From Gelidibacter sp. (GTDB taxonomy: Bacteria; Bacteroidota; Bacteroidia; Flavobacteriales; Flavobacteriaceae), in assembly GCA_010906935.1 (NCBI GenBank), contig JAAFHC010000004.1:1-41936 (forward strand): a stretch of 41,936 nucleotides of DNA, written 5' to 3'. How positions within the stretch are numbered: the stretch's first letter is position 1; each line of letters opens with the position of its first letter. Positions 1 through 41,936 of the stretch are shown in pieces. The translations under genes and the position numbers were made by a program. The notes below the pieces were generated by a model. It saw only the letters and a program-made list of their open reading frames with translations, was not told the DNA's origin and did not search any database.

Positions 1-1
1 A

Positions 2-247
2 GAGTATTTTAAAGCGGTAAAACCAGCATTGTTGAGAGTTCCTGTAATTACGCCAGTTTTTAAGGATTTAAAAGACGGAAAATTAAAAGTAATAGCTTTT
101 TTTGCCAAAAAAGCCAGAGGTTTAATGGTTCGTTACATTATTGATCACAATATTGAAACCTTAGATGGTTTGAAAAATTTTAATTATGAAGGCTATGCTT
201 TTGATGCGAATTTATCCTCAGAAAATGAGTTGGTTTTTACGCGATAA
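2..247 (+). CDS. yaaA: YaaA/UPF0246 peroxide-stress protein, C-terminal part
   Basis: This is the last 81 codons of a gene that begins before the window. The frame is open from base 2 and ends at TAA 245-247. The translation carries the C-terminal signature of the YaaA (DUF328) family: EYFKAVKP, then [23 protein letters not shown], and the ending [10 protein letters not shown]. In E. coli, YaaA limits free intracellular iron during peroxide stress and binds DNA; that is family knowledge, not visible here. An internal TTG at 29 could be mistaken for a start, but homology continues upstream of it to the window edge, so the gene is partial. No terminator hairpin is obvious after the stop. Confidence 0.9.
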
Positions 248-570
248 ATATAGATTTTTTTTAATTTGTATTGATTTTTTATATAAGTTTGCGCCAACGT
301 TTAAAGCAGCCATAACAGAAGTGTGTTTTTTAGCATCTAACATGTGTGTTTGCAGGTCTTTAAAACATAAAATTATTAAAAAATATAACGAAGAATTAAG
401 CATTTTAATGACTTCATTTAACCACATTTTAAAGTTGTACAGCCCATTGAAAGTTGTTAGGTTTAAAAAAAATTATTTAGTATTAAGAGTATAGATAAAA
501 CAATCCTTTTTTGAACTTAATATTAGTCGAAAAATGACTATCTTAATTAATTGTAAAATTAAAATACTAA
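248..570. other. Intergenic stretch without a recognisable gene
   Basis: This is 323 bases between yaaA and speA. Short open frames exist on both strands (186-494 plus, 218-427 minus), but neither has a recognisable family. The plus one overlaps the real end of yaaA in another frame. The bases just upstream of speA are very AT-rich and include a small inverted repeat, TAGTC (524-528) and GACTA (536-540). No clear TAnnTTTG promoter was found. Confidence 0.5.
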
Positions 571-1968
571 ATGAACACAAAATATATCGATCTAATAAGC
601 CAAACATTCGATTTCCCACAAGAAGAATTCGAAGTTGATTCCAACAAAAACTTGCACTTTCATGATATCGACACTATGCAGTTGGTTGAAGAATTTGGAA
701 CGCCCTTAAAATTTACCTATTTACCAAAAATTAGCGAAAATATTCAAAAAGCGAAAGAATGGTTTCATAAATCCATGAAAACGCATAAATATAAAGCCAA
801 ATACCATTACTGTTATTGCACTAAAAGCTCTCATTTTAAGCATGTGTTGGATGAAGCTTTAAAAAATGACATCCATATTGAAACTTCTTCAGCAATTGAC
901 ATTGATATTGTTGAAAACCTAAAGAAAGAAGGTAAAATAACAGATAAAACTTATATTCTTTGTAATGGCTTCAAAAGAGACGAATACATTACAAATATTC
1001 AAAGATTGATCAATAACGGACATAAAAATTGCATTCCCATTATCGACAATTATGAAGAAATTGGGTTGCTAACAGAAGGAACCAAAAAGAAAATAAATAT
1101 AGGCATCAGGATTGCTTCTGAAGAAGAGCCAAAGTTTGAATTTTACACCTCGCGTTTAGGAATTGGCTATAAAAATATTGTTGAATTTTATAGACGTGAA
1201 GTAAAAGACAATCATAAAGTGAATCTGAAAATGTTGCACTTCTTTATCAATACTGGTATTAAAGATAACGCCTATTATTGGAATGAGTTAAGCAAATGTT
1301 TGAAGGTTTATATCAGTCTGAAAAGAATTTGTCCGAGTTTGGACAGCTTAAACATTGGCGGCGGATTTCCAATAAAAAATTCCTTGGCTTTTAATTACGA
1401 TTATGAATATATGATTGATGAAATTATCAGTCAGATCAAAGAAGCTTGCGACGATGCCGAGGTTCAGGTTCCACATATATTTACTGAATTTGGAAGTTAT
1501 ACAGTAGGAGAGAGCGGAGGCGCCATTTATAAGGTTTTGTATCAGAAAAAGCAAAACGACAGAGAAAGATGGAATATGATAAATTCCTCATTTATTACTA
1601 CATTACCAGATAGTTGGGCCATAAATAAACGATTTATTTTATTACCTTTAAACCGTTGGAACGATGTTTATGAACGGGTATTGTTAGGCGGTTTAACTTG
1701 TGACAGTGATGATTATTATAATTCAGAACAGCACATAAACGCCATTTATTTGCCGGTTTACAAAGAAGAAAAGCCACTGTATTTAGGATTTTTTAATACA
1801 GGCGCTTACCAGGAATCAATAGGAGGTTATGGCGGATTGCAACATTGCTTAATTCCGCAGCCAAAACATATTATTATATCAAAAGATAACGAAGGAAAAC
1901 TAGAATTTAAAGTGTTTAAAGAAAAACAAACAGCAAGCGATTTTTTAAAAATATTAGGTTATGAATAA
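571..1968 (+). CDS. speA: Arginine decarboxylase, SpeA-like (PLP, fold III)
   Basis: Converts L-arginine to agmatine and CO2, the first step of polyamine synthesis by the agmatine route. At 465 residues it is a short member of the biosynthetic arginine decarboxylase family (E. coli SpeA is about 660). Visible landmarks in order are the PLP-lysine region YCTKSSH with Lys85, the SpeA-like ILCNGFKRDEYI (129-140), the glycine loop NIGGGF (261-266), TEFGSY around 305, and LTCDSDD (375-381) holding the conserved active-site Cys377 and Asp378. Its TAA stop overlaps the start of the agmatinase gene by 8 nt (ATGAATAA), so the two are probably translationally coupled. Assignment as arginine rather than another diamino-acid decarboxylase rests on the CDSD motif and on the agmatinase next door. 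Confidence 0.88.
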   Translation: MNTKYIDLISQTFDFPQEEFEVDSNKNLHFHDIDTMQLVEEFGTPLKFTYLPKISENIQKAKEWFHKSMKTHKYKAKYHYCYCTKSSHFKHVLDEALKNDIHIETSSAIDIDIVENLKKEGKITDKTYILCNGFKRDEYITNIQRLINNGHKNCIPIIDNYEEIGLLTEGTKKKINIGIRIASEEEPKFEFYTSRLGIGYKNIVEFYRREVKDNHKVNLKMLHFFINTGIKDNAYYWNELSKCLKVYISLKRICPSLDSLNIGGGFPIKNSLAFNYDYEYMIDEIISQIKEACDDAEVQVPHIFTEFGSYTVGESGGAIYKVLYQKKQNDRERWNMINSSFITTLPDSWAINKRFILLPLNRWNDVYERVLLGGLTCDSDDYYNSEQHINAIYLPVYKEEKPLYLGFFNTGAYQESIGGYGGLQHCLIPQPKHIIISKDNEGKLEFKVFKEKQTASDFLKILGYE

Positions 1969-2896
1969 AAGAACTTACGCGGGGATATCTGAACAATATG
2001 CCAAAATTGAAACTTCAAAAATAGTTTTGATACCTGTTCCTTATGATGGAACAAGCACTTGGCAAAAGGGCGCCGACAAGGGACCTGAAGCATTTTTGAA
2101 TGCTTCAGAAAACATGGAACTTTACGATATTGAAACTGATTCTGAAGTTTATAAAAACGGCATTTATTTAGCAGATGCCGTGACAGAAAATTCTTCACCT
2201 GAAAAAATGGTTGACGCAGTTCATGCAGTGACCAAAACATTTATCAGAAAAAACAAATTCGTCACCATTTTTGGTGGTGAACATTCCGTTTCTATAGGAA
2301 CAATCAGAGCTTTTAATGAATGTTTCAATAATTTAACGGTGGTTCAAATTGATGCGCATGCCGATTTGAGAAAAGAATACAACGGATCATCCTGCAATCA
2401 TGCCTGCTCAGCTTATGAAGCAAGTCAGAACACAAATCTTATTCAAGTAGGTATTAGAAGTATGGATGCCATTGAAAAAACGGTAACGGATGAAGATAAA
2501 GTATTTTTTGCCCATGAAATGGCAGTAGATGATTATTGGATGGAAAATGCTATTGACTTAATGACTAAAAATGTTTTTATAACTTTTGATTTGGATGCTT
2601 TTGACCCTTCAATCTTGCCATCTACAGGAACGCCTGAACCAGGAGGATTACTTTGGTACGAAACCTTAGATTTTCTGAAAAAAATATTCAAAGAAAAAAA
2701 TGTGGTAGGTTTCGACATTATGGAACTTTGCCCTAATGAAAAGGACAAATCATCTGATTTTTTAGCTGCTAAATTGTACTATAAAATGCTTAGTTACAAA
2801 TTTGACAATACAGAAGAAGCTGATTACGGAAATGAAAGCGGTTTTAAAGAACCAAATAATAAAACCTCAAAATTCGAAGACGAAGAATATGACTAA
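1961..2896 (+). CDS. speB: Agmatinase (agmatine ureohydrolase)
   Basis: Hydrolyses agmatine to putrescine and urea. It belongs to the ureohydrolase (arginase/agmatinase) family with a two-manganese centre. All metal-binding motifs are present: GGEHSVS with His108, DAHADLR with Asp131, His133 and Asp135, and FDLDAFDP with Asp210 and Asp212. It is 311 residues, normal for the family, with an acidic, low-complexity tail after about residue 280. The start ATG lies inside the end of speA (8-nt overlap), and its own stop overlaps the next gene by another 8 nt (ATGACTAA). The metal centre is intact, so activity is expected. Arginine as substrate is less likely because a decarboxylase sits directly upstream. 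Confidence 0.93.
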   Translation: MNKRTYAGISEQYAKIETSKIVLIPVPYDGTSTWQKGADKGPEAFLNASENMELYDIETDSEVYKNGIYLADAVTENSSPEKMVDAVHAVTKTFIRKNKFVTIFGGEHSVSIGTIRAFNECFNNLTVVQIDAHADLRKEYNGSSCNHACSAYEASQNTNLIQVGIRSMDAIEKTVTDEDKVFFAHEMAVDDYWMENAIDLMTKNVFITFDLDAFDPSILPSTGTPEPGGLLWYETLDFLKKIFKEKNVVGFDIMELCPNEKDKSSDFLAAKLYYKMLSYKFDNTEEADYGNESGFKEPNNKTSKFEDEEYD

Positions 2897-3863
2897 TAAA
2901 GGAGCAATTTCTCAATTTATAGAAAAGTATTACCTGCATTTTAACGCTGCAGCTTTGGTGGATGCCGCAAAAGGCTATGAAGACCAGTTGGCTAGCGGTT
3001 CAAAAATGTTGGTTTCCATGGCAGGAGCTATGAGTACCGCTGAAATAGGCAAAGTCTTTTCTGAAATAATCAGACAGGATAAAGTTCAAATTATTTCTTG
3101 TACCGGTGCAAACTTGGAAGAAGACGTAATGAATTTAGTAGCCCATTCCCATTACAAAAGAGTGCCAAACTACAGAGATTTAACGCCTCAAGATGAATGG
3201 GATTTAATGGAAAAAGGATTGAACAGGGTTACCGATACTTGTATTCCTGAAGAGGAAGCTTTCAGAAGATTACAAAAACATATTTTCAAAATTTGGAAAG
3301 ATGCAGAAGATAAAGGAGAACGTTTTTTCCCGCATGAATTTATGTACAAATTGGTACTTTCGGGCGTATTGGAACAATATTATGAAATTGATCCTAAAAA
3401 TAGTTGGATGATTGCAGCTGCTAAAGCCAATTTGCCAATGGTTGTTCCGGGTTGGGAAGACAGCACCATGGGAAATATTTTTGCTTCCTATGTTTTAAAA
3501 GGGGAACTTAAAGCAAGTACCGTTAAATCGGGAATTGAATATATGACTTTCTTAGCCGATTGGTATACCGAAAATTCTAAAACAGGTATTGGATTCTTCC
3601 AAATAGGTGGAGGTATTGCAGGTGATTTTCCTATTTGCGTGGTACCCATGTTATACCAGGATTTAGAACGTACTGACACGCCATTTTGGAGTTATTTCTG
3701 TCAGGTTTCAGATTCTACCACAAGTTATGGATCATATTCAGGGGCGGTTCCAAATGAGAAAATAACTTGGGGAAAATTAGATATCAATACCCCAAAATTT
3801 ATAATAGAATCTGACGCAACCATTGTTGTGCCACTAATTTTTGCCTATTTGTTAAATATGTAG
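2889..3863 (+). CDS. Deoxyhypusine synthase-family protein (bacterial, polyamine-linked)
   Basis: A 324-residue member of the deoxyhypusine synthase (DHS) family. In eukaryotes and archaea DHS moves the aminobutyl group of spermidine to eIF5A. Bacteria lack eIF5A, and some bacterial homologues make homospermidine or related polyamines. The catalytic lysine is present in TWGKLD (Lys296, aligned with human Lys329). The segment equivalent to human GGGVVKHHIANA reads GGGIAGDFPI (240-249), so the active-site histidines are missing and the substrate probably differs. The open frame extends upstream to 2802, but that part overlaps speB. The ATG at 2889 gives an 8-nt overlap and the correct family N-terminus. 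Context points to agmatine, putrescine or spermidine chemistry. Confidence 0.85.
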   Translation: MTNKGAISQFIEKYYLHFNAAALVDAAKGYEDQLASGSKMLVSMAGAMSTAEIGKVFSEIIRQDKVQIISCTGANLEEDVMNLVAHSHYKRVPNYRDLTPQDEWDLMEKGLNRVTDTCIPEEEAFRRLQKHIFKIWKDAEDKGERFFPHEFMYKLVLSGVLEQYYEIDPKNSWMIAAAKANLPMVVPGWEDSTMGNIFASYVLKGELKASTVKSGIEYMTFLADWYTENSKTGIGFFQIGGGIAGDFPICVVPMLYQDLERTDTPFWSYFCQVSDSTTSYGSYSGAVPNEKITWGKLDINTPKFIIESDATIVVPLIFAYLLNM

Positions 3864-3872
3864 TTGCAGTTT

Positions 3873-4169
3873 ATGAAAAGAGTAATAGTAGATTATAGTA
3901 AATTAACGAGTGAAATATTGGACTTGTTGGTGGAAAAATTCCCCACAGGATACGGATACAAAGACATCATTACCTTTAAAAATGCCAAAGGCGAAACGGT
4001 GAGAGCAGTTGAGGTAAGTTTTGAGGATACCATATATCTTGTTAAAATAAGTTTGAAATTGGAAGAAACCATGGAAGACTATGATGCAGAGGAAGACAAT
4101 TTTGATGATGTGTTTGACAGTGATATTGAAGATATCGCCGATGAAGAAAGTGAAGAAGAGTTGGATTAG
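3873..4169 (+). CDS. Small acidic conserved hypothetical protein
   Basis: A 98-residue protein starting MKRVIVDYSKLT, nine bases after the DHS-like stop, so it is probably the last gene of the polyamine operon. The N-terminal 70 residues look like a small folded domain (EILDLLVEKFP, GYGYKDIITFKN, VEVSFEDTIYLVKIS). The C-terminal third is almost all Asp/Glu. A TTG at 3864 could add three residues, but ATG 3873 is preferred. I recall similar proteins in Flavobacteriaceae, sometimes mislabelled as DNA primase; I see no primase motif. Function unknown. An acidic protein next to polyamine genes could bind polyamines, but that is speculation. Confidence 0.75.
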   Translation: MKRVIVDYSKLTSEILDLLVEKFPTGYGYKDIITFKNAKGETVRAVEVSFEDTIYLVKISLKLEETMEDYDAEEDNFDDVFDSDIEDIADEESEEELD

Positions 4170-4216
4170 TTAAGTGAAGTAAAAATATTTCAGCTTATAA
4201 AAAATCAAAAAATGAT

Positions 4217-4248
4217 AAAAAAAAACCCGCAAATTGCGGGTTTTTTTT
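4217..4248. terminator. Bidirectional intrinsic terminator
   Basis: CCCGCA (4226-4231), short loop, TGCGGG (4235-4240), preceded by an A-run and followed by eight T. It lies between the convergent polyamine operon and the DUF2853 gene and can serve both strands. Confidence 0.85.
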
Positions 4249-4253
4249 AAATA

Positions 4254-4601
4254 TTAATTGTATTTATCTTCTTGGCCCAATTCTTTTACCAATTCATAAT
4301 AAACAATAGCCCTGTATTTATTTCTGTTTGATTTCCCTACCTTTTCAATGACATTTTCAACTGCGTGGTCTAATTTCGGACTGTCAGTCAATCCTAATTT
4401 TTTCATTAAGAAGTTTTTTTTCAAAGTTTCAAGTTCCTTTTTATCGGTAGCGGAAACAGTTTCAGCATCAGCTTTGTAAATTGAAGGCCCTAAGCCTTTC
4501 GTTACTTTTGTCAATAAATCGGCATCAAATTTAAGACCCAATTTCTTCATTTCACTTTGGTAAAGTGCAATTTTTTCATCGAATTTACTTATGATTATCA
4601 T
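4254..4601 (-). CDS. DUF2853 family protein
   Basis: A 115-residue soluble protein of the DUF2853 family, function unknown. Recognisable family features are SKFDEKIALY near the N-terminus, VTKGLGPSIYKADAETVS (33-50), LKKNFLMKKLGLTDS (60-74) and the closing SNRNKYRAIVYYELVKEL. The region is mostly helical and lysine-rich with no signal peptide or membrane segment. The first methionine (ATG at 4599-4601) is used; three Ile residues precede the usual SKFDEK start. It is a single-gene unit ending just before the shared terminator. The upstream region contains a weak TAACTTTA -7-like box on the minus strand. Confidence 0.88.
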   Translation of the reverse strand: MIIISKFDEKIALYQSEMKKLGLKFDADLLTKVTKGLGPSIYKADAETVSATDKKELETLKKNFLMKKLGLTDSPKLDHAVENVIEKVGKSNRNKYRAIVYYELVKELGQEDKYN

Positions 4602-4670
4602 TTTTTAAATTAAAAAATAGAATTTGCTGCTTAAAGTTAAAATATAATATCGATAAAAAATAAATTCTGG

Positions 4671-4850
4671 CTAACAATCTGATATGTTTACGCTTACGGC
4701 CAAACCACCTTCTGAAGTTTCTTTGTATTTTGAATTCATGTCTTTTGCCGTTTCCCACATGGTCGCGATAACTTTATCCAGCGGAATTTTGGCATGAATT
4801 TTCCTGCCTTAAGCATATCAAAAATTGAAATACACTCCACTTTCCCCGTT
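4671..4850 (-). pseudogene. sdaA: L-serine ammonia-lyase (sdaA) C-terminal remnant
   Basis: Reading the minus strand from about 4850 down to a TAG at 4671-4673 gives the end of an L-serine ammonia-lyase. One frame reads [17 protein letters not shown] (about 4850-4800). After a one-base frameshift near 4800 the next frame reads [19 protein letters not shown], then [18 protein letters not shown], then ISDC and stop. The pattern [14 protein letters not shown] at the C-terminus is characteristic of SdaA-type serine dehydratases. An in-frame stop lies just before TGKVEC. No start codon, no N-terminal domain and no iron-sulfur domain are present, so this is a decayed tail and not a gene. Confidence 0.72.
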
Positions 4851-5060
4851 TTTTATAAAAGTATGCAAAGATATATCATTGTGGTATATGCCTATCATTT
4901 TTATAAAATTCACACTTCATAAAGCAGATTCAGTGCCAAATTCAGAAGGTATTTTAACTTAATTATGACAACTTGACATAATTTTTGCAATGGCATAATC
5001 ATTGAATACCGTAACTCAGAGTTTAAAAATACAAAATCATAAAATTAAATAAATATCGTT
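4851..5060 (+). other. dnaK upstream region
   Basis: The remaining bases between the sdaA remnant and dnaK contain no gene I can recognise. They are AT-rich and hold the probable dnaK promoter and inverted repeat described separately at 4963-4999. With 4602-4850 this makes a 459-base gap without an intact gene. Confidence 0.5.
4963..4999 (+). promoter_or_regulatory. Candidate dnaK promoter with inverted repeat
   Basis: TTATGACAACTTGACATAA (4963-4981) is an inverted repeat with 9-base arms, one mismatched pair and a single central C. Its right arm contains TTGACA (4973-4978), followed 15 bases later by CATAAT (4994-4999). The CTTGAC hexamer resembles a heat-shock or primary -35. It lies about 60-100 bases before dnaK, so it is the likely control site, but the sigma factor cannot be told by eye. 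Confidence 0.4.
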
Positions 5061-6965
5061 ATGGGTAAAATTATAGGAATAGATTTAGGAACAACCAACT
5101 CGTGTGTCGCCGTAATGGAAGGAAACGAACCAGTGGTAATTCCTAATGCAGAAGGAAAAAGAACAACACCTTCTATTGTGGCATTTATTGAAGGTGGAGA
5201 AAGAAAAGTGGGTGATCCTGCAAAACGTCAGGCTGTTACAAATCCTTTAAAAACAGTTTATTCAATTAAACGTTTTATGGGAAACAAATATTCTGAATCT
5301 AAAATGGAAGCAGAGCGCGTACCTTATAAAGTTGTAAAAGGCGATAATGACACGCCTCGTGTTGATATCGACGGAAGGTTGTACACGCCACAAGAAATAT
5401 CGGCCATGATTCTTCAAAAAATGAAGAAAACTGCTGAAGATTATTTAGGAACTGAAGTAACGGAAGCTGTTGTAACGGTGCCTGCATATTTTAATGACGC
5501 ACAACGTCAGGCCACTAAAGAAGCCGGTGAAATTGCCGGATTGAAAGTGAGCCGTATTATTAACGAGCCTACTGCTGCGGCATTGGCTTATGGTTTGGAC
5601 AAAAAAGGAATTGATCAAAAAATTGTTGTTTTTGACTTTGGTGGAGGAACGCATGACGTTTCCATACTTGAATTGGGCGATGGTGTTTTTGAAGTATTGT
5701 CAACCGATGGTGATACCCATTTAGGTGGTGATGATGTTGACCAAAAAATTATTGACTGGTTGGCCGCAGAGTTCAATGCTGAAGAAGGCATTGATTTGCG
5801 TAAAGATCCAATGGCTTTACAACGTTTAAAAGAAGCTTCTGAAAAAGCTAAAATTGAATTGTCATCGGCTGCAACAACCGAGATTAACTTGCCTTATGTT
5901 ACTGCTACCGCAAGTGGACCAAAACATTTGGTTCGCAGTTTAACCAGAGCAAAGTTTGAACAATTGATTGATGATTTAATCAAAAGAACTATTGAGCCTT
6001 GTAAAAAAGCACTTAAAGGTGCTGGTTTAACCGTAGGTGATATTAATGAAATTATTTTGGTTGGTGGATCAACCCGTATTCCTGCTGTTGTTGAAGCTGT
6101 AGAAAAGTTCTTCGGAAAATCACCGTCAAAAGGGGTGAATCCTGATGAGGTTGTTGCTATTGGTGCAGCCATTCAAGGAGGAGTTTTATCGGGTGATGTA
6201 AAAGATGTATTGTTGTTAGACGTTACGCCTCTTTCATTGGGTATTGAAACTATGGGAAATGTAATGACCAAGTTAATTGAAGCAAACACAACCATTCCAA
6301 CCAAAAAATCACAAGTATTTTCAACAGCGGCAGACAATCAGCCATCTGTAGAAATTCACGTGTTGCAAGGTGAACGCGCTATGGCAGCCGATAACAAAAC
6401 AATTGGACGGTTTCATTTAGACGGCATTCCGCCGGCACAAAGAGGAACACCTCAAATTGAAGTAACTTTTGATATTGATGCCAACGGTATTATTCACGTA
6501 ACAGCCGGCGATAAAGCCACAGGAAAAACACAGGATATCAGAATTGAAGCTTCTTCTGGATTGACTGAAGAAGAAATCAAAAAAATGAAAGCTGATGCGG
6601 AAGCAAATGCTGAAGTTGATAAAAAAGCCAAAGAAACTGCTGAAAAAATTAATGCAGCAGATTCCATGATTTTCCAAACAGAAAAACAATTAAAAGAGTT
6701 TGGAGAAAAATTATCGGCAGATAAAAAAGAACCAATCGAAGCAGCGCTTGTTGAATTGAAAAAAGCTCATGAAACAAAAGATATTGCACAAATTGACGCT
6801 GCAATGGAAAAAATTAATGAAGCTTGGAAAGTGGCCAGCGAAGAAATGTACAAAGCAGAACAAGATACACAAGGTGCTCCAGCAGGTGATGCCGAAAATG
6901 GTCAAGCAAAAAATGAAAAAGACCATGTGGAAGATGTTGACTTTGAAGAAGTTAAAGAAGAATAA
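5061..6965 (+). CDS. dnaK: Chaperone DnaK (Hsp70)
   Basis: The main cytosolic Hsp70, an ATP-driven chaperone that works with DnaJ and GrpE. It is 634 residues, full length. The ATPase domain shows the phosphate-1 motif [11 protein letters not shown] (5-15), [25 protein letters not shown], the phosphate-2 loop [12 protein letters not shown] and the adenosine motif [10 protein letters not shown]. The substrate domain follows from about 385 ([14 protein letters not shown]), then the helical lid, and the C-terminus ends [10 protein letters not shown], the usual bacterial tail. It stands alone; grpE and dnaJ are not adjacent. A strong terminator follows at 6985-7014 and a candidate promoter with an inverted repeat precedes it. 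Nothing in the motifs suggests loss of function. Confidence 0.98.
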
Positions 6966-6984
6966 TTTTTTTGAAATAAATTTT

Positions 6985-7014
6985 AAAAAGCCTCCATTTT
7001 TGGAGGCTTTTTTT
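6985..7014 (+). terminator. Intrinsic terminator after dnaK
   Basis: AAAAAGCCTCCA (6985-6996), loop TTTT, TGGAGGCTTTTT (7001-7012) and more T. A 12-bp stem with a T-tract, 20 bases after the dnaK stop. Confidence 0.9.
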
Positions 7015-7051
7015 GTTTAAGGCGCTACTGTTATGCGTGCATAATAATTAG

Positions 7052-7059
7052 TATATTTG
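7052..7059 (+). promoter_or_regulatory. -7 promoter element for the nitronate monooxygenase gene
   Basis: TATATTTG matches the Bacteroidetes -7 consensus TAnnTTTG. It lies 14 bases before the ATG at 7074, giving a very short leader. The -33 element is weak. Confidence 0.5.
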
Positions 7060-7073
7060 ACCAAATCATAATT

Positions 7074-8045
7074 ATGAATTCAACTAAACTAACGCAGCTT
7101 TTAAACATAAAATACCCCATTATTCAAGCCCCAATGTTTTTAGTTTCCAATACATCTATGGTTATTGAAGGGATGAAAGGCGGTATTGCAGGTTGTATTC
7201 CTGCACTAAATTACAGAACGGTCAACGATTTAAAAGTAGCCATAAAAGAACTGAAGGCTGCAAAAGTTGAAGCCTGCCTGCCGGACAGGCAGGGTGGTTC
7301 ATTCGGTTTTAATTTGATTGTAAACAAATCGAACATAAAATATAAAAGTCAGTTAGAAATGATTTGCAATGAAGGTGCCGATTTTATTATCACATCGCTT
7401 GGAAGTCCGCAAGAAACTATTAAAATGGCGCATAAAAATAACATTAAGGTTTTTTGTGATGTCATAGATTTAAATTTTGCGCAAAAAGTAGAAAGTTTAG
7501 GCGCTGATGCTATTATTGCTGTAAATAATGAAGCAGGTGGTCATAGGGGAAACCTTTCTCCGGAAGCATTAATAAAGTTGTTGATTGCCAATTGTTCGAT
7601 TCCTGTTATTTCTGCCGGAGGCGTTGGCTGTAAAGCGGATATTGACAGAATGATAAGTTATGGCGCCGAAGGTGTTTCCGTAGGAAGTCCGTTTATAGCT
7701 TCTTTAGAGGCAGGCGTAACCCAAGAATATAAACAAGCTTGTGTAGATTATGGTGCTGATGATATTGTGATGACCGAGCGAATTTCAGGAACGCCTTGTA
7801 CCGTAATTAACACGCCTTATGTACAAAAATCCGGGACAAAGCAAACGTGGATTGAAACCTTATTGAACAAAAATAAAAAACTTAAAAAATGGGTTAAAAT
7901 GATTCGCTTTTCCATAGGAATGAAAGCAACCGAACATGCCGCAACAAAGGTCACTTATAAAACGGTTTGGGTGGCCGGACCAAGTATATCGCATACCAAA
8001 GAAATTTTACCAGTAAGAAAAATCATTGATCATTTGGTCAATTGA
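7074..8045 (+). CDS. Nitronate monooxygenase / NPD-type FMN oxidoreductase
   Basis: A 323-residue TIM-barrel flavoprotein of the nitronate monooxygenase (2-nitropropane dioxygenase) family, which oxidises nitronates with FMN and O2. Seen in order: YPIIQAPMFLVSN (14-26), FGFNLIVNK (78-86), the strand FCDVID, NNEAGGHRGN (the family's catalytic-His loop), SAGGVG and GAEGVSVGSPFIAS for phosphate binding. Residues 67-74 (ACLPDRQG) come from a 21-bp palindrome and break the usual link between the ELKAAK helix and GSFGFNL, so they are probably an insertion that keeps frame. The gene converges with and overlaps the next gene by 8 bases. Substrate is not known; enoyl-reductase-like relatives (FabK) are an alternative but less likely. 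Confidence 0.85.
   Translation: MNSTKLTQLLNIKYPIIQAPMFLVSNTSMVIEGMKGGIAGCIPALNYRTVNDLKVAIKELKAAKVEACLPDRQGGSFGFNLIVNKSNIKYKSQLEMICNEGADFIITSLGSPQETIKMAHKNNIKVFCDVIDLNFAQKVESLGADAIIAVNNEAGGHRGNLSPEALIKLLIANCSIPVISAGGVGCKADIDRMISYGAEGVSVGSPFIASLEAGVTQEYKQACVDYGADDIVMTERISGTPCTVINTPYVQKSGTKQTWIETLLNKNKKLKKWVKMIRFSIGMKATEHAATKVTYKTVWVAGPSISHTKEILPVRKIIDHLVN
7273..7293. repeat. 21-bp palindromic element inserted in frame in a CDS
   Basis: CCTGCCTG (7273-7280), spacer CCGGA, CAGGCAGG (7286-7293). Perfect 8-bp arms in a GC-rich island inside an AT-rich gene. Its length is a multiple of three and it encodes the extra residues ACLPDRQG. I recall similar CTGCCTGCC...GGCAGGCAG palindromes scattered through Bacteroidetes genomes. 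Only one copy is present in this window. Confidence 0.75.
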
Positions 8046-8937
8046 TTAAATCTTTCAAAGCATATTTTAAGGTTGGAAACTCAAATTTAAATCCGGATGC
8101 AACAATTTTTTCAGAAGAAACCCGGCTTCCTTCCAATAAAATTAATGCCATTTCTCCCAAAATTAGTTTTAAAAAGAAAGCGGGAATATTGGGCAGCCAT
8201 AATGGCTTTTTAAGCTTTTTGGCAATCATTTTGGTGAGTGATTTATTGGTGATGTGTTCAGTGGCAACGGCATTGTAAATTCCTTTAAGTTCACTATTTT
8301 CAATGGCTGCAACATACATATTACACAAATCGTAGAGGTGAATCCAGGGCATAAATTGTTCTCCGCTTCCAATTGGCGCGCCAACACCCAGTTTTATGGG
8401 TTGGCTTAATTTTTCTAAAGCGCCACCTTCTTTGGCAAACACAACGCTGGTTCTTAAAATAACTGTGCGAATATTGATGGCTTCAAATTGCATGGATGCC
8501 TTTTCCCAAACTTTACATATTTCACTGATAAAATCCTCACCCGCAGCATCATTTTCATTGTAAATTTTTTCTGAAGTTGTGGCGCCGTAATAGCCAATTC
8601 CCGATGCTGCAATAAATCCTTTTAAATTAGGGTTGAGTTCTTTCACTTTTTCAAATAAAAGATTGGCGGTATCAACCCGGCTGTTTATTAAATCTTTTTT
8701 TATTTGCGGTGTCCAGCGTTTGTCCGCAATGCCTTCACCGGCCAAATGAATGATGTAATCGGCTTCAATAATGGCTTTTGCATCTATATGACGTGTTTCG
8801 GTATTCCAGTAGTAATTATTGGGTTTTGGGTTTTGGTTTCTGCTTAATATGGCAACTTTATGGCCTTTATTTCTAAGCAATTCGCAAAGTTTTTTTCCTA
8901 TAAATCCGGTTCCGCCGGTCACTAAAATTGAAGCCAT
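8038..8937 (-). CDS. TIGR01777 family NAD(P)-dependent epimerase (SDR39U1-like)
   Basis: An extended short-chain dehydrogenase/reductase of 299 residues, close to the TIGR01777/YfcH/SDR39U1 group. The N-terminal Rossmann motif is ILVTGGTGFIGKKL (4-17). Also seen are IIHLAGEGIADKRW (62-75), INSRVDTANLL, FIAASGIGYYG (108-118), where the active Tyr and neighbouring residues of the family sit, and FMPWIHLYDLC. The C-terminal DUF1731-like region contains PAFFLKLILGEMA and LLEGSRVSSEKI. The reaction is not established for this group. Its 3' end overlaps the convergent monooxygenase gene by 8 bases with no terminator between. An upstream terminator hairpin places a T-tract right at its ATG. Confidence 0.88.
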   Translation of the reverse strand: MASILVTGGTGFIGKKLCELLRNKGHKVAILSRNQNPKPNNYYWNTETRHIDAKAIIEADYIIHLAGEGIADKRWTPQIKKDLINSRVDTANLLFEKVKELNPNLKGFIAASGIGYYGATTSEKIYNENDAAGEDFISEICKVWEKASMQFEAINIRTVILRTSVVFAKEGGALEKLSQPIKLGVGAPIGSGEQFMPWIHLYDLCNMYVAAIENSELKGIYNAVATEHITNKSLTKMIAKKLKKPLWLPNIPAFFLKLILGEMALILLEGSRVSSEKIVASGFKFEFPTLKYALKDLIN

Positions 8938-8984
8938 AAAAAAAATCGGTTATTTAATTGTATAAAGTAACAAAAAATAACCGA
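8938..8984 (-). terminator. Terminator of the ferredoxin oxidoreductase operon, abutting the next ATG
   Basis: On the minus strand: TCGGTTATTT (8975-8984 complement), a 19-base loop, AAATAACCGA (8946-8955 complement), then eight T (8945-8938) directly followed by the ATG at 8937. It fits a rho-independent terminator for the gene ending at 9017, yet it occupies the whole leader of the epimerase gene. Confidence 0.65.
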
Positions 8985-9016
8985 ATTTTTAAATTGAAAT
9001 AAAGAATAACTAAAAA

Positions 9017-9586
9017 CTAATTTTGAAACACGTGTTTTTCTATTTTATAAGGAACAATATTATTCATTCCCATGGTAATGGCTTCTACATTGAGCGGAAT
9101 TAAATTATGATAACGTTCAGAGATTGATTTTTTCAAGCCCTCAATCACGTTTTCTAATTTTACAACGGGTTTTACTTTTAAATAGCCGCCTAAAATAATC
9201 ATATTAAAAATTTTCTTATTTCCCATTTCTGAAGCCAATTTTGTGCCTTCAATTTGGTAAATTTTGATATCAGTTCTTGTAGGATGTGCAGTAATTCCGT
9301 TGGGATCGTAAATTAAAACGCCTCCCGGTTTTACGGATTCCTCAAATTTATCCATCGATTGCTGGTTCAAAATAATGGCGGTATCTACAATTTTTAAGTA
9401 AGGTGAACTAATTCTTTCATCACTTAAAATTACGGTAACATTGGCTGTTCCTCCGCGCATTTCAGGTCCGTAAGAAGGCATCCAGCTCACTTCCTGATCT
9501 TGCATGATACCAGAATAGGCCAATATTTTTCCCATGGATAGCACTCCTTGTCCACCAAAACCTGCGATAATAATTTCTTCTGTCAT
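9017..9586 (-). CDS. 2-oxoacid:ferredoxin oxidoreductase, gamma subunit
   Basis: A 189-residue gamma domain protein (pyruvate/ketoisovalerate oxidoreductase catalytic family). It shows the nucleotide-like loop IIIAGFGGQGVLSMG (5-19) and the family motif MPSYGPEMRGGTANVTVI (36-53), which contacts CoA and the other subunits. It is the last of four genes in the order ferredoxin, alpha, beta, gamma, all on the minus strand. The gap to the beta gene is four bases. Together they form an enzyme that decarboxylates a 2-oxoacid to acyl-CoA and reduces ferredoxin. The substrate may be 2-oxoglutarate (Kor type) or branched-chain 2-oxoacids (Vor type); the sequence alone does not decide. Confidence 0.88.
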   Translation of the reverse strand: MTEEIIIAGFGGQGVLSMGKILAYSGIMQDQEVSWMPSYGPEMRGGTANVTVILSDERISSPYLKIVDTAIILNQQSMDKFEESVKPGGVLIYDPNGITAHPTRTDIKIYQIEGTKLASEMGNKKIFNMIILGGYLKVKPVVKLENVIEGLKKSISERYHNLIPLNVEAITMGMNNIVPYKIEKHVFQN

Positions 9587-9590
9587 TGTT

Positions 9591-10367
9591 TTATTTTTTT
9601 AAGATACCATCTACTTTTATATCACCAAGCGGAAAGTATGGAAACATATTTTCTTCCATCCAAATATTTGACTCATTTGGTCCCATTTTCCAACCTGAGT
9701 TGCAGTTTGATACGATTTCAATAAATGAAAGCCCTTTTCCCAAACGTGTGTTTTCAAATGCTTTTTGAATTGCTTTTTTAGCTTTACGCGCATGTTTGTG
9801 TGTATGAACAGCATGACGCGTTACGTAATAAACACCGGGAAGATTGGCGATTAACTCCGTTATTTTTAATGGGGAACCCATTGTTTCAATATCTCTTCCG
9901 TAAGGTGACGTGGAAGATTTCATTCCTGCCAAGGTTGTTGGCGCCATTTGTCCGCCTGTCATTCCGTAAATTCCATTATTCACAAAAATAATGACAATGT
10001 TTTCACCTCTGTTACAAGCGTGAATGGTTTCCGCAGTTCCAATGGCGGCCAAATCACCGTCGCCTTGGTACGTGAACACATATTTTTCAGGCCAAAGTCT
10101 TGAAATGGCTGTTGCTACCGCCGGTGCGCGACCGTGTGCGGCTTGTGTCATATCTATATTCATAAAATCATAAGCCAATACAGAGCAGCCAACCGGTGCA
10201 ACACCGATAACATCTTCTGAAATGCCCATTTCATCAATGACTTCCATGGTTAAATTGTGCGCAGTTCCATGACCACAACCCGGACAATAAGACAGGGCGG
10301 TGTTTGTCATTAATTTTGTTTTACAGAATACTTGATTTTCTGGTCTTATGATGTCTGATACTTCCAT
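9591..10367 (-). CDS. 2-oxoacid:ferredoxin oxidoreductase, beta subunit (ThDP-binding)
   Basis: A 258-residue ThDP-binding subunit. It contains YCPGCGHGTAHNL (27-39), the cofactor/metal motif QGDGDLAAIGTAE (101-113) and VNNGIYGMTGGQMAPTT (129-145), as in 2-oxoglutarate or ketoisovalerate ferredoxin oxidoreductase beta chains. The start MEVSDIIRPE lies inside the alpha gene, a 47-base overlap. That start matches the family N-terminus as I know it; the next Met is 20 residues on, just before the conserved CPGC, and would remove part of the fold. Works with the alpha, gamma and ferredoxin subunits in a cytosolic complex. No frameshifts or missing motifs are seen. Confidence 0.9.
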   Translation of the reverse strand: MEVSDIIRPENQVFCKTKLMTNTALSYCPGCGHGTAHNLTMEVIDEMGISEDVIGVAPVGCSVLAYDFMNIDMTQAAHGRAPAVATAISRLWPEKYVFTYQGDGDLAAIGTAETIHACNRGENIVIIFVNNGIYGMTGGQMAPTTLAGMKSSTSPYGRDIETMGSPLKITELIANLPGVYYVTRHAVHTHKHARKAKKAIQKAFENTRLGKGLSFIEIVSNCNSGWKMGPNESNIWMEENMFPYFPLGDIKVDGILKK

Positions 10368-11445
10368 TTTTAATAATTTTTTGTTCTAAAGCTTCTAAAA
10401 TTTCTTCTGGAGTGTGAATAATCCCTCCGGTTCTTCCAAAATGTTCAACGGGTACTTTAAATTCAACAGAAAGTCGAACATCTTCTACCATTTGACCCGC
10501 ATTTAATTCAACACTTAAAATTCCTTTAACCTGATCGGCCAATTCAAAAAGTGCTTGTTTTGGAAAAGGAAATAAAGTGATTGGTCTTAATAAACCCAAT
10601 TTTATTCCTTTCGCTCTGGCCAATTCAACCGCCTTTTGTGAAATTCGTGCGCTTGAACCGTAAGCAACGATCAAATATTCAGCGTCGTCGCAGTTTATTT
10701 TTTCAAAACGCAAATCTTCTTTTTCCATCTGTTCATATTTTTTCATTAATCTATGAACTCTGGCTTCCATTTTTTCCGATTGTAAATCGAGTGAAGTGAT
10801 AATATTGCGTTCTCTTCCTTTTTTGCCTGTTGTTGCCCAACTGCCGTTTTTTTCAATCAGTTCCTCATTGGTCATTCTTGGTTTTTGTGGTTTAAGGATG
10901 ACCTTTTCCATCATTTGGCCAATCAATCCATCCGAAAGAATTAATACCGGAGCGAGATATTTAAATGCAATATCAAAAGCATCTTCCACAAAATCGGCCA
11001 TTTCCTGAACCGATGCCGGCGCTAAAACATAGAGTTTGTAATCTCCATGTCCGCCACCTTTTACCGATTGAAAATAGTCGGCCTGTGAAGGTTGGATAGT
11101 TCCCAATCCCGGTCCGCCTCGAACAACATTTACAATTACGGCAGGCAATTCTGCGCCTGCTAAATAGGAGATTCCTTCCAATTTTAAAGAAATTCCAGGA
11201 CTTGATGAAGAAGTCATTGCTTTTTTACCGGTGCTTGCGGCGCCATAAACCATGTTTATTGCAGCTATTTCGCTTTCCGCTTGTAAAACAACCATTCCTG
11301 TTCTTAATTCAGGACGCTCGGTCATTAAATATTCAATAATTTCTGTTTGTGGTGTGATAGGATAACCGAAATAACCATCAACTCCAGCCCTAATTGCAGC
11401 TTCAGCCAACGCTTCGTTACCTTTCATTAATTTTAATTCTGACAT
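10321..11445 (-). CDS. 2-oxoacid:ferredoxin oxidoreductase, alpha subunit (VorB/KorA-like)
   Basis: The 374-residue alpha chain, with the pyrimidine-binding domain of ThDP enzymes first (MKGNEALAEAAIRAG, then YFGYPITPQTEIIEYL), AESEIAAINMVYGAA and SSPGISLKLEGISYLAG, and domain II with LSDGLIGQM. The C-terminal segment (YLIVAYGSSARISQKAVE, LLRPITLFPFP) is the transketolase-C-like domain. The frame is open upstream to 11544, but that part overlaps the ferredoxin gene; the ATG at 11443-11445 (MSELKLMKGN) is the right start, 20 bases after the ferredoxin stop. The 3' end overlaps the beta gene by 47 bases. In databases this type is often named 3-methyl-2-oxobutanoate dehydrogenase subunit VorB. 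Confidence 0.88.
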   Translation of the reverse strand: MSELKLMKGNEALAEAAIRAGVDGYFGYPITPQTEIIEYLMTERPELRTGMVVLQAESEIAAINMVYGAASTGKKAMTSSSSPGISLKLEGISYLAGAELPAVIVNVVRGGPGLGTIQPSQADYFQSVKGGGHGDYKLYVLAPASVQEMADFVEDAFDIAFKYLAPVLILSDGLIGQMMEKVILKPQKPRMTNEELIEKNGSWATTGKKGRERNIITSLDLQSEKMEARVHRLMKKYEQMEKEDLRFEKINCDDAEYLIVAYGSSARISQKAVELARAKGIKLGLLRPITLFPFPKQALFELADQVKGILSVELNAGQMVEDVRLSVEFKVPVEHFGRTGGIIHTPEEILEALEQKIIKNGSIRHHKTRKSSIL

Positions 11446-11465
11446 TATATGCAATGTTTTAAATG

Positions 11466-11696
11466 TTATACTGAAACTTTTACTCTGTACACGGAGATTG
11501 CTCTGTCTGGACATACAATGCCACAATTTGTACAGCCTGTACAAGCTTCAGGGTTTTTCATGTAAGCATAGTGATAGCCTTTTCTGTTGATGTCAGTTGA
11601 CATGCCAATCACATCTTCCGGACAAACAGGAATACAAACCTCGCAGCCTTTGCAGGTTTGTGTATCAACAACTATAGCTCCTTTTACTTTTGCCAT
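11466..11696 (-). CDS. 2-oxoacid:ferredoxin oxidoreductase, delta (2[4Fe-4S] ferredoxin) subunit
   Basis: A 76-residue ferredoxin-like subunit with two complete cluster motifs: CKGCEVCIPVC (Cys15, 18, 21, 25) and CTGCTNCGIVC (Cys52, 55, 58, 62), each followed by Pro. It passes electrons from the ThDP centre of the beta chain to an external ferredoxin. It is the first gene of the four-gene operon, with a TAnnTTTG promoter box about 46 bases upstream. Some clostridial-type ferredoxins look similar, but the position directly ahead of alpha, beta and gamma genes marks it as the complex subunit. Confidence 0.92.
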   Translation of the reverse strand: MAKVKGAIVVDTQTCKGCEVCIPVCPEDVIGMSTDINRKGYHYAYMKNPEACTGCTNCGIVCPDRAISVYRVKVSV

Positions 11697-11742
11697 ATCT
11701 ATAAATTTATATATGAATACTGTAGTGTAATTTTATTATTCT

Positions 11743-11750
11743 CAAAGATA
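11743..11750 (-). promoter_or_regulatory. -7 promoter element of the ferredoxin oxidoreductase operon
   Basis: TATCTTTG on the minus strand matches TAnnTTTG. It is 46 bases upstream of the ferredoxin-subunit ATG. The -33 region is not clear. Confidence 0.4.
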
Positions 11751-11840
11751 TGGGTTAATTATTGTAAAAAGAATGATAAATGTCAATACGAAAACGTTTT
11801 CTAATTCTTTTTGGAAAGTTTTATATGAAGTTCTAAAAAT

Positions 11841-11864
11841 AAAAACACCCAAGCGGGTGTTTTA
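11841..11864 (-). terminator. Intrinsic terminator after the E1 dehydrogenase gene
   Basis: Stem AAAACACCC (11842-11850), loop AAGC, GGGTGTTTT (11855-11863), 9 bp. On the minus strand it is followed by a T-rich tract. It lies 33 bases after the stop of the fused E1 gene. Confidence 0.8.
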
Positions 11865-11896
11865 TTGATAAATTTTAAAATGTAATTTGTGTTACA

Positions 11897-14347
11897 TTAA
11901 TATAAAGGTTTATATTTTGTTGGATTTACCTCATTCATCATGCCATAAATTGCCTCAAAAATATCTTCTTCATTGGGTTTTGAAAAATAATCGCCGTCGG
12001 TTCCGTAAGCTGCTCTGTGAGGTTTTGCGGTTAAAGTAACAGGCTTGCTGTCTAAATAGGCGTAAGCATTTTGCTTTTCTAAAATTTCATTTAATAAATA
12101 AGCAGATGCGCCTCCTGGAACATCTTCATCAATAATGATCAATCTGTTTGTTTTTTTGATGCTTTTAACCACATCCTTATTGGTGTCAAATGGCAACAGA
12201 CTTTGAACATCAATAATTTCAATATCAATATCAACCTGTTTTAAACTGTTTACCACATCTTCCACCAATTTTAAGGTGGAACCGTAGGAAACAACAGTAA
12301 TATCTTTCCCAATTTTAATGGTTTCAACAACACCGATTGGTGTTTTAAATTCCCCTAAATTGTTAGGGAATTTTTCTTTAAGTCGGTATCCGTTTAAATT
12401 TTCAACAATCAATGCAGGTTCGTCGCATTCCAACAAAGTATTGTAAAATCCGGCAGCTTTCGTCATATTTCTTGGAACCAAAATATTCATTCCCCTTAAT
12501 AAATGCACAATAGCGCCCATCGGCGATCCAGAATGCCAGATTCCTTCCAAACGGTGGCCACGGGTTCTTACAATTAACGGCGCTTTTTGTTTGCCAACAG
12601 TTCTGTAATGCAGTGTAGCCAAATCGTCACTCAATATTTGAATGGCGTACAATAAATAATCTAAATATTGAATTTCGGCAATTGGACGCAAGCCTCTTAG
12701 CGCCATTCCTATCCCTTGCCCGATAATGGTTGCTTCTCTAATGCCTGTATCGGCAACGCGAAGTTTTCCATATTTTTCCTGAAGTCCAACGAGTCCCTGA
12801 TTTACATCGCCAATATTTCCTGCATCTTCGCCAAAAATGAACAAATCTTTGTATTTTGAAAAGAGGATGTCAAAATTGTCTTTTATAATAATTCTGCCAT
12901 CAACCAATTCTGCATTTGCATCATAAGTTGGCAAAACTTCTTTTACATGACTTACTTTTTTATCACTTTGACTGTATAAATAGGAGCTGTAGCTTGGTTG
13001 TTCTGTTTTTAAATAACTGACAATCCAATTTTGCAGTTGCGTTTTTTCGGCAAACTTCTCCTCTCTTACGTAAACAATGGCTTTTCTAGCAGCAACTAAA
13101 AGGTCTTTTCTTGAAGTGTCTAAAACAGTGGCCAAATCGTTTTTCAATTTAATAATAAATGGTTTGTTATGGCTTTTTGTCGCAAGATTCTCCAACAATT
13201 GAATAACCTTGATTTTTTCTTCTTTTACCGGATTTAAAAAAGCATTCCAAGCATCTCTTCTGGCTTGATTGACCTCTTTTTTTGCTTCTTTTTCAATGAT
13301 GATCAATTCTTCTTCGGCATCTACAAATCGCAGCAAGTTATTATTGCTGTCTTTTAATTCGAATTCAATAATCCAGTCGCGCATTTTGACTAGACAGTCG
13401 TTTTGTTTTTCCCAAATTAAGCGTTCTTTTGATTTGTAGCGTTCGTGTGAACCGGAAGTTGAATGGCCTTGTGGCTGTGTTAAATCTTTTACATGAATTA
13501 AAACGGGCACATGCTCTTCTCTGGCAATTTTTGCTGCTTTGTTGTAAACGGAAATCAATTGTGGATAATCCCAGCCATTTACTACGAAAATCTCAAATCC
13601 GTCTTCGGTTTCATTGCGTTGAAATCCTTTTAATATTTCAGAAATACTTTCTTTGGTAGTTTGATATTTTGCCGGAACAGAAATACCGTAATCATCGTCC
13701 CAAACGCTAATAATCATAGGAACCTGTAAAACTCCTGCTGCATTTATGGTTTCAAAAAATAAGCCTTCTGAAGTGCTTGCGTTTCCAATAGTTCCCCACG
13801 AAATTTCATTTCCGTTGTTTGAAAATTTTGGATTTTTTAATTCAGGAATATTTCGAAATTTTTTTGATGCTTGTGCAATTCCGAGCATTCTAGGCATTTG
13901 TCCGGCTGTTGGTGAAATATCTCCAGTGGAATTGTATTGTTCGGTCAAGTTTTTAAAATGGCCATTTTCGTCCAAACTATGTGTTGCAAAATGGCCGCCC
14001 ATTTGTCTGCCGCCCGACATAGGATCGGCATTGATGTCGGCATGAGCATAAAGCCCAGCAAAAAATTGTTGGGGAGTTAGCTCGCCAATGGCCATCATAA
14101 AAGTTTGGTCGCGATAATAACCCGACCGAAAATCTCCTTTCTTAAAAGCCTTCGCCATAGCCAGTTGAGGCACTTCTTTGCCATCTCCAAAAATGCCAAA
14201 TTTTGCCTTTCCGGTTAATACTTCTCTACGGCCCAAGTAACTGCATTCTCTACTTATTACCGCAATTTGGTAATCGCGTAAGACTTCCTTTTTAAATTGA
14301 TTGAATGATAATTGTTCTTGGTTGGTGGATGAAGATTTTACCTGCAT
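11897..14347 (-). CDS. 2-oxoacid dehydrogenase E1, fused alpha and beta subunits
   Basis: An 816-residue fusion of the two E1 chains of a branched-chain-type 2-oxoacid dehydrogenase. E1 uses ThDP to decarboxylate the oxoacid and acylate the lipoyl group of E2. The N-terminal alpha half shows YYRDQTFMMAIG, SGGRQMGGHF, SPTAGQMPRMLGIAQA and the ThDP region GTIGNASTSEGLFFETIN with VWDDDYGIS. In that region the usual GDG reads GNA, as I recall for Bacteroidetes forms. From about residue 490 the beta half follows: FIFGEDAGNIGDVNQGL, ADTGIREATIIGQGIGMAL, RTRGHRLEGIWHSGSPMG. It stands alone, with its own promoter (14379-14410) and terminator; E2 and E3 are not nearby. Branched-chain substrates are likely but not proven. 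Confidence 0.88.
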   Translation of the reverse strand: MQVKSSSTNQEQLSFNQFKKEVLRDYQIAVISRECSYLGRREVLTGKAKFGIFGDGKEVPQLAMAKAFKKGDFRSGYYRDQTFMMAIGELTPQQFFAGLYAHADINADPMSGGRQMGGHFATHSLDENGHFKNLTEQYNSTGDISPTAGQMPRMLGIAQASKKFRNIPELKNPKFSNNGNEISWGTIGNASTSEGLFFETINAAGVLQVPMIISVWDDDYGISVPAKYQTTKESISEILKGFQRNETEDGFEIFVVNGWDYPQLISVYNKAAKIAREEHVPVLIHVKDLTQPQGHSTSGSHERYKSKERLIWEKQNDCLVKMRDWIIEFELKDSNNNLLRFVDAEEELIIIEKEAKKEVNQARRDAWNAFLNPVKEEKIKVIQLLENLATKSHNKPFIIKLKNDLATVLDTSRKDLLVAARKAIVYVREEKFAEKTQLQNWIVSYLKTEQPSYSSYLYSQSDKKVSHVKEVLPTYDANAELVDGRIIIKDNFDILFSKYKDLFIFGEDAGNIGDVNQGLVGLQEKYGKLRVADTGIREATIIGQGIGMALRGLRPIAEIQYLDYLLYAIQILSDDLATLHYRTVGKQKAPLIVRTRGHRLEGIWHSGSPMGAIVHLLRGMNILVPRNMTKAAGFYNTLLECDEPALIVENLNGYRLKEKFPNNLGEFKTPIGVVETIKIGKDITVVSYGSTLKLVEDVVNSLKQVDIDIEIIDVQSLLPFDTNKDVVKSIKKTNRLIIIDEDVPGGASAYLLNEILEKQNAYAYLDSKPVTLTAKPHRAAYGTDGDYFSKPNEEDIFEAIYGMMNEVNPTKYKPLY

Positions 14348-14378
14348 ATTTTTGATTTTATTAGTAGGGGTAAAGTTA

Positions 14379-14410
14379 CAAATTTAAATGGTAATTAAAA
14401 TTGGGGCAAA
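14379..14410 (-). promoter_or_regulatory. Promoter of the fused E1 gene
   Basis: On the minus strand TTTG (14407-14410) is followed after 20 bases by TAAATTTG (14379-14386), matching the Bacteroidetes -33/-7 consensus. The -7 box lies 31 bases before the ATG at 14347. Confidence 0.65.
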
Positions 14411-14420
14411 AAACGGGGAT

Positions 14421-14494
14421 AAAAGTTAAAATGTTAAAAGTTAAAAGTTAAAGGTTAAATGTTAAAAGTTAAATATTAAAGGTTAAAAGTTAAG
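14421..14494. repeat. Degenerate heptanucleotide tandem repeat
   Basis: About ten units of a 7-base motif close to GTTAAAA (variants GTTAAAG, GTTAAAT, ATTAAAG). It lies between the outer-membrane protein gene and the E1 gene in a 206-base gap without genes. Such arrays are common between Bacteroidetes genes, probably by slippage. Confidence 0.7.
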
Positions 14495-14521
14495 CAATTA
14501 AAATTAATTGACAAAAAACTT

Positions 14522-14540
14522 GAAACCTGAAACCTGAAAC
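14522..14540. repeat. Second heptanucleotide repeat
   Basis: GAAACCT in 2.7 copies, next to the GTTAAAA array and with the same 7-base period but an unrelated sequence. Confidence 0.6.
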
Positions 14541-14553
14541 AGATAACTCACAA

Positions 14554-17364
14554 CTAATAAAATCCTCTTTTAGCGAAATTGTATATTTTTTTTGGATTTA
14601 TGACCAACACGAACCTAATTTTGGTGCTGTATCTTGGCTGGGTCAATTCCCATCCCAAATTGGAATAAAACGGAAAATAAACTTCTAAAATATCGTGTAT
14701 AAAGTTTAATCTTACACCACCTTCATAAGCAAAATAAACTTTTTCATCTCTATTTTTTACAAAACCGACATCATTATAAACTTCAAGCCATCGCCACAAT
14801 CCAACACTTGTGTTTATGGTTGTTAGCCATTGATTTGCATAGGCAACGGGAAGTTTCGATTTAAATCCGCCTTCATTAATGATAATTTGCTGACTTAAAA
14901 TCCCCGAAGTTTCAGATCTTCCCAAATAGTCATATTGAAATAAATAATCGGTTGGTCTGTCCAAGGCGAAACTAAAGAAATCCGTTTCGGTTTTATTGGA
15001 CAAAAACGCCCCTGCGAAAACTCTGAAATCAAATTGTCTGTTGGTATCGGTTAGCAATCTATATTGCGCTGTGGCTGAGATTTTACTAAATTTATCAGCA
15101 AATTGAAATCCGCCAGAAAATCTAAAATCTTCTATAATATTTGGCTTTGAATATCCATAACTTATATTGAAAACATTGTATTTGTTGGTTTCAATATGTT
15201 GCGTTTGCGTTGGTGACTTTTCCCTGTCTATCATCACATAGGAAGTGTACAATATGCTATTACTTACATCTCTAAAACTTTTTCTTTTTAATTCAAGTAG
15301 TGCGAATGGTGTAAAAGTACTGTAACTTAGGTCTTTTGCATATTGAAAACTGCTGCCAGAAACTCCTGTTAAAAATCTATTCACTATTTTATCTTCGGGC
15401 AAGTATTCATAAAGCAAGGAAAAAGTTCCAGAAAAGGCATTGCTTTTTGTTCCGTAAGAAGGTATCAGTTTGTATTGAAAACTCTTGTTTAGCAATGTTT
15501 TGTTTGATATGGCCATGCCTAAAACCACGCCATCATAAAAATTGTATCGTGCTTCTGGCGTATAAAAAAATTGGTTGTAATAAGGGTTTTCTATGTCCTT
15601 CATAAATTTTAACTGCAGAGGCCTGTTAAATAATTTTTTGTCAATATTTTTCCAATTATTTCTTAAATTATATTCGGGCAAATAGAATTCGTGGTTTAAT
15701 GAAAGTCGATCAAAACCGTTGGTTGGAATGGTAATTTTTGTTAGGGAATCTATGCCAACCAGCCATTCTTTAAATACGATTTCTTTATTGTGAATGCCAT
15801 ATAATTGAATGGGTGCGGTAAAATTTCGTTTATTTAAAATACTGATTTCAAGGGAATCATTTTTTTTGACTATTTTTTTGATGGTATAATCAACTTTTTT
15901 GCTGGTGTTTAAATAATCTGATTTAAACCAGGCAATATCTTTAGGCAAATCAATTAATTTTAAAAACAAATCGCTTTGGGTGTTTTGTCCGGTATATTTT
16001 TCTGAAAAACTTTTTATAGCCCCTAATATTATGTCTTCGCCTAAATAATTTTCCAAATATTGAATTCCCAATCCAGCTTTGTATTTATTTACAATTTTTC
16101 TGTTGAAATTCGACAGGGAATCGGCGGGAGTTGTTAATGGTTGGTCTAAATTTTTTCTTGCCGCAAATTGGTAGACAAAAGGATATTTATCATTAAAATC
16201 GATTTTGGCCAAGTTAAAACTTTTAACACCCCAAATTTTTGAAATATCGCCAATCGCTTTTACTTCAGGATAATATTTTTCGACATATTTAATCATTAAA
16301 TAGGTTTGTAATCCATCTGCAAGCCAAGCGTCTTCTCTTTGGTTAAACAAAAAAACGTTGTCTATATATTTTCTGCTTAAAATTTTAAATAGCTGAATGT
16401 CAAATTCAAAAGTATCATTAAAGGGCTTTAAAAAAGTAGGCAATTGGTTAAAACCATATACCGGATTTTTTTCATAATCTATTTTATTAATGAGAAGTTT
16501 CTCATGCGGATATGCGCCTAAATACGAGGCAATAAAAGAAAGTTCTCTATTGATGATCTCTTTTTTAATTGCAGGATGTAATTTTTTCGAATCTATGTTG
16601 GTGATTAAAGAAACGGGCTTAGAATTATAAGCAACAAAATCATTTTCTTTGGTGATGCTTAAGGCAATATCCTGTCTATTTTTTCCAACCAATTTATAGC
16701 TGTTAAAATTGGACAGTGAATCAACGGAAACGGTTAAATCACTATTTAACACATAATCTTTCGGCACTTTTATGTTGATCAGATAATTTGTATAATCAAC
16801 ATACAAATCATCCATATCCAAATTGTTTTGAAGATGCCATTTTCCGTCGAAAACAGCAGGAATTAAGTACCAATACCGTAAATTATAGCCAGTTTTATTC
16901 ACGCCATAATTTGTAAACTTATCATTGGGAATTTTTAAGGTATAAGTTGCTATTATTTTTATGGATTCTTTCGGTTTTAAAGATTGCTTTAAATTGATTT
17001 TTAAGATATCCGGATTTTTCGCTGTAATTTCCCAAGTAACAAGATCGTAATTCACCGAGAAACTATTTATTTTAGCGCTTCCTCTGTGCTTTTCATTGGC
17101 AAAATGAAATGTATTTGAATAATTTTCAATAAAACGTTTGGCCAATGGCGTATTTTTATCCTTATAGGCATTTGCCCAATTATGAAAATATACGGTGTTT
17201 AAAGTACTGTCGGATTTGTTGTAAAAATTGATTTCCTGTTGAATTTTAAGCTCGTTTGTTTGTGTATTTAAAACAGCAAGTATGGTGGTATTGTTTGTTT
17301 GGGAATTAACATTATTCCAACAAAGAATACCGGCTAAAAGCGTTAAAAATAGCTGTTTTTTCAA
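14554..17364 (-). CDS. Outer-membrane protein with inactive M1-peptidase-like domain and beta-barrel
   Basis: A 936-residue secreted protein. Residues 1-21 form a signal peptide ending before SQTNN. Residues 25-480 resemble M1 aminopeptidases: an N-terminal beta domain, AYPHEKLLINKI (284-295), GFNQLP (304-309) where active enzymes have the GxMEN-type motif, and WLADG (347-351) where they have WLNEG. The zinc motif HExxH is absent from the whole protein, so it should not be a peptidase. From about residue 600 the chain alternates polar and aromatic residues like a beta-barrel and ends RGFY, the typical aromatic C-terminus for outer-membrane insertion. It lies 8 bases after the LOG-family gene and probably shares its transcript. 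Function unknown; surface binding is a guess. Confidence 0.75.
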   Translation of the reverse strand: MKKQLFLTLLAGILCWNNVNSQTNNTTILAVLNTQTNELKIQQEINFYNKSDSTLNTVYFHNWANAYKDKNTPLAKRFIENYSNTFHFANEKHRGSAKINSFSVNYDLVTWEITAKNPDILKINLKQSLKPKESIKIIATYTLKIPNDKFTNYGVNKTGYNLRYWYLIPAVFDGKWHLQNNLDMDDLYVDYTNYLINIKVPKDYVLNSDLTVSVDSLSNFNSYKLVGKNRQDIALSITKENDFVAYNSKPVSLITNIDSKKLHPAIKKEIINRELSFIASYLGAYPHEKLLINKIDYEKNPVYGFNQLPTFLKPFNDTFEFDIQLFKILSRKYIDNVFLFNQREDAWLADGLQTYLMIKYVEKYYPEVKAIGDISKIWGVKSFNLAKIDFNDKYPFVYQFAARKNLDQPLTTPADSLSNFNRKIVNKYKAGLGIQYLENYLGEDIILGAIKSFSEKYTGQNTQSDLFLKLIDLPKDIAWFKSDYLNTSKKVDYTIKKIVKKNDSLEISILNKRNFTAPIQLYGIHNKEIVFKEWLVGIDSLTKITIPTNGFDRLSLNHEFYLPEYNLRNNWKNIDKKLFNRPLQLKFMKDIENPYYNQFFYTPEARYNFYDGVVLGMAISNKTLLNKSFQYKLIPSYGTKSNAFSGTFSLLYEYLPEDKIVNRFLTGVSGSSFQYAKDLSYSTFTPFALLELKRKSFRDVSNSILYTSYVMIDREKSPTQTQHIETNKYNVFNISYGYSKPNIIEDFRFSGGFQFADKFSKISATAQYRLLTDTNRQFDFRVFAGAFLSNKTETDFFSFALDRPTDYLFQYDYLGRSETSGILSQQIIINEGGFKSKLPVAYANQWLTTINTSVGLWRWLEVYNDVGFVKNRDEKVYFAYEGGVRLNFIHDILEVYFPFYSNLGWELTQPRYSTKIRFVLVINPKKIYNFAKRGFY

Positions 17365-17372
17365 GGGTTTAA

Positions 17373-18080
17373 TTAAAAATTAGGGCTTAAACTGTATTTT
17401 TTATAGAAGGTGTTTATCACTTCCAAAACTTCATCTTCGGTATCAACAATAGAAATTAATTTAAGATCGTCCATGTGAATGCTCCCTTCCTCTACCAAAG
17501 TATTTTTAATCCAATCCATCAATCCCGACCAATATTTTGTTCCAACCAATACGATGGGGAATTTTCCAATTTTTTTTGTTTGAATCAAGGTGATTGCCTC
17601 AAAAAGTTCATCCATGGTTCCAAAACCTCCCGGCATTACCACAAAGCCTTGAGAATATTTAATAAACATCACTTTACGAACAAAAAAGTAATCAAAATCT
17701 AAACTTTTGTCGGAGTCGATATACGGATTGTCATGTTGCTCAAAGGGCAATTCAATATTTAAGCCAACAGAAGTTCCTTTACCACGTTGCGCGCCTCTAT
17801 TTCCGGCTTCCATAATTCCCGGGCCGCCGCCCGTAACAATTCCATATCCATGAGTTGTCAAATTAAACGCAATATTTTCGGCAAGTATATAATATTTGTG
17901 ATCTGGTTTTACACGAGCCGATCCAAAAATAGTTACACAAGGTCCAATTTTACTGAGTCGCTCAAAACCTTCAACAAACTCTGCCATAATTTTAAATATG
18001 GCCCAAGAGTCGTTTGTTTTAATTTCATTCCACGTTTTTTGCTTGAATTTCTCCCTTATTTGTCGGTCTTCATTTGTCAT
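17373..18080 (-). CDS. LOG-family protein (TIGR00730 Rossmann fold)
   Basis: A 235-residue member of the LOG family, formerly misnamed lysine decarboxylases. The characterised members are phosphoribohydrolases that release cytokinin bases or cleave nucleoside monophosphates. Both signature motifs are intact: GGGPGIMEAGNRGA (84-97) and PGGFGTMDELFEA (150-162), with Arg135/Lys136 in FFVRKVMF and the catalytic Glu158. The N-terminal 40 residues form a helical extension. It sits 65 bases downstream of uvrA's stop and 8 bases before the outer-membrane protein gene, suggesting one minus-strand transcript. Biological substrate in this organism is unknown; AMP or a similar nucleotide is plausible. 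Confidence 0.9.
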   Translation of the reverse strand: MTNEDRQIREKFKQKTWNEIKTNDSWAIFKIMAEFVEGFERLSKIGPCVTIFGSARVKPDHKYYILAENIAFNLTTHGYGIVTGGGPGIMEAGNRGAQRGKGTSVGLNIELPFEQHDNPYIDSDKSLDFDYFFVRKVMFIKYSQGFVVMPGGFGTMDELFEAITLIQTKKIGKFPIVLVGTKYWSGLMDWIKNTLVEEGSIHMDDLKLISIVDTEDEVLEVINTFYKKYSLSPNF

Positions 18081-18145
18081 ATCTGCAGCTTTTTATTTTT
18101 TTGAATGGGTGAAATATAGGTATTTTTTTATTAAAAAAATGAAGG

Positions 18146-20971
18146 CTAATTTAATTCTTTTTTTAAGAATTTAGCCGTATAGCTTTTTTTATGTTGACTT
18201 ACTTCTTCTGGCGTACCAAAACAAATTAACTGCCCGCCTTTTTTTCCGCCCTCCATGCCAATGTCAATCACATGGTCGGCTAGTTTTACAACATCTAAAT
18301 TATGTTCTATAACGAGAATAGTGTTTCCTTTATTTACCAATTTATTTAAAACTTCCATCAACACACGAATGTCTTCAAAATGAAGTCCGGTTGTGGGTTC
18401 ATCTAAAATATAAAAAGTATTTCCTGTGTCCTTTTTAGACAATTCCGAAGCTAATTTTATGCGTTGCGCTTCACCGCCAGATAAGGTGGTGGATTGCTGT
18501 CCCAGTTTGATGTAGCTTAGCCCAACATCTTGAATCGTTTTTAGTTTTCTGTAAATTTTGGGAATGAGTTCAAAAAACAAAGTCGCTTCTTCAATGGTCA
18601 TATTTAACACATCTGAAATTGATTTTCCTTTGTATCTAATTTCCAGGGTTTCTCTGTTGAAGCGTTTTCCCTGACAGGTTTCACATTCCACGTGAACATC
18701 TGGCAAAAAGTTCATTTCTATTACGCGAACGCCGCCACCTTCACAAGTTTCGCAACGTCCGTCTTTCACGTTGAATGAAAATCGGCCGGGTTTATAACCT
18801 CTTATCGCAGCTTCGCTAGTTTTGGCAAACAAATCCCTAATCTCGCTAAAAACCCCTGTATAAGTGGCCGGATTTGAGCGTGGTGTTCTGCCAATTGGCG
18901 ATTGGTCTATGGCAATTACCTTGTCTATATGTTCCAATCCTTCAATAGATTTGTAGGGCATTGGTTTTTTAACGCCGTTGTAAATGTGTTCGTTTAAAAT
19001 GGGGTATAAGGTTTCGTTGATTAAAGTCGATTTTCCGCTGCCTGAAACTCCGGTCACACAAATTAATTTACCCAAAGGAAACTCAACGGTTATATTTTTC
19101 AAATTATTTCCGGTAGCGCCTTTTAAAACTATTTTGTGTCCGTTTCCTGCACGTCGTTTTTTAGGAACTTCAATACTTTTGGTGCCGTTTAAATAATCGG
19201 CTGTTAAAGTATGGTGTTGTTTTAGTTCTTCAAAACTACCTTCACTTACAATTTCTCCTCCATGAATTCCTGCGCCCGGTCCAATATCGAGTACAAAATC
19301 GGCGTGCTGAATCATTTCTTTGTCGTGTTCAACCACAATTACGGAGTTGCCGATATCTCTTAAATTTAGCAGTGAGTTTATCAATTTCTGATTGTCGCGT
19401 TGGTGCAATCCAATGCTTGGCTCATCTAAAATATAAAGTACGCCAACCAGTTGTGAACCAATTTGAGTTGCCAGCCGTATGCGCTGTGCTTCACCGCCAG
19501 AAAGTGATTTAGAGCTTCTGTCAAGCGTTAAATAATCCAAACCAACATCCAATAAAAACTGAATTCTTGTTCTAATTTCTTTTAGTATTTCAGAAGCAAT
19601 TTTTATTTGTTTTTCGGAGAGTTTTTCTTCAATTTTGGCAAACCAATTCGCAAGTTCGGTAATGTCGAGTTGCGCTAATTCCGATATATTTTTTTCATTG
19701 ACCTTAAAATATAAGGCTTCTTTTTTTAGCCTTTTTCCATCGCAGGTTTCGCAATTGATCTCGTCCATAAATTCTTTTGCCCAACGTTTTATGGAAGTTG
19801 AATCACTAGTATTGTATTGATTTTCAATAAAATGAATAATTCCTTCAAAATCAATTTCATAATTTCGGGTAATTCCTGCCGTTTTTGAAACAATGTCAAA
19901 TTTTTCGCTTCCGCCATGCAAAATGATTTCTAAAGCTTCGTTAGGTATTTTTGAAATGGGATCACTTAATTGAAAATGATAGCGGTCGGCAATTAGCTGA
20001 AGCTGTTTGAAAATCCAACTGTTTTTTTGTTCGCCAATGGGTTTAATTCCGCCATTTTTTATTGAAATCTTTGGGTCTGGAATTATTTTTTTGATATTGA
20101 CTTTATCCAGTTTTCCCAACCCGTTGCAAGTTTCGCAAGCGCCTTTTGGGGAGTTGAAAGAGAACGAATTTGGTTCGGGATTTGGGTATGAAATCCCCGT
20201 TGTTGGGCACATTAAATCGCTGCTGAAGTAACGCGGATTGTTGGTTTCATGTTCCAAAATCATCACCACGTTGTCACCAGAATATAACGCAGTTGCAATG
20301 CTTTCTTCCACTCTTTTTTCTGAAGCTTCATTGACCGTTAATCGGTCTATTACAATTTCTATATCGTGGGTTTTGTAACGGTCAAGGCGCATTCCTTTGG
20401 TAATTTCCAAAAGTTCCCCATCAACCCTTACACGCACAAAACCTTGTTTTGAAATTTGTTCAAAAAGTTCCCTGTAATGACCTTTTCTCGATTTAACAAT
20501 GGGCGCAAGAATTACTATTTTTTTACCTTCAAATTCCTTTAAAATAAGTTCTTTTATCTGCACATCGGCATAACTCACCATTTTTTCATTGGTGTTGTAA
20601 GAATATGCATCGGCAGCTCTTGCATAAAGCAGTCGTAAAAAATCGTAAATTTCCGTAATGGTTCCTACGGTAGAACGTGGACTTTTATTGGTTGTTTTTT
20701 GTTCAATAGAAATAACAGGAGAGAGGCCGTCAATTTTATCTACATCTGGCCGTTCCAAGCCACCTAAAAACTGTCTTGCATAGGCCGAAAATGTTTCAAT
20801 ATACCTGCGTTGGCCTTCCGCATAAATCGTGTCAAACGCCAATGACGATTTTCCGCTGCCGCTTAAACCGGTGATGACCACCAATTTTTCTCGGGGAATA
20901 CGAACGTCAATATTTTTTAAATTATGGACTCGCGCTCCCAAAACTTCTATATATTCTGTGTGTTTTGTCAT
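18146..20971 (-). CDS. uvrA: UvrABC excinuclease subunit A
   Basis: The damage-recognition ATPase of nucleotide excision repair, 941 residues. The first Walker A is [19 protein letters not shown] (from residue 35), with signature [17 protein letters not shown] and Walker [14 protein letters not shown]. The second set is [28 protein letters not shown] and [13 protein letters not shown]. The C-terminal zinc finger is complete (CETCEGGG and CETCQGKR). In the first finger the CPxC pair reads CPTTG, so one Cys is missing, while CETCNG is kept. The frame is open 60 bases further upstream, but the conserved N-terminus begins [11 protein letters not shown] -7-like box lies about 20 bases upstream, and a perfect palindrome lies in the divergent promoter region. 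Confidence 0.97.
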
Positions 20972-20989
20972 TGAATTTTTGGAAAGTTG

Positions 20990-21013
20990 CAAAGTTAAAA
21001 AAATGTAGCTACA
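20990..21013. promoter_or_regulatory. uvrA promoter box and 10-bp palindrome
   Basis: On the minus strand TAACTTTG (20990-20997) matches TAnnTTTG and lies about 20 bases before the uvrA ATG. Just upstream is the perfect palindrome TGTAGCTACA (21004-21013), where an operator could sit between uvrA and the divergent PspC-like gene. Confidence 0.4.
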
Positions 21014-21075
21014 ATTTTGGTATACAGTCACATCTTTATTTTGAAAATTAGTATATTGCGTTAAATTTATAAGCT

Positions 21076-21303
21076 ATGCGTTGGATAGATTCATTGCGTC
21101 ATTTTTTTGAAAAACACGGATTTGCGGTATCCTCTAGATTTGCCGATAAATTAGGTATCGACGTATCCAATGTACGCATATTTTTTATCTACATTTCCTT
21201 TATAACTTTGGGCTTTTCCTTTGGAATATATTTAACACTCGCTTTTTTATTGCGCTTAAAAGATATGATTTACACCAAACGAAGATCTGTTTTTGATTTA
21301 TAA
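21076..21303 (+). CDS. Short PspC-like membrane protein
   Basis: A 75-residue protein resembling the PspC domain. It has an amphipathic N-terminal part (RWIDSLRHFFEKHGFAVSSRFADKLGIDVSNVR), then one membrane segment of about 23 residues (IFFIYISFITLGFSFGIYLT) with a second half-hydrophobic stretch, and a basic end KRRSVFDL. In E. coli PspC senses envelope stress, but many short PspC-domain proteins have no known role. It ends 5 bases before the potassium channel gene, so the two are likely co-transcribed and the pair may share a membrane function. The first ATG is used. Confidence 0.75.
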   Translation: MRWIDSLRHFFEKHGFAVSSRFADKLGIDVSNVRIFFIYISFITLGFSFGIYLTLAFLLRLKDMIYTKRRSVFDL

Positions 21304-21308
21304 AGCTT

Positions 21309-22304
21309 ATGAGATTTAAATCAAAATTATATATTTCAGTTACGCTATTAATCATTGTTGTTTTAATAGGAGTCTCTGGTTATATGATTATTTCGAATGA
21401 GACTTTTGTAGATTCATTATATATGACCGTAATTACCATGTCAACTGTAGGTTACGGCACACTACATGAATTAAATGCGACAGAAAAGATTTTTACAATA
21501 TTTTTAATAATAATAAGTATCGTGTTTTATGTATATTCAGTTACTGTTTTATCTGAATATTTGATCAGTGGAAAATTTCTTCAACAATTAAATGAAAAAA
21601 GGGTGCGAAAAATGATTCAAAAATTAGAAAATCACACCATTGTTTGTGGTTATGGACGTAATGGTAAACAGGCAGTTATAAAGTTAAAGAGTTTTAAAAT
21701 GCCTTGCGTGGTTATTGAAAAGGACAAAGCTTTAATTGAAGAACTAGAGCGCGACAATATACTTTATGTTGAAGGCGATGCGACGCAAGATGAGACAATA
21801 CAAAAAGCTGCAGTGCATAATGCCAAGAGTTTAATTACGGCTTTGTCTTCTGATGCCGATAATTTGTTTGTTGTGCTTTCTGCTAGGCAGTTGAATAAAA
21901 ACATGATTATTATAAGCAGGGCTTCAAACGAATCATCTATAAATAAATTAAAAATTGCAGGGGCAAACAATATTATAATGCCCGATAAAATAGGAGGTAT
22001 GCATATGGCATCATTGGTAGTTACTCCCAATTTAGTTGAATTTGTAGACAGGTTAACAATACTTGATGAAGATTCAACAAATTTAGAAGAAATTTCTGTA
22101 AATGGCCTGCCGCCGGAATTTTTAAACAAAACCATAAGAGATTTGGATTTACGCAAAAGAACAGGCTGTTCAGTAATTGGTTTTAAAACTGCAACTCATG
22201 AATACATTGTAAATCCGGAATCAGAAACTGAACTAACACTCAATTCCAATCTAATTGTGCTTGGCCGCCCCAATCAAATCAAAAAATTAAGGGAAATATT
22301 ATAA
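21309..22304 (+). CDS. Two-TM potassium channel with RCK (TrkA-N) domain
   Basis: A 331-residue ion channel protein. It has TM1 (about 8-28), a pore loop with selectivity filter TVGYGT (46-51), and TM2 (about 59-82). The common filter ends GYGD; here Thr follows, which still fits potassium selectivity. From residue 108 a cytosolic RCK domain begins with HTIVCGYGRNGKQAV (Rossmann loop GYGRNG) and the acidic end of strand 2 (VIEKD), then VEGDATQDETI. A C-terminal TrkA-C-like part follows (EISVNGLPPEF, FLNKTIRDLDLRKRTG). It resembles MthK/Kch-type channels gated by ligand binding to a ring of RCK domains. Probably co-transcribed with the PspC-like gene. Confidence 0.9.
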   Translation: MRFKSKLYISVTLLIIVVLIGVSGYMIISNETFVDSLYMTVITMSTVGYGTLHELNATEKIFTIFLIIISIVFYVYSVTVLSEYLISGKFLQQLNEKRVRKMIQKLENHTIVCGYGRNGKQAVIKLKSFKMPCVVIEKDKALIEELERDNILYVEGDATQDETIQKAAVHNAKSLITALSSDADNLFVVLSARQLNKNMIIISRASNESSINKLKIAGANNIIMPDKIGGMHMASLVVTPNLVEFVDRLTILDEDSTNLEEISVNGLPPEFLNKTIRDLDLRKRTGCSVIGFKTATHEYIVNPESETELTLNSNLIVLGRPNQIKKLREIL

Positions 22305-22346
22305 TCCTCATTATTAATTACTTAGCAAAAAAATAATAAGTTTAAG

Positions 22347-22403
22347 GCTAAAAATTTGTGGCAAGCTAAATTTTTTAGCATCTTGGAGGCTTTTTAGCAA
22401 GAT
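22347..22403 (+). promoter_or_regulatory. Hairpins in the symporter leader
   Basis: GCTAAAAATTT (22347-22357) pairs with AAATTTTTTAGC (22368-22379) apart from one extra T. It is followed by ATCTTG (22380-22385) and CAAGAT (22398-22403). The first hairpin could end the channel transcript; the second is close to the symporter gene. No known riboswitch consensus is recognised. Confidence 0.35.
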
Positions 22404-22424
22404 ACAATAACCAACTAACAAACT

Positions 22425-24497
22425 ATGAATTCAAAATTTATAATACCAATCCTCCTGCTATTTTCTGCGGTAGCATTTTCTCAAGATCTTACTGTAAATG
22501 AAAATATTGTAAATCCGTCCAGTTTAATCAATGATGGAATACTAGAAGTGAAAGTGTATGGCGGCACACCTCCATATTCTTATAAATGGAGTAGCCAAAG
22601 CGCTCCACTAACTTCCAATAAAGCTTTCGGCTTGGTAGAAGGCGTTTCTTATAGTGTTGTAATAACGGATTCTATAGGAAATACGGTCACCAAAAAATAT
22701 AAAGTTCCCATGGAAAATATTTCCGAGCGATTTAACGGAACTTTTACGCCGGTTGTAAATGCCATTGCCATGGTTTTGTTTTGGGATCCTTTTTCTGCAG
22801 TGGGCATACACGATCCCAATGTATATGTTGAAAAAAAGAACATTCCAATTCCAGGGTGGAGTCCAGGTATTAAGGGAGCGTTTTTGATTAAAAAATGGCT
22901 TGTTGAAGATGGCGTCAAAGTTAAAGAGGGTGACACTATTGCAATTATTTCGAGAGGAGGAACTGAAATAGTGGGAAGGGCTTTTGTAGATGGAACTTTA
23001 AAACATTTGGCAAAGGAAGGCGGCTCTATTTACAACTCTGAAAAAAAGGGAGATGTTATTGAGGAAGGCGCGCATAATTATGCTGCTGTTTATTATGATG
23101 AAAAAATTGCATTGCTCTATCCAAATGGAGACATTCAACAAAAAAATATTCCGTTTATTGTGATATGGCTGTCTATTGGCGCATTATTTTTTACAATTCG
23201 AATGGGCTTTATAAATATCAAAGGTTTTAAACACGCAATCGATTTGGCTCGCGGAAAATATGACGATCCTAACGCACCAGGTCAGGTTACCCATTTTCAG
23301 GCTCTTGCCACTGCGGTTTCAGGAACTGTTGGTTTGGGGAATATTGCCGGAGTTGCCGTTGCAATATCTTTAGGTGGCGCCGGTGCGACTTTTTGGATTA
23401 TACTTGCCGGATTGCTGGGAATGTCTTCCAAATTTGTGGAGTGTACTTTGGGGGTAAAATATAGAGATATAGCGGCAGACGGAAGGGTTTTTGGCGGTCC
23501 GATGAATTATTTGCGAAACGGATTGGAAAAACAAAATAAAAAAACCTTAGGAAAAGTTTTGGCGGGCGTATTCGCCGTATTATGTGTTGGTGCTTCATTT
23601 GGTGGCGGTAACATGTTTCAGGCAAATCAAGCATTTGAAGCCGTTTCCGGACAAATTCCTGAACTGGCCGGCCACGGATTTTGGTTCGGCATCATTATTT
23701 CAATGCTTGTGGCTGCAGTTATTGTTGGCGGAATCAAAAGTATTGCCAAGGTTACCGAAAAAGTAGTTCCTATTATGGCCTCCATATATGTGGTTGCCTG
23801 TTTGACGGTAATTTTTATCAATATTGAAAATATTGGACCGGCATTTACGGCAATATTTGATGGTGCATTTAGTCCATCTGCCTTAAAAGGGGGTATTATA
23901 GGCGTATTGATTATTGGCTTTCAAAGAGCAGCTTTTTCTAATGAAGCGGGTGTTGGATCGGCAGCCATTGCCCACAGTGTGGCAAAAACAAACAATCCGC
24001 CTTCTGAAGGATTTGTTTCTCTATTAGAACCTTTTATTGATACCGTTGTGGTTTGTACATTAACTGCTTTGGTCTTAATTTTTACCGGCAAACATGAAGT
24101 TGTTGGAATGGGTGGCGCGCAGTTAACTTCGGATGCTTTTGGCACTGTAATTTCCTGGTTCCCTTATGTATTGACTGTTGCCATATTTTTATTCGCTTTT
24201 TCTACTATGATTTCCTGGTCGTACTACGGAATGCGTGCTTGGTCTTACTTATTTGGAAAAAGTAAAAAAGCGGAAATGGTTTATAAAATGTTTTTTTTAG
24301 TATTTGTGGTGATAGGCGCTTCCGTTAGTTTGGGCGCAGTTTTAGACTTTTCGGATATGATGATACTTGCCATGGCGTTTCCAAATATTATTGGACTCTA
24401 TATAATGTCGGGTGAAGTAAAAGTTGATTTAGATGAATACTGGCGCAAATTGAAAGCTGGGGAACTTTACAAGGCCCAAAGGCTGGCTAAAAAATAA
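22425..24497 (+). CDS. Alanine:cation symporter (AGCS) with extra periplasmic domains
   Basis: A 690-residue amino-acid:sodium symporter of the AGCS family, about 200 residues longer than usual. Order of parts: signal peptide (1-19, ending FSQ), an SprB-like repeat domain (about 31-93, with YGGTPPYSYKWS and GVSYSVVITDSIGN), the first membrane segment (about 107-127), a region resembling a biotinyl/lipoyl hammerhead (about 145-230, KKWLVEDGVKVKEGD, then GRAFVDGTLKHLAKEGG) without the MKM lysine, and then the transporter core from about 242. Core signatures are GFKHAIDLARGKYDDPNAPG, HFQALATAVSGTVGLGNIAG and RAAFSNEAGVGSAAIAHS. Likely imports alanine or glycine with Na+. A hairpin-rich leader precedes it; the HhH gene follows 12 bases later. 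Confidence 0.88.
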   Translation: MNSKFIIPILLLFSAVAFSQDLTVNENIVNPSSLINDGILEVKVYGGTPPYSYKWSSQSAPLTSNKAFGLVEGVSYSVVITDSIGNTVTKKYKVPMENISERFNGTFTPVVNAIAMVLFWDPFSAVGIHDPNVYVEKKNIPIPGWSPGIKGAFLIKKWLVEDGVKVKEGDTIAIISRGGTEIVGRAFVDGTLKHLAKEGGSIYNSEKKGDVIEEGAHNYAAVYYDEKIALLYPNGDIQQKNIPFIVIWLSIGALFFTIRMGFINIKGFKHAIDLARGKYDDPNAPGQVTHFQALATAVSGTVGLGNIAGVAVAISLGGAGATFWIILAGLLGMSSKFVECTLGVKYRDIAADGRVFGGPMNYLRNGLEKQNKKTLGKVLAGVFAVLCVGASFGGGNMFQANQAFEAVSGQIPELAGHGFWFGIIISMLVAAVIVGGIKSIAKVTEKVVPIMASIYVVACLTVIFINIENIGPAFTAIFDGAFSPSALKGGIIGVLIIGFQRAAFSNEAGVGSAAIAHSVAKTNNPPSEGFVSLLEPFIDTVVVCTLTALVLIFTGKHEVVGMGGAQLTSDAFGTVISWFPYVLTVAIFLFAFSTMISWSYYGMRAWSYLFGKSKKAEMVYKMFFLVFVVIGASVSLGAVLDFSDMMILAMAFPNIIGLYIMSGEVKVDLDEYWRKLKAGELYKAQRLAKK

Positions 24498-24509
24498 TTT
24501 AAATATTAA

Positions 24510-25382
24510 ATGAATATCATAAAATCCCATTTCAGGTACCCTAAAGGCCAAAGAAATGGGATTTTCTTTTTGTTGTTGTTTATTGTTTTTCTTCAAGGTA
24601 TTTTCTTTTTTGTCGATTTTTCTTCGGAAGAAATCAATATAGTTTCCCAAAATGAAATTCTGGCTTTTCAACAAGAAATGGATTCTTTGAAAAAGGAGCA
24701 GGCAGAAAAAAGCATTCTAAAAATTTACCCTTTCAATCCGAATTTTATTACAGATTTTAAAGGACATCAACTTGGCATGAGCACCAAAGAAATTGATCAA
24801 TTGCTTGCTTTTAGAGCGCAGGGAAAATACATCAATTCAACCAAGCAGTTTCAAGAAATTACAGGAATAAATGACAGTTTATTGGCTTCTATAAGTCCGT
24901 ATTTTAAATTTCCTGACTGGATTACTTCAGGAAAATTAATTGGAACATCAACTTCAAAAAACAGTATTGAAAAATCAATCTCGAAAAAAGACATCAATTC
25001 AGCTTCCGCAGAAGATTTAAAAATGATTAACGGCATTGGTGAAAAACTGGCAAAAAGAATTATTGATTATCGTATAAAATTGCAAGGATTCTCCTTTAAT
25101 GACCAAATTTTTGAAGTATGGGCGCTGGAAAAAGAAATTGCCAATAAAGTTTTGCAGTATTTTGAGGTCACAAAACAACCAACAATTCAAAAAATTAATG
25201 TCAATACAGCCACTTTTAAAGAAGTATTGGCCATCGTTTATTTGGATTATGAACTCACCAAAAAAATCTTCAATTATAAAAATCAGGTTGCTGAAATACA
25301 ATCTATTGAAGAGCTAAAAAAAATTGATGGTTTTCCGCTAGAAAAATTTAACAGAATAGCACTATATTTGGAAGCTAAATAA
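24510..25382 (+). CDS. Helix-hairpin-helix protein, ComEA-like
   Basis: A 290-residue protein with an N-terminal membrane anchor (about 17-36) and then a short coiled stretch (QEMDSLKKEQAEKS). Three tandem helix-hairpin-helix-like units follow. The central one is canonical: DINSASAEDLKMINGIGEKLAKRIIDYR, with the DNA-binding hairpin IGEKLA. Units before (NPNFITDFKGHQLGMSTKEIDQ) and after (NVNTATFKEVLAIVYLDYEL) are more diverged. ComEA proteins bind incoming DNA at the cell surface in natural transformation, so a role in periplasmic DNA binding is possible. No comEC or pilus genes are in this window, so this is an inference. The gene follows the symporter by 12 bases. Confidence 0.82.
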   Translation: MNIIKSHFRYPKGQRNGIFFLLLFIVFLQGIFFFVDFSSEEINIVSQNEILAFQQEMDSLKKEQAEKSILKIYPFNPNFITDFKGHQLGMSTKEIDQLLAFRAQGKYINSTKQFQEITGINDSLLASISPYFKFPDWITSGKLIGTSTSKNSIEKSISKKDINSASAEDLKMINGIGEKLAKRIIDYRIKLQGFSFNDQIFEVWALEKEIANKVLQYFEVTKQPTIQKINVNTATFKEVLAIVYLDYELTKKIFNYKNQVAEIQSIEELKKIDGFPLEKFNRIALYLEAK

Positions 25383-25411
25383 TAACACCAAATTTTAAGC
25401 GAACAACTCCT

Positions 25412-26578
25412 ATGAATAGTATGTATTTTACAGAAGAACACCAAGCATTTAGAAAAAGTTTTCAAAATTTTTTACAAAAGGAAGTCGTTCCTCATATTGA
25501 TAAATGGGAAAAAACCGGTACTATTGATAGGTTTATTTGGAAAAAATTTGGTGAAATGGGCTATTTGGGCTTGAATTCTCCAGAGGAATATGGCGGTTTG
25601 GGGTTGGATATATTTTATACTGTCATATTTTTAGAAGAACTTCAAAAAGTAAATTCGGGTGGTTTTGCTGCGGCGATTTGGGCACATGTATATTTGGCGA
25701 TGACCCATTTGGAAAAAGAAGGAAGCGACAGTATAAAAAACAATTATTTAACAGCAAGCATTGACGGCGAAAAAATAGGTTGTTTGTGCATTACCGAACC
25801 GTTTGGCGGCTCTGATGTTGCCGCAATGCGGACTACGGCAGTTAAAAAAGACGATACTTATGTAATTAATGGCTCAAAAACATTTATTACCAACGGCGTT
25901 TATTCAGATTATTTGATTGTGACTGCAAAAACAAATCCGGCAGCACGAAATAAAGGCATCAGTATTTTTATAATCGATAGAAAAACACCGGGAATTTCAG
26001 CAACTAAATTGGATAAATTGGGCTGGAGAGCTTCAGATACGGCTGAAATTGCTTTTGACAATGTGGTGATTCCTGCAGAAAATTTGATGGGCGAAGAAGG
26101 AAAAGGTTTTCAATATATTATGAATCATTTTGCGTTGGAGCGTTTGGTGATGGGAATCAATGCCCATGCACGATCGGAATATGCTTTAGATTACGCCATA
26201 AAATATATGAGTGAGCGACACGCTTTTGGGAAAACAATAGACCAATTTCAGGCGTTGCGACATAAAATTGCCGATTTGGCCAGTGAAGTTGAAATGTGCA
26301 AAGAATTTAATTATTCCATTGCCAAAAGATTAAATGAAGGGCAATATATTGTAAAAGAGGCGAGTATGTCTAAATTGGTTTCTACCAAAATAGCCGACAA
26401 AGTGATTTATGAATGCCTGCAGTTTTTGGGCGGTTATGGTTATATGGAAGATTATCCAATGGCAAGGTTATTAAGAGACAGTCGATTAGGTCCAATTGGT
26501 GGCGGAACTTCAGAGATTTTAAGAGAAATTATTGCAAAAATAATTATCGATAAAAAAGAATACAAAGCAACAAAATAA
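25412..26578 (+). CDS. Acyl-CoA dehydrogenase family protein
   Basis: A 388-residue FAD enzyme that makes an alpha-beta double bond in an acyl-CoA. Motifs seen are CITEPFGGSDVAAMRTTA (FAD/substrate loop), GSKTFITNGVYSDYLIV, WRASDTAEIAFDNV, FGKTIDQFQALRHKIADL and FLGGYGYMEDYPMARLLRD. The catalytic Glu of short- and medium-chain enzymes (in YEGTSE) is replaced by Gly364 in IGGGTSE. Instead Glu243 in FALERLVMG lies where isovaleryl-CoA and long-chain dehydrogenases carry their base. This points to a long-chain or branched-chain substrate. ETF genes are not nearby. No clear terminator hairpin follows. Confidence 0.9.
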   Translation: MNSMYFTEEHQAFRKSFQNFLQKEVVPHIDKWEKTGTIDRFIWKKFGEMGYLGLNSPEEYGGLGLDIFYTVIFLEELQKVNSGGFAAAIWAHVYLAMTHLEKEGSDSIKNNYLTASIDGEKIGCLCITEPFGGSDVAAMRTTAVKKDDTYVINGSKTFITNGVYSDYLIVTAKTNPAARNKGISIFIIDRKTPGISATKLDKLGWRASDTAEIAFDNVVIPAENLMGEEGKGFQYIMNHFALERLVMGINAHARSEYALDYAIKYMSERHAFGKTIDQFQALRHKIADLASEVEMCKEFNYSIAKRLNEGQYIVKEASMSKLVSTKIADKVIYECLQFLGGYGYMEDYPMARLLRDSRLGPIGGGTSEILREIIAKIIIDKKEYKATK

Positions 26579-26630
26579 TGATAGACGGTGAATTATTTGA
26601 AAAATTTATACCACCTATTATAATTAGATG

Positions 26631-26638
26631 TATATTTG
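26631..26638 (+). promoter_or_regulatory. -7 promoter element of rpsU
   Basis: TATATTTG matches TAnnTTTG and lies 46 bases before the rpsU ATG, leaving room for a leader with the strong Shine-Dalgarno. Confidence 0.55.
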
Positions 26639-26666
26639 CAAACCAAAATTAAAAAAGGAACAGTTT

Positions 26667-26677
26667 GAAAGGAGGTG
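26667..26677 (+). promoter_or_regulatory. Strong Shine-Dalgarno sequence of rpsU
   Basis: GAAAGGAGGTG is complementary to the anti-Shine-Dalgarno end of 16S rRNA over about 11 bases, nine bases (from GGAGG) before the ATG. Most genes in this window have no such site. In Bacteroidetes bS21 helps hide the anti-SD, so this site fits autoregulation of rpsU. Confidence 0.8.
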
Positions 26678-26684
26678 CTAAACT

Positions 26685-26882
26685 ATGTTAATTATACCAG
26701 TAAAAGACGGAGAAAATATTGATAGAGCGTTAAAACGTTATAAAAGGAAATTTGATCGAACAAAAACGATGAAAAACCTACGTGCACGTAAACAGTTCAT
26801 AAAACCATCAGTAACAAATCGTGCTAAAAACATAAAAGCCAAGTATGTTCAAAACTTAAGAACAAACGAAGAGCAAGGTTAA
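26685..26882 (+). CDS. rpsU: 30S ribosomal protein bS21
   Basis: A 65-residue basic ribosomal protein, recognised by MLIIPVKDGENIDRALKRYKRKFD and the Arg/Lys-rich remainder (KNLRARKQFIKPSVTNR). It binds the platform of the small subunit next to the 3' end of 16S rRNA. In Flavobacteriaceae bS21, with bS18 and bS6, buries the anti-Shine-Dalgarno; ribosomes lacking bS21 can use SD sites. This gene has an unusually strong SD for this genome, so bS21 shortage should raise its translation. A long terminator hairpin follows, with the Xer gene starting immediately after its T-tract. Confidence 0.95.
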   Translation: MLIIPVKDGENIDRALKRYKRKFDRTKTMKNLRARKQFIKPSVTNRAKNIKAKYVQNLRTNEEQG

Positions 26883-26900
26883 TTTTTTAACCATTTTCAT

Positions 26901-26956
26901 AAACCGTTAGTAAATACAAATAACAATTCGTAAATTTGTGTACTAACGGTTTTTTT
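26901..26956 (+). terminator. rpsU terminator containing the xerC promoter
   Basis: AAACCGTTAGTA (26901-26912) pairs perfectly with TACTAACGGTTT (26941-26952). Inside, ACAAAT (26916-26921) pairs with ATTTGT (26934-26939). Six T (26951-26956) end directly at the ATG of xerC. The right arm overlaps a TAnnTTTG box. Confidence 0.75.
26931..26938 (+). promoter_or_regulatory. -7 promoter element of xerC
   Basis: TAAATTTG matches TAnnTTTG and lies 18 bases before the ATG at 26957, within the loop of the rpsU terminator. A start here gives an almost leaderless mRNA. Confidence 0.55.
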
Positions 26957-27841
26957 ATGCCAATAACCTCATTTTTAAATTACCTTTCTTTAGAAAAAAA
27001 ATACTCGAGACACACCATTACGGCGTATCAAAATGATTTGAATTCATTTCAATTATTTTGCAACCTAGAATTTGGCAACGAAAGTATTGCAATGGTTAAT
27101 TATGCCCAAATTAGACACTGGATTGTTAGTTTGGTGAATTCTAAAATTTCAAACCGAACCATTAACAGAAAGGTTTCTTCCTTAAAGTCATTTTATAAAT
27201 TTCTTCAAAAAACGAAACAAATAGAAGCGAGCCCTTTGGTAAAACATCAGGCTTTAAAAGTATTGAAACAAGTTCAGGTTCCTTTTTCAGAAAAGGAGAT
27301 TTTTAATGTGCTTGATGCATTGGATGACGGCGATTTTGAATCGGTTCGCAATAAATTAATGGTTGAATTATTTTATTCGACAGGAATGCGAAGAAATGAA
27401 CTGATCAATATTAAAATCTATGATGTTGATTTTGTTAATGAAACTGTTAAAGTATTGGGAAAGCGGAATAAGGAACGTTATATTCCGTTATTAAAATCAG
27501 TGCGGGAATCATTAAAAAAATATAGTGAGTTCAGAGAGAAAATTGAAAGCAAGGAACCTTATTTATTTTTAACAAAAAACGGTAAAAAAATATACGATAC
27601 GCTTGTATATCGCGTAATAAATAATTATTTTAGTGCGGTGTCATCGAAAGTAAAGAAAAGCCCTCATGTAATTAGGCATTCTTTTGCAACACACCTGCTT
27701 AATGAAGGTGCTGATTTAAACGCGGTAAAAGAATTGCTTGGACATTCTAGTTTAGCGTCAACACAAATTTACACCCACAGTAGTTTGGGTAAATTAAAGG
27801 AAGTATATAACCAGGCTCACCCAAGGAGCCAAAAAAACTGA
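26957..27841 (+). CDS. xerC: Tyrosine recombinase, XerC/XerD type
   Basis: A 294-residue tyrosine recombinase, full length for Xer proteins that resolve chromosome dimers at dif with FtsK. The N-terminal SAM-like domain carries FLNYLSLEKKYSRHTITAYQ. Catalytic residues are Arg145 (STGMRRNEL), Lys169 (VLGKRNKER), His237 and Arg240 (PHVIRHSFATH), His263 (ELLGHSS) and the nucleophile Tyr272 (QIYTHSS). The open frame starts earlier with TTG at 26936, but that TTG is part of the -7 box, so ATG 26957 (MPITSFL) is the start. Its stop is 6 bases before raiA. No integrated element flanks it, so a housekeeping Xer role fits better than a phage integrase; XerC versus XerD cannot be decided. Confidence 0.88.
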   Translation: MPITSFLNYLSLEKKYSRHTITAYQNDLNSFQLFCNLEFGNESIAMVNYAQIRHWIVSLVNSKISNRTINRKVSSLKSFYKFLQKTKQIEASPLVKHQALKVLKQVQVPFSEKEIFNVLDALDDGDFESVRNKLMVELFYSTGMRRNELINIKIYDVDFVNETVKVLGKRNKERYIPLLKSVRESLKKYSEFREKIESKEPYLFLTKNGKKIYDTLVYRVINNYFSAVSSKVKKSPHVIRHSFATHLLNEGADLNAVKELLGHSSLASTQIYTHSSLGKLKEVYNQAHPRSQKN

Positions 27842-27847
27842 TTTATT

Positions 27848-28147
27848 ATGAAAGTATTTGTACAATCTGTGAATTTTAATGCGGATAAGGATCTGATTGA
27901 TTTTATTGAGAAGAAAGTAACCGGTTTAGAAAAGTATTATGATAAAATTGTAGATTCTGAAGTGTTTTTAAAGGTGCACCAAACCAGTGAGAAGGAAAAT
28001 AAAACAGTTGACATAAAAATTAACATTCCGGGAAACGATATTGTGGTTAAAAAACAATGCAAAACATTTGAAGAAGGCACTATGGTAGCAGTAGATTCAC
28101 TAAAAAGAAAATTAACCAAAGAGAAAGAAAAAGTACGTGATAAATAA
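27848..28147 (+). CDS. raiA: Ribosome hibernation-promoting factor, short HPF/RaiA family
   Basis: A 99-residue protein of the short HPF/YfiA type. It binds the decoding centre of resting 30S subunits and blocks mRNA and tRNA. Typical features are the start MKVFVQSVNFNADKDLIDFIEKKV (beta strand, then helix), YYDKIVDSEVFLKV, and NIPGNDIVVKKQCKTFEEGT followed by AVDSLKRKLTKEKEK. It lacks the C-terminal dimerisation domain of long HPF, so 100S formation would need another factor. It follows xerC by 6 bases and may share its promoter. It lies just ahead of the tRNA-tuf operon and near rpsU, a cluster of translation genes. Confidence 0.93.
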   Translation: MKVFVQSVNFNADKDLIDFIEKKVTGLEKYYDKIVDSEVFLKVHQTSEKENKTVDIKINIPGNDIVVKKQCKTFEEGTMVAVDSLKRKLTKEKEKVRDK

Positions 28148-28171
28148 AATAATAAAAATTATCACAAAAGC

Positions 28172-28203
28172 TTTGTTTAAAAAATAAAACTTTAATACAT
28201 TTG
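28172..28203 (+). promoter_or_regulatory. Promoter of the tRNA-tuf operon
   Basis: TTTG (28172-28175), 20 bases, then TACATTTG (28196-28203), a close match to the Bacteroidetes -33/-7 consensus, about 41 bases before tRNA-Thr. A short stem CCGTTA-GAAA-TAGCGG (28208-28223) lies just downstream near the expected start of the transcript. Confidence 0.7.
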
Positions 28204-28244
28204 CAGTCCGTTAGAAATAGCGGGCTTCTTTTATGGAGTAAAAA

Positions 28245-28318
28245 GCCGATGTAGCTCAGCTGGCTAGAGCAGCTGATTTGTAATCAGCAGGTCGTGGGTT
28301 CGAGTCCCTCTATCGGCT
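28245..28318 (+). tRNA. tRNA-Thr(TGT)
   Basis: Full cloverleaf. Acceptor GCCGATG pairs with TATCGGC, D-arm GCTCAGCTGGCTAGAGC, anticodon stem GCTGA/TCAGC around loop TTTGTAA (anticodon TGT), T-loop GGTTCGAGTCC. The discriminator is T and CCA is not encoded. First gene of the tRNA-tuf operon. Its 3' end is copied three times downstream. Confidence 0.96.
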
Positions 28319-28658
28319 CATTGAAATTGTAAAATGCTTGGGAGTAAATATTTTGATTTAATTTGAAATGTTTATAAAAAGGGACGAGAAGTTTATCCTG
28401 AGCGCAGTCGAAGGAAGTCCCTCTATCGGCTCATTGAAATTGTAAAATGCTTGGGAGTAAATATTTTGATTTAATTTGAAATGTTTATAAAATGGGACGA
28501 GAAGTTTATCCTGAGCGCAGTCGAAAGGATGTATCTCTATCGGCTCATTGAAATTGCAAAATGCTTGGGAGTAAATATTTTGATTTAATTTGAAATGTTT
28601 ATAAAAAGGGACAAGAAGTTTGTCCTGAGCGCAGTCGAAAGGATGTATCTCTATCGGC
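28303..28658 (+). repeat. Three tandem 113-114 bp repeats ending in tRNA-Thr 3' ends
   Basis: Units of 113, 114 and 114 bases start from the T-arm of tRNA-Thr(TGT). Each consists of the tRNA 3' tail (CTCTATCGGC and usually TCA), about 60 bases of AT-rich flank (TTGAAATTG...TTTATAAAA), and a GC-richer element of about 35 bases with core CCTGAGCGCAGTCGAA. Copies of the tail sit at 28421, 28535 and 28649; the first also copies AGTCC. Copies 2 and 3 share GGATGTATCTC at the junction. The third copy is cut at CGGCC, shortly before tRNA-Tyr. It fills the 356 bases between tRNA-Thr and tRNA-Tyr; no protein gene is seen there. Confidence 0.9.
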
Positions 28659-28674
28659 CAGATCTTTGAAAAAT

Positions 28675-28755
<81 letters not shown>

Positions 28756-28804
28756 CAATTGTTTTATAGCAATATAAAGCAGTAGGGAATTGAAAAAAAA
28801 TATT

Positions 28805-28877
28805 GCGAGAGTAGCTCAGTTGGTAGAGCTTCAGCCTTCCAAGCTGACTGTCGCCGGTTCGAGCCCGGTCTCTCGCT
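28805..28877 (+). tRNA. tRNA-Gly(TCC)
   Basis: Acceptor GCGAGAG/CTCTCGC, anticodon stem TCAGC/GCTGA with loop CTTCCAA (TCC), T-arm CCGGTTCGAGCCCGG, discriminator T. CCA is not encoded. Confidence 0.96.
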
Positions 28878-28886
28878 CTTTTTTTT

Positions 28887-28958
<72 letters not shown>

Positions 28959-29021
28959 CAAAATAAGAATTGAAATTAACACTATATATAACTAAGATTT
29001 AAAAATTAAAATTTAATAATC

Positions 29022-30209
29022 ATGGCAAAAGCAACCTTTGATCGTTCAAAACCACATTTAAACATTGGGACTATTGGACACGTTGATCACGGTAAAACAA
29101 CTTTAACAGCTGCTATTACTGTAGTATTAGCAGAAAAAGGGTTTTGTGAAGTAAAAAACTTTGATCAAATTGATAACGCTCCTGAGGAGAAAGAAAGAGG
29201 TATTACTATCAATACCGCACACGTAGAATATTCTACAGCAAATCGTCACTATGCTCACGTTGACTGTCCAGGTCACGCGGATTACGTGAAGAACATGGTA
29301 ACAGGTGCTGCGCAAATGGACGGTGCTATCATCGTTGTTGCTGCAACAGACGGACCAATGCCTCAAACTAGAGAGCATATCTTATTAGGCCGTCAGGTTG
29401 GTATTCCAAGATTGGTTGTATTCATGAATAAAGTGGATATGGTTGATGATGAGGAATTATTAGAATTAGTAGAAATGGAAATTAGAGACTTATTGTCTTT
29501 CTATGACTATGATGGTGACAATACGCCAGTTATTCAAGGTTCTGCATTAGGGGGATTGAACAAAGAACCTAAATGGATGGAGAAAATTGTTGAATTGATG
29601 GATGCCGTTGATACTTGGATTGAATTACCATTACGTGATATTGATAAACCATTCCTTATGCCAGTTGAAGATGTATTTTCAATTACTGGTCGTGGAACAG
29701 TTGCAACTGGACGTATTGAAACAGGAATTGCAAATACTGGTGATATCATAGATATTATTGGTATGGGAGCTGAAAAATTAACTTCTACTATTACAGGAGT
29801 TGAAATGTTCCGTAAAATATTAGATAGAGGTGAAGCTGGAGATAACGTTGGACTTTTATTAAGAGGTATTGCAAAAGAAGATATCAAAAGAGGAATGGTA
29901 ATCTGTAAAAAAGGTTCTGTAACTCCACACGGTAAATTTAAAGCAGAGGTTTACGTTCTTAAAAAAGAAGAAGGTGGTCGTCATACACCATTCCATAACA
30001 ACTATCGTCCACAATTTTATGTGCGTACAACAGATGTAACTGGAACAATTACTTTACCTGAAGGAGTAGAAATGGTAATGCCAGGTGATAACTTAACAAT
30101 TACTGTTATTTTACACCAACCAATCGCATTAAACGTAGGTTTACGTTTTGCAATACGTGAAGGTGGTAGAACTGTTGGTGCTGGTCAGGTTACTGAATTA
30201 TTAGATTAA
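29022..30209 (+). CDS. tuf: Elongation factor Tu
   Basis: The GTPase that carries aminoacyl-tRNA to the ribosome, 395 residues. G1 is [10 protein letters not shown] (19-28), switch I contains [15 protein letters not shown]3 is [13 protein letters not shown]4 is NKVD and G5 GSALGG. Domains II and III follow ([33 protein letters not shown], and the closing [19 protein letters not shown]). It lies in the arrangement Thr-Tyr-Gly-Thr-tuf, as in the E. coli tufB operon, and reads on toward tRNA-Trp and secE. Only one tuf is in the window. Codon use and length are ordinary. Confidence 0.99.
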
Positions 30210-30229
30210 TAAAATACACCTGATACTAG

Positions 30230-30273
30230 GTAAATTATGGGTGCTTCTTTTAAGAGGGGCACCTTAAATTTAC
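30230..30273 (+). other. Hairpin between tuf and tRNA-Trp
   Basis: GTAAATT (30230-30236) pairs with AATTTAC (30267-30273). Inside are GGTGC/GCACC and a weaker TTCTT/AAGAG stem. The right arm takes in the first bases of tRNA-Trp, so it may mark a processing site in the tuf-trnW transcript. Confidence 0.45.
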
Positions 30274-30344
30274 GGGTGTAGCTCAGTTGGTAGAGCACTG
30301 GTCTCCAAAACCAGGTGTCGGGAGTTCGAGTCTCTCCACCCGTG
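30272..30344 (+). tRNA. tRNA-Trp(CCA)
   Basis: Acceptor ACGGGTG/CACCCGT, anticodon stem CTGGT/ACCAG with loop CTCCAAA (CCA), T-arm GGGAGTTCGAGTCTCTC, discriminator G. CCA is not encoded. Between tuf and secE, the usual place. Its last bases are duplicated at 30394. Confidence 0.96.
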
Positions 30345-30413
30345 CAAATTAAAAAAGTGGTGTGAGAAGTTTATCCTGAGCGTAGTCGAAGGAAGTCTCT
30401 CCACCCGTGCAAA
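30329..30413 (+). repeat. 65-bp repeat unit duplicating the tRNA-Trp 3' end
   Basis: The 20 bases AGTCTCTCCACCCGTGCAAA occur at 30329-30348 (end of tRNA-Trp) and again at 30394-30413. Between them lies a copy of the element found after tRNA-Thr, GAGAAGTTTATCCTGAGCG, then TAGTCGAAGGA. The second copy ends 10 bases before the secE ATG, so the repeat forms the secE leader. Confidence 0.9.
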
Positions 30414-30423
30414 ATTTGAAAAA

Positions 30424-30612
30424 ATGGATTTAATCAATTACTTAAAAGACTCATTTGAAGAGTTACGCAACAAAGTCTCTTGGATTTCTTGGGAAGAAGC
30501 TCAAAAATCAACTGTTGTTGTTGCAATATTTACCATCATTTTCGCATTAGCGGTATTTGCTGTAGATAAAGTTTTTCAAGCAGGTTTAACTGAATATTTT
30601 AAACTGTTTTAA
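30424..30612 (+). CDS. secE: Preprotein translocase subunit SecE
   Basis: The small clamp subunit of the SecYEG translocon, 62 residues. The amphipathic N-terminal helix (LINYLKDSFEELRNKVSW) carries the conserved W-x-x-W-type segment KVSWISWEEAQKS, followed by one membrane helix (TVVVAIFTIIFALAVFAVDKVF). It is a single-TM SecE, the common short form. It sits between tRNA-Trp and nusG, 15 bases before nusG. Its leader contains the duplicated tRNA-Trp end. No Shine-Dalgarno is visible. Confidence 0.95.
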   Translation: MDLINYLKDSFEELRNKVSWISWEEAQKSTVVVAIFTIIFALAVFAVDKVFQAGLTEYFKLF

Positions 30613-30627
30613 TTATTAAAAATTAGT

Positions 30628-31179
30628 ATGACAGATTCTGTTAAAAAATGGTATGTTGTTAGAGCGATCGGAGGACAAGAAAATAAGGTAAAAACTTATA
30701 TTGAGAACGAGATTGCCCGCTTAGGCATGACTGACTATGTTGATAGAGTTCTTGTTCCTTCAGAAAAAGTTATTCAAGTGCGTAATGGAAAAAAAATAAA
30801 CAAAGAACGCGTTTATTTTCCTGGTTATGTAATGATTGAAGCAAATTTAAGTGGTGAACTTCCACATATCATTAAATCAATACCTGGAGTTATCGGATTT
30901 TTAGGAGAAGTCAAAGGCGGAGATCCCGTACCTATGAGAAAGTCTGAAATTAACCGAATGTTAGGTAAAGTTGATGAGTTATCGGTTCAAAATGATAATG
31001 TTGCAATTCCGTTTACTGTTGGAGAAACCGTAAAAGTAATTGACGGACCATTTAATGGTTTTGACGGCACTATTGAAAAAATAAATGAAGAAAAAAGAAA
31101 ACTTGAAGTAATGGTTAAGATTTTTGGCAGAAAAACGCCATTAGAATTAAGTTACATGCAAGTTGAAAAAATTTCATAA
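30628..31179 (+). CDS. nusG: Transcription termination/antitermination factor NusG
   Basis: Binds RNA polymerase and links it to Rho or to the ribosome (through uS10). It is 183 residues, standard length. The NGN domain begins KKWYVVRAIGGQENKVKTY and continues with VYFPGYVMIEA and IPGVIGFLGEVKGGDPVPM. The linker leads to the KOW domain FTVGETVKVIDGPFNGFDG, with the final strand VMVKIFGRKTPLELSYMQVEKI. It follows secE directly and precedes the rplKAJL genes, as in most bacteria. All parts are intact. Confidence 0.97.
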   Translation: MTDSVKKWYVVRAIGGQENKVKTYIENEIARLGMTDYVDRVLVPSEKVIQVRNGKKINKERVYFPGYVMIEANLSGELPHIIKSIPGVIGFLGEVKGGDPVPMRKSEINRMLGKVDELSVQNDNVAIPFTVGETVKVIDGPFNGFDGTIEKINEEKRKLEVMVKIFGRKTPLELSYMQVEKIS

Positions 31180-31199
31180 TTGTTACAGAAATAATGGAG

Positions 31200-31234
31200 A
31201 TATTATGCATTCGCTTCCAATTTTTGCATAATAT
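31200..31234 (+). promoter_or_regulatory. Hairpin in the rplK leader
   Basis: ATATTATGCA (31200-31209), a 15-base loop, TGCATAATAT (31225-31234): a perfect 10-bp inverted repeat 18 bases before rplK. The place fits an L1-binding autoregulatory leader, but it is not a textbook L1 site and could instead be a processing hairpin. Confidence 0.4.
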
Positions 31235-31252
31235 ATAATTTAAGATTTAAAG

Positions 31253-31696
31253 ATGGCAAAAGAAATTAGTAAAGTAGTAAAATTACAGGTTAGAGGAGGT
31301 GCTGCAAACCCATCACCACCAGTTGGACCTGCTTTGGGTGCTGCCGGAGTTAATATTATGGAGTTCTGTAAGCAATTTAATGCAAGAACTCAAGACAAAC
31401 AAGGAAAGATTTTACCAGTAGCAATTACTGTTTATAAAGATAAATCTTTTGAGTTTGTTGTGAAAACTCCACCAGCAGCAATGCAAATTATGGAAGCTGC
31501 TAAAGCAAAAAAAGGTTCTTCTGAGCCAAACCGTAACAAGGTGGCAACAGTAACCTGGGATCAATTAAGAGTGATTGCTGAAGATAAAATGCAAGATTTA
31601 AATGCATTTACAATCGAATCGGCTATGCTTATGATGGCTGGTACAGCACGCTCAATGGGTGTTAACGTAAGTGGAGAAGCTCCTATAAAAAAATAA
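31253..31696 (+). CDS. rplK: 50S ribosomal protein uL11
   Basis: A 147-residue ribosomal protein at the base of the L7/L12 stalk that binds the GTPase-centre rRNA. Typical parts are [22 protein letters not shown] (N-terminal proline-rich switch), [37 protein letters not shown] and the RNA-binding end [15 protein letters not shown]. It begins the rplK-rplA pair and has a hairpin leader. Length and motifs are those of the family. Confidence 0.98.
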
Positions 31697-31709
31697 AACA
31701 GTTATTAAA

Positions 31710-32399
31710 ATGGCAAAATTAACTAAAAAGCAAAAAGAAGCACATGCTAAGATTGATAAAAATCAGGCATATTCTTTAAAAGACGCTTCCGCTTTAGTAA
31801 AAGAAATTACAAGTGTGAATTTCGATGCATCTATTGATATAGCTGTTAGATTGGGTGTAGATCCTCGTAAAGCGAATCAAATGGTTAGAGGCGTGGTTAC
31901 ATTACCACACGGAACCGGTAAAGATGTTAAAGTATTGGCATTGGTAACCCCAGATAAAGAAGCTGAAGCCTTAGAAGCTGGCGCTGATTATGTTGGATTG
32001 GATGACTACCTTCAAAAAATTAAAGATGGTTGGACTGATGTGGATGTTATTATCACTATGCCAAGTATTATGGGAAAATTGGGTCCTTTAGGTCGTATTT
32101 TAGGACCAAGAGGTTTAATGCCAAACCCTAAAACTGGTACAGTAACTATGGACGTTGCAAAGGCAGTAAAGGAAGTTAAAGCTGGTAAGATTGACTTTAA
32201 AGTTGATAAAACTGGTATTGTACATGCAGGTATTGGGAAAGCATCTTTTGATGCCGAACAAATTATTGACAATGCACATGAAATTATCAATACTTTGGTA
32301 AAACTTAAGCCTACAACGGCTAAAGGAACTTACATCAAAAGTATTTATCTTTCTAGTACTATGAGCCCTGGAGTGAATATTGACACAAAATCAGTTTAA
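31710..32399 (+). CDS. rplA: 50S ribosomal protein uL1
   Basis: A 229-residue L1-stalk protein, which helps release deacylated tRNA and, in well-studied bacteria, represses the L11 operon. Recognised by [50 protein letters not shown] and the closing [16 protein letters not shown]. Starts 13 bases after rplK. Only 22 bases separate it from rplJ, too little for the long L10 leader seen in enterobacteria, so any L10 control would have to use rplA coding sequence. Confidence 0.98.
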
Positions 32400-32421
32400 T
32401 TAAAGTTAAAACTTAGTAATT

Positions 32422-32937
32422 ATGACGAGAGAAGAAAAATCACAAGTAATAGAAGCTTTAACAACCAAGTTAACTGAAGGTAAAATTATCTATTTTGCAG
32501 ATATATCAGGGTTAAATGCTTTACAAACATCTAATTTAAGAAGAGCTTGTTTTAAAGCAAACATAAAACTCGCAGTTGTTAAAAATACATTGCTTGGTAA
32601 AGCAATGGAAAAATCTGATAAAGATTTCGGAGACTTACCATCGATATTAAAAGGAAACACTTCTTTAATGATATCTGAAACAAGTAACGCTCCAGCGAAA
32701 TTAATTAAAGATTTCAGAAAAAAATCTCTTATTCCTTTATTGAAAGGTGCTTATGTTGAAGAAGCAATCTATATTGGTGACAACCAGTTAGAATCTTTGG
32801 TGAACATAAAATCTAAAGAACAAGTTATTGGAGATATCATTACCTTATTACAATCACCTGCTAAAAATGTTATTTCAGCATTGCAATCAGGAGGTAATAA
32901 ATTATCTGGTATTCTTACAACATTATCAGAGAAATAA
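32422..32937 (+). CDS. rplJ: 50S ribosomal protein uL10
   Basis: The stalk base that anchors L7/L12 dimers, 171 residues. It has MTREEKSQVIEALTTKLTEG, FADISGLNALQTSNLRRACF and LAVVKNTLLGKAMEK, and ends in the L12-binding helix region (ISALQSGGNKLSGILTTLSEK). The order rplJ-rplL is conserved and 45 bases separate them. No special leader structure is visible ahead of it. Confidence 0.96.
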   Translation: MTREEKSQVIEALTTKLTEGKIIYFADISGLNALQTSNLRRACFKANIKLAVVKNTLLGKAMEKSDKDFGDLPSILKGNTSLMISETSNAPAKLIKDFRKKSLIPLLKGAYVEEAIYIGDNQLESLVNIKSKEQVIGDIITLLQSPAKNVISALQSGGNKLSGILTTLSEK

Positions 32938-32982
32938 ATACGTGCACTAATAAACTAAATAATAAAATTTAAACAAAGAGAA

Positions 32983-33360
32983 ATGGCAGATTTAAAAGAT
33001 TTCGCAGAGAAACTTGTTAACTTAACAGTTAAAGAAGTAAATGAGTTGGCTAAAATATTAAAAGACGAGTATGGTATTGAGCCAGCAGCGGCAGTAGCAG
33101 CTGCAGGTCCTGCAGCTGCAGCTGGAGGAGATGACGAAGCTGAGGTGAAAACTGAATTCGACGTAATTTTAAAAGCAGCTGGTGATTCTAAATTAGCAGT
33201 GGTTAAATTGGTTAAGGAATTAACCGGTTTAGGACTAAAAGAAGCTAAAGCTATTGTTGATGCTGCACCAGCACCAATAAAAGAAGGTATTTCTAAAGAT
33301 GAAGCTGAAGGATTAAAAGCAGCATTAGAAGAAGCTGGAGCTGAGGTTGAGCTTAAATAA
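32983..33360 (+). CDS. rplL: 50S ribosomal protein bL12 (L7/L12)
   Basis: The mobile stalk protein that recruits EF-Tu, EF-G and other GTPases, 125 residues. The N-terminal dimerisation helices ([23 protein letters not shown]) are followed by an alanine-rich hinge (about 31-48, [17 protein letters not shown]). The globular C-terminal domain follows, with [20 protein letters not shown] and [21 protein letters not shown]. It is followed by a long hairpin before rpoB. Confidence 0.97.
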
Positions 33361-33385
33361 GCTTTCATTAGCTAACACAATTTAA

Positions 33386-33425
33386 GGTTTAGGTCTGGGT
33401 GAAAGCCTCAGACCTAAACCGTTTT
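33386..33425 (+). terminator. Hairpin between rplL and rpoB (attenuator-like)
   Basis: GGTTTAGGTCTG (33386-33397) pairs perfectly with CAGACCTAAACC (33409-33420), followed by GTTTTGTGT. ACACAA (33375-33380) and TTGTGT (33424-33429) could extend it. The T-tract is short, so partial termination or RNase cleavage is likely, separating ribosomal-protein from polymerase expression. Confidence 0.65.
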
Positions 33426-33481
33426 GTGTATATATTCGTTCTTATATTTTAATTGTTTTATTAACCTAAAGTTTTTGTCCA

Positions 33482-36400
33482 TTGGCAACTAAAAAAATCA
33501 CCGAAAGAATAAACTTCGCATCAGCTAAAATGGTAATGGAATATCCCGATTTCTTGGATATTCAGGTAAAATCATTTCAAGATTTTTTTCAACTAAAAAC
33601 CAAAGCTGACGAAAGAAGTACCGAAGGATTATATAAAACCTTCCTCGATAACTTCCCAATTAGTGATACTCGTAACCAATTTGTGTTAGAGTTTTTGGAC
33701 TACTTTGTAGATCCACCTAGATATTCAATTCAAGAATGTATCGAAAGAGGTTTAACTTATTGCGTGCCATTAAAAGCGCGCTTAAAGCTATATTGCACAG
33801 ATCCTGAACACGAAGATTTTGAAACAATTGTGCAAGATGTTTATCTTGGCACAATTCCATATATGACACACAGCGGTACCTTTGTAATCAATGGCGCTGA
33901 AAGGGTTGTAGTTTCTCAATTGCATCGTTCACCAGGTGTATTCTTCGGGCAATCATTCCACGCAAATGGAACAAAATTATATTCAGCAAGGGTAATTCCT
34001 TTTAAAGGTTCTTGGATAGAATTTGCAACAGATATCAATCAAGTAATGTATGCTTATATTGATAGAAAGAAAAAATTACCGGTAACTACCTTGTTCAGAG
34101 CTATTGGCTATGAACGAGATAAAGATATTTTGGAAATTTTTGATCTTGCAGAAGAAATTAAAGTTTCAAAAAGCGGATTAAAAAAATACATTGGCAGAAA
34201 ACTGGCTGCCCGTGTTTTAAAAACTTGGTTTGAAGATTTTGTTGATGAAGATACCGGCGAGGTTGTTTCTATTGAAAGAAATGAAATCGTACTTGACAGA
34301 GATACTATTTTAGAAAAAGATCAAATCGAAGAAATTATTGAATCGGGAACAAAAACAATCCTGCTTCATAAAGAAGATAATGAAATGGCTGATTATGCCA
34401 TTATTCACAATACCTTACAAAAAGATCCAACAAACTCTGAAAAAGAAGCTGTGGAGCATATTTACAGACAGTTGCGTAACGCTGAACCGCCAGATTTCGA
34501 AACTGCAAAAGGTATTATTGATAAATTATTCTTCTCAGAACAACGTTACAATTTAGGTGAAGTTGGTCGTTACAGAATGAACAAAAAGTTAGGCTTAGAT
34601 GTATCAGTAGATGCAAAAGTTTTAACTAAAGAAGATATTATTACCATTATCAAAAACTTGATAAAATTAGTCAATTCAAAAGCGGAAGTTGATGATATTG
34701 ACCATTTATCAAATCGTCGTGTACGTACTGTTGGCGAGCAATTGGCCAGTCAGTTTGGCGTTGGTCTTTCCCGTATGGCAAGAACCATTCGTGAACGTAT
34801 GAATGTACGTGATAATGAGGTGTTTACACCAATTGATTTGATAAACGCCAAAACGTTGTCATCTGTTATTAATTCATTTTTTGGAACAAACCAATTGTCT
34901 CAATTTATGGACCAGACAAATCCATTGGCTGAAATTACGCACAAACGAAGATTATCAGCACTAGGACCTGGAGGTTTATCCAGAGAAAGAGCAGGATTTG
35001 AGGTTCGTGACGTTCACTTTACGCACTATGGCCGTTTATGTCCAATTGAAACTCCTGAGGGACCAAATATTGGTTTAATATCCTCTTTGGCAGTTTTCGC
35101 CAAAGTGAATAATTTAGGATTTATTGAAACTCCTTACAGAAAGGTAAGCAATGGTCAGGTAAATATTGTTGATGAACCGTCTTATTTAAGTGCCGAAGAA
35201 GAAGAAGGAATGAAATTTGCCCAGTCAAATCTTCCTTTAGATAATGAAGGCAATTTTGTAAACGACAAAGTAATTGTTCGTGAAGAAGCAGATTATCCGG
35301 TAGTTGACCCAAAAGTGGTGAATTATATGGATGTTGCTCCTAACCAAATCGCTTCAATATCAGCATCTTTAATTCCATTTTTGGAGCATGATGATGCAAA
35401 CCGTGCGTTGATGGGATCGAATATGATGCGTCAGGCAGTTCCATTAATTAGTCCGGAAGCACCAATTGTTGGTACTGGATTAGAGCGAAGAGTTGCAAAA
35501 GATTCACGTATTTTAATCAATGCTGAAGGTTTAGGAACTGTTGAGTATGTAGATGCCAACACCATCAAAATTAAATATGACAAAACTGATGAAGAACGTA
35601 TGGTTAGCTTTGACAGCGACAGTAAAACATACAACTTAATCAAGTTTAGAAAAACAAACCAAGGAACTTCAATCAACCTAAAACCTATTGTTAAAAAAGG
35701 CGACAGGGTGGAAGAAGGACAGGTGCTTTGTGAAGGCTATGCCACACAAAACGGTGAATTGGCTTTGGGAAGAAATATGAAAGTAGCTTTTATGCCTTGG
35801 AAAGGGTATAACTTTGAGGATGCGATTGTGATTTCTGAAAAAGTGGTGAAAGAAGATATTTTTACTTCAATTCATATTGATGAATATTCATTGGAAGTTA
35901 GAGACACTAAATTAGGTGCTGAAGAATTGACCAACGACATTCCGAACGTTTCAGAAGAAGCTACAAAAGATTTGGATGAAAATGGAATGATCCGTATTGG
36001 CGCTGAGGTAAAACCGGGAGATATTTTAATCGGTAAAATTACGCCTAAAGGAGAATCTGATCCAACACCTGAAGAAAAATTATTGAGGGCTATTTTTGGT
36101 GACAAAGCCGGCGACGTAAAAGATGCTTCATTAAAAGCTTCTCCATCATTGCGTGGGGTTGTTATTGACAAGAAGTTGTTTGAACGTGCCGTAAAAGACA
36201 AGTCAAAAAGAGCAAAAGATAAAATAAGCATTACCAATTTAGAGCACAAGTATTCTGCAAAATTAGAAGATTTACGTACTGTTTTAACCGAAAAATTATT
36301 CAACCTAATCAGTGGAAAAACTTCTCAGGGAGTTATGAACGATTTGGGGGAAGAAATTCTTCAGAAAGGTAAAAAGTTTACGTTAAAAATGCTTAATGCA

Positions 36401-37297
36401 GTTCCGGATTTTGCTTATTTAACCAGAGGTGTTTGGACTACAGATGACCATATTAACGCATTGGTGAATGAATTGATTCACAATTACAAAATAAAAGTGA
36501 ATGATTTACAAGGCTCTTTGCGTCGTGAGAAATTTACGGTTTCAGTAGGTGATGAATTGCCTGCAGGAATTTTAAAACTTGCCAAAATTTACATCGCTAA
36601 AAAACGTAAGTTAAAAGTGGGTGATAAAATGGCAGGACGTCACGGTAACAAAGGTATTGTTGCCCGTATTGTTCGCGCTGAAGATATGCCGTTTTTAGAA
36701 GATGGAACTCCGGTTGATATCGTGTTGAACCCGCTTGGTGTGCCTTCACGTATGAATATCGGACAAATTTATGAAACGGTTCTTGGATGGGCCGGTCAAC
36801 GACTTGGCAAAACATTTGCAACACCAATTTTTGATGGTGCAAAAATTAGTGAGATCAACCAGTTAATTGAAGATGCCGGAATTCCTAAACATGGTCATAC
36901 CTATTTATATGATGGTGGCACAGGAGAACGTTTTGACCAACCTGCAACAGTTGGCGTTATTTATATGATCAAATTAGGCCATATGATTGACGACAAAATG
37001 CACGCTCGTTCTATTGGACCATACTCATTAATTACACAACAACCATTGGGTGGTAAAGCACAATTTGGAGGTCAGCGTTTTGGTGAGATGGAGGTTTGGG
37101 CACTTGAAGCTTATGGCGCATCAAGTACTTTAAGAGAAATCTTAACCGTAAAATCCGATGATGTTTTGGGTAGAGCAAAAACCTATGAGGCTATTGTAAA
37201 AGGTGATGATATGCCTGAACCAGGATTGCCAGAATCATTTAACGTATTAATGCACGAGCTTAGAGGCCTTGGATTAGACGTTAGATTAGAGGAATAA
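33482..37297 (+). CDS. rpoB: DNA-directed RNA polymerase subunit beta
   Basis: The beta subunit of RNA polymerase, 1271 residues, full length. The rifampicin-pocket region reads [20 protein letters not shown] then [13 protein letters not shown]. Residues Asp477, His487 and Ser492 correspond to E. coli 516, 526 and 531 and are wild type, so a rifampicin-sensitive form is expected. Other landmarks are [48 protein letters not shown] and the C-terminal [20 protein letters not shown]. The start is TTG at 33482 (reading MATKKITER); an in-frame stop at 33467 leaves only four codons before it, and no ATG is available upstream. A hairpin at 37307-37337 separates it from rpoC. Confidence 0.98.
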
Positions 37298-37306
37298 CAA
37301 AAAAGG

Positions 37307-37337
37307 ATAGTCAGGAGGTTTTAGACCTTCTGGCTAT
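37307..37337 (+). other. Hairpin between rpoB and rpoC
   Basis: ATAGTCAGGAGGT (37307-37319), loop TTTAG, ACCTTCTGGCTAT (37325-37337): a 13-bp stem with two G-U pairs. There is no proper T-tract, so it is more likely a processing or stabilising structure than a terminator. The stem hides an AGGAGG. Confidence 0.6.
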
Positions 37338-37384
37338 TTATACAATTTTTACATTTTTAAATTCGAACCCATTACTAACATATT

Positions 37385-40300
37385 ATGGCCAGAAAAACCG
37401 ATAATAAATACACTGTAAAAAAATTCAATAAAATTTCTATTGGTTTGGCGTCTCCTGAAGTAATTCTTGAGAAATCAAACGGAGAAGTTTTAAAACCGGA
37501 AACTATAAATTACCGAACTCACAAACCTGAAAGAGATGGATTGTTTTGTGAGCGAATTTTTGGACCAATAAAAGATTTTGAATGTGCTTGTGGAAAGTAC
37601 AAGAGAATTCGCTATAAAGGAATAGTTTGCGACCGTTGCGGTGTTGAAGTAACTGAGAAAAAAGTTCGTAGAGACAGAGTAGGACACATTAATTTGGTGG
37701 TTCCTGTTGCTCATATCTGGTATTTTAGATCATTGCCTAACAAAATGGGATACCTTTTAGGTTTGCCTTCCAAAAAGTTAGACATGATTATTTACTACGA
37801 ACGTTATGTAGTCATTCAACCTGCCGGAGCTAAAAATTCAAGCGGGGATCCATTGCAAAAAATGGATTTCTTAACGGAAGAAGAATACTTAGACATTCTT
37901 GAATCATTCCCTAACGAAAATAGATATTTAGATGATAACGACCCAGATAAGTTCATCGCTAAAATGGGTGCCGAATGTTTAATTGATTTATTTAACCGTA
38001 TCAATTTAGATGAATTGTCTTATGAATTGCGTCACAAAGCAAACACAGAAACATCTAAACAACGTAAAACAGAAGCATTAAAAAGACTAAACGTTGTTGA
38101 AGCTTTTAGAGATGCAGGCAAAAACAGAGAAAATCGTCCGGAATGGATGATTATGAAAGTAATTCCGGTGACACCGCCAGAATTACGTCCGTTGGTGCCG
38201 TTGGATGGTGGCCGTTTTGCCACTTCCGATTTAAATGATTTATACCGCAGGGTTATTATCAGAAACAACCGTTTAAAAAGATTGGTTGAAATAAAAGCGC
38301 CTGAGGTAATTTTACGTAATGAAAAACGTATGTTGCAAGAATCTGTGGATTCATTGTTTGACAACACGCGTAAATCTTCAGCAGTAAAAACTGAATCAAA
38401 CCGTCCGTTAAAATCATTGTCAGATTCCTTAAAAGGTAAGCAAGGACGTTTCCGTCAAAACTTATTGGGAAAACGTGTTGATTATTCTGCACGTTCTGTA
38501 ATTGTTGTTGGACCAGAATTAAAATTATTCGAATGCGGATTGCCAAAAGATATGGCAGCTGAATTGTACAAACCATTTGTAATCAGAAAATTGATTGAAA
38601 GAGGTATTGTAAAAACAGTGAAATCTGCAAAGAAAATTATAGATAAAAGAGAGCCGGTTGTTTGGGATATTTTAGAAAATGTTTTAAAAGGACATCCTGT
38701 ATTGCTAAACCGTGCTCCTACATTACACCGTTTGGGTATTCAGGCTTTTCAACCAAAATTAATTGAAGGAAAAGCAATTCAGTTACACCCATTGGTTTGT
38801 ACTGCATTTAATGCCGATTTTGATGGTGACCAAATGGCAGTGCATTTACCATTAGGCCCAGAAGCTATTTTAGAGTGTCAATTATTGATGTTAGCATCAC
38901 ATAATATTCTAAATCCTGCAAACGGAGCGCCAATCACGGTGCCATCTCAAGACATGGTTTTGGGATTGTATTATATGACAAAAGAGAGAAAATCGACTCC
39001 TGAGCGTAAAGTAAAAGGAGAAGGATTGACTTTTTATTCTCCTGAAGAAGTAACCATAGCATTCAACGAAAAAGCTGTTGAACTTAATGCGGTTATTAAA
39101 GTTAGAACAAAAGATTTTAATGCGGAAGGAGCATTGGTATCTCAAATCATTGAAACAACTGTTGGAAGGGTTTTATTTAATGAAGTTGTGCCTGAATTAG
39201 CAGGTTATGTCAACGAAGTATTAACTAAAAAATCTTTAAGAGATATTATCGGACAAATTCTAAAATTAACGGATGTGCCTACAACGGGTAAATTCCTTGA
39301 TGACATAAAGGATATGGGATACAAATTTGCATTCCGTGGAGGCTTGTCGTTCAGTTTGGGAGATATTATCATTCCGCCAGAAAAAGTGCAAATGATTGCT
39401 GATGCAAATGAACAAGTTGACGTTATTATAGCAAACTATAATATGGGTATGTTAACAAATAAAGAGCGTTACAATCAGGTAATTGATATTTGGGGTTCTA
39501 CAAACAACCGTTTAACGGAACTTTCCATGAAACGTTTGCGCGAAGACCAACAAGGATTTAACTCAGTGTTTATGATGCTAGATTCTGGTGCAAGGGGTTC
39601 TAAAGAACAAATTCGCCAGTTAACAGGTATGCGTGGATTGATGGCGAAACCTAAAAAATCTTCTACCGGCGGAGGTGAAATTATTGAAAATCCAATTTTG
39701 TCAAACTTTAAAGAAGGTTTGTCAATTCTTGAATACTTTATTTCTACCCACGGTGCTCGTAAAGGTTTGGCGGATACTGCATTAAAAACAGCCGATGCTG
39801 GTTATTTAACCCGTCGTTTGGTCGATGTTTCACAAGATGTGATTATTAATGAAGTGGATTGTGGCACTTTAAGAGGTTTATTTGTGGAACCACTTAAAAA
39901 GAATGATGAAATTGTTGAATCATTAAGCGAAAGACTTGATGGACGTGTATCGTTGCATGATGTTGTTGATCCAGTGACTGAAGAGTTATTGGTAAAATCA
40001 GGCGAAGAAATTTCTCCTGAAATTGCAAAACGCATCCAAAATTCATCTCTTGATGGGGTAGAAGTTCGTTCTGCTTTAACTTGTGAATCTAAAAAAGGAA
40101 TTTGCGCAAAATGTTATGGGCATAGCTTATCAACAAGAAAAATGGTGCAAATTGGAGAAGCAGTTGGCGTTGTTGCGGCACAGTCAATTGGTGAACCAGG
40201 TACACAGTTAACATTAAGAACATTCCACGTTGGTGGGGTTGCAGGAAATATTTCTGAAGATAATAGCTTGAATGCCAGACTTTCGGGAATAGCTTCCATA

Positions 40301-41662
40301 GATGACTTAAAAACGGTTGTAGGTAAAGACAATGACGGAAATGATATTGATATCGTAATTTCAAGAACATCAGAAATAAAAGTTGTTGACGAAAAAACCG
40401 GATTAACACTTAGCACAAATAACATTCCTTATGGTTCCAGTATTTTTGTTAAAGATGGCGAAAAACTAAAAAGAGGCGATGTTATTTGTAAATGGGATCC
40501 ATTTAACGGTGTTATTGTATCAGAATTTGCGGGTGTAATTGAATTTGATAATGTTGAGAAAGGCGTAAATTACCTTGTTGAAATTGATGAACAAACTGGT
40601 TTCCAGGAAAAAGTGATTATCGAATCAAAAAGCAAAAAAACCATACCTACATTATTGTTAAAAGATAAAAAAGACAATGTACTAAGATCGTACAACTTGC
40701 CTTTAGGTGCCCATTTAATCGTAGAGGATGGAGATAAAATACCTGCAGGTAAAATAATTGTCAAAATTCCTCGTAAATCTGGTAAAGCAGGTGATATTAC
40801 AGGAGGTTTACCACGTGTAACAGAATTATTCGAAGCGCGTAACCCTTCAAATCCAGCAGTTGTGTCGGAAATTGATGGTGTGGTTTCCTTCGGAAAAATT
40901 AAAAGAGGTAATCGTGAAATTGTTGTTGAATCTAAATTAGGAGATATTAAAAGGTATTTAATTAAACTTTCTAATCAAATCTTAGTTCAGGAAAACGATT
41001 ATATAAAAGCAGGAATGCAACTTTCAGAAGGCGCAACAGCACCTGATGACATTCTAAATATTCAAGGACCTGCAAAAGTTCAGGAATATTTGGTGAATGA
41101 AATTCAGGAGGTTTACCGTTTGCAAGGGGTGAAAATTAACGACAAACATTTTGAGGTGGTTGTCCGCCAAATGATGCGTAAAGTTAAGATTATTGATTCT
41201 GGTGATACCTTATTCTTAGAAAATCAATTGGTGCATAAAAACGACTTTTTTGAAGTAAATGATGATATTTACGGATTGAAAGTGGTTGAAAATGCAGGTG
41301 ATTCTGATGTTTTAAAAGAAGGTCAAATCATTACTCCTCGCCAATTGCGTGACGAAAATTCCGTATTGCGAAGAGAAGACAGAAATTTAGTGGAAGCAAG
41401 AGATTCAAGGCCTGCAACTGCTGAACAAATTTTACAAGGGATCACAAGAGCGTCATTACAAACGAAATCGTTTATTTCTGCTGCATCTTTCCAAGAAACA
41501 ACAAAAGTGTTGAATGAAGCTGCGGTAAGCGGTAAAATTGATTACTTAGAAGGATTGAAAGAAAATGTAATTGTTGGAAAACGAATTCCGGCAGGAACAG
41601 GAATGAAAAATTACGACAATATGATTGTTGGCCCTAAAGAAGAAATGATGTCAAAACTTTAA
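37385..41662 (+). CDS. rpoC: DNA-directed RNA polymerase subunit beta'
   Basis: The beta' subunit of RNA polymerase, 1425 residues. The N-terminal zinc ribbon has Cys67, Cys69, Cys82 and Cys85 (CACGKYK and CDRCGVE). The active-site loop is [12 protein letters not shown] with Asp478, Asp480 and Asp482 holding the catalytic magnesium. The trigger-loop region contains [23 protein letters not shown] second zinc site uses Cys826, Cys900, Cys907 and Cys910 ([11 protein letters not shown]). [22 protein letters not shown] follows. The end ([15 protein letters not shown]) is normal. The sequence is intact, starts at ATG 37385, and is followed after 2 bases by a DUF3467 gene. Confidence 0.98.
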
Positions 41663-41664
41663 TT

Positions 41665-41936
41665 ATGAGCGATAAAGAACCTAAAGGAGAAGGACAGATA
41701 AATATTGAGTTGGATGATAAAATAGCTGAAGGAATTTATTCCAACTTGGCGATTATCAATCATTCAGTTTCTGAATTTGTAGTTGATTTTATCAGTGTAA
41801 TGCCCGGGCAACCTAAGGCTAAGGTAAAATCAAGGATTATTTTAACTCCGCAACATGCAAAACGCTTGGTTAAAGCGCTTGCCGACAATGTGCATAGGTT
41901 TGAGAAATCTCATGGGGAAATAAAAGATTTTGACCA
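41665..41936 (+). CDS. DUF3467 family protein, N-terminal part
   Basis: The first 90 codons of a DUF3467 protein, cut by the window end. The translation begins MSDKEPKGEGQINIELDDKI, continues AEGIYSNLAIINHSVSEFVVDF and then PKAKVKSRIILTPQHAKRLVKAL. The family is short and of unknown function. It starts 2 bases after the rpoC stop, so it is probably co-transcribed with the polymerase genes. I recall this rpoC-DUF3467 adjacency as common in Bacteroidetes. No nucleotide-binding or metal motif is visible. Confidence 0.88.
   Translation, partial: MSDKEPKGEGQINIELDDKIAEGIYSNLAIINHSVSEFVVDFISVMPGQPKAKVKSRIILTPQHAKRLVKALADNVHRFEKSHGEIKDFD

Follow-up and report, generated by a model that had tools for sequence, protein, structure and literature searches.

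Repeat units ending in copies of host tRNA 3' ends in Flavobacteriaceae, a candidate counterpart of the Escherichia coli tyrT (rtT) repeats

Introduction

How does a short repeat come to lie behind a tRNA gene, with each unit ending in a copy of that gene's own 3' end? The question is raised by a tRNA-Thr(TGT) gene of Gelidibacter sp. (Flavobacteriaceae) in a stretch of 41,936 nucleotides of contig JAAFHC010000004.1 (assembly GCA_010906935.1), here called the window. The NusG of the window contig is 100% identical to the NusG of two Lutibacter MAGs. Integrative elements that target tRNA genes, phages and ICEs among them, use the 3' end of the gene, starting at the T-loop, and leave the gene restored. 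Earlier work on E. coli has regarded its tyrT repeats either as a curiosity of one locus or as an RNA with a regulatory role. Among the papers listed by our literature searches, including a sequence-string search, none dealt with such units in Bacteroidota.

Results

The initial annotation described three tandem units of 113-114 bp behind tRNA-Thr(TGT). Tandem Repeats Finder (TRF) reported one array here (28308-28658, period 114, 3.1 copies, 96% matches), and ARAGORN called the intact tRNA gene at its head (Table 1). The motif CCTGAGCGNAGTCGAA, searched across the window with ≤2 mismatches permitted, gave 4 matches against 0.05 expected by chance. All were exact, three of them in the Thr array (28397, 28510 and 28624, spacings 113 and 114) and one at 30375. 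The array thus stands as first described. So do the tRNA tail that follows each element, exact in the first unit and shortened in the second and third, and the changes said to be common to the later copies, which we find as GGATGTAT ahead of both shortened tails. Sequence comparison showed the three units to be mutually distinct by point changes. No ORF of ≥80 aa is listed inside 28320-28658, and no integrase gene was found between the tRNA tails. A second tandem repeat of the window, at 14420-14507 (period 7 / 28, TAAAAGT), lies between the minus-strand ORFs 11897-14347 and 14554-17364.

Table 1. Repeat units and host tRNA genes in the window.
Feature	Position	Strand	Basis
tRNA-Thr(TGT), intact, source of the copied 3' end	28245..28319	+	ARAGORN; Rfam tRNA 66.7 bits
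AT-rich spacer, Thr unit 1; recurs in units 2 and 3	28320..28380	+	sequence; TRF array
Arm GGGAC, Thr unit 1, reverse complement of tRNA nt 59-63 (GTCCC)	28381..28385	+	sequence; isotype covariation
Conserved core, Thr unit 1, GAGAAGTTTATCCTGAGCGCAGTCGAAGG	28386..28414	+	motif search; survey of copies
tRNA-Thr 3' end copy (from A58), Thr unit 1, exact	28416..28432	+	sequence; survey of copies
Arm and core, Thr unit 2	28494..28527	+	sequence; survey of copies
Tail copy, Thr unit 2, shortened; changed stretch GGATGTAT just before	28535..28546	+	sequence
Arm and diverged core (3 mismatches), Thr unit 3	28608..28641	+	sequence; survey of copies
Tail copy, Thr unit 3, shortened; joins the downstream sequence of empty sites, AGATCTTTGAAA	28649..28658	+	sequence; relatives' empty sites
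tRNA-Trp(CCA), second host tRNA of the window, behind tuf	30272..30345	+	ARAGORN
Arm GTGGTGT, Trp unit, in part complementary to the Trp tail	30357..30363	+	sequence
Core, Trp unit	30364..30392	+	motif search; survey of copies
tRNA-Trp 3' end copy (from A58), exact	30394..30410	+	sequence; survey of copies

The extent of the pattern is larger than first reported. The fourth motif match belongs to a unit that had been overlooked and that ends in tRNA-Trp's own exact tail. Also overlooked was a unit at the second tRNA-Thr of the same genome (L388), in which the apical hairpin is longer and arm and tail have both changed, to CGGAC and GTCCG.

All units follow one order: a spacer, a 5-nt arm reverse-complementary to nt 59-63 of the host tRNA, a conserved hairpin core of ~31 nt, and a copy of the host tRNA 3' end from A58. 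They measure about 64-118 bp and are found alone or in tandem arrays. GAGAAG lies either 16-31 nt (19/20 Trp; Ile, Arg, and part of the Lys and Gly units) or 39-72 nt from the tRNA end, apart from a single Met unit at 200. The arm is not a copy of the 5' strand of the T-stem, because nt 59-63 include two T-loop bases. In one case (L039) a second core is nested within the first.

Exact matches to the short core TGAGCGNAGTCGAA number 15 in this genome, 4 of them in the window, which makes the core a dispersed palindromic repeat, as a REP element is. It also occurs alone at other genome sites that have no tRNA tails. Among the core copies of this genome (n=20), the short flanking arms vary from copy to copy, and 51/60 flanking positions are complementary (0/10000 shuffles). 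For the 16 copies outside the window the figure is 43/48. At L007:1418-2470 (contig C267) a core lies in frame inside an ORF, encoding ALSGVEG near the ORF start; we take this ORF to resemble leucyl-tRNA synthetase. L018:1501-1743 (contig C208) contains 3 core copies spaced 119 and 109 bp apart, a stretch of N lying between copies, and ARAGORN found no tRNA near them.

Other Flavobacteriaceae carry the units far more widely than the initial annotation saw. AAGTTTATCCTGAGCGNAGTCGAA (≤2 mismatches) was detected in 20/38 Lutibacter genomes, and a longer pattern (≤3 mismatches) in at least 96 of 397 family genomes; the reversed control gave 0 in both searches. These prevalences are lower bounds, because the loci fetched were 80 stretches plus automatic loci, among the family matches listed, and because the pattern misses units whose apical loop carries a further, long hairpin (L367, L375, L388, L391). 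A sample of the phylum contained the pattern in 13/395 genomes. Ten of the 13 came from the same family, and the loci fetched from the remaining three (L317-L319, L328, L329, L336) contained no tRNA.

We then counted distinct copies in the window and L038-L257, after removing repeats of identical surroundings. A tRNA lay upstream on the same strand within 600 bp of 126/162 copies, and the last 13 nt of that host tRNA (≤2 edits) recurred behind 110 of the 126, compared with 1/126 for the reversed tail. Tails of other amino acids passed in 2/1379 comparisons. We report the two-edit count because a four-edit criterion over 13 nt was too lax on the reversed control (own tail 119/126, reversed 27/126, other amino acids 207/1379). 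The initial annotation had proposed looking in this family for the element beside a copy of a neighbouring gene's 3' end, and that is where it predominantly lies. Scatter at random places, which would have spoken against its reading, is not seen for the extended element, whereas the short core alone does turn up elsewhere without tRNA tails.

The other 36 copies had no upstream tRNA; one had a tRNA downstream only, and one had a tRNA on the opposite strand only. By inspection, with no formal count, some of the 36 show a tail with a broken, cut or undetected tRNA, and others are solitary. At L128 and L180 (compare L205 and L247) the host is probably a tRNA-Leu(TAG) gene that ARAGORN failed to call in the stretch fetched; further units may thus have an undetected upstream tRNA. 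A longer Lutibacter repeat (AAAAAAGG..AAGTTTATCC...GGGCT.CTAT...CTAAYGC; L127, L134, L136 and L137, ~1498) contains the core away from tRNAs.

In total, 13 isoacceptors serve as hosts, twelve in the arm-tail table described below plus Thr(CGT). We also examined a set chosen independently of the element, namely 80 tuf loci found via NusG. Tail copies stood behind 9/367 of their tRNAs (reversed 0/367), and the arm and core, or a recognisable variant, preceded all nine, L064 being the least alike.

Relatives provide both filled and empty forms of the same site. Of 30 tRNA-Thr loci compared, 19 are followed by tRNA-Tyr, as at tuf. Among the Lutibacter tuf-type Thr sites (n=19), 7 are empty with a gap of 16-19 nt, 8 have 1-3 tail copies, and 4 have a longer spacer and no tail copy. 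Tail copies at the 8 filled sites, the window included, have up to 3 substitutions and are partly degenerate. The last tail of the Thr array joins AGATCTTTGAAA, the sequence downstream of the tRNA in empty relatives. The Trp site behaves alike, with its empty form, GTGCAAAATTTGAAAAAATG, directly behind the second tail. Because the last tail joins empty-site sequence, the net insert consists of tail copy, spacer, arm and core, placed between the T-loop and the remainder of the gene.

Spacer and flank (the sequence behind the last tail) are alike in 28/82 arrays (p≤0.01), and the two have identical or near-identical terminators at L153, L174, L179 and L208. Both window arrays lack this likeness (p=0.17 each).

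Across hosts, the arm changes with the tRNA. We tabulated arms and tails from 116 rows, 87 of them unique isotype-arm-tail combinations; rows were dropped for lack of a tail copy, a tail not starting with A, or a short left flank. Of 7 possible Watson-Crick pairs, an arm forms 4.61 with the tail of its own unit and 3.37 with those of other isotypes, and permutation of the isotype labels reached the observed diagonal in 0/10000 trials. We also aligned 59 units without gaps (61 listed units minus window:28491-28538 and L171:1417-1464, whose indels would shift columns). The drawn structure is paired in 91.4% of cells, compared with 33-53% when it is slid, and two-sided changes number 67 against 18.3 in shuffles. 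Behind a tRNA-Ile (L166) the left side matches, by eye, most of the 16-nt tail.

Such covariation could come from selection on pairing or from the way in which the arms were made. Selection would be expected to make arms keep up with drifting tails. In the 21 units with a change between tRNA and tail copy at nt 59-63, the arm fits the tRNA better in 8, fits the copy better in 3, and fits both equally in 10; these units were picked for a changed tail, a selection that favours fit of the arm to the tRNA. Compensatory selection on arm and copied tail is thus unsupported in these 21 differing cases, where the choice of units itself favoured that outcome. Per position of the tail copy, 3-15 of the 116 units depart from the tRNA, with no clearly conserved stretch. 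These results, together with the locally differing core arms elsewhere, favour arms that were written at birth from the local sequence. The matched pair at L388 counts against this, being what selection for pairing would give. Mismatches at nt 59-62, counted from the arm-tail table, comprise G.T in 39 cases and A.C in 8, an excess that a selected sense-strand structure would also give.

We compared the units with the E. coli K-12 tyrT/tyrV repeats. There, copies of AATCCTTCCCCCACCACCA from A58 are preceded by GGGGAAGGAT-GAGAAG. GGGGAAGGAT is the exact reverse complement of the start of the tyrT tail, and GAGAAG follows the arm in 3/4 copies; the remaining copy has one arm change and GAGAAC. 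Shared with the Flavobacteriaceae units are the tandem arrangement behind a tRNA, a terminal copy of the tRNA 3' end that begins at A58, an arm reverse-complementary to the copied tail, the GAGAAG after it, and a structured core. The differences are another core sequence and length, a unit of 178 bp in E. coli versus about 64-118 bp, and the folding of the E. coli Lys unit, which is strong where that of the window units is not. By eye only, E. coli cores (for example GGGCGAGCGAAGCGAGT) and the Flavobacteriaceae core have in common a mini-hairpin, GA-GC-GNA-G(T)C-GA. Two papers report a tandem GA motif in RtT RNA (PMC7657543, PMC8250186), and a third links rtT-like sequences to BIMEs (PMC2965389).

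Rfam gave four RtT matches at the tyrT/tyrV locus (L337) and none for RtT (RF00391) in window positions 28200-28720 at E≤10; in a scan of the whole window no family except tRNA reached threshold. Given this lack of an RtT match, we regard the units as a probable Flavobacteriaceae counterpart of the tyrT (rtT) repeats, judged by architecture, and not as members of that family by sequence. K-12 itself has tail copies behind 11/65 scanned tRNAs (Tyr 2, Lys 6, Arg 3; reversed control 0), a count that includes the known tyrT/rtT repeats and is drawn from 65 ARAGORN tRNAs at fetched loci, among which tRNA-Arg(tcg) in L357 is probably a false call. Arms with ≤2/10 mismatches precede 10/13 of these tail copies (reversed control 2/13), and a good arm is absent in three of the 13 (lysQ, lysV and one Arg).

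Discussion

We consider the architecture itself close to certain. As to its origin, we lean on balance towards a hairpin core that is portable, its flanks being templated on the target tRNA, with recombination afterwards, which would make the units most likely a mobile or recurrently formed repeat. Only the core would be portable, arriving behind a tRNA gene or in its T-loop. We infer that both flanks would then be written from the target, the 5' flank in reverse complement and the 3' flank by copying the tail directly; template switching by fold-back at the T-arm may be one route. With flanks written from the target, the tRNA gene would stay intact. Homologous recombination or slippage between the direct repeats would later alter copy number, and the copies would decay.

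Several points count against this account. An asymmetric core (GAGAAGTTTATCC...) common to the tRNA sites also fits old common descent with arms adjusted later. Only 28/82 spacers resemble the flank, and no insertion event was observed. No mobilising enzyme was found, the exact core lying near one of 50 Y1-transposase loci. The initial annotation had proposed that a palindromic element entered or was copied at a rebuilt tRNA 3' end and was then amplified; this part of its reading survives here, and its suggestion of an effect on processing of the tRNA-tuf RNA does not survive as a general one.

A different reading takes the arm-core-tail hairpin as a cis-acting RNA, transcribed with the tRNA and selected for 3' processing or small-RNA release. 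E. coli rtT has been proposed as an RNA acting in this way, steering processing or being released as a small RNA. The covariation in outer and inner helices suits this reading, as do the strong folding of the E. coli Lys unit (z -3.80) and the RtT matches of the tyrT units in Rfam. In Actinobacillus, RtT members by Asn- and Lys-tRNA genes, with Northern signals, are reported in PMC4986893. In the window, however, shuffled sequences fold as well as the Thr unit (z +0.96), and the Trp unit folds weakly (z -1.47). Support for an Ile unit is also weak, folding as DNA has no support, and RNAalifold predicts the inner hairpin only, not the outer helix. A terminator-like site, by an ad hoc rule of a hairpin plus five T, lies between tRNA and element in 36/82 arrays, which argues against a general role in tRNA processing; it is missing ahead of the element in 15/15 Trp, 2/2 Ile and 20/28 Thr arrays, where transcription with the tRNA would meet no such site. 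Divergence of the tails is about even along their length, arms mostly do not follow diverged tails, and 7/19 Lutibacter tuf sites have no units at all. We therefore think a selected RNA unlikely as the general explanation, while counting it the most serious competitor to target-templated spread.

Movement of a REP-like element by a RAYT (Y1) transposase seems very improbable to us. The small palindromic core, scattered in the genome and found even inside an ORF (L007), resembles such elements. Among 38 Lutibacter genomes, Y1 is present in 16/20 with the pattern versus 4/18 without (p=0.0009), a count that ignores kinship and whose pattern also matches copies away from tRNAs. Despite this promising co-occurrence, we rejected RAYT as the mobiliser: the exact core is near only 1/50 fetched Y1 (PF01797) loci, or 2/50 with two mismatches allowed, in a set where L271 and L286 overlap and several loci are cut by contig ends. 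The core units further differ from REPs in being unlinked to Y1 genes, in having site-specific arms that match each other, and in carrying a direct copy of the tRNA end. We know of no RAYT insertion that duplicates 17-90 bp of target. Four Y1 loci were searched for hairpins. In one of them (L297), the Y1 ORF at 932-1525 is flanked on both sides (809-832 and 1542-1565) by hairpins of another sequence (CTTCGAAGTC), possibly its own REPs.

Similarly improbable is site-specific integration, with the units as scars or mini-elements of a tyrosine recombinase at a tRNA attB. tRNA tails are classic attB sites, and the copies, like such elements, have their start in the T-loop and rebuild the end of the tRNA gene. 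At about 64-118 bp, however, a unit is too short for a gene, and conservative recombination does not produce one core for 13 isoacceptors, each with its own tail copy and sometimes a copied terminator. Target sequence is moreover copied on both sides of the core. An assembly artefact can be set aside as next to negligible: the window is a contig of a 296-contig draft, but point changes distinguish the units, and the same site bears tail copies in 7 relatives, making simple assembly duplication unlikely. Arrays also occur within contigs that are several Mb long (G284:C1, G061:C2), and the complete genome of E. coli K-12 has them too.

Returning to target-templated spread, a wider version can be offered only tentatively, and we rather doubt it. 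Such spread without fixed flanks may be a process common to Bacteroidota and Gammaproteobacteria, acting on different cores, so that the tyrT repeats would exemplify a general kind of DNA mobility that bacteria show at tRNA T-arms.

An architecture like that of tyrT recurs in a second phylum behind 13 isoacceptors, and its arms differ according to the host tRNA. Because the arms vary in this way, the portable part can be separated from the part written by the target, and the origin of such repeats becomes open to comparative and laboratory testing. The units also carry a warning: covariation in such hairpins may date from their formation, and is then no proof of selection on an RNA. For the Flavobacteriaceae, they give loci of variable copy number beside tuf and secE.
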